Both the position numbers and the translations under genes were made by a program. The notes beneath the pieces were generated by a model, which did no database searches, was not told the origin of the DNA, and saw only the letters and a list, made by a program, of their open reading frames with translations. Positions 1 through 64,000 of a stretch of 64,000 bases of DNA are shown in pieces; position 1 is the stretch's first letter; every line of letters starts with the position of its first letter. The stretch is from Ariolimax columbianus (lineage: Eukaryota > Mollusca > Gastropoda > Stylommatophora > Arionidae): NCBI GenBank assembly GCA_036924085.1, contig JAVGWX010000011.1, forward strand, positions 91,818,819 through 91,882,818, given 5' to 3'.

Positions 1-345
1 TGTACATTTATCTACATTAAACTCCATTTGCCAGCTTACAGACCATTCTTGAATTTTATCTAAATCCGATCTCAATATATCCACTTCCGCTTTAGATGAG
101 GCACTACTGCATAGTTTTGTGTCATCAGCAAATTTTGCAATCATGGATCTCATATCAATGTCCAAATCGTTTATATATATCCAGAACAAAATTGGTCCCA
201 AAACCGAGCCCTGTGGCACGCCACTTTTCACTTCACACCACTCAGAGTACTCCTTATTTATGTCCACCCTCTGCCTTCTTCCCGTTAACCAATTTTCAAT
301 CCATTTGGCAATTTGGCCAGATTTTCCATGTGATTTTAACTGCTG
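1..345 (-). mobile_element. CR1/L2-like LINE reverse transcriptase fragment
   Basis: Read on the minus strand, the sequence encodes a continuous reverse transcriptase core: KWIENWLTGRRQRVDIN, then SGVPQGSVLGPILFWIYIND, then IAKFADDTKLCSSA and WQMEFNVDKCT. The VPQGSVLGP and FADD motifs are typical of CR1/L2/Penelope-neighbour non-LTR elements. The catalytic FADD is intact and no stop interrupts this piece. The fragment continues off the left edge of the window and breaks off near 345. It is homologous to 9161-9370 in the same orientation. Confidence 0.85.
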
Positions 346-700
346 TCCGCAGAACAACAAGATGAACATCGAAAAATAGGCAGAGAAACAGTAGAAATAA
401 GAGAAACATCAAGCAGGTAAACACGTCTTAGGGGTAGACATGACAGAAATGTTGTAGTCATTGGTTGGTCAAGAAGTGCACAAAGCTATTTCTTGTGGAC
501 GGAGCCGAGACAGAAATGAAGGATGTCTATACCAGGATGAGCGACACCCACAACTTGGTTATAAGCCCCTGGGGCCATCATGGAATGTACATTTATTTAA
601 ATGTTTACTCCAAGAAAATCTAATCTGGCTGTAAAATGCAAATGTGAGACCTGACTATTTCTGTAGTTGGAAGTCCTGACCTGTAATTACTCGGAAACCA
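346..700. other. Non-repetitive spacer, no gene recognised
   Basis: Sequence of ordinary composition between the LINE fragment and the first array. I see no splice-flanked exon with recognisable protein similarity and no repeat structure. Confidence 0.5.
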
Positions 701-2886
701 AATGTGTGTTAGCTGAGAAACGTGGTGTGTGTTAGCTGAGAAACGTGGCGTGTGTTAGCTGAGAAACGTGGTGTGTGTTAGCTGAGAAACGTGGCGTGTG
801 TTAGCTGAGAAACGTGGTGTGTGTTAGCTGAGAAACGTGGTGTGTGTTAGCTGAGAAACGTGGTGTGTGTTAGCTGAGAAACGTGGCGTGTGTTAGCTGA
901 GAAACGTGGTGTGTGTTAGCTGAGAAACGTGGCGTGTGTTAGCTGAGAAACGTGGTGTGTGTTAGCTGAGAAACGTGGTGTGTGTTAGCTGAGAAACGTG
1001 GCGTGTGTTAGCTGAGAAACGAGGCGTGTGTTAGCTGAGAAACGTGGCGTGTGTTAGCTGAGAAACGTGGTGTGTGTTAGCTGAGAAACGTGGCATGTGT
1101 TAGCTGAGAAACGTGGCGTGTGTTAGCTGAGAAACGTGGCGTGTGTTAGCTGAGAAACGTGGTGTGTGTTAGCTGAGAAACGTGGCGTGTGTTAGCTGAG
1201 AAACATGGCGTGTGTTAGCTGAGAAACGTGGCGTGTGTTAGCTGAGAAACGTGATGTGTGTTAGCTGAGAAACGTGGCGTGTGTTAGCTGAGAAACGTGG
1301 TGTGTGTTAGCTGAAAAACGTGGCGTGTGTTAGCTGAGAAACGTGGTGTGTGTTAGCTGAGAAACGTGGCGTGTGTTAGCTGAGAAACGTGGTGTGTGTT
1401 AGCTGAGAAACGTGGCGTGTGTTAGCTGAGAAACGTGGTGTGTGTTAGCTGAGAAACGTGGCGTGTGTTAGCTGAGAAACGTGGTGTGTGTTAGCTGAGA
1501 AACGTGGTGTGTGTTAGCTGAGAAACGTGGCGTGTGTTAGCTGAGAAACGAGGCGTGTGTTAGCTGAGAAACGTGGCGTGTGTTAGCTGAGAAACGTGGT
1601 GTGTGTTAGCTGAGAAACGTGGCATGTGTTAGCTGAGAAATGTGGCGTGTGTTAGCTGAGAAACGTGGCGTGTGTTAGCTGAGAAACGTGGTGTGTGTTA
1701 GCTGAGAAACGTGGCGTGTGTTAGCTGAGAAACATGGCGTGTGTTAGCTGAGAAACGTGGCGTGTGTTAGCTGAGAAACGTGATGTGTGTTAGCTGAGAA
1801 ACGTGGCGTGTGTTAGCTGAGAAACGTGGTGTGTGTTAGCTGAGAAACGTGGTGTATGTTAGCTGAAAAACGTGGCGTGTGTTAGCTGAGAAACGTGGTG
1901 TGTGTTAGCTGAGAAACGTGGTGTATGTTAGCTGAAAAACGTGGCGTGTGTTAGCTGAGAAACGTGGCGTGTGTTAGCTGAAAAACGTGGCGTGTGTTAG
2001 CTGAGAAACGTGGTGTGTGTTAGCTGAGAAACGTGGCGTGTGTTAGCTGCGAAACGTGGTGTGTGTTAGCTGAGAAACGTGGCGTGTGTTAGCTGAGAAA
2101 CGTGGCGTGTGTTAGCTGAGAAACGTGGCGTGTGTTAGCTGAGAAACGTGGTGTGTGTTAACTGAGAAACGTGGTGTGTGTTAGCTGAGAAACGTGGCGT
2201 GTGTTAGCTCAGAAACGTAGCGTGTGTTAGCTGAGAAACGTGGCGTGTGTTAGCTGAGAAACGTGGCGTGTGTTAGCTGAGAAACGTGGCGTGTGTTAGC
2301 TGAGAAACGTGGTGTGTGTTAGCTGAGAAACGTGATGTGTGTTAGCTGAGAAACGTGGCGTGTGTTAGCTGAGAAACGTGGCGTGTGTTAGCTGAGAAAC
2401 GTGGCGTGTGTTAGCTGAGAAACATGGTCTGTTAGCTGAGAAACGTGGCGTGTGTTAGCTGAGAAACGTGGCGTGTGTTAGCTGAGAAACGTGGCGTGTG
2501 TTAGCTGAGAAACGTGGCGTGTGTTAGCTGAGAAACGTGGCGTGTGTTAGCTGAGAAACGTGGTGTGTGTTGACTGAGAAACGTGGTGTGTTATTAGCTG
2601 AGAAACGTGGCATGTGTTAGCTGAGAAACGTGACGTGTGTTAGCTGAGAAACGTGGCGTGTGTTAGCTGAGAAACGTGGTGTGTGTTAGCTGAGAAACGT
2701 GGCGTGTGTTAGCTGAGAAACGTGGCGTGTGTTAGCTGAGAAACGTGGCGTGTGTTAGCTGAGAAACGTGGCGTGTGTTAGCTGGGAGACGTGGCGTGTG
2801 TTAGCTGAGAAACGTGGCGTGTGTTAGCTGGGAGACGTGGCGTGTGTTAGCTGAGAAACGTGGTGTGTGTTAGCCGGGAGACGTGG
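701..2886. repeat. 23-bp minisatellite, ~94 copies
   Basis: The unit is gtgtgttagctgagaaacgt plus three bases. Units alternate mainly between ...ggc and ...ggt forms. A run of variant units (gaggc, catgg, gtgat) recurs about 529 bp apart (for example near 1019 and 1548, 1203 and 1733), showing a 23-unit higher-order duplication. The last units before 2886 carry a ctgggagac variant. Confidence 0.95.
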
Positions 2887-2888
2887 CG

Positions 2889-3135
2889 CTGATAGGTGGG
2901 AACAATAGCAACAGCATGAACAACCACAACAGCATCCACAACCCCAACAGCAGCAACAACCACAACAGCAGCAACAACCATAACAGCAACAACAACCACA
3001 ACAGCAACAACAACCACAACAGCACCAACAGCGACCTTCACAACACCCACAACAACAGCAACATCTATGAATATAGCCAGAACGAACACAACCACCACTA
3101 CCACAACAACAACCATCAACATCACCACAGAAATT
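2889..3135. repeat. Imperfect CAACAACA-rich simple repeat
   Basis: A degenerate AAC/CAC/AGC trinucleotide-like tract (aacaaccacaacagcaacaa). Its open frames on both strands (Asn/His-rich, Val-rich) are composition effects. Confidence 0.85.
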
Positions 3136-3616
3136 GTGCAGCCGACCTCCTATATAAATTATAAATTAAACATTAAAAGATCACGTATTACTTTTACGGT
3201 AAGACTCAACATATAAGACCCCAAGACCTGATTCCATATACCACAACACGCAATTTGTGACAAAAGTATTTGTTACAACAATATCAAAGAGAAACAAACA
3301 AATCTCGACATGACACACTCGATCTAACACACTCTATGGATGGAACCCAGCAACTGATTGACCCAGATTCCCAGTCCTCTATCTGAACCTCACAATTCAC
3401 TTACTGAACGAGATCTACACAAATCCTGTTCTACGATTGGGTGGCTAACTCGTCTCTGACGTGCATCCAGACCGTCGGTGTTGGGGTGAATCTGCCGCTC
3501 TCTGGTTGGCTGAACTAAACTGTCAAACAAAATTTTGTCACGTGGGCTAGAATCAGCTTCCGGGGGAGGCTTTAGATAAAACTCACTCTTGGACAAAAAT
3601 GATTTCCAGATCTTAG
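3136..3616. other. Non-repetitive stretch, no gene recognised
   Basis: Unique-looking sequence between two arrays. The minus strand is open for 68 codons (3390-3596) but shows no recognisable domain and no supporting splice signals. Confidence 0.45.
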
Positions 3617-3742
3617 GAGCGTGTTCCCTCTGGTGCCCGTGTTACACCAGTTCTGGGGCAGCGTGTTCCCTCTGGTGCCCGTGTTACACCAGTTCTGGGG
3701 GAGCGTGTTCCCTCTGGTGCCGTGTTACACCAGTTCTGATAG
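3617..3742. repeat. 42-bp tandem repeat, 3 copies
   Basis: Three copies of a segment beginning gagcgtgttccctctggtgc; the last is degenerate and runs into the start of the 31-bp array region. Confidence 0.9.
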
Positions 3743-3861
3743 AATGTGTTCCCTGAGGATTCGTATGGTGCACTTCTGATTTTCAGACCGAGACGTGGGA
3801 TTGTCTTCCAGGGTACGCCACACCCTTTCAGACCGAGACAAAATCTTCTCACTCAAAGTGA

Positions 3862-6800
3862 TCACTTTTCCTTCTCGTCTCGCTTATACAGACAGTTTTT
3901 CCTTCTCGTCTCGCTTATACAGACAGTTTTTCCTTCTCGTCTCGCTTATACAGACAGTTTTTCCTTCTCGTATCGCTTATACAGACAGTTTTTCCTTCTC
4001 GTCTCGCTTATACAGGCAGTTTTCCTTCTCGTCTCGCATATACAGGCAGTTTTTCCTTTTCGTCTCGCTTATACAGACAGTTTTTCCTTCTCGTCTCGCT
4101 TATACAGGCAGTTTTTCCTTCTCGTCTCGCTTATACAGGCAGTTTTTCCTTCTCGTCTCGCTTATACAGACAGTTTTCCTTCTCATCTCACTTATACAGA
4201 CAGTTTTTCTTTCTCGTCTCGTTTATACAGACAGTTTTTCCTTCTCGTCCCAAATATAAAGACAGTTTTCCTTCTCGTCTCGCTTATACAGTTTTTCCTT
4301 CTCGTCTCGCGTATACAGGCAGTTTTTCCTTCTCGTCTCGCTTATACAGGCAATTTTTCCTTCTCATCTCGCTTTTACAGACAGTTTTTCCTTCTCGTCT
4401 CGCTAATACAGACAGTTTTTCTTTCTCGTCTCGCTAATACAAAGTTTTTCATTCTCGTCTCGCTTATACAGACAGTTTTTCATTCTCGTCTCGCTTATAC
4501 AGACAGTTTTCCTTCTCGTCTCGCTTTTACGGACAGTTTTTCCTTCTCGTCTCGCTTATACAGGCAGTTGTCCTTCTCGTCTCTCGTATACAGGCAGTTT
4601 TTTTTCTCGTCTCGCTTATACAGACAGTTTTTCCTTCTCGTCTCGCTTATACAGACAGTTTTTCCTTCTCGTCTCGTTTATACAGACAGTTTTTCCTTCT
4701 CGTCCCAAATATACAGACAGTTTTTCCTTCTCGTCTCGCTTAAACAGGCAGTTTTTCCTTCTCGTCTCGCTTATACAGACATTTTTCCTTCTCGTCTCCC
4801 TTATACAGACAGTTTTTCCTTCTCGTCTCGCTTTTACAGACAGTTTTTCCTTCTCGTTTCGCTTATACAGACAGTTTTCCTTCTCGTCTCGCTTATACAG
4901 ACAGTTTTTCCTTCTTGTCTCGCTAATACAGACAGTTTTTCATTCTTGTCTCGCTAATACAGACAGTTTTTCATTCTCGTCTCGCTTATACAGACAGTTT
5001 TCCTTCTCGTCTCGCTTATACGGACAGTTTTTCCTTCTCGTCTCGCATATACAGACAGTTTTTCCTTCTCGTCTCGCTTATACAGACAGTTTTCCTTCTC
5101 ATCTCGCTTATACATACATTTTTTCCTTCTCGTCTCGCTTATACATACAGTTTTTCCTTCTAGTCTCGCTAATACAGACAATTTTTTCTTCTCGTCTCGC
5201 TTACACAGACAGTTTTTCCTTCTCGTCTCGCTTATTCAGACAATTTTCCTTCTCGTCTCGCTTATACAGACAGTTTTTCCTTCTCGTCTCGCTTATACAG
5301 ACAGTTTTTCCTTCTCGTCTCGCTTATACAGACAGTTTTTTCTTCTCGTCTCGCTTATACAGACAGTTTTTCCTTCTCGTCTCGCTTATACAGTTTTTCC
5401 TTCTCGTCTCGCTTATACAGACAGTTTTTCCTTCTCGTCTCGCTTATACATACAGTTTTTCCTTTTCGTCTCGCTAATACAGACAGTTTTTCCTTCTCGT
5501 CTCGCTAATACAAAGTTTTTCATTCTCGTCTCGCTTATACAGACAGTTTTCCTTCTCGTCTCGCTTTTACGGACAGTCTTTCCTTCTCGTCTCGCTTAAA
5601 CAGACAGTTTTTCCTTCTCGTCTCGCGTATACAGACAGTTTTCCTTCTCGTCTCGCTTATACAGGCAGTTTTCCTTCTCGTCTCGCTTATACAGGCAGTT
5701 TTTCCTTCTCGTCTCGCTTATACAGGCAGTTTTTCCTTCTCGTCTCGCTTTTACATACAGTTTTTCCTTGTCGTCTCGCTAATACAGACAGTTTTTCCTT
5801 CTCGTCTCGCTAATACAGACAGTTTTTCATTCTCGTCTCGCTTATACAGACAGTTTTCCTTCTCGTCTCGCTTTTACGGACAGTTTTTCCTTCTCGTCTC
5901 GCTTAAACAGACAGTTTTTCCTTCTCGTCTCGCGTATACAGACAGTTTTCCTTCTCGTCTCGCTTATAAAGGCAGTTGTCCTTCTCGTCTCTCGTATACA
6001 GGCAGTTTTTTTCTCGTCTCGCTTATACAGACAGTTTTTCCTTCTCGTCTCGCTTGGACAGACAGTTTTTCCTTCTCGTCTCGTTTATACAGACAGTTTT
6101 TCCTTCTCGTCCCAAATATACAGACAGTTTTTCCTTCTCGTCTCGCTTATACAGGCAGTTTTTCCTTCTCGTCTCGCTTATACAGACAGTTTTCCTTCTC
6201 GTCTCCCTTATACAGACAGTTTTTCCTTCTCGTCTCGCTTTTACAGACAGTTTTTCCTTCTCGTTTCGCTTATACAGACAGTTTTCCTTCTCGTCTCGCT
6301 TATACAGACAGTTTTTCCTTCTTGTCTCGCTAATACAGACAGTTTTTCATTCTTGTCTCGCTAATACAGACAGTTTTTCATTCTCGTCTCGCTTATACAG
6401 ACAGTTTTCCTTCTCGTCTCGCTTATACGGACAATTTTTCCTTCTCGTCTCGCATATACAGACAGTTTTTCCTTCTCGTCTCGCTTATACAGACAGTTTT
6501 CCTTCTCATCTCGCTTATACATACATTTTTTCCTTCTCGTCTCGCTTATACATACAGTTTTTCCTTCTAGTCTCGCTAATACAGACAATTTTTTCTTCTC
6601 GTCTCGCTTATACAGACAGTTTTTCCTTCTCGTCTCGCTTATACAGACAATTTTCCTTCTCGTCTCGCTTATACAGACAGTTTTTCCTTCTCGTCTCGCT
6701 TATACAGACAGTTTTTCCTTCTCGTCTCGCTTATACAGACAGTTTTTTCTTCTCGTCTCGCTTATACAGACAGTTTTTCCTTCTCGTCTCGCTTATACAG

Positions 6801-8120
6801 TTTTTCCTTCTCGTCTCGCTTATACAGACAGTTTTTCCTTCTCGTCTCGCTTATACATACAGTTTTTCCCTCTCGTCTCGCTAATACAGACAGTTTTTCC
6901 TTCTCGTCTCGCTAATACAAAGTTTTTCATTCTCGTCTCGCTTATACAGACAGTTTTCCTTCTCGTCTCGCTTTTACGGACAGTTTTTCCTTCTCGTCTC
7001 GCTTAAACAGACAGTTTTTCCTTCTCGTCTCGCGTATACAGACAGTTTTCCTTCTCGTCTCGCTTATACAGGCAGTTTTCCTTCTCGTCTCGCTTATACA
7101 GGCAGTTTTTCCTTCTCGTCTCGCTTATACAGGCAGTTTTTCCTTCTCGTCTCGCTTTTACATACAGTTTTTCCTTGTCGTCTCGCTAATACAGACAGTT
7201 TTTCCTTCTCGTCTCGCTAATACAGACAGTTTTTCATTCTCGTCTCGCTTATACAGACAGTTTTCCTTCTCGTCTCGCTTTTACGGACAGTTTTTCCTTC
7301 TCGTCTCGCTTAAACAGACAGTTTTTCCTTCTCGTCTCGCGTATACAGACAGTTTTCCTTCTCGTCTCGCTTATAAAGGCAGTTGTCCTTCTCGTCTCTC
7401 GTATACAGGCAGTTTTTTTCTCGTCTCGCTCATACAGACAGTTTTTCCTTCTCGTCTCGCTTGTACAGACAGTTTTTCCTTCTCGTCTCGTTTATACAGA
7501 CAGTTTTTCCTTCTCGTCCCAAATATACAGACAGTTTTTCCTTCTCGTCTCGCTTATACAGGCAGTTTTTCCTTCTCGTCTCGCTTATACAGACAGTTTT
7601 CCTTCTCGTCTCCCTTATACAGACAGTTTTTCCTTCTCGTCTCGCTTTTACAGACAGTTTTTCCTTCTCGTTTTGCTTATACAGACAGTTTTTTTTCTCG
7701 TCTCGCTTATACAGACAGTTTTTCCTTCTTGTCTCGCTAATACAGACAGTTTTTCATTCTTGTCTCGCTAATACAGACAGTTTTTCATTCTCGTCTCGCT
7801 TATACAGACAGTTTTCCTTCTCGTCTCGCTTATACGGACAGTTTTTCCTTCTCGTCTCGCATATACAGACAGTTTTTCCTTCTCGTCTCGCTTATACAGA
7901 CAGTTTCCCTTCTCGTCTCGCTTATACATACATTTTTTCCTTCTCGTCTCGCTTATACATACAGTTTTTCCTTCTCGTCTCGCTAATACAGACAATTTTT
8001 CCTTCTCGTCTCGCTAATACAGTTTTTCATTCTTGTCTCGCTTATACAGACAGTTTTTCCTTCTCGTCTCGCTTATACAGACAGTTTTCCTTCTCGTCTC
8101 GCATATACAGACAGTTTACC
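3862..8120. repeat. 31-bp minisatellite, ~138 copies, with 1407-bp higher-order repeat
   Basis: The unit reads ttatacagacagtttttcct plus eleven bases ending tctcgc. Distinctive variant strings recur at exact 1407-bp spacing: the same block begins at 4954, 6361 and 7768, and another at 5976 and 7383. So about 3 kb of the array consists of a duplicated super-unit of ~45 monomers. The copies differ by few substitutions, so the segmental duplication is young relative to the monomers. Confidence 0.95.
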
Positions 8121-8714
8121 TTTCACAACCAATGAGCACTAGTGCAATTGCCCCTGACGCTTAGTGGAGTAACCCCCTGTCTTACTCTGAGTTCTCTGTC
8201 TTTAGTTTCCAACTTTTATTTTCCTCTTTAGCTCCGCCTAAACAAATATGGCTGTGGTCAGTACGTACTCTGCTCCTTCCCCGTTGACTGGTCGATCTAA
8301 TCCAGCTACTCCACTTTAGAATTATACTAACTAGCTTGGCTGCTTGTCATCCTATCACTCCAAATGTGACAGCCAAACAACATATTATGTAGCCCAAACC
8401 CTCTACCCTCACACAGGAGATAATACCGCCAAATGAGCTGGCCTAGACCCTCTGCCATTCTTAGCTCAGCATCCTTCAATACGTGACGAATGGGCGACCT
8501 GACCTGTTCTCGTCTCAGTGAGATACTATGTCTACCGCAACTAAGTTTAGTTCAAGAGAATAAGTTGATGGCTCTAACCTCTCCGCTCCCTGACACCTAA
8601 TCCTGTTAGAACAACAACAGCCACCACAACCACAATCACATCCCCCACAACCTCCCCCATTCCCCACCACACCCACCCCCACCACAACCACAACCCCACA
8701 ACCCCCATACAAAA
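8121..8714. other. Mostly non-repetitive spacer with a CCACAACC-rich end
   Basis: Unique sequence to about 8610, then a degenerate ccacaaccacaacccc tract to 8705. No exon or RNA gene is recognised. Confidence 0.5.
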
Positions 8715-9370
8715 ATTTTTAGTCTAATTTATCGGTTCCTCTAAACCTGTATTAATTCACCTGGAATTCACTTTTCTAGACACTCTCGGCTTATTTTTCT
8801 GACGCTTTTCTCATAACTGTAATTCTGGAATCCCACTATCCCCTTTGTCGCTCTTTTTTGTATCCTTCCCAGCATGTTTATATCCCCTCTATGATAAGGA
8901 CTCCACACCTGTACACAGTACTCCAATCTAGGTCTAACTAAAGCTTTATACAGTTTGACTATCACTTCCTTGCTCCTATGTTTAATATTTCTTTTTATTA
9001 AACCTAAAATTTGCGTTTTTCACTTGCCTTTTACCTGGACTTGTTCACCTACCTTACCTGTATGATCTATTATAACCCCTAGGTCCCTTTCCTGGTCTAT
9101 CTTTCTAATATTGTTCTCGCCCATTCTGTATTTATGTTCCATATTGGATCTACCCATGTGGATGACTGTACATTTATCTACATTAAACTCCATTTGCCAG
9201 CTTACAGACCATTCTTGGATTTTATCTAAATCTAACCAGCAATATATCTACCTCTGCTATAGATGAGACAATTCTGCATAGTTTTATGTCGTCCACAAAT
9301 CTGTAAATCATAGATCCTTTATCAATGTCCAAATCGTTTATATATATCAAGTACAAAATTGGTCCCAAAA
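8715..9370 (-). mobile_element. CR1/L2-like LINE reverse transcriptase fragment, frameshifted
   Basis: The minus strand encodes KLYKALVRPRLEYCVQVWSP and then LGRIQKRATKGIV, the classic post-catalytic part of CR1/L2-type reverse transcriptases. Further 5' on that strand, the part equivalent to the copy at 1-345 is degenerate (FVDD in place of FADD, frameshifts). The copy stops abruptly at ggtcccaaaa (9370), inside a conserved region. The 24-bp array starts about 50 bp further on, so it is truncated there rather than at an element end. Confidence 0.85.
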
Positions 9371-9418
9371 GGTTTTAATGACTGATGGGAACCGATGTTC
9401 CCAGAGGAGTGGTAAATG

Positions 9419-11512
9419 TAACCCCGTCTCTCTCGTCTCCTATAACCATGTCTCTCTCCTCTCCTATAACCCTGTCTCTCTCCTCTCCAATAACCATGTC
9501 TCTCTCCTCTCCTATAACCATATCTCTCTCCTCTCCTATAACCATGTCTCTCTCCTCTCCTATAACCCTGTCTCTCTCCTCTCCTACAACCCCGTCTCTC
9601 TCCTCTCCTATAACCCTGTCTCTCTCCTCTCCTATAACCCTGTATCTCTCCTCTCCTATAACCCTGTCTCTCTCCTCTCCTATAACCATGTCTCTCTCCT
9701 CTCCTATAACCATATCTCTCTCCTCTCCTATAACCATGTCTCTCTCCTCTCCTATAACCCTGTATCTCTCCTCTCCTACAACCCTGTCTCTCTCCTCTCC
9801 TATAACCCTGTCTCTCTCCTCTCCTATAACCCTGTATCTCTCCTCTCCTATAACCCTGTCTCTCTCCTCTCCTATAACCCTGTATCTCTCCTCTCCTATA
9901 ACCCTGTCTCTCTCCTCTCCTATAACCCTGTATCTCTCCTCTCCTATAACCCTGTCTCTCTCCTCTCCTATAACCCTGTCTCTCTCCTCTCCTATAACCC
10001 TGTATCTCTCCTCTCCTATAACCCTGTCTCTCTCCTCTCCTATAACCCTGTCTCTCTCCTCTCCTATAACCCTGTATCTCTCCTCTCCTATAACCCTGTC
10101 TCTCTCCTCTCCTATAACCCTGTATCTCTCCTCTCCTATAACCCTGTCTCTCTCCTCTCCTATAACCCTGTATCTCTCCTCTCCTATAACCCTGTCTCTC
10201 TCCTCTCCTATAACCCTGTCTCTCTCCTCTCCTATAACCCTGTATCTCTCCTGTCCTATAACCCTGTCTCTCTCCTCTCCTATAACCCTGTATCTCTCCT
10301 CTCCTATAACCCTGTCTCTCTCCTCTCCTATAACCCTGTATCTCTCCTCTCCTATAACCCTGTCTCTCTCCTCTCCTATAACCCTGTATCTCTCCTCTCC
10401 TATAACCCTGTCTCTCTCCTCTCCTATAACCCTGTCTCTCTCCTCTCCTATAACCCTGTATCTCTCCTGTCCTATAACCCTGTCTCTCTCCTCTCCTATA
10501 ACCCTGTATCTCTCCTCTCCTATAACCCTGTCTCTCTCCTCTCCTATAACCCTGTATCTCTCCTCTCCTATAACCCTGTCTCTCTCCTCTCCTATAACCC
10601 TGTATCTCTCCTCTCCTATAACCCTGTCTCTCTCCTCTCCTATAACCCTGTATCTCTCCTCTCCTATAACCCTGTCTCTCTCCTCTCCTATAACCCTGTA
10701 TCTCTCCTCTCCTATAACCCTGTCTCTCTCCTCTCCTATAACCCTGTCTCTCTCCTCTCCTATAACCCTGTATCTCTCCTGTCCTATAACCCTGTCTCTC
10801 TCCTCTCCTATAACCCTGTATCTCTCCTCTCCTATAACCCTGTCTCTCTCCTCTCCTATAACCCTGTATCTCTCCTCTCCTATAACCCTGTCTCTCTCCT
10901 CTCCTATAACCCTGTATCTCTCCTGTCCTATAACCCTGTCTCTCTCCTCTCCTATAACCCTGTATCTCTCCTGTCCTATAACCCTGTCTCTCTCCTCTCC
11001 TATAACCCTGTATCTCTCCTCTCCTATAACCCTGTCTCTCTCCTCTCCTATAACCCTGTCTCTCTCCTCTCCTATAACCCTGTCTCTCTCCTCTCCTATA
11101 ACCCTGTCTCTCTCCTCTCCTATAACCCTGTATCTCTCCTCTCCTATAACCCTGTCTCTCTTCTCTCCTATAACCCTGTATCTCTCCTCTCATATAACCC
11201 TGTCTCTCTCCTCTCCTATAACCCTGTATCTCTCCTCTCCTACAACCCTGTCTCTCTCCTCTCCTTTTAACCCTGTCTCTCTCCTCTCCTATAACCCTGT
11301 ATCTCTCCTCTCCTACAACCCTGTCTCTCTCCTCTCCTTTTAACCCTGTCTCTGTCCTCTCCTATAACCCTGTCTCTCTCCTCTCCTATAACCCTGTATC
11401 TCTCCTGTCCTATAACCCTGTCTCTCTCCTCTCCTATAACCCTGTCTCTCTCCTCTCCTATAACCCTGTATCTCTCCTCTCCTTTTAACCCTGTCTCTGT
11501 CCTCTCCTGTAA
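9419..11512. repeat. 24-bp minisatellite, ~87 copies
   Basis: The unit is tataaccctgtctctctcct plus ctcc. Units alternate between tgtctctct and tgtatctct forms, many as regular dimers (48 bp). Because 24 is a multiple of three and no frame contains a stop, several frames stay open for over 600 codons; these are not genes. Confidence 0.97.
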
Positions 11513-11790
11513 CGAGTGCAAACAGTTGCACTCATCCTTTTTGTTCCCAATTTGGACGGCCATTTTCTTGTCTCGTGTATCTGTCTACAGCTTCAGTCAG
11601 TGCAACTTTTCTCCTGATATGTAACGGTTCTAAATTGGTCACCACTCAGCCGGTGGGATAGGACTACGATCGCTTCGAACATTTCTCAAGAACCGTCTTG
11701 AATGACAATAAATGTTTGGTTGTTTTTCTGGAAGAATGATCATCTGCAGATTGTAAAGTGGTGACATGTAAGGCTCTTGTCCACCCCCAG
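11513..11790. other. Non-repetitive sequence preceding glutamate receptor exon 1
   Basis: Intronic sequence with a pyrimidine-rich acceptor at its end. No further exon is evident in it. Confidence 0.6.
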
Positions 11791-12054
11791 TGTGCCATCA
11801 GATTGAGCAGAACATCATCGCAGTGTTCGGACCGCGCGCGGACAACCTGGCTGGCTACGTCAACTCGTTGTGTGCCTCCTTGCAGATCCCTCACCTGGAG
11901 ATGAGGGGCGACTCTACAGGGCCCCTGGGTGCCCCAGCCCACGCGTTGACAGTCAACCTGTATCCAGCGTCCCAACAGATCGGCAAGTCCTACACTGACC
12001 TCATCTCATTCTACGGCTGGTCAGACATGCTGGTCGTGTATGGCTCTCATTACG
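11791..12054 (+). CDS. GRIK-like: Glutamate receptor exon 1 of window (amino-terminal domain)
   Basis: A pyrimidine-rich acceptor ending in ccacccccag precedes the exon and the donor gtacgt follows it. The first two bases complete a codon begun in the previous exon and the last base starts a glycine codon completed by the next one. It reads CHQIEQNIIAVFGP, then a helix/strand stretch with NLYPASQQIG and LISFYGWSDMLVVYGS. This is the LIVBP-like amino-terminal domain of kainate receptors: the FGP motif, then the part that ends in the VVY strand. The Cys at the second codon falls where kainate receptors have one half of an amino-terminal-domain disulfide. No stop codon occurs in 264 nt. The upstream exon is not recognisable between 1 and 11,790. 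Confidence 0.9.
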
Positions 12055-12760
12055 GTACGTGTCGTCTGTGTACGTATCGTGTGTGTACGTGGGAGTGTAC
12101 GTGTCGCGTGTGTACGTGGGGGTGTACGTATCGTGTGTGTACGTGTCTTGTGTGTACGTGGGAGTGTACGTGTCATATGTGTACGTGGGAGTGTACGTGT
12201 CGTGTGTGTACGTGGGGGTGTACGTATCGTGTGTTTACGTGTCTTGTGTGTACGTGGGAGTGTACGTGTCATGTGTGTACGTGGGAGTGTGCGTGTCTTG
12301 TGTGTACGTGTGAGTGTACGTGTCTTGTGTGTACGTGTGAGTGTGCGTGTCGTGTGTGTGAGTAAGAGTGTACGTGTCGTGTGTACGCCGGGAGTCTACG
12401 TGTCGTGTGTGCGTGAGAGTGTACGAGTCGTTTGAGTGCGTGGGAGTGTACGTGTCGTGTGTGTGGGTGAGAGTGTACGTGTCGTGTGTGTGCGTGGGAG
12501 TGTACGTGTCGTGTGTGTGGGAGTGTACGTGTCGTGTGTGTGGGTGAGAGTGTACGTGTCGTGTGTGTGTGTGCGTGGGAGTGTACGTGTCGTGTGCGTG
12601 GGAGTGTACGTGTCGTGTGTGTGAGTGCGTGGGAGTGTACGTGTCGTGTGTGTGTGCGTGGGAGTGTACGTGTCGTGTGTGTGTGCGTGGGAGTGTACGT
12701 GTCGTGTGTGTGTGCGTGGGAGTGTACGTGTCGTGTGTGTGTGTGGGAGTGTGGATGTAT
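12055..12760. repeat. GTACGTG-rich minisatellite starting at the exon 1 donor
   Basis: Degenerate units such as gtgtacgtgtcgtgtgtgt alternate with gtgggagt. The donor of exon 1 (gtacgtgtc) is itself the first element of this pattern, so GTACGT occurs repeatedly through the array. Confidence 0.9.
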
Positions 12761-13675
12761 GAGAGTGCGTGTATGTGTGAGAGTGTGGATGTATGAGAGT
12801 GCGTGTATGTGTGAGAGAGTGTGTGTGTGTGTGAGAGAGTGCGTGTATGTGTGAGAGAGAGCATGTGTGTGTGAATGTGTATGTGTGAGAGTGTGTGTGT
12901 GTGAGAGAGAGCATGTGTGTGTGAGAACACGTGTGTGTCTGAGAGAGCATGTGTGTGTGAGAGAGATCATGTGTGAGAGAGATCATGTGTGTGTGAGAGA
13001 GATCATGTGTGTGTGAGAGAGATCATGTGTGTGTGAGAGAGAGCATGTGTGTGTGAGAGAGATCATGTGTGTGTGTGAGAGAGAGCATGTGTGAGAGAGA
13101 GCATGTGTGAGAGAGATCATGTGTGAGAGAGATCATGTGTGTGTGAGAGAGATCATGTGTGAGAGAGAGCATGTGTGTGTGAGAGAGATCATGTGTGTGT
13201 GAGAGTGCGTATGTGTGAGAGTGATCATGTGTGTGTGAGAGAGAGCATGTGTGTTGAGAGAGATCATGTGTGTGAGAGAGCGCATGTGTGTGTCAGAGAG
13301 AGAGCCTGTGTGAGTTAGAGAGAGCATGTGTGTGTGAGAGAGCATGCGTGTGTGAGAGAGAGCATGTGTGTGTGAGAGAGCATGCGTGTGTGAGAGAGAG
13401 CATGTGTGTGTGAGAGAGCATGCGTGTGTGAGAGAGAGCATGTGTGTGTGAGAGAGCATGCGTGTGTGAGAGAGAGCATGTGTGTGTGAGAGAGAGCATG
13501 TGTGTGTGAGAGAGCGCATGTGTGTGTCAGAGAGAGCCTGTGTGTGTGTGAGAAAGAGCATGTGTGTGTGAGATAGAGCATATTTGTGTGAGAGAGTGCA
13601 TGTGTGTGTCAGAGAGAGCATGTGTGTGTGAGATAGAGCATGTGTGTGTCAGAGAGAGTATGTGTTTGTGAGAGA
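12761..13675. repeat. TGTGTGAGAGAGAGCA-type low-complexity array
   Basis: Short units of (GT)n plus (GA)n with agcatgtgtgtgtgagagag and agatcatg variants. Histidine/threonine/leucine-rich open frames on the minus strand come from the repeat. Confidence 0.93.
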
Positions 13676-13894
13676 TTGACGCAAACGTATCGCTCAGCTG
13701 TAGAGCAAGGGAAGTGAGTTTCAAGAATGCGAGTGGTTGAGTGACTTACCCTGACGCAGGCGTCCGTTGAGTGACTCCCAACCCTGTCCAGATTGTGGAC
13801 ACCTTCAATAAACAGTCTTCGGCCTTCCCCCCTCCCCCCGCCCCCCCCGCCCCAACTGAGACCGACTTCACTAATGAGATCATTAGACTCTCTA

Positions 13895-13971
13895 TTGACC
13901 CTGACTGGACAGTTTATTGACCCTGACTGTACTGTTTATTGACTCTGACTGGACTGTTTATTGATCCTGAC
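13895..13971. repeat. 22-bp minisatellite, left part split by a LINE
   Basis: Three to four units of gactggactgtttattgacc form. The same repeat resumes at 15,722 after the LINE insertion. Confidence 0.92.
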
Positions 13972-15721
13972 ATTACAGAGAATATACCAAGAAGAGTTCA
14001 TAGCTCAATGTTTGCAGACGATCTGGCTATGTGGACCTCTGAAAAAAATATCACCATAGCAAGAAATCGGATGCAGCAGGCCCTAACATCGCTGGAAGAG
14101 GGGGCGAACTCATAGCTGGTCAAAATAAACGAGGAAAAAACCACATGTACAATATTCTCGCTATCAATCAAACCCAAAAACCCAAAATTAAGTTTAAATG
14201 GCAAATTCCTGCAGGCAAACGACAACCTAAACTACCTGGGAGTCACATTTGATCGGCGCATGACATGGAAAAGTCAGATTGAGAGAAACCGAATGCGAGC
14301 CAGAGAAAGAATGGCAATCATGAGGAAACTTGCTGGCACAAGCTGGGAAGCAGACGAAAGCATACTAAAGAAACTGTACACTGGAAGAGTGAGACCAGTT
14401 ATCGAGTATGGCATTGCGGCATGGACAACAGCAGCAAAGGCGAACTTCGATAAAGTTAGCAAACTCCAAAACCAAGCCAGGAGAGTTATAACAGGAGGCA
14501 TGAAGTCAACGCCAATTGTAGAACTTGAAAAGATTACAAAACTGCAATCCATGACCGACAGAAGAGACTGCAGAGCCCAGCTGCAATCAAAGAAACTCAG
14601 AAGACTGACTGACCATCCAATGCACCAGAGACTGAACAATTTCGGAAATGGGAAACTAAAGCGAAGAAACTTTGCAGAAATAGCCAAAGCAAAGATGCAC
14701 GAAGACCCCATGAACGCACTAACAATACCAAAGCCCATCCCTACTGTACGAAAACCGACCTGGAGGCAGCATATATTTCCAGAGGTGGTAGAAAATATAT
14801 CAGGTATTAGAAACAAAAACTGCCAGTCTGAAAAAGAAAGAAGAGATACTACCCTGAGTAACATAACGGAAAACTACCCAAGCATAGACTGGACCCATGC
14901 ATACACCGACGGTTCCGTAACAAATTGCAACACAGAACGGAGGGCAGGAGCATTCCTGAGCTTACCAAATGGCAGAAAAATAACACTGTCATTCGCTACT
15001 GGAAAATACACACGCAATTTCAGAGCGGAGGCAGAGGCACTGAGGGCGGCAGTGGAAGAAATGGTGACAGGTAAAAGGAATGAAAGCCATATAGTCCTGC
15101 TTACAGATGCACTGGCCGTAGTCACAGCACTGAAAAGCCAGAAAAATACTGAACTTAATGATTTAAGAGCAGTACTCTGTCAACTATGCCAGCAGGCCAC
15201 ACCAAAAAGAGTAGTGGTGCAGTGGGTCCCATCTCACTGCAACATCCAAGGCAACGAGGAGGCAGACAGACTGGCAAAAGAAGGTGCAAAACTACCACAA
15301 CAAGATACTAGTATAACATACGAAGAGTCAAAACGGCTTATTAGAGCTAGATACATGACCAAATGGGAAACAGAACATACTGGCTACACCAAAAACGATG
15401 CCTATTACCAGTTGAACAGAAGAGAGCAGGTCGTGGTCTTCAGACTCCGCACTGGCCACAATAGACTGAGGTACCACCTATTCAACAAATTGAAGATATG
15501 TGGTACTGACGAATGCCCGTGCGGTACTGGGAAAATGACCGCTGAACATCTGCTGCAAAACTGCCCGACATATGAGGATCAGAGAGAGCAGATGTGGCCA
15601 TCACAAGTGGCAACACTAGACAAGTTCTATGGCAGTGTCGACAGCCTCAGAATGACCGCTGCTTTTTTCGAGAAAAAAAATGGTTACTGTCTGACTGCGT
15701 ACGAAGAAGAAGAAGAAGAAC
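13972..15721 (+). mobile_element. Jockey/I-group-like LINE, 5'-truncated, near-intact 3' half
   Basis: One frame runs from ITENIPRRVHSSMFADDLAM (catalytic FADD at 14,011-14,022) through the rest of the reverse transcriptase (NYLGVTFDRRMTW; VRPVIEYGIAAWT), a long connector, and a ribonuclease H domain. The latter shows YTDGSV at 14,902-14,919, AEAEALRAAVEE, LLTDALAVV and VPSHCNIQGNEEADRLAK. After it comes a Cys/His motif (CGTDECPCGTGKMTAEHLL..C), as in Jockey/I-superfamily elements. One in-frame TAG at 14,113-14,115 replaces what is probably a Trp codon; otherwise the frame is open for about 590 codons. It ends in (GAA)6. Both flanks are the 22-bp array with cctgac at each junction, a possible target-site duplication. 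Confidence 0.92.
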
Positions 15722-16390
15722 CTGACTGGACTGTTTATTGCCCTGACCGGACTGTTTATTGACCCCGACTGGACTGTTTATTGACCCTGACTGAACTGTT
15801 TATTGACCCTGACTGGACTGTTTATTGACCCTGACTGGACTGCTTATTGATCCTGACTATACTGTTTATTGATCCTGACTATACTGTTTATTTACCAAAA
15901 CGGAACTGTTTACTGACCCCGGTGGAACTGTTTAATGACCCCAACGGAACTGTTTATTGACCCCGACTGGACGGTTTTTTGACCTCAACTATTTTGTTTA
16001 CTGACCACCAACTGAACTGCTTATTTACCCCAACTAGATTGTTTATTGATTCAAACTGGATTGTTTATTGATCCAAACTGGATGGAAATTGATCCAAACT
16101 GGATTGTTTATTGATACAAACTGGATTGTTTATTGATCCAAACTGGATTGTTTATTGGTCCAAACTGGATTGTTTATTGATCCAAACTGGATTATTCATT
16201 GATCCAAACTGGATTGTTTATTGATCTAAACTGGGTTGTTTATTGATCCAAACTGGATTGTTTATTGATCCAAACTGGATTGTTTATTGATCTAAACTGG
16301 ATTGTTTATTGATCCAAACTGGATTGTTTATTGATCCAAACTGGATTGTTTATTGGTCCAAACTGGATTGTTTATTGACCAGATACTGAA
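15722..16390. repeat. 22-bp minisatellite, right part (~30 copies)
   Basis: Begins as cctgactggactgtttattg units and drifts into gatccaaactggattgttta units. Together with 13,895-13,971 it forms one array interrupted by the LINE. Confidence 0.93.
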
Positions 16391-16555
16391 ATGTTTATTA
16401 ACCCCCAAGTGGGATGTTTATCGTTTCCCCCTCTAAAATTGGTAGCCCTCAAACCCTGTTAGCCCCCTGACGACACTAGCCTGGGGGGTCATTCTGTGTG
16501 TCAGTCCAAGTGGGTCAGAGCCTATACATACATCGTAATGTGAGCTTAAGGCGGT

Positions 16556-18130
16556 GTGCAGTTTGTACAAGTTAGTTGTCCAACAGTCTATGTATAAGTT
16601 AGCTGTCCAACAGTCTATGTACAAGTTAGTTGTTCAACAGTCTATGTATAAGTTAGTTGTTCAACAGTCTATGTATAAGTTAGCTGTCCAACAGTCTATG
16701 TACAAGTTAGTTGTTCAACAGTCTATGTACAAGTTAGCTGTCCAATAGTCTATGTACAAGTTAGCTGTCCAACAGTCTATGTACAAGTTAGTTGTCCAAC
16801 AGTCTATGTATAAGTTAGCTGTCCAACAGTCTATGTACAAGTTAGTTGTTCAACAGTCTATGTACAAGTTAGCTGTCCAACAGTCTATGTACAAGTTAGC
16901 TGTCCAACAGTCTTTGTATAAGTTAGTTGTCCAACAGTCTATGTATAAGTTAGCTGTCCAACAGTCTATGTACAAGTTAGTTGTTCAACAGTCTATGTGC
17001 GAGTTAGCTGTCCAACAGTCTATGTGCGAGTTAGCTGTCCAACAGTCTATGTACAAGTTAGTTGTTCAACAGTCTATGTGCGAGTTAGCTGTCCAACAGT
17101 CTATGTACAAGTTAGTTGTTCAACAGTCTATGTGCGAGTTAGCTGTCCAACAGTCTATGTGCGAGTTAGTTGTTCAACAGTCTATGTACAACTTAGCTGT
17201 CCAACTGTCTATGTACAAGTTAGCTGTCCAACAGTCCATGTACAAGTTAGCTAGCTGTCCAACAGTCTATGTACAAGTTAGCTGTGCAACAGTCGATGTA
17301 CAAGTTAGTTGTTCAATAGTCTATGTGCGAGTTAGCTGTCCAACAGTCTATGTGCGAGTTAGCTGTCCAACAGTCTATGTACAAGTTAGTTGTTCAACAG
17401 TCTATGTGCGAGTTAGCTGTCCAACAGTCTATGTACAAGTTAGTTGTTCAACAGTCTATGTGCGAGTTAGCTGTCCAACAGTCTATGTGCGAGTTAGTTG
17501 TTTAACAGTCTATGTACAACTTAGCTGTCCAACTGTCTATGTACAAGTTAGCTGTCCAACTGTCTATGTACAAGTTAGCTAGCTGTCCAACAGTCTATGT
17601 ACAAGTTAGCTGTTTAACAGTCTATGTACAAGTTAGTTGTTCAACAGTCTATGTATAAGTTAGCTGTCCAACAGTCTATGTGCGAGTTAGCTGTCCAACA
17701 GTCTATGTACAAGTTAGTTGTTCAACAGTCTATGTGCGAGTTAGCTGTCCAACAGTCTATGTACAAGTTAGTTGTTCAACAGTCTATGTGCGAGTTAGCT
17801 GTCCAACAGTCTATGTACAAGTTAGTTGTTCAACAGTCTATGTGCGAGTTAGCTGTCCAACAGTCTATGTGCGAGTTAGTTGTTCAACAGTCTATGTACA
17901 CGTTAGCTGTCCAACTGTCTATGTACAAGTTAGCTGTCCAACAGTCTATGTACAAGTTAGCTAGCTGTCCAACAGTCTATGTACAAGTTAGCTGTCCAAC
18001 AGTCTATGTACAAGTTAGCTGTCCGACAGTCTATGTACAAGTTAGCTGTCCAACATTCTATGTGGAAGTTAATTGTCCAACAATATATGTACAAGTTAGT
18101 TGTCCAACAGTCTATGAACAAGTTAGCTGT
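16556..18130. repeat. 27-bp minisatellite, ~57 copies
   Basis: The unit begins gttagctgtccaacagtcta and ends tgtacaa or tgtgcga. Blocks with the same order of variants recur (from about 16,990, 17,330 and 17,680, each ending in gttagctagctg), indicating a higher-order repeat of roughly 350 bp. A short array of the same unit lies at 27,395-27,650. Confidence 0.95.
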
Positions 18131-18134
18131 ACAA

Positions 18135-19933
18135 TGTAACTGATCTTAGCTGTGTAGATTTATTAGAGATATGATTTTAGACATGTTTGATTCAAGTTAG
18201 AAAGGGCGGGAGTATTGATAGTCAGTCGCCATTCATGTGTTTCTTATAGAATTAAACTAACAAAGCTAGCCAGTACAGATGTACTCAAATCTGAACATAG
18301 GAATGCATAGCATTGGTTTCCAAGTCACGCAGATGTTAAAACTACGTAACCTTGCATAACGCCTAGACGCCTGTAACAGCATGAACGGCAGTGACGACTG
18401 AAAGTGGACATGCTGTTAACTGGGTGTTTTTTTTTTAAATCTCGGGGTGACAAAAACCTAGGTTCTAGTTCTGGAAAAATCTCGGGGTGACAAAATCCTA
18501 GATTATAGTTCTGGAAAAATCTCGGGGTGACAAAAACCTAGGTTCTACTTCTGGAAAAATTCGCGGGTGTAGATCAGTCGGCAGCGAGGGGAACAGGACC
18601 GTCTTGATAACGGAGAAGAGGAAAAGGAGATCCCGAGACATTCCAGAGTTTAGAGAAGCGTCTTGAGAAAACAGATAGAGAGAGAGAGGAGAGAGAGGGA
18701 GAGAGAGAGGGAGAGAAAGAGAGAGAGGGAGAGAAAGAAAGAGAGAGAGAGGGAGAGAGAGAGAGAGCGAGAGAGCGAGAGGGAGAGAGAGTAAGAGAGA
18801 GAGGGAGAGAGAGGGAGAGAAAGGGGGACAGATAGGGAGAGAGTGAGAGTGAGAAAGAGAGAGGGAGAGAGAGAGGGAGAGAGAGAGAGGGAGAGAGAGA
18901 GGAAGAGAGAGAGGGGGAGAAAGAGAGGGAGAGAGAGAGATGGGAGAGAGAGAGGTAGAGAGAGAGGGAGAAAGAGAGAGAGAGAGAGGGAGAAAGAGAG
19001 AGAGAGAGAGAGAGGGAGAAAGAGAGAGAGAGAGAGGGAGAAAGAGAGGGAGAGAGAGATGGGAGAGAGAGAGGTACAGAGAGAGGGAGAAAGAGAGAGA
19101 GAGAGAGGGAGAAAGAGAGAGAGAGAGAGGGAGAAAGAGAGAGAGAGAGAGGGAGAAAGAGAGAGAGAGAGAGGGAGAGAGAGAGAGGTTTTGTTAGACA
19201 ATCGTTCACCACGAGAGTCCAGATGTTCAGCCGCATATCAAGGAGAGGTCAATAGTCATGAAATTGATGTTTCACATAGCACGTGGTAGAGACAGACATA
19301 GCACGTGATTGAGACATACATAGCACGTGATAGAGACAAACATCGCACGTGTTAGAGACATATATGGTAGTGTATCACAAGGAACACGCACCAGATAGAT
19401 ATCTTAGATACCATTACTCTCTTCGCTGCTGAGAATCCAGCGTCTACCAGACGTATCTCAAGAGTCAGCGTCTAACTATAGAGATATTTGGCTAGCACAG
19501 AGATCCAGCGTCTAACTAGAGAGATATTTGACGCACAGCGATCCAGCGTCTAACTAGAGAGATATTTGACGCACAGCGATCCAGCTCACTACAAGCTACC
19601 GTCGACGAGGATAAAAGGACCAGGGACGAATTATCTGCGTTATAGAACAAACACAAATCCTACATCCTGTGCCTATGCACATAACGGTTCGTCTATCAAG
19701 TTGTAGTTCGTATTCAAGTTTCTTTTAGTTTAGTTCATATTTCTTACAGCCAGACAGGTTTTTGTTTTGAGTGAAGATTGGGGAGTCAGTTGTGAACGTG
19801 TAGAAATAAAGTTTCATTGTTGTGTTTTATTTCCAATTAGTGTCGTAGTTAATTTTGTTGGAAGTGAGAATATAGTTAGTGCAGACCCCTTGTACCATCT
19901 GCTACGGTAGGTCAGCCAGCTAGAGCTGCTACA
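18135..19933 (+). mobile_element. Dispersed family A element, copy 1 (LTR-like or TIR-like ends)
   Basis: The copy starts TGTAACTGATCTTAGCTG and ends TAGAGCTGCTACA. The complement of the end reads TGTAGCAGCTCTAGCTG, so the termini are imperfect inverted repeats within a TG...CA frame. An AATAAA (near 19,805) lies about 130 bp before the end. Inside are a 3-copy ~41-bp repeat (18,435-18,560), a GA-rich tract (18,675-19,190), a 4-copy agcacgtg repeat (19,278-19,350) and 2-3 copies of a 45-bp repeat (19,480-19,580). No coding sequence is seen. A solo LTR or a non-autonomous DNA element are both possible; no clear target duplication was found (acaa before, cgta after). Confidence 0.65.
18675..19190. 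repeat. GAGAGAGGGAGAAA polypurine tract
   Basis: An uninterrupted purine-only strand of about 500 nt with short units (gagagagagggagaaagaga), inside family A copy 1. The inverted copy carries the equivalent polypyrimidine tract at 44,290-45,125. Confidence 0.95.
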
Positions 19934-20097
19934 CGTATGTTTAATTAATGGTCCCGTTCAATCCAGAATTGTTATTATCATGCAACGGTTAGAGGTCTCG
20001 CAATAGTCACTGTAATTAGGCGGATTTTCAGAACACAAAAGGACAGAACATTAGAGTAGTAGATATTCAGAATACAAAGCGAAGAAGAAGGGACACG

Positions 20098-20472
20098 TGC
20101 TAGTTAGAGTAAATAAGGTTAGAGTAATTAAGGTTAGAGTAATTAAGGTTATAGTAATTAAGGTTAGAGTAATTAAGGTTAGAGCAATTAAGGTTAGAGT
20201 AAGTAAGGTTCGAGTAATTAAGGTTAGAGCAATTAAGGTTAGAGTAATTAAGGTTAGAGCAATTAAGGTTAGAGTAATTAAGGTTAGAGTAAGTAAGGTT
20301 AGAGCAATTAAGGTTAGAGCAATTAAGGTTAGAGTAAGTAAGGTTAGAGTAATTAAGGTTAGAGCAATTAAGGTTAGAGTAATTAAGGTTAGAGCAATTA
20401 AGGTTAGAGTAATTAAGGTTAGAGTAAGTAAGGTTAGAGCAATTAAGGTTAGAGCAATTAAGGTTAGAGTAA
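20098..20472. repeat. 15-bp minisatellite, ~25 copies
   Basis: The unit is gttagagtaattaag with agtaagt and agcaatt variants. It lies between family A copy 1 and the next LINE. Confidence 0.95.
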
Positions 20473-20473
20473 T

Positions 20474-23271
20474 TCTGTTTCTAACAGTCGACATCACTGC
20501 ATTCTGAGCATGCCCATAGGTGCTCAATCTCTCTCAGCAAATGGCGTAAGGTATGGATGTTGATGGTCCCTTTGGCTCGCTGATTGTACACGCTCTTGCT
20601 CCGTCCTGTCATGCGCCATCCTCGCTCCAAACTCGTTTAATGTCGAAACTTTGCAGTCTGTGGATTGCTGCTTCATCTATTGCGGTGTCCTCATCTAACC
20701 GGCGGTCATTGATTGATTTCAAAATGTCACTTCTGTCCATCACTAATGTGCCCATGATGGGAGCCCGTGAAGCCATGATGTCAGCTCTTTCATTGCCTGA
20801 ACCCCGGCATGAGCAGGACAGTAGATCCAGGTCAGCACCTGGAAGTTTGAGGCCTCAACAGCAGCTATCCACTCGTACCTAATTCATCGCTTCTGTACTT
20901 TCTGAAGTACAGCTTGCGTGTCTGTCACGATGACTGCACTTGTTATAGACGTCTCTGATATCCATTTCAGTGCAGAGTTCACTGCTTCCGTCTCCATTCT
21001 CATACTAGACGTTGTTGACATGTATGCCCTACTGCTCTCAGCAACGACCTCTCCTCTCACTCTAGCCGAGAAACCCCAGCCTGATGTCCGACTGCGCAGC
21101 ACTGATCCGTCGGTGTATATGACAGCGTCACTCTCCTGGGTGTTCTCAGTTATCAGATGATTCACCTCGTGCTCTGCTCCCCCGTTGCTCCGTTCTCTGC
21201 ATTCCTTGCCTACGGTTATGATGACTCTCTGGTACTCTATCATTCTATTACCAGTGTGGACCCATTCTTCCACCTTGGCTATCGTCTCAGCTGGAGTGAC
21301 GTGTCCGATTGTTGTCTCTGCCTGTGCCATCCATGACGCCCCTCTCTTGATTTTTGATCCTTTGATGTCTGAGATACTACTGTGCAGAGGGTGTCGAGTG
21401 TCTGTGGTGACACGCATATAGACTTTGACCTGTGCCAGTTTATGTCTGCATGTCACCGATAACAAATCCCAACATGTACAAAACCATCATCACAATCGGG
21501 GTATCTCTAGTGCAGCCCAGAACCAGACGCATACCTTCATTCTGGATGCGGTCCAACCTTTCACACTGTGTTCTTGATAGTGTGAGGATGCCTAGTACGT
21601 AATCGATGACAGACAACATGACCTGACGAAATAGGATGAACAGGAGGCGTTGTTCATAGTCGGCAGCAGCCATGGTCTTGAGTCCTCCTAACCCTCTCTT
21701 GCATCTTTGTACGATGTGGTCAACATGGCAATTATAGGAGACTGCGATCAAATGTCACTCCGAGGTAATTCAATCTGTCACACCTGCCAATGGTGCAACC
21801 ATTAAAAGTGATGCCCAGGAGTTCAGCCTTTACTATGGAATTATTCAAAGAGCACCACATCATGCAGGCCTTGTTCGGATTGATCTTGGAGCTTGAGTCG
21901 CTGCACCACTGTGAGATTCCTTGCAAGGTTTCCTGGATGTCCTTGACCAACTCGTGCCTGTCTGAGCCTGACCTGTACGTTAGGATGTCTATGTTCGCCC
22001 TGTCTCTGTGGGTTGAATATTGGCCACTTTTACTGTGTAGATGTTGAACAGCACCGGTGAGAGCGGAGACCATTGAGGCAGTCCTGGACATATTCGCCTC
22101 GGTTCTGATGTCCACGAACCCACGCGTAGCGCAACTGCTCTTTCCATCAGGGCTGCTGATATCCAACTAACCAGCCACGGGTTTAAACCATACTGCTCTT
22201 CCCATCAGGGCAGCTGATATCCAACTAACCAGCCACGGGTTTAAACCACACTGCTTCAGACAAGTCATTAAAGTCCCAAAAATTGACACGGTTGTATGCG
22301 TTTTCCAGGTCGAGTGCCACCGCGACTGTTTCTTGCTTTGGCTGAAACCCCTCGTTCACATCATACGCGAGAGTTAGCCGAGGTCTCCTTCGCTGTTCTA
22401 TAGCTGCCCAGCGCATCTGGTAGAATCTGCTCTTGTTCAAGGTAGGCCATCATTTTCCTGGCCACTATCTTCTCGAGAAATTTGCCATATACATTCTGAA
22501 TGGTGATTATTTGATAGCTGCCGAGAAGCGTGGAGTCCTTACCAGGTTTAGGCAGTGGGCACAGATAGCTATGAAGCCAGTCCTCAGACACAGATAGCTA
22601 TGTAGCCAATCCTCAGACACAGATAGCTATGTAGCCAATCCTCAGACACAGATAGCTATGTAGCCAGTCCTCAGGCACAGATAGCTATGTAGCCAGTCCT
22701 CAGGCACAGATAGCTATGATGCCAGTCCTCAGGCACATATAGCTATGATGCCAGTCCTCAGGCACAGATAGCTATGATGCCAGTCCTCAGGCACAGATAG
22801 CTATGAAGCCAGTCCTCAGGCACAGATGCCTTCTCTAGAGTGTGGTTGAACTCCTTCGCCATATTTCTTATCTCTGTCTCATCCAACTGCTTGATGTGGC
22901 AATACTGTACCCCATCAGGACTTGGGGCTGTGTTTTTGCTGGTACGTAGGCTATTTACGACCTCTGCCTCGGTGATAAGGTCTACATAAGCCTCTTCTAA
23001 GATGCCTTTCCGAGTTTCCTGACGGGCATCTGTCACCTTTGTCAGTCTGGGCAACATATCGACTGAAAAAACTCAGACCCTTCTTTTCGTCTGTCTTCAG
23101 GAGCCTTCCTGTGGTGTCTTGAATGTTGGAGATAAGCTGGCTTGTAGTTTGTCCATTCATCTTTCTATGCATGTGCCAGAACTTCTGGAGGGTATTATCA
23201 TTACTCACTCCTGTGATGAACTCCTCCCAGTAATTAAGAGTTGTTTTTGTCCAGAAGCTGAAAGGAGACAA
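20474..23271 (-). mobile_element. Second Jockey/I-like LINE, decayed, minus strand
   Basis: Reading down the minus strand from 23,271 are pieces of one ORF2. They are SLRTSKNTAPSPDGVQYCHI (reverse transcriptase start), LPKPGKDSTLLGSYQIITI, VALDLENAYNRVNFWDF, LNYLGVTFDRSLL, then LDRIQNEGMRLVLGCTRDTP and an RNase H domain with IYTDGSVLRSRTSGWGFSAR and METEAVNSALKWI. Frames shift several times; the FADD site is altered (reads ANID). Two internal tandem duplications disrupt it: 29-bp units at 22,562-22,825 and a ~57-bp duplication at 22,135-22,245. A related 3' fragment lies at 48,650-49,700 on the other strand. Confidence 0.88.
22562..22825. repeat. 29-bp minisatellite born inside LINE coding sequence, ~9 copies
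   Basis: The units begin cagatagctatgatgccagt. The unit is a piece of the LINE reverse transcriptase frame (encoding EDWLHSYLC on the minus strand), repeated about nine times. Since 29 is not a multiple of three, the expansion destroys the frame. Confidence 0.93.
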
Positions 23272-23479
23272 AAGTCAGATATATATTTTCAAATTTTCAA
23301 TTACTTTCAATTGTGTGAAATAAGGTGTTGTGTTCCACAGAGCTCGTTAGTGATTGAAAGTTGTGTGGTTAATATATGTTGATTACTAGTTGAGCTGTGT
23401 TTTTTATATACATATAGTGTGGGTGAGTTTAGCTTAGCCTAAACTGTGTTGAGATGAGGACCATCATGGCACCGATCGG

Positions 23480-25020
23480 GAGGTACACGAGAGCCATGAG
23501 ATGTTACAAGTGCCAGGCACTCGGGCATATCTTGGTGGGGTTTAGGATTAGTGCCCCCTCTTTTCTGGCGTGATGCAGGCGGGTCGACCAAGGGTCTAGC
23601 ATGTGGTCAGTTTGGCGTCACGACGTGAGTGGAAAGTGGGGCAGTAATGTAGAAGGAAGCAGCCCCATAACGAGATCTATAAGCTCTGAGAGCTTCTCAA
23701 GATTGCTCGCATTGAGGGAGACTGACAGGTTCAGGAGGGAAGATAGAACAAGGAAGCTAGAGGTTGAGGCAGAGCTGAGTAGAAGTAGGGTAGGGCATTT
23801 GAAAAATAGAATCGTCACCTTAGAAGGCAGAGAGCCCTGGTAGGCTCCCTGGGGAGATCGAACAAGAGAAGTCACTTATGTGCGAAACATGGTCAGTCGA
23901 GACAGTGGGGGTGGTAGGAGACAAAGGCGAGTTGGACCATTTGTCAGACGTGGTGGAGGATGGGATAGTCAGCGAGTTGGTCACTAAAAGAGAGGAAATA
24001 GGCAAAATAGAAGTTACGTCAAGGCGTGACATTTTGACTCCCATCAAATGGAACATAGGGACCAGCACAAGCAGATGCTTGAAAGCATTTAGGAGTGAGA
24101 GGAGGGAGAAGGAGAGGAGTGAGAAGAGTGAGAGGAGGGAGAGGAGGGAGAAGGAGAGGAGTGAGAAGAGTGAGAGGAAAGAGAGGAGGGAGAAGGAGAG
24201 GAGTGAGAAGAGTGAGAGGAAAGAGAGGAGGGAGAAGGAGAGGAGTGAGAGGAGGGAGAGGAGGGAGAAGGAGAGGAGTGAGAGGAGGGAGAAGGAGAGG
24301 AGTGAGAAGAGTGAGAGGAGGGAGAAGGAGAGGAGTGAGAAGAGTGAGAGGAGGGAGAGGAGGGAGAAGGAGAGGAGTGAGAAGAGTGAGAGGAAGGAGA
24401 GGAGGGAGAAGGAGAGGAGTGAGAGGAGGGAGAGGAGGGAGAATGAGAGGAGTGAGAAGAGTGAGAGGAGGGAGAAGGAGAGGAGTGAGAAGAGTGAGAG
24501 GAGGGAGAGGAGGGAGAAGGAGAGGAGTGAGAAGAGTGAGAAGAGGGAGAGGAGTGAGAGGAGGGAGAGGAGGGAGAAGGAGAGGAGTGAGAAGAGGGAG
24601 AGGAGTGAGAGGAGGGAGAGGAGGGAGAAGAGTGAGAGGAGGGAGAAGGAGAGGAGAGAGGAATAAGAGGAGGGAGAAGGAGAGGAGTGAGAAGAGTGAG
24701 AGGAGGGAGAGGAGGGAGAAGGAGAGGAGTGACAGGAGGGAGAGGAGGGAGAAGGAGGGAGAAAAGAATGAGGAGAGGCTGAGGCACAGGAAAACGATAC
24801 CTCTTCTGTTACAAAGACGAGCTCGTGGCCTAGCATCGGGTCGGTGTTCCTAGATAGTGGGACCGACTACGAGATGACCAGGAGAGCCGAGGAATGAGGA
24901 GGGAACATACCCGCTAACAAGTTGGTAGTGAGTGCCATAAAGGGAGGGCCTCAGTACGGAGTAATAAGCGAGAAGACGAGGACTAGACCTCAAAATGTAG
25001 GAGTACAAGCCGTAGTGCAA
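23480..25020 (+). pseudogene. Possible remnant of an LTR retroelement gag/protease region
   Basis: The + strand encodes RCYKCQALGHILV near 23,500, resembling a CCHC zinc knuckle whose last Cys is lost. Near 24,846 a different stretch reads VFLDSGTDYEM, where DSGT resembles a retroelement aspartic-protease active site. Between them an 80-codon open stretch (23,601-23,843) has a charged, coiled-coil-like composition. A GGAGAAGGAGAGGAGTGAGA array is inserted between the two motifs. The pieces are in separate frames. This is a weak assignment on two short motifs, and chance resemblance is possible. Confidence 0.35.
24090..24770. repeat. GAGAGGAGGGAGAAG polypurine minisatellite
   Basis: A purine-only strand of ~680 nt in units such as gagaggagtgagaagagtga. 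The Arg/Glu and Ser/Leu-rich open frames over it come from the repeat. Confidence 0.95.
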
Positions 25021-25065
25021 CTCGCAAGTGGCGAGAGTGATGATGTAGCGATAGCAGGCGCCGTG

Positions 25066-25556
25066 GTTGAGGTAGCATTAGTGGAGGTTGAGGTAGCAGT
25101 AGTGGAGGTTGAGGTAGCAGTAGTGGAGGTTGAAGTAGCAGTAGTGGAGGTTGAGGTAGCAGTAGTGGAGGTTGAGGTAGCAGTAGTGGAGGTTGAGGTA
25201 GCAGTAGTGGAGGTTGAGGTAGCAGTAGTGGAGGTTGAGGTAGCAGTAGTGGAGGTTGAGGTAGCAGTAGTGGAGGTTGAGGTAGCAGTAGTGGAGGTTG
25301 AGGTAGCAGTAGTGGAGGTTGAGGTAGCAGTAGTGGAGGTTGAGGTAGCAGTAGTGGAGGTTGAGGTAGCAGTAGTGGAGGTTGAGGTAGCAGGCACTGG
25401 GGTTGAGGTAGCAGTAGTGGAGGTTGAGGTAGCAGTAGTGGAGGTTGAGGTAGCAGGCGCTGTGTTTGAGGTAGCAGTAGTGGAGGTTGAGGTAGCAGTA
25501 GTGGAGGTTGAGGTAGCAGTAGTGAAGGTTGAGGTAGCAGTAGTGGAGGTTGAGAA
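25066..25556. repeat. 21-bp minisatellite, ~23 copies
   Basis: The unit is gaggtagcagtagtggaggt plus t, very homogeneous, with three variant units (caggcactgg or caggcgctgt). The length is a multiple of three, so EVAVVEV and similar peptides stay open on both strands. Confidence 0.96.
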
Positions 25557-25829
25557 GTAAGATGATAGTACAAGCCATGCTTCAACAAATCGAAGAAAGT
25601 CAATGATCCGATAAGGTATTCGCAAACAATGGGAGAGTGTGTGTGTAAATAAAATAAGGACTTAAGTATTTGTGGATGGATGTGGCTGTCATTCTAGATG
25701 TAGTAGAATGAACACTGTCTTGAACAGGTCCAAAGAATGAGACACTGCTACACTTCGTGCAGGACTTAAAAGCCGACTTATGTGACGACTTTGGCTTATG
25801 GTTCGTTATAGTTCCCCAGAGTTCTGTAC

Positions 25830-26045
25830 CTGGACAGAGAGATATGCATGACCTGGACAGAGAGATAGACATCACCTGGACATAGAGATAGGCATGCCCT
25901 GGACAGAGAGATAGACATGACCTGGACAGAGATATACGCATGACCTGGACAGAGAGATAGACATCACCTGGACAGAGAGATAGGTATGACCTGGACAGAG
26001 AGATAGGCATGACCTTGACAGAGAGATATGCATGACCTGGACTGA
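25830..26045. repeat. 24-bp tandem repeat, ~9 copies
   Basis: Imperfect units of cctggacagagagatagaca form. Confidence 0.92.
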
Positions 26046-26325
26046 GAAGCCTGTTGCAAGAGGCGATTTTCATTTGAGGAATAGCATACCAGTTAGTCAT
26101 GGCGGGTTCCCGAGACGCTCAAATAATTGTGTAAACGAATAATTGAACTGTTACCTGTATGCTGCAGTGTTTTCTCACATAAGAACACAACAGTTGTGTA
26201 TTGTGTTTTCTCCGTTTAGTATGTAATATCTTGTTTAATATTGTGCAGCTATCATCATTTGATGAAATGTGAGACTTTAGCCTGAGATGTCGTGTGGGAG
26301 TAGGGCAGATTGTAAAGGGAGGCCT
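26046..26325. other. Non-repetitive intron sequence
   Basis: AT-rich unique sequence; no exon or element recognised. Confidence 0.5.
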
Positions 26326-26329
26326 GAGA

Positions 26330-26745
26330 AGGGATTTGCCTCAGGGTTGGTACAGTTCATGGGACGGAGGATGTTTCATGGGACTTGAGGATTAGGGGGA
26401 CCTGGAACGGATTTGCCTCAGGGTTGGTATAGTTTATGGGACGGAGGATGTCTCATGGGACTTGAGGATTAGGGGGACCTGGAACGGATTTGCCTAAGGG
26501 TTGGTATAGTTTATGGGACGGAGGATGTCTCATGGGACTTTAGGATTAGGGGGACCTGTAACGGATTTGCCTAAGGGTTGGTATAGTTTATGGGACGGAG
26601 GATGTCTCATGGGACTTGAGGATTAGGGGGACCTGGAACGGATTTGCCTCAGGGTTGGTACAGTTCGTGGGACAGGAAGATACCTCATTATACTTGAGGA
26701 TTAGGGAGACAGAAGAAAGGATTTCCCTCAGGGTTGGTGAACGTA
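26330..26745. repeat. 77-bp tandem repeat, ~5 copies
   Basis: Units begin gggacggaggatgtctcatg and include gaggattagggggacct; the first and last copies are more diverged. Confidence 0.93.
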
Positions 26746-27068
26746 ACAGGCGATAGCCTATCGAAGTAGTTAGGAGCCGAAAAGATGGACGATGCCCCTG
26801 TGGACAATGCATGAAATGAGAAGGAATTTTTGCCTAATTAGATATATAAAGACAGCTGTTGGTACAGCGAGTGGGAAGGGAGTAGTACACGAGTGTACAG
26901 ATTGATGGACCCAGAAGAGATCCAGTTATGATATTTTATGAAAATGTTTTTTTGTTGCAACGTTTGATTCGTCCATTTTGGGAAGAAAGTATAACCAAGA
27001 TTTTAGGCAGTGTGAGTGAAACAAAGAGCGTTGTTTTCACTTTGTTGTTCCGTGGTTGTGGGAGGTGT
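26746..27068. other. Non-repetitive intron sequence
   Basis: No exon, RNA gene or known element recognised in about 320 bp. Confidence 0.45.
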
Positions 27069-27395
27069 TGTAACATATCTTAAATGTGTAGATTTATTAG
27101 GGATAGGATTTTGGACATGTTTTATTAAAGTTGAAAAGAGCATGGATAGTCAGTAGCTATTCAATATTTCTTATAGAATGAAACTAACAAACCTAACCAG
27201 TACAGATGTACTCAAATCTAGACATTAGAATGCTTGGAATGCATGTTGGTTTCCAAGCCACGCAGATGTTAAAACCACGTAACCTTGAATAACGCATAGA
27301 CGCCTGTTACAGCATAACCAGCAGTTACGACTTAAATCAGACATACAAAGTAACTAGTTTTCTGAAATCTCGGGATGAAAAACACCTAGTTAAAA
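27069..27395 (+). mobile_element. Dispersed family A element, copy 2 (5' ~330 bp only)
   Basis: It starts TGTAACATATCTTAAATGTG and matches 18,135-18,460 along its whole length, including the shared strings cagtacagatgtactcaaat and cacgcagatgttaaaac. It breaks off after the ctcggg.tga.aaaacctag segment, where a 27-bp array begins. Confidence 0.8.
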
Positions 27396-27650
27396 GTTAG
27401 TTGTCTAACAGTCAATGTACAAGTTAGTTGTCTAACAGTCTTTGTACAAGTTAGTTGTCTAACAGTCTGTGTAAAAGTTAGTTGTCTAGCAGTCAATGTA
27501 CAAGTTAGTTGTCCAACAGTCTATGTAAAAGTTAGTTGTCTAACAGTCAATGTACAAGTTAGTTGTCCAACAGTCAATGTACAAGTTAGTTGTCCAACAG
27601 TCAATATACAAGTTAGTTGTCCAACAGTCTATGTACAAGTTGGTCTATGA
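27395..27650. repeat. 27-bp minisatellite, ~9 copies (same unit as 16.6-18.1 kb)
   Basis: Units gttagttgtccaacagtcta plus tgtacaa, with gtctaacagtc variants. The same satellite sits on the 5' side of family A copy 1 and on the 3' side of copy 2. Confidence 0.94.
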
Positions 27651-27776
27651 TTGGTCTAAATGTACGTTGGGATATCGGCTGATTTCCTCAATTTATGATG
27701 CTGAGAAAATTTCCTCTCGTCGGATTACACAGAAAAATCCTAGTCAGAAGACTCCACACAGAAGTTGTTTTGTTTG

Positions 27777-27940
27777 TAATATCTGTCTGGGACAAGCAGC
27801 ACCAGACACCATCATCTCGTGACAGCTCGTGTAATATCTGTCTGGGACAAGCAGCACCAGACACCACCATCTCGTGACAGCTCGTGTATTATCTGTCTGG
27901 GACAAGCAGCACCAGACACCATCATCTCGTGACAGCTCGC
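27777..27940. repeat. 55-bp tandem repeat, 3 copies
   Basis: Three nearly identical units with tctgtctgggacaagcagca and catctcgtgacagctcg. Confidence 0.94.
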
Positions 27941-28002
27941 GTCAACTACATGTTTACACAGACTAGAGCCTATGACGTCATCTTCTTTTGCGTTCGTGCA
28001 CA

Positions 28003-28128
28003 TCCTTGTTGAGTGAGAGGTACAGCTGTTGGGACAGAGTGGATCCGTGTTGAGTGAGAGGCATAGCTGTTGGTACAGAGTGGATCCGTGTTGAGTGAGA
28101 GGTACAGCTGTTGGGACAGAGTGGATCC
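28003..28128. repeat. ~42-bp tandem repeat, 3 copies
   Basis: Units read gttgagtgagaggtacagct and end in acagagtggatcc. This lies about 110 bp before glutamate receptor exon 2. Confidence 0.93.
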
Positions 28129-28239
28129 CTTCCAAATGTAATGCATTCTCCGTTACTGACTTAGCTAGATGCATGGTCACCCTCTGCATGCCCTGTCACG
28201 CTCGCCTCTACCAACAAGAGAGCTTTCTGTCTGTTGCAG

Positions 28240-28415
28240 GTCTGATAAGAGTGCAGACAGTTCTGAGAGGAGACTTTGGGTCTCTCCGGGACATCCTGGT
28301 TCGGCACGTCGACTCCACCAACATGAGGAGGATCTTGAAGGAGGCCAAAGAGAAAAGATGGAAGAGGATATTGGTGGATCTATCGGTGGATGAGACTGGA
28401 TTGTTTCTGAAGATG
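28240..28415 (+). CDS. GRIK-like: Glutamate receptor exon 2 of window (amino-terminal domain)
   Basis: The acceptor is tctgtctgttgcag and the donor gtttgt, a weaker match than the others. The two opening bases complete GGT, giving GLIRVQTVLRG at the position where kainate receptors read GLIRLQ. The exon continues with a strand and helix containing TNMRRILKEAKEKRW and a strand KRILVDLSV, and ends in phase 0 after KM. The 176-nt length and phases fit the neighbouring exons without gap or overlap relative to the family. It sits 16.2 kb from exon 1, the longest intron here. That intron holds three LINE remnants, a copy of the dispersed family A element and many arrays. Confidence 0.92.
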
Positions 28416-28439
28416 GTTTGTTGTGTGTGTTGGGGTAAG

Positions 28440-28690
28440 AGGGGAGGAGCAGTTATATATGTTGGTGGTGTGGTCTGTGTGTGGTGTGTGTGTGTGTGTG
28501 TGTGTGTTATTTGTGATGTGTGTGTGTGTGTGATGTATGTGTGTGGTTGGTGTGTATGTGATGTGTGTGTAACGTGCGTGTTGTATGTGTATCATGTGTG
28601 GGTGACGTGTGTCTTTTGTATGTGATATCTATGTGTGTTGTGTGTGTGTGTATGCTGTATGTGTGATATATGTATGATTTATGTGAAGTA
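28440..28690. repeat. GT-rich low-complexity tract
   Basis: Degenerate TGTG/GTAT runs immediately after the exon 2 donor. Confidence 0.85.
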
Positions 28691-29220
28691 AAGATGGCGC
28701 CATAACTGGCTGCGAGTCTACATTTCTCTACTGTTTTGGATCATTATGGATGCCGCCAGACCTCGGATTTGCCTGGAATTCACACTAGTCGACGACTTCA
28801 CTTGTGTTCACTGAAAAGTGGTGTTGTTTTCCGTCTGGACTTATTTCGTTCTTTTTTTGTGATTTCTTCCATCCGTTTATCCTGGTCTGGACGCCGGCTG
28901 AAGGGCACTACGCTTATACCTGTGACGTATTTCACGGGTTAGTTCTGCCGGTTCACCTTCACGAATTTGGCGTGTGGGAATTTTAGATGCTACTATGATG
29001 AGTTCAATACAGCTGGGGTGAGATGCCAGAGCCCCTCACACGCTGAGTGTTGTCCATACGACCTCTTGTGGTTATCGAAAAGGCACGACAAACTGCGTTA
29101 GATGCCTTCCCACCTTTCTACCCTGCGGGTAACATGTTTACGGAAAGGCTTCGGTGGTAACCCTGAGGCAAAATCTGCATCCTATGATATCTCCAGTCGT
29201 CTCGATGAATGTCTTGCCAC
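28691..29220. other. Non-repetitive intron sequence
   Basis: It begins aagatggcgcc and is unique in this window. An element 5' end is possible but not supported. No exon recognised. Confidence 0.4.
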
Positions 29221-29221
29221 T

Positions 29222-29335
29222 GGCAAAAGGTAGCTTAGGCTCTGTGAGTGAGGTTGACAAAAGGTAGCTTAGGCTCTGTGAGTGAGGTTGACAAAAGGTA
29301 GCTTAGGCTCTGTGAGTGAGGTTGACAAAAGGCGC
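29222..29335. repeat. 34-bp tandem repeat, 3 copies
   Basis: Units aaaaggtagcttaggctctg followed by tgagtgaggttgac. Confidence 0.94.
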
Positions 29336-29607
29336 AGTTTCTTCCTCACTTTAATCTAAATCACCGCGCAAGTCACCCATTTCAGCGGACACAGCAAGAG
29401 ATACGACTGTCCACACGGCTGGACAAAGAGAGTGGTCTTCATCACTTGTGATGGACAACTATTATGTGAAGTGTGTGTGTGTGTGTGTTGCGTGTTTTTT
29501 CTTTCCACCTGAAGAGCGTCTGCCTTCTCACAGATATTCGGTCCATCTTACCTGGGCATAGCGAAGAAAATGTGGAAGTTCAACATGTCTTTGTTAAGAA
29601 TGTCAGA

Positions 29608-30220
29608 GTTAGGCACTAAGTCCTGTCAGCTGATCCTGAGGGTTAGGCACTCAGTCCTGTCAACTGATCCTGAGAGTTAGGCACTCAGCCCTGTCAACTG
29701 ATCCTGAGAGTTAGGCACACAGTCCTGTCAACTGATCCTGAGAGTTAGGCACTCAGTCCTGTCAACTGATCCTGAGAGTTAGGCACTCAGCCCTGTCAAC
29801 TGATCCTGAGTGTTAGGCACACAGTCCTGTCAACTGATCCTGAGAGTTAGGCACACAGTCCTGTCAACTGATCCTGAGTGTTAGGCACACAGTCCTGTCA
29901 ACTGATCCTGAGAGTTAGGCACCCAGTCCTGTCAACTGATCCTGAGAGTTAGGCACTCAGTCCTGTCAACTGATCCTGAGAGTTAGGCACTCAGTCCTGT
30001 CAACTGATCCTGAGAGTTAGGCACTCAGTCCTGTCAACTGATCCTGAGAGTTAGGCACTCAGTCCTGTCAACTGATCCTGAGAGTTAGGCACTCAGTCCT
30101 GTCAACTGATCCTGAGAGTTAGGCGCTCAGTCCTGTCAACTGATCCTGAGAGTTAGGCACTCAGTTCTGTCAACTGATCCTGAGAGTTAGGCACTCAGTC
30201 CTGTTAACTGATCCTGAGCG
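29608..30220. repeat. 34-bp minisatellite, ~18 copies
   Basis: Units gttaggcactcagtcctgtc plus aactgatcctgaga, with few variants. Confidence 0.96.
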
Positions 30221-30424
30221 ACGCTCGGACAGCTCGTGTGGAGACCATTTATCTGTATGGAATGCCTGTTATACACTGTCCATGTTTCGCTGGTTTGAAA
30301 CCGAGTGGTTAGCGCTACTGCATGATACTTTGGTGGCAACACTGATGGCATGGACTCCAGCCATTATATGGGGACCTCTGACACGCGAGCCTGTACATTC
30401 CTGTTGACGACTTAAGTGTTGATA

Positions 30425-32125
30425 TGTATCAGTGGTGTGTGTGTGTCAGTGATGTGTGTGTCTGTGTGTCAGTGGTGTGTGTCCATGTGTCAGTGGTGTG
30501 TGTGACCGAGTGTCAGTGGTATGTGTGTCCGTGTGTCAGTGGTGTGAGTGTGTGTGTGCGTTCATGTGTCAGTGGTGTGTGTGTGTGCGTGCATGTGTCA
30601 GTGGTGTGTGTGTGTGCATGTCAGTGGTGTGTGTCCGTGTGTCAATGGTGTGCGTGTGTGTGTGTGTGTTTGTGCATGTGTCAGTAGTGTGTGTGTGTGT
30701 GTGAGTGGTGTGTGTTAGTGGTGTGTGTGTATGTGTGTCAGTGGTGTATGTGTGTGTTTTTGTGTGTGTGTGCGTTCTTGTGTTAGTGGTGTGTGCGCGT
30801 GTAAGTGGCGTGTCTGTCCGTGTGTCAGTCGTGTGCGTGTCCGTGTGTCAGTGGTGTGTGTTTCCGTGTGGCAGTAGTGTGTGTGTGCGTGCATGTGTCA
30901 TTGGTGTGTGTGCGCATGTGTCAGTGGTGTGTGTGTGTGCGTGTGTTAGTGGTGTGTGTATGTGTGTATGTGCGTGCGTCAGTGGTGTGTGTGTCCGTGT
31001 GTCACTGGTGTGTGTCCATGTGTCAGCGGTGTGTGTGTCCGTGTGTCAGTAGTGTGTGTGTCCGTGTGTCAGTGGTGTGTATGTCCGTGTGTCAGTGGTG
31101 TGTTTGTTCGGGTGTCAGTGGTGTGTGTGTCCGTGAGGTGTGTGTCCGTGTGTCAGTGGTGTGTGTGTCCGTGTGTCAGTTGTGTGTGTGTCTGTGTGTC
31201 AGTGGTGTGTGTGTATCCGCGTGTTAGTGGTGTGTGTATCCGCGTGTTTGTGGTGTGTGTGTGCATATGTCAGTGGTATGTGCATATGTCAGTGATGTGT
31301 GTCCGTGTGTCAGTGCTGTGTGTGTGTGTCCGTGTGTCAGTGGTGTGTTTTTCCGTGTGTCATTGGTATGTGTTTGCGTGTGTTAGTGGTGTGTGTGTGT
31401 CCGTGTGTCAGTGGTGTGTTTATGCGTGTGTTAGTGGTGTGTATGTCCGTGTGTCAGTGGTGTGTGTGTATGTGTGTGAGTGGTGTGTGTGTGTGCGTTT
31501 ATGTGTCAAGTGGTGTGTGTATGTGTGTGTATGTGCGTGTGTCAGTGGTGTGTGTCTGTGTGTCAGTGGTGTGTGTGTGTCTGTGTGCCAGTGATTTGTG
31601 TGTGTCCGTGTGTCAGTGGTGTGTGTATCTATGTGTCAGGGGTGTGTGTGTCTGTGTGTCAGTGGTGTTTGTGTGTGCGTTTATGTGTCAGTGGTGTGTG
31701 TATGTGTGTGTATGTGTGTGTGTGTGTGCCAGTGTTGTGTGTGTGTGCGTTTATGTGTCAGTGGTGTGTGTATGTGCGTGTGTGTGTCAGTGTTGTGTGT
31801 GTGTGCGTTTATGTGTCAGTAGTGTGTATATGTGCGTGTGTGTGTCAGTGTTGTGTGTGTGTGCGTTTATGTGTCAGTGGTGTGTGTATGTGCGTGTGTG
31901 TGTCAGTGTTGTGTGTGTGTGCGTTTATGTGTCAGTGGTGTGTGTATGTGTGTGTGTGTGTCAGTGTTGTGTGTGTGTGCGTTTATGTGTCAGTGGTGTG
32001 TGTATGTGCGTGTCAGTGGTGTGTGTGTCCGTGTGTCAGTGGTGGGTTTGCGTTGATGTGTCAGTGGTGTGTGTGTCTGTGTGTCACTGGTGTGTGTCCA
32101 TATGTCAGTGGTGTGTATGTATTAT
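30425..32125. repeat. TGTGTCAGTGGTGTG degenerate array
   Basis: About 1.7 kb of imperfect ~20-bp units (gtgtgtcagtggtgtgtgtg) with variable spacers. Cys/Val-rich open frames come from the repeat. Confidence 0.94.
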
Positions 32126-32147
32126 AATAGTATGTTTCAATGGTTGG

Positions 32148-32330
32148 ATTTCTGTGTCAGTGGTTTGATGTGTACGTGTGTCAGTGGTTTGATGTGTACG
32201 TGTGTCAGTGGTTTGATGTGTACGTGTGTCAGTGGTTTGATGTGTACGTGTGTCAGTGGTTTGATGTGTACGTGTGTCAGTGGTTTGATGTGTACGTGTG
32301 TCAGTGGTTTGATGTGTACGTCAATAGTTT
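32148..32330. repeat. 24-bp minisatellite, ~7 copies
   Basis: Homogeneous units gtcagtggtttgatgtgtac plus gtgt, evidently derived from the preceding array and separately homogenised. Confidence 0.96.
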
Positions 32331-32454
32331 CCTGAATGTTGTTTAATACGTGTGCTCCTTACGGCTGACATGTTCTGCCCTTGATTCCTTAGTGCAAAAA
32401 CGTTTTCTCCTATCAAGGACCTTTTTCTGCTATTGTCGTATTTGTATTATATTG

Positions 32455-33300
32455 TCCTCTATTACTGATGTCCTCTATTACTGATGTCCTCTATTACTGG
32501 TCCTCTATTACTGATGTCCTCAATTACTGATGTCCTCTATTACTTATGTCTCTTATCTGTTACTGATGTCCTCAATTACTGATGTCCTCTATTACTGATG
32601 TCCTCTATTACTGATGTCCTCTATTACTGATGTCTCTTATCTGTTACTGATGTCCTCTATTACTGATGTCCTCTATTACTGATGTACTCTATTACTCATG
32701 TCCTCTATTACTGATGTCCTATATTACTGATGTTCTCTATTACTGATGTACTCTATTACTGATGTACTCTATTACTCATGTCCTCTATTACTGATGTCCT
32801 CTAATACTGATGTCTCCCATCTGTTACTGATGTCCTCTATTACTGATGTCCTCTATTACTGATGTCATGTATAACTGATGTCCTCTATTACTGATGTCCT
32901 CTATTACTGATGTCTTCTATTACTGATGTCATGTATAACTGATGTCCTCTATTACTGATGTCATGTATAACTGATGTCCTCTATTACTGATGTCCTCTAT
33001 TACTGATGTCATGTATAACTGATGTCCTCTATTACTGATGTCATGTATAACTGATGTCCTCTATTACTGATGTCATGTATAACTGATGTCCTCTATTACT
33101 GATGTCATGTATAACTGATGTCCTCTATTACTGATGTCCTCTATTACTGATGTCTCCTAACTATTTCTGATGTCATGTATAACTGATGTCCTCTATTACT
33201 GATGTCCTCTATTACTGATGTCCTCTATTACTGATGTCCTCTATTACTGATGTCCTCTATTACTGATGTCCTCTATTGTTGATGTCCTAACTATTATTGA
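32455..33300. repeat. 16-bp minisatellite, ~52 copies, abutting exon 3
   Basis: Units gatgtcctctattact, with atgtataact and tctcttatctgtt variants. The last unit leads directly into the exon 3 acceptor (ttgatgttctggcag), so the array supplies the upstream pyrimidine context and possibly branch points (attactgat, ataactgat). Confidence 0.95.
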
Positions 33301-33311
33301 TGTTCTGGCAG

Positions 33312-33365
33312 GCCTTACAGGAAGGAATGATCGACCCATACCACCACTACGTCATCGCTAACCTT
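33312..33365 (+). CDS. GRIK-like: Glutamate receptor exon 3 of window (54-nt exon)
   Basis: This small phase-0 exon encodes 18 residues, ALQEGMIDPYHHYVIANL, which match the short kainate-receptor stretch that has the form GM..YYHY. A 54-nt exon at this place is what I recall for vertebrate kainate receptor genes. The acceptor is ttctggcag, directly at the end of the 16-bp gatgtcctctattact array, and the donor is a strong gtaagt. It is too short to find by open-frame length; the identification rests on sequence, phase and position between exons 2 and 4. Confidence 0.9.
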
Positions 33366-33384
33366 GTAAGTCAACCAGCCTGTC

Positions 33385-33840
33385 CGTGTCTTAAATAGAA
33401 CGTTCCAGCCTCCAACATTAGGTGTCCATGTCTTAGATAGAACGTTCCAGCCTCCAACATTAGTTGGCTGTGTCTTAGATAGAACGTTCCAGCCTCCAAC
33501 ATTAGTTGGCTGTGTCTTAGATAGAATGATCCAGCCTCCAACATTAGTTGGCTGTGTCTTAGATAGAATGATCCAGCCTCCAACATTAGTTGGCTGTGTC
33601 TTAGATAGAACGTTCCAGCCTCCAACATTAGTTGGCTGTGTCTTAGATAGAACGTTCCAGCCTCCAACATTAGTTGGCTGTGTCTTAGATAGAACGTTCC
33701 AGCCTCCAACATTAGTTGGCTGTGTCTTAGATAGAACGTTCCAGCCTCCAACATTAGTTGGCTGTGTCTTAGATAGAACGTTCCAGCCTCCAACATTAGT
33801 TGGCTGTGTCTTAGATAGAATGATCCAGCCTCCAACATTA
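33385..33840. repeat. 42-bp minisatellite, ~11 copies
   Basis: Units tagatagaacgttccagcct plus a segment ending ttggctgtgtct, starting 20 bp after the exon 3 donor. Two adjacent units and the last carry an atgatcc variant. Confidence 0.96.
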
Positions 33841-33903
33841 TACTAGCCAGAACAAGACAGCCAACACTTTGTAGTACAGTTTATTACATAGACATTTACA
33901 ATA

Positions 33904-33950
33904 ATGTATCTCTCTCTCACTCTGTTATTCTCTCTCTCTATCTCTGTCTT

Positions 33951-33981
<31 letters not shown>

Positions 33982-34100
33982 GTTTTTCTCTCTGTCGCTC
34001 TGTCTTTCTCTCTCTCTATCTGTCTCTCTCTCTGTCTCTTTCTCTGTCTCTCTCTCTGTCTCTCTCTGTGCCACTCTCTCTCTCTCTCTAACTCTCACCT
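33904..34100. repeat. CTCTGTCT polypyrimidine tract
   Basis: Imperfect tctctctctgtctttctctc units. Confidence 0.9.
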
Positions 34101-34636
34101 TCCAATAACTCGTCATGCTCGTGAATGTGAGAAAGTTGTCGTTAACGACTCAGGTAAGTCTTCGTGTTGAAGCTGTTCAGATCTGAAAGTGGTACCAGGT
34201 TGGTGAATTTATCTCCTGCTCCAGGTGTAAAGGTAAAACTAATGCTAAGACTGTAACCTGCCTATCATGTCGTTACATGCTACTAACGAGGGACTGTGCT
34301 TGCTGCTTTATCATGAAGAGGCAACCAGCCACAATAATGTGGACAGGTCATCTCTACACTTTGTGCTGCAGAAGATAAGCCAGGTCAGTCAGGTACTGAC
34401 TTTGTGACTGAGGTTATCTATTCTGTGACATTAACATGCACTCAGTCACATGGGTCTTCGTGGTGTCACTGATCCACATGCTGTCACAGGTTCTCGTTCT
34501 GTCACAGGTCCTCATGGTGTGACAGGTCCACATGCTGTCACAGGGCCACATGCTGTCACAGGTCCTCCACCCTCCCTACTTTCACCACCGACATCAACCA
34601 CACCACCATCACCAGTATCACCACCATCACCACTAT

Positions 34637-34826
34637 CACCACTCTGAGCCTCACAACCCTGAGCCTCACCACCCTGAGCCTCACCACCCTGAGCCTCACA
34701 ACCCTGAGCCTCACAACCCTGAGCCTCACAACCCTGAGCCTCACAACCCTGAGCCTCACAACTCTGAGCCTCACCACCCTGAGCCTCACAACCCTGAGCC
34801 TCACAACCCTGAGCCTCACCCTTTAT
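34637..34826. repeat. 15-bp minisatellite, 13 copies, abutting exon 4
   Basis: Units gagcctcacaaccct, ending 7 bp before the exon 4 acceptor. Confidence 0.95.
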
Positions 34827-34833
34827 ATTCCAG

Positions 34834-35007
34834 GACATCGAGTCGATAGATATGGAAGACTACCGCCACAACTACGTTAACCTGACTGGCTTCCGATTGG
34901 TTGACCCTGGTGACCCCTACGTCCGGAACATCATCCATGACATGGAGATCTACGAGATGCAGACGGACCTCAGCCTGTTGAACACCACGGGCTACCTGTC
35001 CCTGCCG
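34834..35007 (+). CDS. GRIK-like: Glutamate receptor exon 4 of window (amino-terminal domain)
   Basis: The exon is 174 nt, phase 0 at both ends, acceptor tatattccag, donor gtgagt. It reads DIESIDMEDYRHNYVNLTGF, corresponding to the kainate segment with D.EPYRY..VNMTGF, then a helix VRNIIHDMEIYEMQ and ends GYLSLP. NLT and NTT are potential N-glycosylation sites. The acceptor abuts a 15-bp array. Just downstream, the last ~40 nt of the exon with its donor are duplicated (35,038-35,080) and a shorter third piece ends in another GTGAGT at 35,108. Use of either later donor would add 70 or 100 nt and shift the frame, so the first is taken as the real one. Confidence 0.92.
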
Positions 35008-35037
35008 GTGAGTTGTTCCTGTCGTGAGTCAGAGGGA

Positions 35038-35116
35038 CCTCAGCCTGTTGAACACCACGGGCTACCTGTCCCTGCAGGTGAGTCAGACGGGTTACCTGTC
35101 CCTGTCGGTGAGTTGT
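35038..35116 (+). repeat. Duplicate of the exon 4 end with 5' splice site
   Basis: 35,038-35,080 repeats the last ~40 nt of exon 4, followed by its own donor (cag|gtgagt at 35,078). A shorter third copy (ttacctgtccctgtcggtgagttg) ends in a donor at 35,108. Similarity to the exon is almost complete, so the duplication is recent. Confidence 0.93.
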
Positions 35117-35282
35117 TCTTGTTGATGAGTTCTTAGTCCTACCTAGCCAGGTCAGGGAGGTTCGGATGACGTCTTTTCTGTCACTTAGATCAACGTGTGC
35201 GCCTTTACGTGTTTGTGGGGGTGTCTGGGGGCCTTTGTGTGTGGATGTGTATGATCCAACTGACCGTAACCCCTCAACCACC

Positions 35283-36200
35283 CACTCTCCCATGTTGCTA
35301 TCTCCCACTCTCCCATGTTGCTATCTCCCACTCTCCCATGTTGCTATCTCCCACTCTCCCATGTTGCTATCTCCCACTCCTCCATGTTGCTATCTCCCAC
35401 TCTCCCATGTTGCTATCTCCCACTCTCCCATGTTGCTATCTCCCACTCTCCCATGTTGCTATCTCCCACTCTCCCATGTTGCTATCTCCCTCTCTCCCAT
35501 GTTGCTATCTCCCACTCTCCCATGTTGCTATCTACCACTCTCCCATGTTGCTATCTCCCACTCTCCCATGTTGCTATCTCCCACTCTCCCATGTTGCTAT
35601 CTCCCACTCCTCCACGTTGCTATCTCCCACTCTCCCATGTTGCTATCTCCCACTCTCCCATGTTGCTATCTCCCACTCTCCCATGTTGCTATCTCCCACT
35701 CCTCCACGTTGCTATCTCCCACTCTCCCATGTTGCTATCTCCCACTTCTCCACGTTGCTATCTCCCACTCTCCCATGTTGCTATATCCCACTCCTCCACG
35801 TTGCTATCTCCCACTCTCCCATGTTGCTATCTCCCACTCCTCCACGTTGCTATCTCCCACTCTCCCATGTTGCTATCTCCCACTCTCCCATGTTGCTATC
35901 TCCCACTCTCCCATGTTGCTATCTCCCACTCCTCCACGTTGCTATCTCCCACTCTCCCATGTTGCTATCTCCCACTCTCCCATGTTGCTATCTCCCACTC
36001 CTCCACGTTGCTATCTCCCACTCTCCCATGTTGCTATCTCCCACTCCTCCACGTTGCTATCTCCCACTCTCCCATGTTGCTATCTCCCACTCTCCCATGT
36101 TGCTATCTCCCACTCTCCCATGTTGCTATCTCCCACTCTCCCATGTTGCTATCTCCCACTCCTCCACGTTGCTATCTCCCACTCTCCCATGTTGTTATCT
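35283..36200. repeat. 23-bp minisatellite, ~40 copies
   Basis: Units ctcccactctcccatgttgc plus tat, with a ctcctccacg variant in about a quarter of units. The three long open frames over it are repeat-derived. Confidence 0.96.
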
Positions 36201-36478
36201 CCGGCAGCCCATCTCTGTACCGATGGTGTGTGCGTGCTTGAGTGCGGACCTATTGTTGATATCTTTCACTCTAGCTTGAGTCCTTGACCCTGCTTACTTC
36301 TATTTAAAATTTGGATGTCAAATCAAGATTTTTTGGCGCCCGATAAATGTAAATTGTGATGGTAATGTGAAATGTCCAAGCTATTCCTGGCTTAATGTTG
36401 TAATAAAACTGGCATTAACTGGCAATCCCATCCCTCCCCCCCCCCCCTCCTAACCCCCTCCCCTTTGCTTCCTCCCAG

Positions 36479-36631
36479 CACGAGGTGGCGCTGATGTACG
36501 ACTCAGTCTACTTGTTAGCTCACGCGCTGGAACGCTTCGACAAGTCGGCAATCCTGCGCACTGCCAATGTCAGCTGTGACAGCCCTTCGTCCTGGTCATC
36601 TGGACCAAGTCTATACTCATTCTTGAACCAG
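36479..36631 (+). CDS. GRIK-like: Glutamate receptor exon 5 of window (end of amino-terminal domain)
   Basis: The acceptor is tgcttcctcccag after a C-rich tract and the donor is gtcagt; 153 nt, phase 0. It opens HEVALMYDSVYLLAHALERF, the conserved ALMYDAV helix of kainate and AMPA receptors. The Cys in NVSCDSPSSW occupies the position of the second Cys of the amino-terminal-domain disulfide, pairing in the family with the one near the start of exon 1. NVS is a potential glycosylation site. The end, SLYSFLNQ, matches the family's helix before the next exon. Confidence 0.93.
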
Positions 36632-36690
36632 GTCAGTACATACTCAGACGATGCTAGGATTTCATTAATACATTCAATTAACCACAATCA

Positions 36691-36765
36691 TATCAAGTAA
36701 CAACAATCATATCAAGTAACAACAATCATATCAAGTAACAACAATCATATCAAGTAACCACAATC
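36691..36765. repeat. 19-bp tandem repeat, ~5 copies
   Basis: Units caacaatcatatcaagtaa shortly after the exon 5 donor. Confidence 0.92.
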
Positions 36766-36769
36766 ATAT

Positions 36770-37486
36770 TGGGTTGGCAGGTACATTGCTACAAGAGATA
36801 CACACACACACTTACATCTTGGTAGCAATACCTACAAGGTAAGAGATACACACACACTTATCAAAATAATAATACAGAAGTAGAAAGAAGCTTCCATTGG
36901 GGAATTGACGGAAATGAACTGAAATTAAGTACAACATAATACAAATCTTCAACTCTTAAAATGTCAAATCCGTTTTTTATGTTTATGAAACGTGGAGTGC
37001 GTCATACAACAAGGCAGCAAAAGGTGTACAGGATGGAAAGATTGAAATGGTATGATAGAACCACTGATGTGGAACTATTGGACAGAACCAGACAGAACCA
37101 GACAAAACCTGACAGAACAGGACAGAACCAGACAAAACCAGACAGATATCAGTGGCACATGACGACAGGTGAATGCTCAGACGTTGAGAAGGACACACGT
37201 TAAAGAAGCCAGCTGACAGCAATACATGACAGGCTCTGTTCAAGAACCTCCAAAACAAGAGAAGCAGTCGCTGGCTAAAACACGGAAAAGCGAGTACCTT
37301 TTAGTCTTTGTTTAAGGAATTTGAGAAGGCAATAAGCTTACATATGTGTACACATCCATACATACATATTCATTCTCACACACACATACATATTCACATA
37401 CACACACATACGTATTCATTGATACCCACGCATACATGTTCATTTATATACACGCATAAAAAACGGCAAATACATGTACATATATA
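36770..37486. other. Mixed intron sequence, no gene recognised
   Basis: Unique sequence with small CACA tracts (36,800-36,860; 37,370-37,430) and a short CAGACAGAAC repeat at 37,078-37,145. No exon seen. Confidence 0.5.
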
Positions 37487-37699
37487 TGTGGCAGAGTCTA
37501 AGTTTAGCTGAGTGTAGTTTACTTATCTAAAGAGTTACAACATACATCTACACAAGACAAGAATTCAAACACAGAAAAAAACACAGGAAACACTATCCTG
37601 ACAATAAAACAAAACATTATAATTTATTACAAGAATAATCGTTGCACAATATCAACAAAAAGCAAAGAACATGTAAACTAAATCATAATAACATTTATA

Positions 37700-38150
37700 T
37701 TTAACAATACAATATCATTGACAGGTGTGCCGTATGTGATGTAGCCAACAATGTCCTGTATGCAGTCCGATCTTTCGCCGTGTCGTACCATTTCGGACCC
37801 AGGTCTCTCAGCAGACCATCTCGCCATCGTATGGGTGGGCGGCCGCGTGATCATGTATAGTTATATGGCCACCAGAACATCGTTCTGAGTGTCCATCTGT
37901 TATCTGGCATGCGCACCACGTATCCAGCCCAGTGATATTTGCGAGACACCTCAGCCTCCACGACGTCTCAGTTAGAGTGCGTTCTCTTATTTCTGTATTG
38001 TGAATTCGATTCCAAGAGACGCGTCTTTCCTTCACTCGCTGGGTAACTTGTAGTTTCTCTACATCCGCGTTACGTAGATTCCATACTTCACATCAGTAGG
38101 TCATGGCTGAAATGACCACAGAATTGACCACCAAAAGATGAGCCATTGCA
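37700..38150 (-). mobile_element. RTE-like LINE 3' fragment
   Basis: The minus strand encodes NADVEKLQVTQRVKERRVSW and, in another frame, RGRPPIRWRDGLLRDLGPKW followed by DRTAYRTLLATSHTAHLS. The GRPP.RW.D...W....DR..WR pattern is typical of the C-terminus of RTE-type endonuclease/reverse transcriptase elements. It is frameshifted and has a stop before the GRPP motif. It sits inside the family B copy. Confidence 0.7.
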
Positions 38151-39159
38151 AGGGGGTCTTCCAGCTACAGGAGTTAAGACTTGATGGTATTTAATTGCCA
38201 CAGAAGATACAAGCAAATGGTGTTGATGTTATTTCTGTAACTACGTGTCAACCAATGTTCTACATCTATATCTCCAACAACAAAACTTGACAACCTCAAG
38301 AAATATTCTAGCCACAACTGAATGGCTCCAGTTAGCTCGCCCTCTTTCTTTTGCACCCTCAACACACAATCACAAACTCGTCCTCACGATCGGTTTACGT
38401 ACACAGTCGATCTGTATCGTATAATCACGTATAATAGGCGATATGTGCATTCACAAAAAATCAGATCACGGCACTTATAATCGGATCACGTACTCAATCG
38501 ATCTGTGCACTCACATATAATCAGAACACACATCGTTCACAGGGTGTCCTGCACATACAACACACATTCAGATCTCGTACTGTTCCCATGATGTCCGTCA
38601 TAAGCATCTATTGAGTGAGGTTGGCTAAACTCGAGGTGTGTGATGGAACAACCACCCTGCAAACTCTCTCACTTCCAGACTAACTCGCAATCTTCCTGCC
38701 AGTCTACCGAGTTTTTCTCTGCAATGTATTTTAGAGCCTCAAACAACATGGCTGCCAAATGTTCTTCTGTTGCTTGTCTGATTTAGCCAACACTCTAATT
38801 TGAAACTACCCCATCTAAAATGTTATTGGTTGTCTATCCACGAGTCACTGTTATTCTAATTGTGGTAACCTGTCGTGACAGTATCAGATTGTCACCAACC
38901 CCCCACCCTTGTCAAGTCTGACGCCAGAGTGGTCAGCTCCAACACCCACCCCTGTACCAGACAAAGTATTCCACCTAACCTGTTCCTAGCCCCTCGTTTC
39001 CTTGCTGACCGAGTGTCAAAACGGTGATTTACCCTGGTGTGACCTGCGTTCGTCCAACGCATTCAGGCAACCTTTGTTTCTTAGAGTCGCCAGCCCAACC
39101 TCCCCTGCTCTAAACGCCCATGCTTCAGCTGGAACTGTCACACTACTGTCTTCTATCTC

Positions 39160-39420
39160 CCTACTTTATCGTCCTGCTGTATCTTCCTATTCTATCTCTG
39201 CTCTATCTCTCTACTCTATCTCCGTTCTCTATCTCCATGTTGCATCTTCTTACTCTATCTCCCTGCTATATTTCTATACAGTATCTCCCTGCTCTATCTC
39301 CCTCCTATATCCCCCTGCTCTATCGTCCTACTATATCTCCCTATAGTATCTCCCTGCTCTATCTCCGTAGTCAATCCCCCTACTATGTTTCTGTGCTCTA
39401 TTTCCTGACTAACTCCCTAC
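39160..39420. repeat. CTATCTCCCTGCT degenerate tract
   Basis: Imperfect 12-20-bp units of ctatctccctgctctatctc form within the minus family B copy. Confidence 0.85.
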
Positions 39421-39564
39421 CATATCTTTCTGCTGTTGGGTGTACGATATGCAGTTTGACACGGTGGTCTCTGAACGTATCAAGATAACGCTATTCTGCA
39501 CGAGGCATGTCATGACGTCATCTTACTGAGTATGTCAACAACCTGTTATGTGTCTTCGTGGTGC

Positions 39565-39835
39565 ATCACACGAACATCGGTTTGTAGGTCAACACACAAA
39601 CATCGGTTTGTAGGTCAACACACAAACATCGGTTTGTAGGTCAACACACAAACATCGATTTGTAGGTCAACACACAAACATCGATTTGTAGGTCAACACA
39701 CAAACATCGGTTTGTAGGTCAACACACAAACATCGATTTGTAGGTCAACATACAAACATTGGTGTGTAGGTCAAAACACGAACATTCGTTTGTAGGTCAA
39801 CACACAAACATTGGTTTGTAGGTCAACACATTCAC
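39565..39835. repeat. 26-bp minisatellite, ~10 copies
   Basis: Units acacaaacatcggtttgtag plus gtcaac. Confidence 0.95.
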
Positions 39836-39844
39836 AACGACTCA

Positions 39845-40150
39845 ACTCAAACGTGTCTTGTCAGTGAGTGAACCAGTTTAGTTGGTGTGTCGGCTAACTC
39901 AAACGTGTCTTGTCTGTGAGTGAACCAGTTTAGTTGGTGTTTCGGCTAACTCAAACGTGTCTTGTCTGTGAGTGAACCAGTTTAGTTGGTGTGTCGGCTA
40001 ACTCAAACGTGTCTTGTCTGTGAGTGAACCAGTTTAGTTGGTGTGTCGGCTAACTCAAACGTGTCTTGTCTGTGAGTGAACCAGTTTAGTTGGTGTGTCG
40101 GTTAACTCAAACGTGTCTTGTCTTGTCTGTGAGTGAATCAGTTTAGTTGG
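39845..40150. repeat. 52-bp minisatellite, ~6 copies
   Basis: Units tgtcttgtctgtgagtgaac followed by a segment ending ggctaactcaaacg. Confidence 0.95.
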
Positions 40151-40589
40151 TGTAGAATACATAGATCGGAAGTTTATAAACTTTTAGCGATAACAGACAT
40201 CAATGTTATAGTTAGCGTGTTCCCATACCTTGTCGACAGAATGTTCCAATCCTCCCCTATAGGACTTTCTATCTATCTTCAGTCCACTTGTGTCGTTATA
40301 CGGCCTGGCGAGGTGTGACCTCATTTGTTTCGTATCTTTTGGCAGGCGTAAATCAGCTGGTGCCTTACCAGGTCAATTCTAGCATCTGTTACCATATGTT
40401 AGGTTGTTAGCCCCTGGAATATACGATGTCCTAGTTTTGAGGACTGGTGGGGGTGGAAACGTGAATTAGAGTAAGGTAGATCCGCAGTCTGTCAGGCGCC
40501 CTCTATGCCACTCTGTTAACCACATAAACAAGACCTGATGTTGTAGCCACACAATCCCCTTTTTGCGACATATTCTTTGTGGATCTAGA
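40151..40589. other. Non-repetitive intron sequence
   Basis: Unique sequence; no exon or element recognised. Confidence 0.45.
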
Positions 40590-40812
40590 ATCCCTAGAAT
40601 AATTGCAGTAGATTTTTAACCTGAATTCGATTTCCAATTGCCAAGGGATTTTTAACGTGCGCGCCACTGCAGACGGGTTTCTGATTCAGAGACCAATGGT
40701 ACATATTTACCGGATGATCCACGTGAAAAACTTCCGGTCTCCATCGTGATCTGAGAACACGATCTCCAGCACACGAGGCGGACACTTACGTCGATACCAC
40801 TGGGTCATTCCA
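40590..40812 (-). mobile_element. SINE-like element, minus strand
   Basis: On the minus strand it starts near gacccagtggtatcgacgta, a box A-like tRNA pattern. The central part contains gcgcacgttaaaaatccctt, resembling the CACGTTAAAGATCCC-type motif common in molluscan SINEs. Box B is not convincing. Boundaries are approximate and no target duplication was identified. Confidence 0.5.
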
Positions 40813-40819
40813 GGATGAC

Positions 40820-41440
40820 ACCAAACATCATCATGAGCCTGGAGTGACTAAACCAAACAATATCATGAGCCTGGAGTGACTTAACCAAACAATATCATGA
40901 GCCTGGAGTGACCCAACCAAACAATATCATGAGCCTGGAGTGACCCAACCAAACAATATCATGAGCCTGGAGTGACCCAACCAAACAATATCATGAGCCT
41001 GGAGTGACCCAACTAAACATCATCATGAGCCTGGAGTGACCCAACCAAACAATATCATTAGCCTGGAGTGACCCAACCAAACATCATCATGAGCCTGGAG
41101 TGACCCAACCAAACAATGTCATGAGCCTGGAGTGACCCAACCAAACAATATCATGAGCCTGGAGTGACCCAACCAAACAATGTCATGAGCCTGGAGTGAC
41201 ACAACCAAACAATATCATGAGCCTGGAGTGACCCAACCAAACAATATCATGAGCCTGGAGTGACCCACCAAACAATATCATGAGCCTGGAGTGATCCAAC
41301 CAAACAATATCATGAGCCTGGAGTGACCGACTTAACAATATCATGAGCCTGGAGTGACCCAACCAAACAATATCATGAGCCTGGAGTGACCCACCAAACA
41401 ATATCATGAGCCTGGAGTGACCCACCCAACAATATCGTGA
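40820..41440. repeat. 32-bp minisatellite, ~19 copies
   Basis: Units aaacaatatcatgagcctgg plus agtgacccaacc. Confidence 0.96.
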
Positions 41441-41566
41441 GTCTAGTGCTGCTACATAAGGAAGCTATTTAGAAACATGAACTCTCCAAACCAATGGCCG
41501 TGCATTGGCCAGATATTTCAATAGATGGTAATTCCCAGACAAAGATGACTAATGGTTGAGTACTGT

Positions 41567-41735
41567 TCCCTTACCCTCAAGTGCCCGCTGTTAGCTGGGC
41601 AGTACCTCCACTCTCTGGTCCCCTTACTCTCAAGGACCCGTCGTTAGCTGGGTAGTACCTCCACTCTCTGGTCCCCTTACCCTCAAGTGCCCACTGTTAG
41701 CTGGGCAGTACCTCCATTCTCTGGTCCTAACATTG
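41567..41735. repeat. ~53-bp tandem repeat, 3 copies
   Basis: Units ccttaccctcaagtgcccgc followed by a segment with ctgggcagtacctcca. Confidence 0.93.
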
Positions 41736-41889
41736 TCAAGTGCACGATAGTGGTACCCGAGTTGAAAAGAACCACTGTCACCTTCCAAGCACGTCGTGAA
41801 ATACGCATACACAGACTTCTGCTAGCAACCTCATCATCTAAAATCACTGCTTACAAAAACCACCGTCATTAGTGCTGGCTGCAGGCTGT

Positions 41890-41985
41890 TTCTCAAGGGG
41901 CCAGTCCTAGATAGGACCTAGTCTCAAGGGGCCAGTCCTAGATAGGACCTATTCTCCAGGAGCCAGTCCTAGATATGACCTATTG
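41890..41985. repeat. ~33-bp tandem repeat, 3 copies
   Basis: Units ggggccagtcctagatagga followed by cctagtctcaa. Confidence 0.93.
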
Positions 41986-42039
41986 TCAACCTGGTCAGTG
42001 AAGTAGATCAAGATCATCAAACTTCCAAGAGGAATGTAT

Positions 42040-42380
42040 TCCCTCACACTGCCTTCCTCCCATCCCCCTCACACTGCCTTCCTCCCCCTCACCCTGCCTT
42101 CCTCCCTCCCCTCATCCTGCCTTCCTCCCCTCTCCTCCCCCTCACCCAGCCTTCCTTCCCTCCCCTCCCCCTCACCCTGCCTTTCTCCCCTACACTCATC
42201 CTGCCTTCCTCCCCTCCCCTCCCACTCACCCAGCCTTCCTCCCTCCCCTCACCCTGCCTTCCTCCCCTCTCCATCACCCTGCCTTCCTCACATCCCCTCC
42301 CTATCACCCTGCCTTCCTCCCCTCCCCATCACGCTGCTTTCCTCACCTCCCCCTCACCCTGCCTTCCTCCCCTCCCCCAG
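42040..42380. repeat. Pyrimidine-rich CCTGCCTTCCTCCCCTC repeat
   Basis: Degenerate units ctcaccctgccttcctcccc with variable spacers. Confidence 0.92.
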
Positions 42381-42434
42381 AGTTAATATTTCTTGGTATT
42401 TAGTGTTTGTTGTGTATTTACATACCCCCACAAG

Positions 42435-42735
42435 ATACCAACATATAGACCTACACAGACACCCATTCAGACACCCACACAGACACCCACACAGACACCC
42501 ACACAGACACCCACACATACTCCTACACATAGACCTACACAGACACCCACACAGACACCCACACAGACACCCACACAGACACTCACACACACATATAACC
42601 ACCCCTGCCACTTGCCATCCACACAGACACCCACACAAACACCCACACAGACACATACACAGACACCCACACAGACACCCACACAGACACCTACACAGAC
42701 ACCCACACAGACACCCACACACACATATAACCATC
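42435..42735. repeat. 12-bp ACACAGACACCC repeat, abutting exon 6
   Basis: About 25 imperfect units of cacccacacagacacc form, with acacatataacca spacers, ending about 20 bp before the exon 6 acceptor. Confidence 0.94.
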
Positions 42736-42751
42736 CCTCCCACATCCACAG

Positions 42752-42853
42752 GTCCCAATGAAAGGACTGACCGGGGACATCGTGCTGAAAGGCGGCCGAC
42801 GTCTGGAGTTCAAGCTGGACATCCTCCAACTGACGACACGCGGGCTGGTCAAG
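42752..42853 (+). CDS. GRIK-like: Glutamate receptor exon 6 of window (GLTG segment)
   Basis: The exon is 102 nt, phase 0 at both ends, acceptor cacatccacag, donor gtcagt. It encodes VPMKGLTGDIVLKGGRRLEF and then KLDILQLTTRGLVK, the GLTG.I.F strand-turn and the D.L.L strand that close the amino-terminal domain in kainate receptors. The acceptor lies at the edge of an ACACAGACACCC-type array, and the donor is followed by about 140 bp of unique sequence and then by the inverted family A element. Confidence 0.93.
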
Positions 42854-43216
42854 GTCAGTCTCTGGTCTAGACAATAGTTCCAGTCGTTGTGCATGTCTGT
42901 TTGCTGAGTCTGTCTGTCTCCAATCTTGAGAATATTTCCAGTCTGTCTGAGTCTGTCTGTCTCTAATCGTGACAATAGTTCCAGTCTGTGTGCATGTAGC
43001 AGCTCTAAGCTGGCTGACCTACCGTAGCAGATGGTACAAGGTGTCTGCACTAACTATATTCTCACTTCCAACAAAATTAACTACGACACTAATTGGAAAT
43101 AAAACACAACAATGAAACTTTATTTCTACACGTTCACAACTGACTCCCCAATCTTCACTCAAAACAAAAACCTGTCTGGCTGTAAGAAATTATAAACTAA
43201 ACTAAAAGAAACTTGA

Positions 43217-43535
43217 ATACGAACTGATAGACGAACACTAACTTGATAGACGAACTGTAACTTGATAGACAAACTGTAACTTGATAGACAAACTGTAACT
43301 TGATAGACGAACTGTAACTTGATAGACGAACTGTAACTTGATAGATGAACTGTAACTTGATAGACGAACTGTAACTTGATAGACGAACTGTAACTTGATA
43401 GATGAACTGTTGATAGACGAACACTAACTTGATAGACGAACTGTAACTTGATAGACGAACTGTAACTTGATAGATGAACTGTAACTTGATAGACGAACTG
43501 TAACTTGATAGATGAACTGTAACTTGATAGATGAA
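43217..43535. repeat. 19-bp minisatellite, ~17 copies
   Basis: Units cttgatagacgaactgtaa. The equivalent site in family A copy 1 (about 19,690-19,720) is single-copy. Confidence 0.95.
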
Positions 43536-43805
43536 TCGTCATGTCATTACCACAGAAAAGATGATTCGTGTCTGTTCTACAACCCAGGTGATTCGTCCGT
43601 GGTCCTGTTCTCCTCGTCAACAGTGACTTGAAGTGATCGCTGACGAGCTGGATCGCTGTGTCAAAATATCTCTCTAGTTAGACGCTGAATTCTGGAGATG
43701 ATTGCTGCTAAGACGCTGATCATTGAATTACTTCTGTTAGACGCTGGATTCTCAGCTGTGATGCGAATAATATTATCTAAGATGCTTGTTTCTAAGATCT
43801 AAGTC

Positions 43806-44200
43806 TCCAACCCTTTCTATGTCTGTCTAACACTTTCTATGTCTGTCCAACACTTTCTATGTCTGTCCAACACTTTCTATGTCTGTCTAACACTTTCTTT
43901 ATCTGTCTCTAACACTTTCTATGTCTGTCTAACACTTTCTATGTCTGTCCAACACTTTCTATGTCTGTCTAACACTTTCTCTGTCTGTTTAACACTTTCT
44001 CTGTCTAACACTTTCTCTGTCTGTCTCTAACACTTTCTATGTCTGTCTAACACTTTATATGTCTGTCCAACCCTTTCTATGTCTGTCTAACACTTTCTCT
44101 GTCTGTCTCTAACACTTTCTCTGTCTGTCTAACATTTTCTCTGTCTGTCTCTAACACTTTCTCTGTCTGTCTAACACTTTCTCTGTCTGTCTAACACGTG
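43806..44200. repeat. 20-bp minisatellite, ~19 copies
   Basis: Units tctaacactttctatgtctg. Copy 1 has four diverged units at the equivalent place (19,278-19,350). Confidence 0.94.
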
Positions 44201-44289
44201 CTATACGAAAATCCATTTCATTACTTGTTACCTCTCCTTGATATACGGCTGAACATCTGGACTCTCACGGTAAAATATTGTCTGTGAAA

Positions 44290-44752
44290 ATCTCTCTCTC
44301 TCTTTCTCGCTCTCTCTCTGGCTCTCTCTCTCTTTCACTCACTCTCTCTCTCTCTCACTCTCTCTCTCTCACTCACTCTCTATCTCTCTCACTCACTCTC
44401 TCTCTCACTCTCTCTCTCTCGCTCTCTCTCTATCTCACTCTCTCTCGTTCTCTCTCACTCACTCTCTCTCTCGTTCTCTATCTTTTTCTCTCTCTCTCTC
44501 GCTCTCTCTCTCTCTATCACTCACTCTCTCTCTTTCTCTTTCTCGCACTCGCTCTCTCTCTGTCTCGCCCTCTCTCTTTCTCTCTCTCTCACTCTCTCTC
44601 GTTCTCTCTCTCACTCTCTCTCTCTCTTTCTCTCTCTCTCGCTCTCTCTCTCTCTCACTCACTCTCTCTCGTTCTTTCTCTCGCTCTCTCTCTATCTCTC
44701 TCTCACTCACTCTTTCTCTCGTTCTCTCTCTCACTCACTCTTTCTCTCTCGT

Positions 44753-44822
<70 letters not shown>

Positions 44823-45060
44823 ACTCACTCTCTCTCTCTTTCTCTTTCTCGCACTCGCTCTCTCTCTGTCTCGCTCTCTCTCTTTCTCTCTCTCTCACTC
44901 TCTCTCGTTCTCTCTCTCACTCTCTCTCTCTCTTTCTCTCTCTCTCGCTCTCTCTCTCTCTCACTCACTCTCTCTCGTTCTTTCTCTCGCTCTCTCTCTC
45001 TATCTCTCTCTCACTCACTCTTTCTCTCGTTCTCTCTCTCACTCACTCTTTCTCTCTCGT

Positions 45061-45100
<40 letters not shown>

Positions 45101-45125
45101 ACTCACTCTCTCACTCACTCTCTCA
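44290..45125. repeat. CTCTCTTTCTCTCGC polypyrimidine tract
   Basis: Over 800 nt of nearly pure pyrimidine, the inverted counterpart of 18,675-19,190. A ~310-bp internal block is duplicated (near 44,520 and 44,820 onwards). Confidence 0.95.
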
Positions 45126-45204
45126 GTTCTAAATTCGACCTGCTCCCTCTAGACTGACGTGATGGTTTTGGATCTTCTTTCCTGTCCTTCCGTTATCAAC
45201 AGGT

Positions 45205-45520
45205 GGTCCTCTTCACTCCGCTATCTCGCACCCGAATGATTCTCTCTTCTTGTCTCTCCGATATGTCGCACCCGAATGATTCTCTCTTCTTGTCTCTCCG
45301 CTATCTCGCACCCGAATGATTCTCTCTTCTTGTCTCTCCGCTATCTCGCACCCGAATGATTCTCTCTTCTTGTCTCTCCGCTATCTCGCACCCGAATGAT
45401 TCTCTCTTCTTGTCTCTCCGTTATCTCGCACCCGAATGATTCTCTCTTCTTGTCTCTCCGTTATCTCGCACCCGAATGATTCTCTCTTCTTGTCTCTCCG
45501 TTATCTCGCACCCGAATGAA
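45205..45520. repeat. 40-bp minisatellite, ~8 copies
   Basis: Very homogeneous units ctatctcgcacccgaatgat plus tctctcttcttgtctctccg. Confidence 0.97.
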
Positions 45521-45540
45521 TCTTTCCTAATCTTGCTGGT

Positions 45541-46832
45541 CTTGCTGGTCTGATGGCGTTATGTTCCACCTCTCAGCTTACACAATGTGGATTATGTACG
45601 AGCATCTTGTCTCGTCTCAACGACAGGAAGTCGGCGACTGCAGCTGTGCTCGTTCCTATGACATACGCCAGTGGTTCTGTCACTGTTGTTGTCAGAACGA
45701 GGCACAAACGAGTCACGACGTGTTGTCCAGGACGGCAGTTTCGTGTGAAGCAACACGTCTCCCTCTGACGAGAATGAAGTCGGGTCACGAGAGACAGGTG
45801 TTAGCGACGACTTGAACAGAACATCACACACAGACAGATTCTTACACGTGCGTGGTTTCTAGTTGCCTTTCAGTGTTGGTCTGCTTCAATAGCTTCTAAT
45901 TCAATTTCTGTATTCTTGTCACTCACTGGCCATGTTATGTAGTTTTATCTAGCTATTTGTTCTTGTCACCTACTAAACTGCACGGTAGAATTCCCTTCTC
46001 TGCTCCTTCAGATCTGTCTACCTGATCTGTCTCCCCCAGCTTACATGCTAAGCTTCCCCTTTGGTTAATGACTTCTACTTTCTTGAGTTGATTTCCCTCA
46101 AACGTTATTTGAACGGACGTGTCTCAGAGAAAGGCGGCCTTGTTTTTCAACCTACTGGATCACGTACAGGTCGTGTAATTCCCCGTAGAATCGCGGGAAA
46201 GAGTTATTTTGGCTGGATAGTTTTAAACTGCATTGTTTGAGAATTAAGTACAATGTCCCGTTCAATGAACTGAACTTTTCTGGCAGGGTTCTCAAGTTAT
46301 GTGCCATTCAGAGATATAGGATTAGATGCAATTGTTGTGAATGACAGTGTTCATTCAGAGATAAAGCATTAGATGCAATTGTTGTGATTGACAAGATAAA
46401 CTAATCGATATTTTCCATGTGCTTGTCGTTGATAAAGAAAGTTGTTCCCTGTGATTAGTCATGTTCTATTGTGAGGGGAAATAATTAGGGTAGAAGGGGA
46501 AACAATCCACTGTACCTCACAGATAAATCTTGAATGTAAGAAAGATAGTCAGAATGATTGATTGTGCTATTACAAGCTGTCACTCCATTAAAGAGGTAAA
46601 ATTGTAAACTTGATCTATTTTGATTGACTTTTACAAAATTACTGTTTGAAATATTTGTAAATTTTATAAATTTTGAAGAATCTTTGCAAACTTGATCTAT
46701 TGGTAGCACAGAAGTGGAGACACCGATGTCTGCAGACATACTTGTTCATGTCTGAATGGATGATTTATGGCACTCCCCCTTGTCCTGGGCAGGGTGGCAC
46801 ACAATTAAAGGCTGTTTGGTGGTTGTCCACAG
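45541..46832. other. Mostly non-repetitive intron sequence before exon 7
   Basis: Unique sequence with one ~50-bp duplication (cattcagagata..gcattagatgcaattg; about 46,305-46,395). No exon or element recognised. It ends in the exon 7 acceptor. Confidence 0.5.
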
Positions 46833-46937
46833 GCAGGCGAGTGGAGGGTGACCTCTGGCATCAACGTCACTCACGGGGAGAACCAAATCTACGGCAACCC
46901 CTTCGGTAACAAGACGCTCGTCGTCACCACCTTGAAG
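46833..46937 (+). CDS. GRIK-like: Glutamate receptor exon 7 of window (linker into S1)
   Basis: The exon is 105 nt, phase 0. It encodes AGEWRVTSGINVTHGEN, then NKTLVVTTLK, which corresponds to the kainate linker (W....GLNMT) and the first strand of S1 (RTLIVTT). NVT and NKT are potential N-glycosylation sites. The acceptor gttgtccacag was chosen over an AG four bases later because only the first keeps the frame. The donor AAG|GTGAGT is the first of at least seven GTGAGT sites spaced at roughly 28 bp through the array that follows. Confidence 0.92.
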
Positions 46938-47290
46938 GTGAGTGTTGGGTTCAGGTGTGCACAAGGTGAGTGTTGGGCTCAGGTGTACAGAAGGTGACTG
47001 TTGGGTTCAGGTGTGCAGAAGGTGAGTGTTGGGCTCAGGTTAGTGCTGGGCTCAGGTGTGCAGAAGGTGAGTGTTGTGCTCAGGTGTGTAGAAGGTACGT
47101 AGGGCTCAGGTGTGCAGGAGAAAGGTAGGGCTCAGTGGGTGCAGAGGGTAGGTAGGGCTCAGGTGTGCAGAAGGTGAGTGTTTGGTTCATGTGTGCATAA
47201 GGTGAGTGTTGGGTTCAGGCGTGCAGAAGGTGAGTTATGGGTTCAGGTGTGCAGAAGGAAGGTAGGGCTCAGGTGTGCAGAAGGTAGGTT
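46938..47290 (+). repeat. 28-bp repeat carrying copies of the exon 7 donor
   Basis: Units aaggtgagtgttgggctcag followed by gtgtgcag. The real donor at 46,938 is the first copy. GTGAGT recurs at about 46,966, 47,022, 47,067, 47,173, 47,200 and 47,229, each preceded by AAG. Later units degenerate (ggtacg, ggtagg). Confidence 0.93.
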
Positions 47291-47324
47291 TCGTGACGTC
47301 TCCACATGGCGAATTACATTGCCT

Positions 47325-48180
47325 CCTCACTCAATGCCTCCTCACTCATTTTCTCCCCACTTATTGCCTCCTCACTCAATGCCTCCTCACTCATTGTCTC
47401 CCCACTTATTGCCTCCTCACTCATTGTCTCCCCACTTATTGCCTCCTCACTCATTGTCTCCCCGCTTATTGCCTCCTCACTTATTGTCTCCCCACTTATT
47501 GCCTCCTCACTCAATGCCTCCTCACTCATTGTCTCCCCACTTATTGCCTCCTCACTCATTGTCTCCCCACTTAAAACCTCCTCACTCATTGTCTCCCAAC
47601 TTATTGCCTCCTCACTCATTATTTCCTCACTCATTGTCTCCCCACGTATTGCCTCCTCACTCATTGTCTCCCAACTTATTGCCTCCTCACTCATTATTTC
47701 CTCACTTATTGCCTCCTCACTCATTGTCTCCCCACGTATTGCCTCCTCACTCATTGTCTCCCCACTTAAAACCTCCTCACTCATTGTCTCCCAACTTATT
47801 GCCTCCTCACTCATTATTTCCTCACTTATTGCCTCCTCACTCATTGTCTCCCCACTTAAAACCTCCTCACTCATTGTCTCCTAACTTATTGCCTCCTCAC
47901 TCATTATTTCCTCACTTATTGCCTCCTCACTCATTGTCTCCCCACGTATTGCCTCCTCACTCATTGTCTCCCCACTTAAAACCTCCTCACTCATTGTCTC
48001 CCAACTTATTGCCTCCTCACTCATTATTTCCTCACTTATTGCCTCCTCACTCATTGTCTCCCCACTTAAAACCTCCTCACTCATTGTCTCCCAACTTATT
48101 GCCTCCTCACTCATTATTTCCTCACTTATTGCCTCCTCACTCATTATTTCCTCACTCATTGTCTCCCCACTCATTTGCTC
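47325..48180. repeat. 30-bp minisatellite, ~29 copies, abutting exon 8
   Basis: Units gcctcctcactcattgtctc plus cccacttatt with aaaacc and atttcc variants. Variant order recurs, suggesting higher-order copies. It ends within 30 bp of the exon 8 acceptor. Confidence 0.95.
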
Positions 48181-48208
48181 CTCACAGCATGTTTTCTCTC
48201 TTCTCCAG

Positions 48209-48403
48209 GAAGCCCCGTTTGTGATGGAGAAAGCCAAGTCCACACCTGAGGATCCATTAGAGGGATTCTGTATCGATCTTGCCCGCGAGCTGGCCCACAT
48301 TGTGGGCTTTAACTACCGTATAGAACTTGTGCCAGATGGAAACTACGGCTCGAGGACAGAGAAAGGAGAGTGGGATGGGATGGTGAGAGAACTGATAGAT
48401 GGG
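48209..48403 (+). CDS. GRIK-like: Glutamate receptor exon 8 of window (S1 ligand-binding lobe)
   Basis: The acceptor is tctctcttctccag and the donor gtgagt; 195 nt, phase 0. It reads EAPFVMEKAKSTP, then LEGFCIDLARELAHIVGFNY, then LVPDGNYGSR and GEWDGMVRELIDG. These are the S1 hallmarks of non-NMDA receptors: E.P(Y/F)V, the F.G(Y/F)C(I/V)DL helix, the DG.YG loop whose Tyr stacks on the bound glutamate, and W(N/D)GMV.EL. The exon end and donor have been copied about five more times just downstream (46-bp units). The preceding 900 bp is a 30-bp array that supplies the pyrimidine-rich region before the acceptor. Confidence 0.95.
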
Positions 48404-48640
48404 GTGAGTCGGAGAGTGTGATGGGATGGTAAGAGAGCTGATAGATGGGGTGAGTCGAAGAGAGGGATGGGAGGGTGAGAGAGCTGATAGATGGGATGAG
48501 AGAGTGAGATAGAATGGTGAGATAGCTGATAGATGGGGTGAGTCGGAGATTGGGATGGAATGGTGAGAGAGCTAATAGATGGGATGAGTTAGAGTGTGAG
48601 ATGGGATGGTGAGAGAGCTGATAGATGGGGTGTGTAAGGG
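48404..48640 (+). repeat. 46-bp repeat made of the exon 8 end plus donor, ~5 further copies
   Basis: Each unit repeats the exon end (gagagagctgatagatgggg) and continues into tgagtcgg. GTGAGT is preserved at about 48,450 and 48,538, and altered in the units near 48,496 (atgaga), 48,583 (atgagt) and 48,630 (gtgtgt). Confidence 0.95.
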
Positions 48641-48649
48641 ATCAAGAAT

Positions 48650-49700
48650 CAAGAGAGGGTCGTCATAGATGGCACAGACAGAGACAACAATCGGACACGT
48701 CACTCCAGCTGAGACGATAGCCATGGAGGAAGAATGGGTCCAAGCTGGTGATAGAATGATAGAGTACCAGAGAGGCATCATCAACTTAGGCAAGGAATGC
48801 AGAGAACAGAGCAACCGGAGAGCAGAGCACGGGGTAAATCAGCTGATAACTGAGAACACTCAGGAGAGTGACGCTGTCATATACACCGACGGATCAGTGT
48901 TGCGCAGTGGGACATCAGGCTGGGGTTTCTCGGATAGAGTGAGAGGAGAGGTCGTGGCTGAGCGCAGTAGGACATACATGTCAACAACCCCCAGTATGAG
49001 AATGGAGACGGAAGCAGTGACCTCAGCACTGAAATGGATATCTGAGACTTCTATAACAAGGACAGTCATTTTGACAGACGCGCAAGCCGTACTTAAGAAA
49101 GTATAGAAGGGATGGCTTAGGTACGAGTGGATAGCAGCCGTTGAGGCCTGAAACCACCAGGTCCTGTTCATGCCGGGGTTCAGGGCAACGATATAGCTGA
49201 CATCTCGGCTTCACAAGCTCCCGCGCCTTTTAGTGATGCATGAAAAGTCCAGTGAACCATAGCATAACTGCCGTATAGGAGTGAGAGGTTAGCGATCTCA
49301 CATTTCAAAGGCTCGGCTATATGAGGGCGGTAGCCATCTCTTCTCCCTCGCCGCTTTTACTTCCGGGATTAACCGGTACCCATTTAAGTCTGGGTCGACC
49401 CGGGAACCGTTGCCGTCTGAACAAAGATTTCCGCCTCAACTGGGGAATAAACCCAGAACTCTCAGTTGCGAAGCCAGCTCGCTAACCACTGCGCGACGCG
49501 GCTCACTAGTTATGGATAGGAATTACATTTTGAAATCAATCAATGACCGCCTGTTGGATGAGGACACTGATTGAGGACAGCAATCCACAGACTGCATAGT
49601 GTCGGCATCAACCAAAGTTCGATAGAAGTAGGACGCATGAGAGGAGTGTACAACCATCGATCTACATCCCAACCCACCACACTTTGCTGAGAGCGTCAGA
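48650..49700 (+). mobile_element. Jockey/I-like LINE RNase H fragment (same family as 20.5-23.3 kb)
   Basis: The + strand encodes ETTIGHVTPAETIAMEEEWV, then IYTDGSVLRSGTSGWGFSDR, METEAVTSALKWISETS and ILTDAQAVLKKV before a stop at 49,104. It aligns closely with the complement of 20,700-21,360. The tail after the stop also matches (tttgaaatcaatcaatgacc) but is split by a SINE at 49,239-49,506. This lies in the intron between exons 8 and 9. Confidence 0.9.
49239..49506 (-). mobile_element. tRNA-derived SINE inserted in the LINE fragment
   Basis: On the minus strand the element begins gtgagccgcgtcgcgcagtg. It carries a box A-like cagtggttagcgagctgg (49,474-49,491) and a box B-like gggtttattcccc (49,442-49,454), then a ~180-bp body with aatgggtaccggttaat. 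It interrupts LINE sequence that is continuous in the other LINE copy. Flanks tagtgatg (49,231-49,238) and tagttatg (49,507-49,514) look like an 8-bp target duplication with one change. No poly-A tail is evident. Confidence 0.85.
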
Positions 49701-49749
49701 TGTGAATTGTGGGAGATGAAAGGAGATGTGTTGCTTAGCCAGTATTTAG

Positions 49750-50100
49750 TCAGGTCTATGTGTTATCTTTCATATGTGTTATCTTTCATATGTGTTATCT
49801 TTCATATGTGTTATCTTTCATATGTGTGCCTAGTGAATATGTGACCTAGTTAATGTATGATCTAGTTAATGTGTGACATAGTCAATTTGTGACCTAGTTA
49901 ACGTGCGACCTATTTAATACGTGACTTAGTTAACGTGGGGGCTAGCTAATGTGTGACCTAATTAATGTGTGACCTAATTAATATGTGATCTAGTTGATGC
50001 ATGATGTAGTTAATGTGTGACCTAGTTAGGGTTTGACCTAGTTAATATGTGGCATAGTTAATGTGCGACCAGGTTAATGTGTGACCTAGTATATGTACAA
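49750..50100. repeat. ~20-bp degenerate repeat
   Basis: Four cttctttcatatgtgttat-like units, then gttaatgtgtgacctagtta units, strongly diverged. Confidence 0.85.
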
Positions 50101-50179
50101 TCAAAGGAACCATTGCTAACTTTCCTGCCAATTATTGTAATGTGTCTGTGGCTCTGTGACATGACTTGTGTGTGCCTAT

Positions 50180-50645
50180 GTTGCAAGATGGACTGGAGAA
50201 TTCCAAGATGGACTGGCGACTTGTGTGTGCCTATGTTCCAAGATGGACTGGAGACTTTTGTGTGCCTATGTTCCAAGATGGACTGGAGACTTTTGTGTGC
50301 CTATGTTCCAAGATGGACTGGAGACTTTTGTGTGCCTATGTTCCAAGATGGACTGGAGACTTGTGTTGCCTATGTTCCAAGATGGACTGGAGACTTTTGT
50401 GTGCCTATGTTCCAAGATGGACTGGAGACTTTTGTGTGCCTATGTTCCAAGATGGACTGGAGACTTTTGTGTGCCTATGTTCCAAGATGGACTAGAGACT
50501 TTTATGTGCCTATGTTCCAAGATGGACTGGAGACTTGTGTTGCCTATGTTCCAAGATGGACTGGAGACTTGTGTGTGCCTATGTTCAAAGATGGACTGGA
50601 GACTTGTGTTGCCTATGTTCCAAGATGGACTGGAGACTTGTATGT
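50180..50645. repeat. 35-bp minisatellite, ~13 copies
   Basis: Units ggactggagacttttgtgtg plus cctatgttccaagat. Confidence 0.96.
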
Positions 50646-50807
50646 AACCCTGGTTTCCGTAAGACCCTAGCAAACATCAGACACGCCATTGGCTCAGTGG
50701 AGAGAACCCACTTTGTGTTCTAGTATTGCAGCACATTATGGACACTGAGAAAAGATAGACAAACGCACGGACATAAACATACATGCATACATAGACACGC
50801 ACATATA

Positions 50808-51552
50808 CGAGGCGTGTTCAAATGAAACCGGACCAAACTGCAACAAGGGAACATACGTACGATGCGCATGAAGATGTCACTTTTGGTCTAAATAGCACAA
50901 AACAACTGTCAAGTTTGTAAAGTGTCAATCCACTCCTTCTCATAGTTTCCTCAGCAGACCGTTGAAAATGTGGCAGGTATGATACGAAATCCATGCAGAG
51001 TTCATCAACGAGCAGTGATTCTGTTTTAACATCTGGAGGATGTCGAACAGTTTACATTCATCGCAGAATGCAGGCAGTGTATGGTGACAAAAGTGTGTCG
51101 AAGACAACAGCGAAGAACTGGCCAACGATGTATAAAGAAGGACGCGAGTTAGCGGAAGATCTTCCGAGACCAGGTCAGGCGCATATTGTTGCGTCAGAAG
51201 ATGTCATCGCCAAAATTGTTGCAGCAATTTGGGTTGACCGTCGCCAGAGCTTACATTCGCCACAATTTTGTCCCCATACACTGCCTCCATTCTGCAATTA
51301 ATGTCAAGTGGTGGAAATCCTTCAGCTGTTAGAAACCGAATCACCGCTCGCTGATCAACTCTGGACAGATTTCATATCACACTCGCCATGTTTTCAACGG
51401 TCTGCCAAGGAAACTATTGAGTCGGAGAACAATGCAATTTTGTCAACTTGACGGTTGGTATGTGCTGTTTACAACAGAAGTGACGGCATCATGCGCATCG
51501 TACGTATGTTCACTTGGTGCAGTTAGGTCCGGTTTCATTTGAACACTCCTCG
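50808..51552. mobile_element. Foldback mariner-like element (745 bp, ~300-bp inverted arms)
   Basis: The ends are cgaggcgtgttcaaatgaaa and its near-perfect complement at 51,552, flanked by TA on both sides (50,806-50,807; 51,553-51,554). The arms pair for about 300 bp each, far beyond a normal mariner terminal repeat. Both arms contain the N-terminal transposase region: RVDQRAVIRFLTAEG and MEAVYGDKIV on the minus strand, and AVYGDKSVSKTTAKNW then KEGRELAEDLPRPGQAH on the plus. The ~140-bp centre exists only in plus orientation. There is no catalytic domain, so it is non-autonomous. Confidence 0.88.
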
Positions 51553-51554
51553 TA

Positions 51555-52345
51555 TATAAACAAATACACGCACATATACACACGTACACGCGTACCTATG
51601 AGCACACAGACACACGCACACAGACACACGCACACAGACATACATGCACACAGACACACACGCACATAGACACACGCACACAGACACACACGCACACAGA
51701 CACACACGCACACAGACACACACATACACACGCACATTGACACACACGCACACAGACACACACGCACAGAGATACACACGCACACAGACACACGCACACA
51801 GACACACACGCACACAGACACACACGCACACAAACACACACACGCACACAGACACACGCACACAGATACACACGCACATAGACACACACGCACTCAGACA
51901 CACGCACACAGACACATACGCACACAGACACACACGCACACAGACACACACAGACACACGCACATTGACACACACGCACACAGACACACACGCACACAGA
52001 CACACACGCACACTAACACACACACGCACACATACACACGCACACAGACACACGCGCACGCAGACACACACGCACACAGACACACGCACATTGACACACA
52101 CGTACACAGACACACGCACACAGACACGCACGCACACACACACACGCACACATACACACACGCACACATACACACACACAGACACACACACGCAGACACA
52201 CGTACACAAAGACACACATACACACGAACACACAGACACACGCACACATACACACACGCACACAGACACACGCATACACACACAAACAAACGCACGCACA
52301 CACAGACACACGCATACAGACACACACGCATACGCTCACACACAC
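51555..52345. repeat. ACACGCACACAGACAC low-complexity array
   Basis: Degenerate cacacgcacacagacacac units; the GT-rich complement gives long Cys/Val frames without biological support. Confidence 0.95.
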
Positions 52346-52439
52346 GCCATCTCCGAGCTCTCACATGCTGACACCCACTCACCACACGCCAAGAATCGAG
52401 CTCTCACATGCTCACTCCCGCTCTCACCCGCTCACCGAC

Positions 52440-52725
52440 ACGCCGACTAGGAGCTGTCACCCGCTCGCGTACAGGCTGACAGCCAGGAAAGCCCCGCCCA
52501 CCTATCATGAAATGAGAACCTTAAGGGCCTCGGATCAACAAACAACTCATGACCGGTACTGTCAGTGACGTCACGTCACCTAGAAACAATCAACAAGACT
52601 GACATGGTGGAAGACACAACAACGATCTCCATGGTAACCAACAACTGCCCACTGTGAAGTCACGTTTAGTCTCTTGTACATCCACAGGCCGGAAGTTGAG
52701 AGTGGTAACAGTTTCTTGTGTGGAC
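52440..52725. other. Non-repetitive intron sequence
   Basis: Unique sequence with no exon or element recognised. Confidence 0.45.
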
Positions 52726-52789
52726 CAGGCGGTGGGCATGTTGGCGAGATATATGTGGTGTGAGGTCAAAGGATGTGGGCCAATTATAT

Positions 52790-53165
52790 GTGTGGTGTGA
52801 AGTGAAGGGATGTGGGATGTGGGCTCAGTCTGTGTGGGATGTGGGCTCAGTGTGTGGGATGTGGGGTGTAGGCTCAGTCTGTGTGGTGTGGGCTCAGTGT
52901 GTGGGGTGTGGGCTCATTGTGTGAGGTATGGGCTCTGTGTGTTTGCGGTGTGGGCTCAGTGTGTGAGGTGTGGGGTGTGGGCTCAGTGTGTGAAGTGAGG
53001 GCTCAGTGTGTGAGGTGTGGGGTGTGGGCTCAGTGTGTGTGGGATCAGTGTGTGGAGTGAGGGCTCACTGTGTGGTGGCAGTGTGTGTGGTGTGGGCTCA
53101 GTCTGTATGGTGTGGGCTAAGTGTGTGGGGTGCGGGTTCAGTGTTTGTGATGTGGGCTTGTGTCT
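52790..53165. repeat. GTGTGGGCTCAGT degenerate repeat
   Basis: Imperfect units ggtgtgggctcagtgtgtg, ending about 70 bp before exon 9. Confidence 0.93.
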
Positions 53166-53234
53166 GAGTCTATCTGTGTTCGTGTATGTCTGCCTGTGTG
53201 CCCAGATGATGAACCTTGACCTTGCCTCTTACAG

Positions 53235-53415
53235 AGAGCTGACCTAGCCATAGCCCCCCTGACCATCTCATACATCAGGGAGCAGGTCATCGACTTCACC
53301 AAGCCTTTCCTCAACCTCGGCATCAGCATCCTCTTTAAGATGCCCAGCAAAGAGAAGCCTGGTCTATTCTCATTTCTCAACCCGTTGGCCCTAGACATTT
53401 GGTTATATGTGATAG
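53235..53415 (+). CDS. GRIK-like: Glutamate receptor exon 9 of window (S1 to start of M1)
   Basis: The acceptor is gcctcttacag and the donor gtaagt; 181 nt, entering in phase 0 and leaving one base into a glycine codon. It encodes [20 protein letters not shown], then [14 protein letters not shown] and [17 protein letters not shown]. The P-L-T and Arg residues of APLTIS.IR are the glutamate alpha-amino and alpha-carboxyl contacts in the family. FSFLNPL leads into M1 (IWLYVIGAYL). The threonine in PLT is the AMPA-type residue; many vertebrate kainate subunits have Ala there. The last 25 bases plus donor are the founder of the 38-bp array filling the next intron. Confidence 0.95.
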
Positions 53416-54598
53416 GTAAGTCAAGTCTGAGAACTAGACATTTGGTTATATGTGATAGGTAAGTCAAGTCTGAGAACTAGACATTTGGTTATATGTGATA
53501 GGTAAGTCTGAGAACTAGACATTTGGTTATATGTGATAGGTAAGTCTGAGAACTAGACATTTGGTTATATGTGATAGGTAAGTCTGAGAACTAGACATTT
53601 GGTTATATGTTATAGGTAAGTCTGAGAACTAGACATTTGGTTATATGTTATAGGTAAGTCTGAGAACTAGACATTTGGTTATATGTTATAGGTAAGTCAA
53701 GTCTGAGAACTAGACATTTGGTTATATGTTATAGGTAAGTCTGAGAACTAGACATTTGGTTATATGTGATAGGTAAGTCAAGTCTGAGAACTAGACATTT
53801 GGTTATATGTTATAGGTAAGTCTGAGAACTAGACATTTGGTTATATGTGATATGTAAGTCTGAGAACTAGACATTTGGTTATATGTTATAGGTAAGTCTG
53901 AGAACTAGACATTTGGTTATATGTGATAGGTAAGTCTGAGAACTAGACATTTGGTTATATGTTATAGGTAAGTCTGACAACTAGACATTTGGTTATATGT
54001 TATAGGTAAGTCTGAGAACTAGACATTTGGTTATATGTTATAGGTAAGTCTGAGAACTAGACATTTGGTTATATGTTATAGGTAAGTCTGAGAACTAGAC
54101 ATTTGGTTATATGTGATATGTAAGTCTGAGAACTAGACATTTGGTTATATGTTATAGGTAAGTCTGAGAACTAGACATTTGGTTATATGTGATAGGTAAG
54201 TCTGAGAACTAGACATTTGGTTATATGTTATAGGTAAGTCTGAGAACTAGACATTTGGTTATATGTGATAGGTAAGTCTGAGAACTAGACATTTGGTTAT
54301 ATGTGATAGGTAAGTCTGAGAACTAGACATTTGGTTATATGTTATAGGTAAGTCTGAGAACTAGACATTTGGTTATATGTGATATGTAAGTCTGAGAACT
54401 AGACATTTGGTTATATGTGATAGGTAAGTCTGAGAACTAGACATTTGGTTATATGTGATAGGTAAGTCTGAGAACTAGACATTTGGTTATATGTGATAGG
54501 TAAGTCTGAGAACTAGACATTTGGTTATATGTGATATGTAAGTCTGAGAACTAGACATTTGGTTATATGTTATAGGTAAGTCTGAGAACTAGACATTT
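53391..54598 (+). repeat. 38-bp array of the exon 9-intron junction, ~32 copies
   Basis: The unit is the last 25 bases of exon 9 (ctagacatttggttatatgt then gatag) followed by gtaagtctgagaa. The first unit includes the genuine exon end at 53,391-53,415. Nearly all later units keep an AG|GTAAGT; a few read tatgtaagt. The first two units and a few later ones have a 5-bp insertion (gtaagtcaagtctg). A gataggtaag/ttataggtaag polymorphism marks sub-blocks. Confidence 0.97.
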
Positions 54599-54870
54599 GT
54601 TATATATAAGTCTGACAACTAGGCATCTGTTATATGTAAGTCTGACAACTAGACATTTGTTATATATAAGTCTGACAACTAGGCATCCGTTATATGTAAG
54701 TCTGACACCTAGACATCTGTTATATATAAGTCTGACAACTAGACATTTGTTATATATAAGTCTGACAACTAGACATCTGTTATATATAAGTCTGACAACT
54801 AGACATTTGTTATATATAAGTCTGACAACTAGACATTTGTTATATATAAGTCTTGCCTGTGGACATCTGT
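54590..54870. repeat. 30-bp derivative of the exon 9 junction array, ~9 copies
   Basis: Units ctagacatttgttatatata plus agtctgacaa, a shortened form of the 38-bp unit that has lost the central tggttatatgtgatag segment and the GTAAGT consensus (now ataagt or gtaagt). Confidence 0.94.
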
Positions 54871-54942
54871 TGAAGGTAAGTGTAGTCCTAGTGTTATGCG
54901 TAACACATATGCAGGGACATTTACCGCCCCCACATTCCCCAG

Positions 54943-55110
54943 GGGCCTATCTGATCGTGAGCTTCACCATCTACGTCCTGGGCAGGTTCAGCCCGTACGA
55001 GTGGCACAACCCTCACCCCTGCAACCAGGACCTCGACACCGTCACCAACACGTTCAACATGTCCAACAGCCTGTGGTTCACAGTCGGCACTCTCATGCAG
55101 CAGGGCTCAG
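54943..55110 (+). CDS. GRIK-like: Glutamate receptor exon 10 of window (M1 and pore loop)
   Basis: The acceptor is cccacattccccag and the donor gtcagt; 168 nt, starting two bases into a Gly codon and ending one base into the next. It encodes the rest of M1 ([20 protein letters not shown]), the kainate-type NPHPCN segment, a polar linker and the pore helix [16 protein letters not shown]. The Q/R/N site residue is Gln (codon CAG), so the unedited channel is predicted calcium-permeable; whether the transcript is edited cannot be seen. The following exon (M3 with the SYTANLAAF motif) was not found before 64,000. Confidence 0.96.
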
Positions 55111-55127
55111 GTCAGTAAGTCAACATC

Positions 55128-55300
55128 CACACATCCACACACATATAGCCTCACAGTCTCACACACATATAGCCTCACAGTCTCACACACATATAGCCTC
55201 ACAGTCTCACACACATATAGCCTCACAGTCTCACACACATATAGCCTCACAGTCTCACACACATATAGCCTCACAGTCTCACACACATATAGCCTCACAC
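55128..55300. repeat. 24-bp tandem repeat, ~7 copies
   Basis: Units acacatatagcctcacagtc plus tcac, 17 bp after the exon 10 donor. Confidence 0.95.
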
Positions 55301-56019
55301 TCCCTGACATCCAGACAAACTCACATATCCGTTACATCAATACAGCCCCAACCACAAAGAGTCACTGACTCTGCACTGCTTTGATGTGTAATGATACTCT
55401 ACTTCCTCCCTCTCCCTCCTCCTCTCTATATGAGAGTCAGTCCACTGCCTCCCCACCCTTCTCTTTATGTCAGTCAGTCTGTAACAGATCTTAGCTGAAT
55501 AGACATATTATATGTAGGAACTTATATGTTTTACCATGTAACAGCTGGGAGGTAGGCACAGGCATGTTTTAACATGTAACGGCTAGGAGGGTGATAGACA
55601 AGGTGAAGACAGCCATTTTTCTTTTTGGGAGGGGGGGGGATTTATCTGAAGCACCTTGTCAGTGCAGATGTACTCTTTCCCGCCAGAATTTTAGTAATCA
55701 GAGCTTACGGTTTATCTCGAACCACGCAGGTAGAAGTTTAGGTAATCTGAGGAAGCATTACAGATAACACCAGCCATGTGTCGAGGCGCATGTCACAGAT
55801 AGAGGTGGTAGCCAGATAGAACAGGTAGATTTGCCGTCGATAAACCCGCGTCGTCTCGAACTACCGCGATCAGGATGGGAGAAAATGGAAGGCAGGTGGA
55901 TTAAACGCGCACCGTTTGGTAATCGCGCGATCCGGGGATGCAGATCCAACACGTCTCAGGGATAAAGACTAACAAGGACACGTCACTTCAGAGACAGAGG
56001 TAGGCTAGACAGAAACGTT

Positions 56020-56310
56020 CAGTTGAGAGCTGGCGACAGAGAGAAAGACAGTTGAAAGCTGGCAACAGAGAGAGAGAGAGACAGTTGAGAGCTGGAGAGA
56101 GAGAGAGAGAGACAGTTGAGAGCTGGTGACAGAGAGAGAGAAAGAGAGAGAGAGAGAAAGACAGTTGAGAGCTGGTGACAGAGAGAGAGAAAGAGAGAGA
56201 GAGAGAAAGACGGTTGAGAGCTGGTGACAGAGAGAGAGAGACAGTTGAGAGCTGGTGACAGAGAGAGAGAAAGAGAGAGAGAGAGAGAAAGACAGTTGAG
56301 AGCTGGTGAC

Positions 56311-56341
<31 letters not shown>

Positions 56342-56445
56342 AAGACGGTTGAGAGCTGGCGACAGAGAGAGAGAGAGAGAGTTGAGAGCTGGTGACAGAG
56401 AGAGAGAGAGAGACAGTTGAGAGCTGGTGACAGAGAGAGAGAGAG
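56020..56445. repeat. GAGAGAGA plus gttgagagctggtgaca repeat
   Basis: Units of variable length combining gacagttgagagctggtgac with (GA)n. Confidence 0.94.
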
Positions 56446-56808
56446 AGTTGAGATCTGGTGACGGAGAGAGAGAGTTGAGATCTGGTGATGGAGAGAGAGA
56501 GTTGAGATCTGGTGATGGAGAGAAAGAGTTGAGATCGGGTGATGGAGAGAGAGAGTTGAGATCTGGTGATGGAGAGAGAGAGTTGAGATCGGGTGATGGA
56601 GAGAGAGAGTTGAGATCTGGTGATGGAGAGAAAGAGTTGAGATCGGGTGATGGAGAGAAAGAGTTGAGATCTGGTGATGGAGAGAGAGAGTTGAGATCTG
56701 GTGATGGAGAGAGAGAGTTGAGATCTGGTGATGGAGAGAAAGAGTTGAGATCTGGTGACGGAGAGAAAGAGTTGAGATCTGGTGACGGAGAGAGAGAGAG
56801 TTGAGATC
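56445..56808. repeat. 27-bp minisatellite, ~13 copies
   Basis: Units gttgagatctggtgatggag plus agagaga, derived from the preceding repeat and homogenised. Confidence 0.95.
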
Positions 56809-56959
56809 GACACGCAGCGGAGAGTAAACACATCAGAGAAAGATTTGAGGGTAGACAGAGTTGAGCTATTCAGATGAGAGACACATTAGAGCGAGATTGA
56901 GCGCGAGATAGGGATTTGGAAGACAGTGACATTGATCTCGACATAGAAGAGACATTCAG

Positions 56960-59900
56960 TTGAGAGGCACATGACATGAGAGACACATGAGATGAGAGAC
57001 ATGAGATGAGAGAAACATGAGATGAGAGACATGAGATGAGAGAAACATGAGATGTGAGACATGAGATGAGAGACATGAGATGAGAGACACATGAGAGACA
57101 CATGAGATGAGAGAGACATGAGATGAGAGACACATGAGATGAGAGATGAGTTGAGAGGCATGAGATTAGACATGAGATGAGAGAGAGATGAGATGAGAGA
57201 GACATGAGATGAGAGACACATGAGATGATAGAAATGAGATGAGAGTCACATGAGATGAGAGACATGAGATGAGAGACATGAGATGAGAGACACATGAGAT
57301 GAGACACATGAGATGAGAGACACATGAGATGAGAGACATGAGATGAGAGACACATGAGAGAGACATGAGATGAGAGACATGAGATGAGAGACATGAGATG
57401 AGATACATGAGATGAGAGACACATCAGATGAAAGACACATGAGATGAGAGACACATGAGATGAGAGACATGAGATGAGAGACACATGAGAGACACATGAG
57501 ATGAGAGACACATGAGATGAGAGACATGAGATGAGAGACAGATGAAAGACACATGAGATGAGAGACACATGAGATGAGAGACATGAGATAAGAGACACAT
57601 GAGAGACACATGAGATGAGAGACACATCAGATGAAAGACACATGAGATGAGAGACACATGAGATGAAAGACACATGAGATGAGAGACACATCAGATGAAA
57701 GACACATGAGATGAGAGACACATGAGATGAAAGACACATGAGATGAAAGACACATGAGATGAGAGACATGAGATAAGAGACACATGAGAGACACATGAGA
57801 TGAGAGACACATGAGATGAAAGACACATGAGATGAGAGACACATGAGATGAGAGACATGAGATAAGAGACACATGAGAGACACATGAGATGAGAGACACA
57901 TCAGATGAAAGACACATGAGATGAGAGACACATGAGATGAAAGACACATGAGATAAGAGACACATGAGATGAGAGACATGAGATGAGAGACACATGAGAT
58001 GAGAGACATGAGATGAGAGACTCATGAGATGAGAGACACATGAGATGAGAGACACATGAGATGAAAGACACATGAGATGAGAGACACATGAGAGACACAT
58101 GAGATGAGAGACACATGAGAGACACATGAGATGAGAGACACATGAGATGAGAGACATGAGATGAGAGACACATGAGAGACACATGAGATGAGAGACACAT
58201 GAGATGAGAGACATGAGATGAGAGACATGAGATGAGAGACACATGAGAGACACATGAGATGAGAGACACATGAGAGACACATGATATGAGAGACACATGA
58301 GATGAGAGACATGAGATGAGAGACATGAGATGAGAGACATGAGATGAGAGACACATCAGATGAAAGACACATGAGATGAGAAACATGAGATGAGAGACAC
58401 ATGAGAGACACATGAGATGAGAGACACATGAGATGAGAGACATGAGATGAGAGACACATGAGAGACACATGAGATAAGAGACACATGAGAGACACATGAG
58501 ATGAGAGACACATGAGATGAAAGACACATGAGATGAGAGACACATGAGATGAAAGACACATGAGATGAGAGACACATGAGATGAGAGACATGAGATGAGA
58601 GACACATGAGATGAGAGACATGAGATGAGAGACTCATGAGATGAGAGACACATGAGATGAGAGACACATGAGAGACACATGAGATGAGAGACACATGAGA
58701 TGAGAGACATGAGATGAGAGACACATGAGAGACACATGAGATGAGAGACACATGAGAGACACATGAGATGAGAGACATGAGATGAGAGACATGAGATGAG
58801 AGACACATGAGAGACACATGAGATGAGAGACATGAGATGAGAGACATGAGATGAGAGACACATGAGAGACACATGAGATGAGAGACACATGAGAGACACA
58901 TGATATGAGAGACACATGAGATGAGAGACATGAGATGAGAGACATGAGATGAGAGACATGAGATGAGAGACACATCAGATGAAAGACACATCAGATGAGA
59001 GACATGAGATGAGAGACACATGAGAGACACATGAGATGAGAGACACATGAGATGAGAGACATGAGATGAGAGACAGATGAGAGACACATGAGATGAGAGA
59101 CACATGAGATGAGAGACATGAGATGAGAGACACATGAGATGAGAGACATGAGATGAGAGACATGAGATGAGAGACACATGAGAGACACATGAGATGAGAG
59201 ACACATGAGATGAGAGACATGAGATGAGAGACATGAGATGAGAGACACATGAGATGAGAGACATGAGATGAGAGACTCATGAGATGAGAGACACATGAGA
59301 TGAGAGACACATGAGAGACACATGAGATGAGAGACACATGAGATGAGAGACATGAGATGAGAGACACATGAGAGACACATGAGATGAGAGACACATGAGA
59401 GACACATGAGATGAGAGACATGAGATGAGAGACATGAGATGAGAGACACATGAGAGACACATGAGATGAGAGACATGAGATGAGAGACATGAGATGAGAG
59501 ACACATGAGAGACACATGAGATGAGAGACACATGAGAGACACATGATATGAGAGACACATGAGATGAGAGACATGAGATGAGAGACATGAGATGAGAGAC
59601 ATGAGATGAGAGACACATCAGATGAAAGACACATCAGATGAGAGACATGAGATGAGAGACACATGAGAGACACATGAGATGAGAGACACATGAGATGAGA
59701 GACATGAGATGAGAGACAGATGAGAGACACATGAGATGAGAGACACATGAGATGAGAGACATGAGATGAGAGACACATGAGATGAGAGACATGAGATGAG
59801 AGACATGAGATGAGAGACACATGAGAGACACATGAGATGAGAGACACATGAGATGAGAGACATGAGATGAGAGACACATGAGAGACACATGAGATGAGAG

Positions 59901-60380
59901 ACACATGAGATGAGAGACAGATGAGAGACACATGAGATAAGAGACACATGAGATGAGAGACACATGAGATGAGAGACACATGAGATGAGAGACAGATGAG
60001 AGACACATGAGATGAGAGACATGAAATGAGAGACACATGAGAGACACATGAGATGAGAGACACATGAGAGACACATGAGATGAGAGACACATGAGATGAG
60101 AGACATGAGATAAGAGACACATGAGAGACACATGAGATGAGAGACACATCAGATGAAAGACACATGAGATGAGAGACACATGAGATGAAAGACACATGAG
60201 ATGAGAGACACATGAGATGAGAGACATGAGATGAGAGACACATGAGATGAGAGACATGAGATGAGAGACTCATGAGATGAGAGACACATGAGATGAGAGA
60301 CACTGGAGATGAGAGACATGAGATGAGACACATGAGATGAGAGACACATGATATAAGAGACACATGAGATGAGAGACATG
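56960..60380. repeat. 3.4 kb array of GAGATGAGAGACACAT units with 643-bp higher-order repeat
   Basis: Monomers of 13-16 bp (gagatgagagacacat, gagatgagagacat, gagagacacat) in a complex order. Long identical strings recur at 643-bp spacing (for example around 58,634-58,975 and 59,277-59,618). Multiple minus-strand Ser/Leu/Cys/His-rich frames, up to 493 codons, are by-products. Confidence 0.96.
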
Positions 60381-60499
60381 AGGGTTTTGTGGTGGGAGGT
60401 GGAGAACATTCAGGATTTGGTGACGGCGGGGGGGGGGGGGGGTGGAGAACGTTCATGGTTTTGTTGCGGGAGGTGGAGAACGAACGACGACCAAGAACA

Positions 60500-61950
60500 G
60501 AGACAAAACGTGAGCGAGGAAGAACAGCCGAGGTAGGAACCCTTCCAGTAGGTAACTACCCTCATATTATGTATTGGTCGTAATTACAGTCGTCAGTAGC
60601 AGATAGAGGCAGTCTGACAATGATCAAATGGATCAAATTTGACAGTCTATCCTGATCACGTCGATACCACTTTAATCTACCGCCGATGAAGAGGGAAAAG
60701 TACCACGGGTGTCTTACCTGGGTTAAGAACGTCCGGACTACCCTCAGCGATAATCCGCAATAATGTTCGATCGCAGAAGACCAGATTAATGTAACAGTTC
60801 CACCCTGAGGATGGGCGTTAAGGGCAGGTGTGATGGGGTCAGTGTCTCTGAGAACAAAGATGCTTGAATGTGTCGACACTAAGTCGACAAAGGAAAACAG
60901 GGGGTTGAGGGGAAGGATGTGTCTGGTACAGGTAGGGGTTAAGAGCTGACAATTTTCGCGTTCCGATTTGGGTAGTTAGGGGAGGGGGGGGGGGGGTCTT
61001 AGTGACAGAGGTCATCAAGTCTTGCACGACAATTTAGTGTGACAGGATTTCGGAGTGATTCGTTCCAATAGCGACTAAGTGGAGGTAAATCCAAACTTGA
61101 GAACGACTGTGTCTGAAATCCTGATACTGCTTTAGACTATATAATACTACGCAAAGTTTAATTCAAGCAGGCTATCCATTGATAGAGGGAGAGAGAGAGA
61201 GAGTGAGAGAGAGCGAGAGAGAGAGCGACTGAGAATTTAGCTAGGTGTCTGTCAAGCTCGCCGACTTTATAGAAGAGCAATTGATAGGCTGCTTTACGAA
61301 TGTTAGAGAGATGGAATGGAGGGCAGGGTGACTGAACCAGCATACGCAACTGTCTTGGCCAGTCGCTCTACAAGGTGTGTGCTTGGCGACCTGTGACTAG
61401 GAGAGATCTGGTAATGTGTGTGCGGGACACCGAGGAAACGATATGTTTCGGAGTGAGTGTATACGCAGATCAATTGAGTGTAAGATCACATGTGTGTATA
61501 CGTTGAACAGATTGAATGTGAAATGTCAAGATCACCTTCCTGAAGTGATCTGAATGTATAATGTAAAGATCACCTGCCTGAGGGGATCTGAGTGTGAGTG
61601 AATGCACAGAAGGCGATCGTGAGGACGAGTTATTGAGAGTGTGTTGAGGGTGCAGATAAGAGGAGGGAACTAGGTTGGATTAGTTGGGGGCAATATTCAA
61701 TAGCTTATGCTTACAACCTCTATAGTTGTTAATAATATATGTAATAGCTGAATACTTAGTTAAGATGTATTGCTTGTGTTGTTTGTAATTTCATTTCACT
61801 CACTTTAATCATTTTGTTTGAATGAGATATTAATAAATCTGCCCGCTGCTGTTTGATATGTTATTTGCTGTGTGTTGTCGTGAATGATGTGGATGCATGT
61901 GGTAACATTAAAGATAGAAAAACCCCAGTGAAAACCTAGACTCTGCCACA
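60500..61950 (+). mobile_element. Dispersed family B element, plus-strand copy
   Basis: Matches the complement of 37,487-39,130 in several blocks and ends in TAGACTCTGCCACA at 61,950. An AATAAA (near 61,835) lies about 115 bp before that end, as in a long terminal repeat. Contains a G tract at 60,984-60,996. No open frame with a recognisable domain. The left edge is uncertain. Confidence 0.5.
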
Positions 61951-62109
61951 TAAGGAGAGGAGAGAGAACTGGGTGATAACAGTTTTGAAAATGTTAGGTT
62001 TAGCTGTCCGAGAGTTTTAGCAAGCATGTTAGAGAATGTGTTAGAAAGGTATAATTGGTAGAAGTTAACATTCTGTTGTACTCTGTTTTTATTGAGATAT
62101 TGTTACTTG

Positions 62110-62580
62110 AATTAGTTTAGAATGAGTGTAGAGTGAGTGTACAGTGAGTGTAGAGTGAGTGTAGACCGAGTGTAGAGTGAGTGTAGACTGAGTGTAGAGT
62201 GAGTGTAGAGTGAGTGACAAGTGAGTGTAGACTGAGTGTAGAGTGAGTGTAGAGTGAATGTAGAGTTAGTGTAGAGTGAGTGTAGAGAGAGTGTAGAGTG
62301 AGTGTAGACTGAGTGTAGAGTGAGTGTAGAGTGAGTGTAAAGTGAGTGAACATTGAGTGTAGAGTGAGTGTAGAGTGAGTGGAGAGTTAGTGTAGAGTGA
62401 GTGTAGAGAGAGTGTAGCGTGAGTGTAGAATGAGTGTAGAATGATGGCAGAGTGGATGTAGCGTGAGTTTAGAGTGAGTGTAGAATGAGTAGGATGAGTT
62501 AGAGTGTAGAGTGAATGTAGAGTGAGTTTACAGCGAGATTAGAATGACAATAGAGAGAGTGTAGAGTGAGTGTAAAGTTA
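62110..62580. repeat. 11-bp GTGAGTGTAGA repeat
   Basis: About 40 imperfect units; the GTGAGT within each unit is coincidental to composition. Confidence 0.93.
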
Positions 62581-62659
62581 GATGGATTAGAGCAGACCCG
62601 TTTACCGTCTGCGACAGAGCTCCATTAAATAGAACGGTTCGGTCACAAGTCGACTCCCT

Positions 62660-62850
62660 CCTCCACCCTCCTCCTCTGTATATGATAGCCAATCCATTTC
62701 CACCCTATCTTCCTCCTCTCTATATGAGTGTCCACTCTCTCTCCCTCTCTCCTCTGTATATGATAACCAATCCATTTCCACCCTATCTTTCTCCTCTCTA
62801 TATGAGTGTCCACTCTCTCTCTCCCTCCTCCTCTCTATGTGAGTCAATCC
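62660..62850. repeat. ~80-bp tandem repeat, 2-3 copies
   Basis: Units containing ccaatccatttccaccctat and tatatgagtgtccactctct. Confidence 0.9.
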
Positions 62851-63290
62851 ACTCCCTCCCCCACCCTCCGCCTCAATGTGAGAGTCAGTCTACACTTTCC
62901 CAATCCTCATTTCGCCTCTGAACACATGTATTAAATACGACCTCTAATCTGACCCCCCCCCCCCCCCTCTCTCTCTCTCTCCCTCTTTCTTTCTCAATCC
63001 CCTCCCACAACTCCAAGGAAGGAAACCAACATTTGCCAAAAAAAGAGGGGGCCTACATTGAAGGTCATGGACGCTAAACACTTTCCACATTTCTATCCCT
63101 GTGGGTCTCGATCGTCTGTCTACTGAAGTTAACGTCACCCGTTACTTCTCCTCTCCCCCCCCCCCCCCCCCCCACCGGCAGATCTGCTCCCGGGAGAGAA
63201 TCTCCCGTAATGTCTATCTAATTCACTTCTCTACCAATTCCCCCCCCCCCTTTCCACCCTCTTATCGAACGTCTACAGCTTTAACACATG
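62851..63290. other. Non-coding spacer with poly-C tracts
   Basis: Unique sequence with C homopolymers at about 62,953-62,966, 63,156-63,172 and 63,241-63,250. No exon recognised. Confidence 0.5.
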
Positions 63291-63294
63291 AGCT

Positions 63295-64000
63295 CCATCA
63301 GCATGCTTATCCACACGCACCCACACACACCCACACACCCTCACAAACATACACACCCACCCACACACACACAAACACACACACCCACACAGCCACACAC
63401 AAACACACACCCACACACACCTACACACACACAAACACATACACCCACACAGCCACACACAAACACACACCCACACACACCTACACACACACAAACACAC
63501 AAACACATACACCCACACAGCCACACACAGACACACACTCACTCACACACACACTCTCACACACACTCTCTCACACTCACTCACACACTCACACACACAC
63601 ACACTCTCACACACTCTCTCACACACACACTCTCACACACACACACTCTCACACACACACACTCTCACACTCTCTCACACTCACACACACACTCTCAGAC
63701 ACACACACTCTCACACACACACACTCTCACACGCACACACACTCACACACACACACTCTCACACACACACACTCTCACACACACACACACACACTCTCAC
63801 ACACACACACACTCTCTCACACTCACACACACACACTCACACACATACACACTCTCTCACACTCTCTCACACTCACACACACACTCTCACACACACACAC
63901 TCTCACACTCTCTCACACTCACACACACACACTCTCACACACACACACTCTCACACACACACACTCTCACACACACACACTATCACACACACACTCTCAC
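63295..64000. repeat. CACACA/CTCTCACACA low-complexity array
   Basis: Begins with cacacacccacacagccac units and passes into acacactctcacacacaca units to the window end. Confidence 0.96.

Follow-up and report, generated by a model that had tools for sequence, protein, structure and literature searches.

The window, the whole 64-kb stretch of Ariolimax columbianus DNA analysed here (genome size 2.29 Gb), contains ten exons, A to J, which when joined give a single open frame of 523 amino acids. The joined product carries ANF_receptor (PF01094, 1.8e-39), Lig_chan-Glu_bd (PF10613, 3.4e-42) and Lig_chan (PF00060, 1.2e-15) domains and has GluK2 as its top PDB match. Its top protein matches among molluscs are named kainate or GRIK2-like, with gastropods at the head (Plakobranchus at 72% across the full query, Candidula unifasciata at 83% across 78% of it). 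Based on domain content and nearest relatives, the host gene is identified as a kainate-type ionotropic glutamate receptor.

Exon I, 181 nt long and preceded by eight exons in the joined frame, encodes the last part of the ligand-binding lobe and runs as far as the start of M1. Its terminal sequence is CTAGACATTTGGTTATATGTGATAG, and GTAAGTC begins the intron. The introns on either side measure 4831 bp upstream and 1527 bp downstream, both longer than the roughly 250 nt taken as the criterion for exon definition. The positions of this exon, of the array that overlaps its end and of the other features discussed below are given in Table 1.

Tandem repeats make up 58% of the window as called by TRF. 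Long arrays of many differing units occur at 704-2888 (23 bp x 95) and 3866-8117 (31 bp x 139). Long open frames at 14116-15759 and 48669-49103 resemble, by eye, fragments of retrotransposon reverse transcriptase/RNase H.

Table 1. Exons, repeat arrays and splice sites in the window, numbered from its first nucleotide.
Feature	Position	Strand	Remarks
Exon A and repeat starting near its donor	11791..12752 (exon 11791-12054)	+	GTACGTGTCG-like unit; junction score 11
Exon D and two extra copies of its end	34834..35115 (exon 34834-35007)	+	each copy followed by GTGAGT; junction score 29
Exon G and 28-bp array	46833..47285 (exon 46833-46937)	+	array starts at donor GAAG/GTGAGT; junction score 12
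Exon H and 46-bp array	48209..48632 (exon 48209-48403)	+	unit of exon end plus GTGAGTC; junction score 29
Exon I (exon 9 of the preliminary description)	53235..53415	+	open frame; acceptor TTACAG, donor GTAAGT
Junction-seeded array	53391..54588	+	31 head-to-tail units of 38 or 43 bp
First donor GTAAGT	53416..53421	+	the only one of 34 keeping frame into exon J
Shortened, decayed units (nine)	54589..54856	+	eight of 30 bp, one of 28 bp
Tail with last isolated AGGTAAGT	54857..54899	+	GT at 54876 (donor G)
Exon J	54943..55110	+	M1 to pore region; acceptor outside the repeat units

Anatomy of the exon I array

Each unit of the exon I array consists of the 25-nt end of exon I followed by GTAAGTC(AAGTC)TGAGAA, an intronic share of 13 or 18 nt. 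With head-to-tail units in the range of roughly 10-60 bp, the array has the layout of a minisatellite. The last 25 bases of exon I are identical to the unit, and the first five copies, that of the exon included, match at 25/25 positions. The full-length units number 31, or about 40 when the decayed ones are included, both counts coming from one assembly only.

TRF reports 31.5 copies of 38 bp (95% matches, score 2110), in agreement with a preliminary description that had counted about 32 copies of the exon end with GTAAGT and had proposed that they were seeded from the exon/intron junction. The 38-bp unit with the last 25 exon bases described there accounts for 27 of the 31 units, the other four being 43 bp long. 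The array had been placed at 53391 to 54870; its start stands as given, but full units stop at 54588 and the remainder is made up of the shortened units, seven of nine of which have lost the GT, and the tail. As had also been noted, the intron offers dozens of near-identical strong donors: it holds 34 GTAAGT, 28 as AGGTAAGT and 6 as ATGTAAGT.

Tandem arrays can be mis-sized by assemblers, and the exon I array could in principle reflect a repeat that was collapsed or over-expanded. However, its units differ from one another (38- and 43-bp forms, G/T variants and the decayed subfamily), and independent arrays of different sequence lie at other junctions and in a duplicate of the gene, making an assembly artefact highly improbable.

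Recurrence at other junctions

Junctions of the receptor genes were scored by searching for a near-copy of the 33-mer that spans them (25 exonic and 8 intronic nt) within 400 bp, a score of at least 17 counting as a pass. A junction test on the window gave high local scores at three of its ten donors, those of exons D and H (29 each) and of exon I (33); the other seven score 9-12 and the ten acceptors 6-10. The array at exon H spans 48365-48632 (TRF, 5.9 copies), with about six copies of the exon end in all. The arrays at exons A and G, the latter with almost no exon sequence in its unit, were left out of the case count given their junction scores of 11 and 12.

Further receptor genes, retrieved through protein matches and not through their repeats, have exon-end arrays as well (L024, L037 and R2 27811). 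In L019 an array lies at the donor with little exon sequence; its score is 16, and it was not counted. On the acceptor side, L021 (C24:36188447-36191647, minus strand) has an acceptor-spanning array that includes the exon start AAAGCTGACATG with its CAG, in at least seven copies upstream of the real exon within the stretch examined; a second acceptor case is less clear. The array at exon I is therefore not the one-off that it had been taken for, as the arrangement recurs at exons D and H, in the duplicate gene and elsewhere among the receptor genes.

Protein models suggest that a second snail, Bulinus truncatus, also has an array at junction D. Six copies of LLNTTGYLSLP occur in its model P0007, and in five of these V-S comes next, as translation of GTRAGT would give; model P0005 has a single copy. 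In P0007 a donor array at exon D has probably been translated as if it were coding.

A duplicate receptor gene with its own array

The receptor gene is duplicated on C23, along with a similar inverted neighbour, and the exons of the two copies are 74-83% identical. Such a duplicate is consistent with the genome duplication described for stylommatophoran land snails (PMC12328838). The intron at the exon I junction is also present in this copy, where the same junction carries eight donor-bearing 42-bp units (TRF, 8.4 copies), then about 640 bp of other sequence and three diverged 42-bp units (L011 and L039, near 39899200-39900400). The split array and its more diverged 42-bp subfamily suggest that the array is old. 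Since the units are similar, at 43 bp on C11 and 42 bp on C23, shared ancestry and repeated seeding fit equally well. No exon-derived array was found at exon H of the duplicate (junction score 7), and exons A-G of this copy were not found in 39870001-39912422. In the inverted neighbours (L014/L024 and R2 21659/22866) the intron follows the D codon, 19 nt upstream of the position corresponding to 53415 as counted by eye from curated boundaries; the intron position thus differs between the receptor gene and its inverted neighbour relatives.

If exchange or conversion between the exon I tail and the array rewrote the start of M1, the two would evolve in concert and the minisatellite would edit the protein. 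Between C11 and C23 the last 25 nt of exon I differ at 8/25 positions and the rest of the exon at 22/156 (Fisher P=0.039, in a small test whose comparison was picked after the data had been seen), and two of the four amino-acid differences in the exon fall within those last 25 nt. The window has L-D in the exon I tail, and all eight molluscan proteins aligned (P0001, P0002, P0003, P0006, P0007, P0008, P0024 and P0097) have I/V-E. However, L-D is also found in the insect protein P0117 and L-E in the ribbon worm protein P0109, and concerted evolution of the exon tail with the array is doubtful.

A functional array, whose copy number or redundant donors regulated splicing or receptor amount, would account for a position common to both duplicates and for the retention of AGGTAAGT in 27 of the 31 full-length units. 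Yet intact donors are equally explained by recent homogenisation, use of the alternative donors leads to stops or frameshifts (see below), other introns are filled by similar arrays without donors, and exon H is arrayed in one duplicate and not in the other. Such a regulatory role, which includes the tuning of receptor output by copy number offered as one of two options in the preliminary description, is very unlikely.

Frequency of junction-seeded arrays

For the receptor genes, 39 donors and 40 acceptors with curated boundaries, a few of them set by hand, were surveyed. The donors of 13 exon rows and the acceptors of 10 rows were left out, either for want of a confident boundary or as seen twice in overlapping loci, as were rows without any boundary. 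An automatic junction scan had been discarded in favour of the curated boundaries, as it gave high scores at non-boundary positions.

Arrays start at 7/39 donors and 2/40 acceptors, while only 0.2% and 0%, respectively, pass when the junctions are tried on the introns of other exons. All seven passing donors are the first copies of their arrays; the seven are interdependent, since the receptor gene itself supplies three (D, H and I) and its C23 duplicate one more. Arrays start at 3.9% of 6,170 non-coding 33-mers from three receptor regions, and 47.7% of these 33-mers fall outside any array. Use of 3.9% as the background (P=7e-4) was rejected as too favourable to the claim for donors. As a donor cannot sit within an array, the conditional value was used instead, by which 7.6% of free positions begin an array. 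Against it donors are enriched about 2.4-fold (P=0.025), and without the exon I junction the count is 6/38 donors (P=0.064). The acceptors, at 2/40, show no excess over the 7.6% background. Arrays reach to +40 of the donor in 20/39 cases and to -40 of the acceptor in 10/40, lying nearer to donors than to acceptors, as expected if the branch site and pyrimidine tract have to be kept clear.

Outside the receptor genes, 19 donors and 14 acceptors from 20 myosin-head loci were placed by hand. None of the 19 donors reaches the threshold and one of the 14 acceptors does (L049, score 18); a visible array at the L049 donor scores 14, below threshold. TRF repeats cover 23% of the myosin flanks and 49%, 59% and 35% of receptor regions R1, R2 and R3. 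Genome-wide, AGGTRAGT occurs in triples at a spacing of 12-42 bp 23,442 times (10,521+12,921) and the reversed-pattern control 19,291 times (9,874+9,417), a ratio of 1.2-fold that is rough since matches cluster inside arrays. Given that ratio and the myosin donors, a special genome-wide class of donor arrays was mostly rejected.

It could be that 5' splice sites are hotspots of array birth owing to their sequence, to transcription-linked breakage or to R-loops, in which case arrays would mark donors well above chance. The difference between donors and acceptors and the P value of 0.025 against the conditional background point in that direction, as do the arrays at the exon I junction of the C23 copy and, apparently, at junction D in Bulinus. 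But the myosin donors provide no case, with L049 just below threshold, the genome-wide excess over the reversed pattern is slight, and the receptor donors are not independent. Donor-specific seeding is accordingly judged unlikely. Read most simply, a repeat-rich genome that tolerates duplication at exon edges yields such junction arrays, favouring donors modestly at most.

Consequences for splicing and the reading frame

When each of the 34 donors was spliced to exon J in silico, the first kept the frame, 32 led to a stop, and the second shifted the frame, which nonetheless stayed open through exon J. The expectation that most alternative donors would frameshift or truncate the channel is borne out. 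Read-through past the first donor had been thought to meet a TAA in the first intronic unit; the first in-frame stop lies instead at 53460, within the second donor.

Splicing used the upstream donor exclusively in five human minigenes that are exon-defined and carry two identical CAG/guaagu donors (PMC9225289). Given a 181-nt exon I and flanking introns of 4.8 and 1.5 kb, exon definition and use of the first donor would be expected here as well. Like the intron after exon I, the minigenes have several equal CAG/guaagu-type donors after one acceptor, and they would predict the first donor; unlike it, they carry two designed donors rather than dozens. Selection of the first donor by exon definition, the other option of the preliminary description, fits these published data, although the analogy is limited, as the data are human and the transcriptome survey in the same report describes a preference for the downstream donor under strict intron definition.

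Discussion

The exon I array probably arose through a tandem duplication across the junction in a repeat-rich genome, followed by expansion, with the first donor used and the array tolerated. Under this scenario, the duplication would have had its breakpoints 25 nt before the end of exon I and 13-18 nt into the intron, copying the exon end together with its donor. Slippage or unequal exchange may then have grown the copies to about 40 units. The exon would have been left whole at the left edge of the array, leaving the protein unchanged, and the spliceosome would take the first donor by exon definition and pass over the other 33 as intron. Because exon definition should select the first donor, the array would be tolerated and close to neutral. 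More generally, junction-seeded arrays may arise at about the rate expected from the many tandem arrays of the genome. Random seeding alone leaves the donor excess over background (P=0.025, or 0.064 without the exon I junction) unexplained, and a modest donor preference at most may be involved.

The suggestion that no such class of repeats had been described was too strong, as tandem duplications that cross an intron-exon boundary are known, and so are AGGT segments present several times within an intron, in both cases with few copies (PMC4974935). In the potato RdRp gene described there, the duplicated segment likewise extends over a splice junction without altering the original protein; it is a single duplication on the acceptor side that makes a new intron, whereas the exon I array has dozens of copies on the donor side inside an existing intron. 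Intron gain from AGGT segments also involves a short AGGT-bearing segment in several tandem copies, but as described the intron is new and spans two to four copies of a purely exonic unit, while the present unit is half exon and half intron with the acceptor outside the units. The Rogers AGGT model accordingly does not describe this intron: the donor is within the unit, but the acceptor at 54942 is outside the units, 66 nt past the last GTAAGT, and exon J begins with GGGCC, not GT. The growth hormone gene of Sparus aurata resembles the receptor gene in having minisatellites in an intron of a protein-coding gene (PMC3045353); the available part of that report does not describe their unit as including an exon end or donor. 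A literature search that left subscription journals mostly outside its reach found no paper on splice-donor-seeded arrays. Relative to the known cases, what is new is the far larger copy number, the native donors and the recurrence within one genome.

In a genome rich in tandem repeats, a splice donor is thus often inside an array (7/39 of the receptor donors tested). Annotation should take this into account, as an array appears to have been taken for coding sequence in one Bulinus model, P0007, and not in the other. Naturally occurring genes in which dozens of equal 5' splice sites compete would provide a test of the first-donor rule. For the organism, donor-seeded arrays would be a route to longer introns without a change in protein, and possibly a means by which a minisatellite changes coding sequence.
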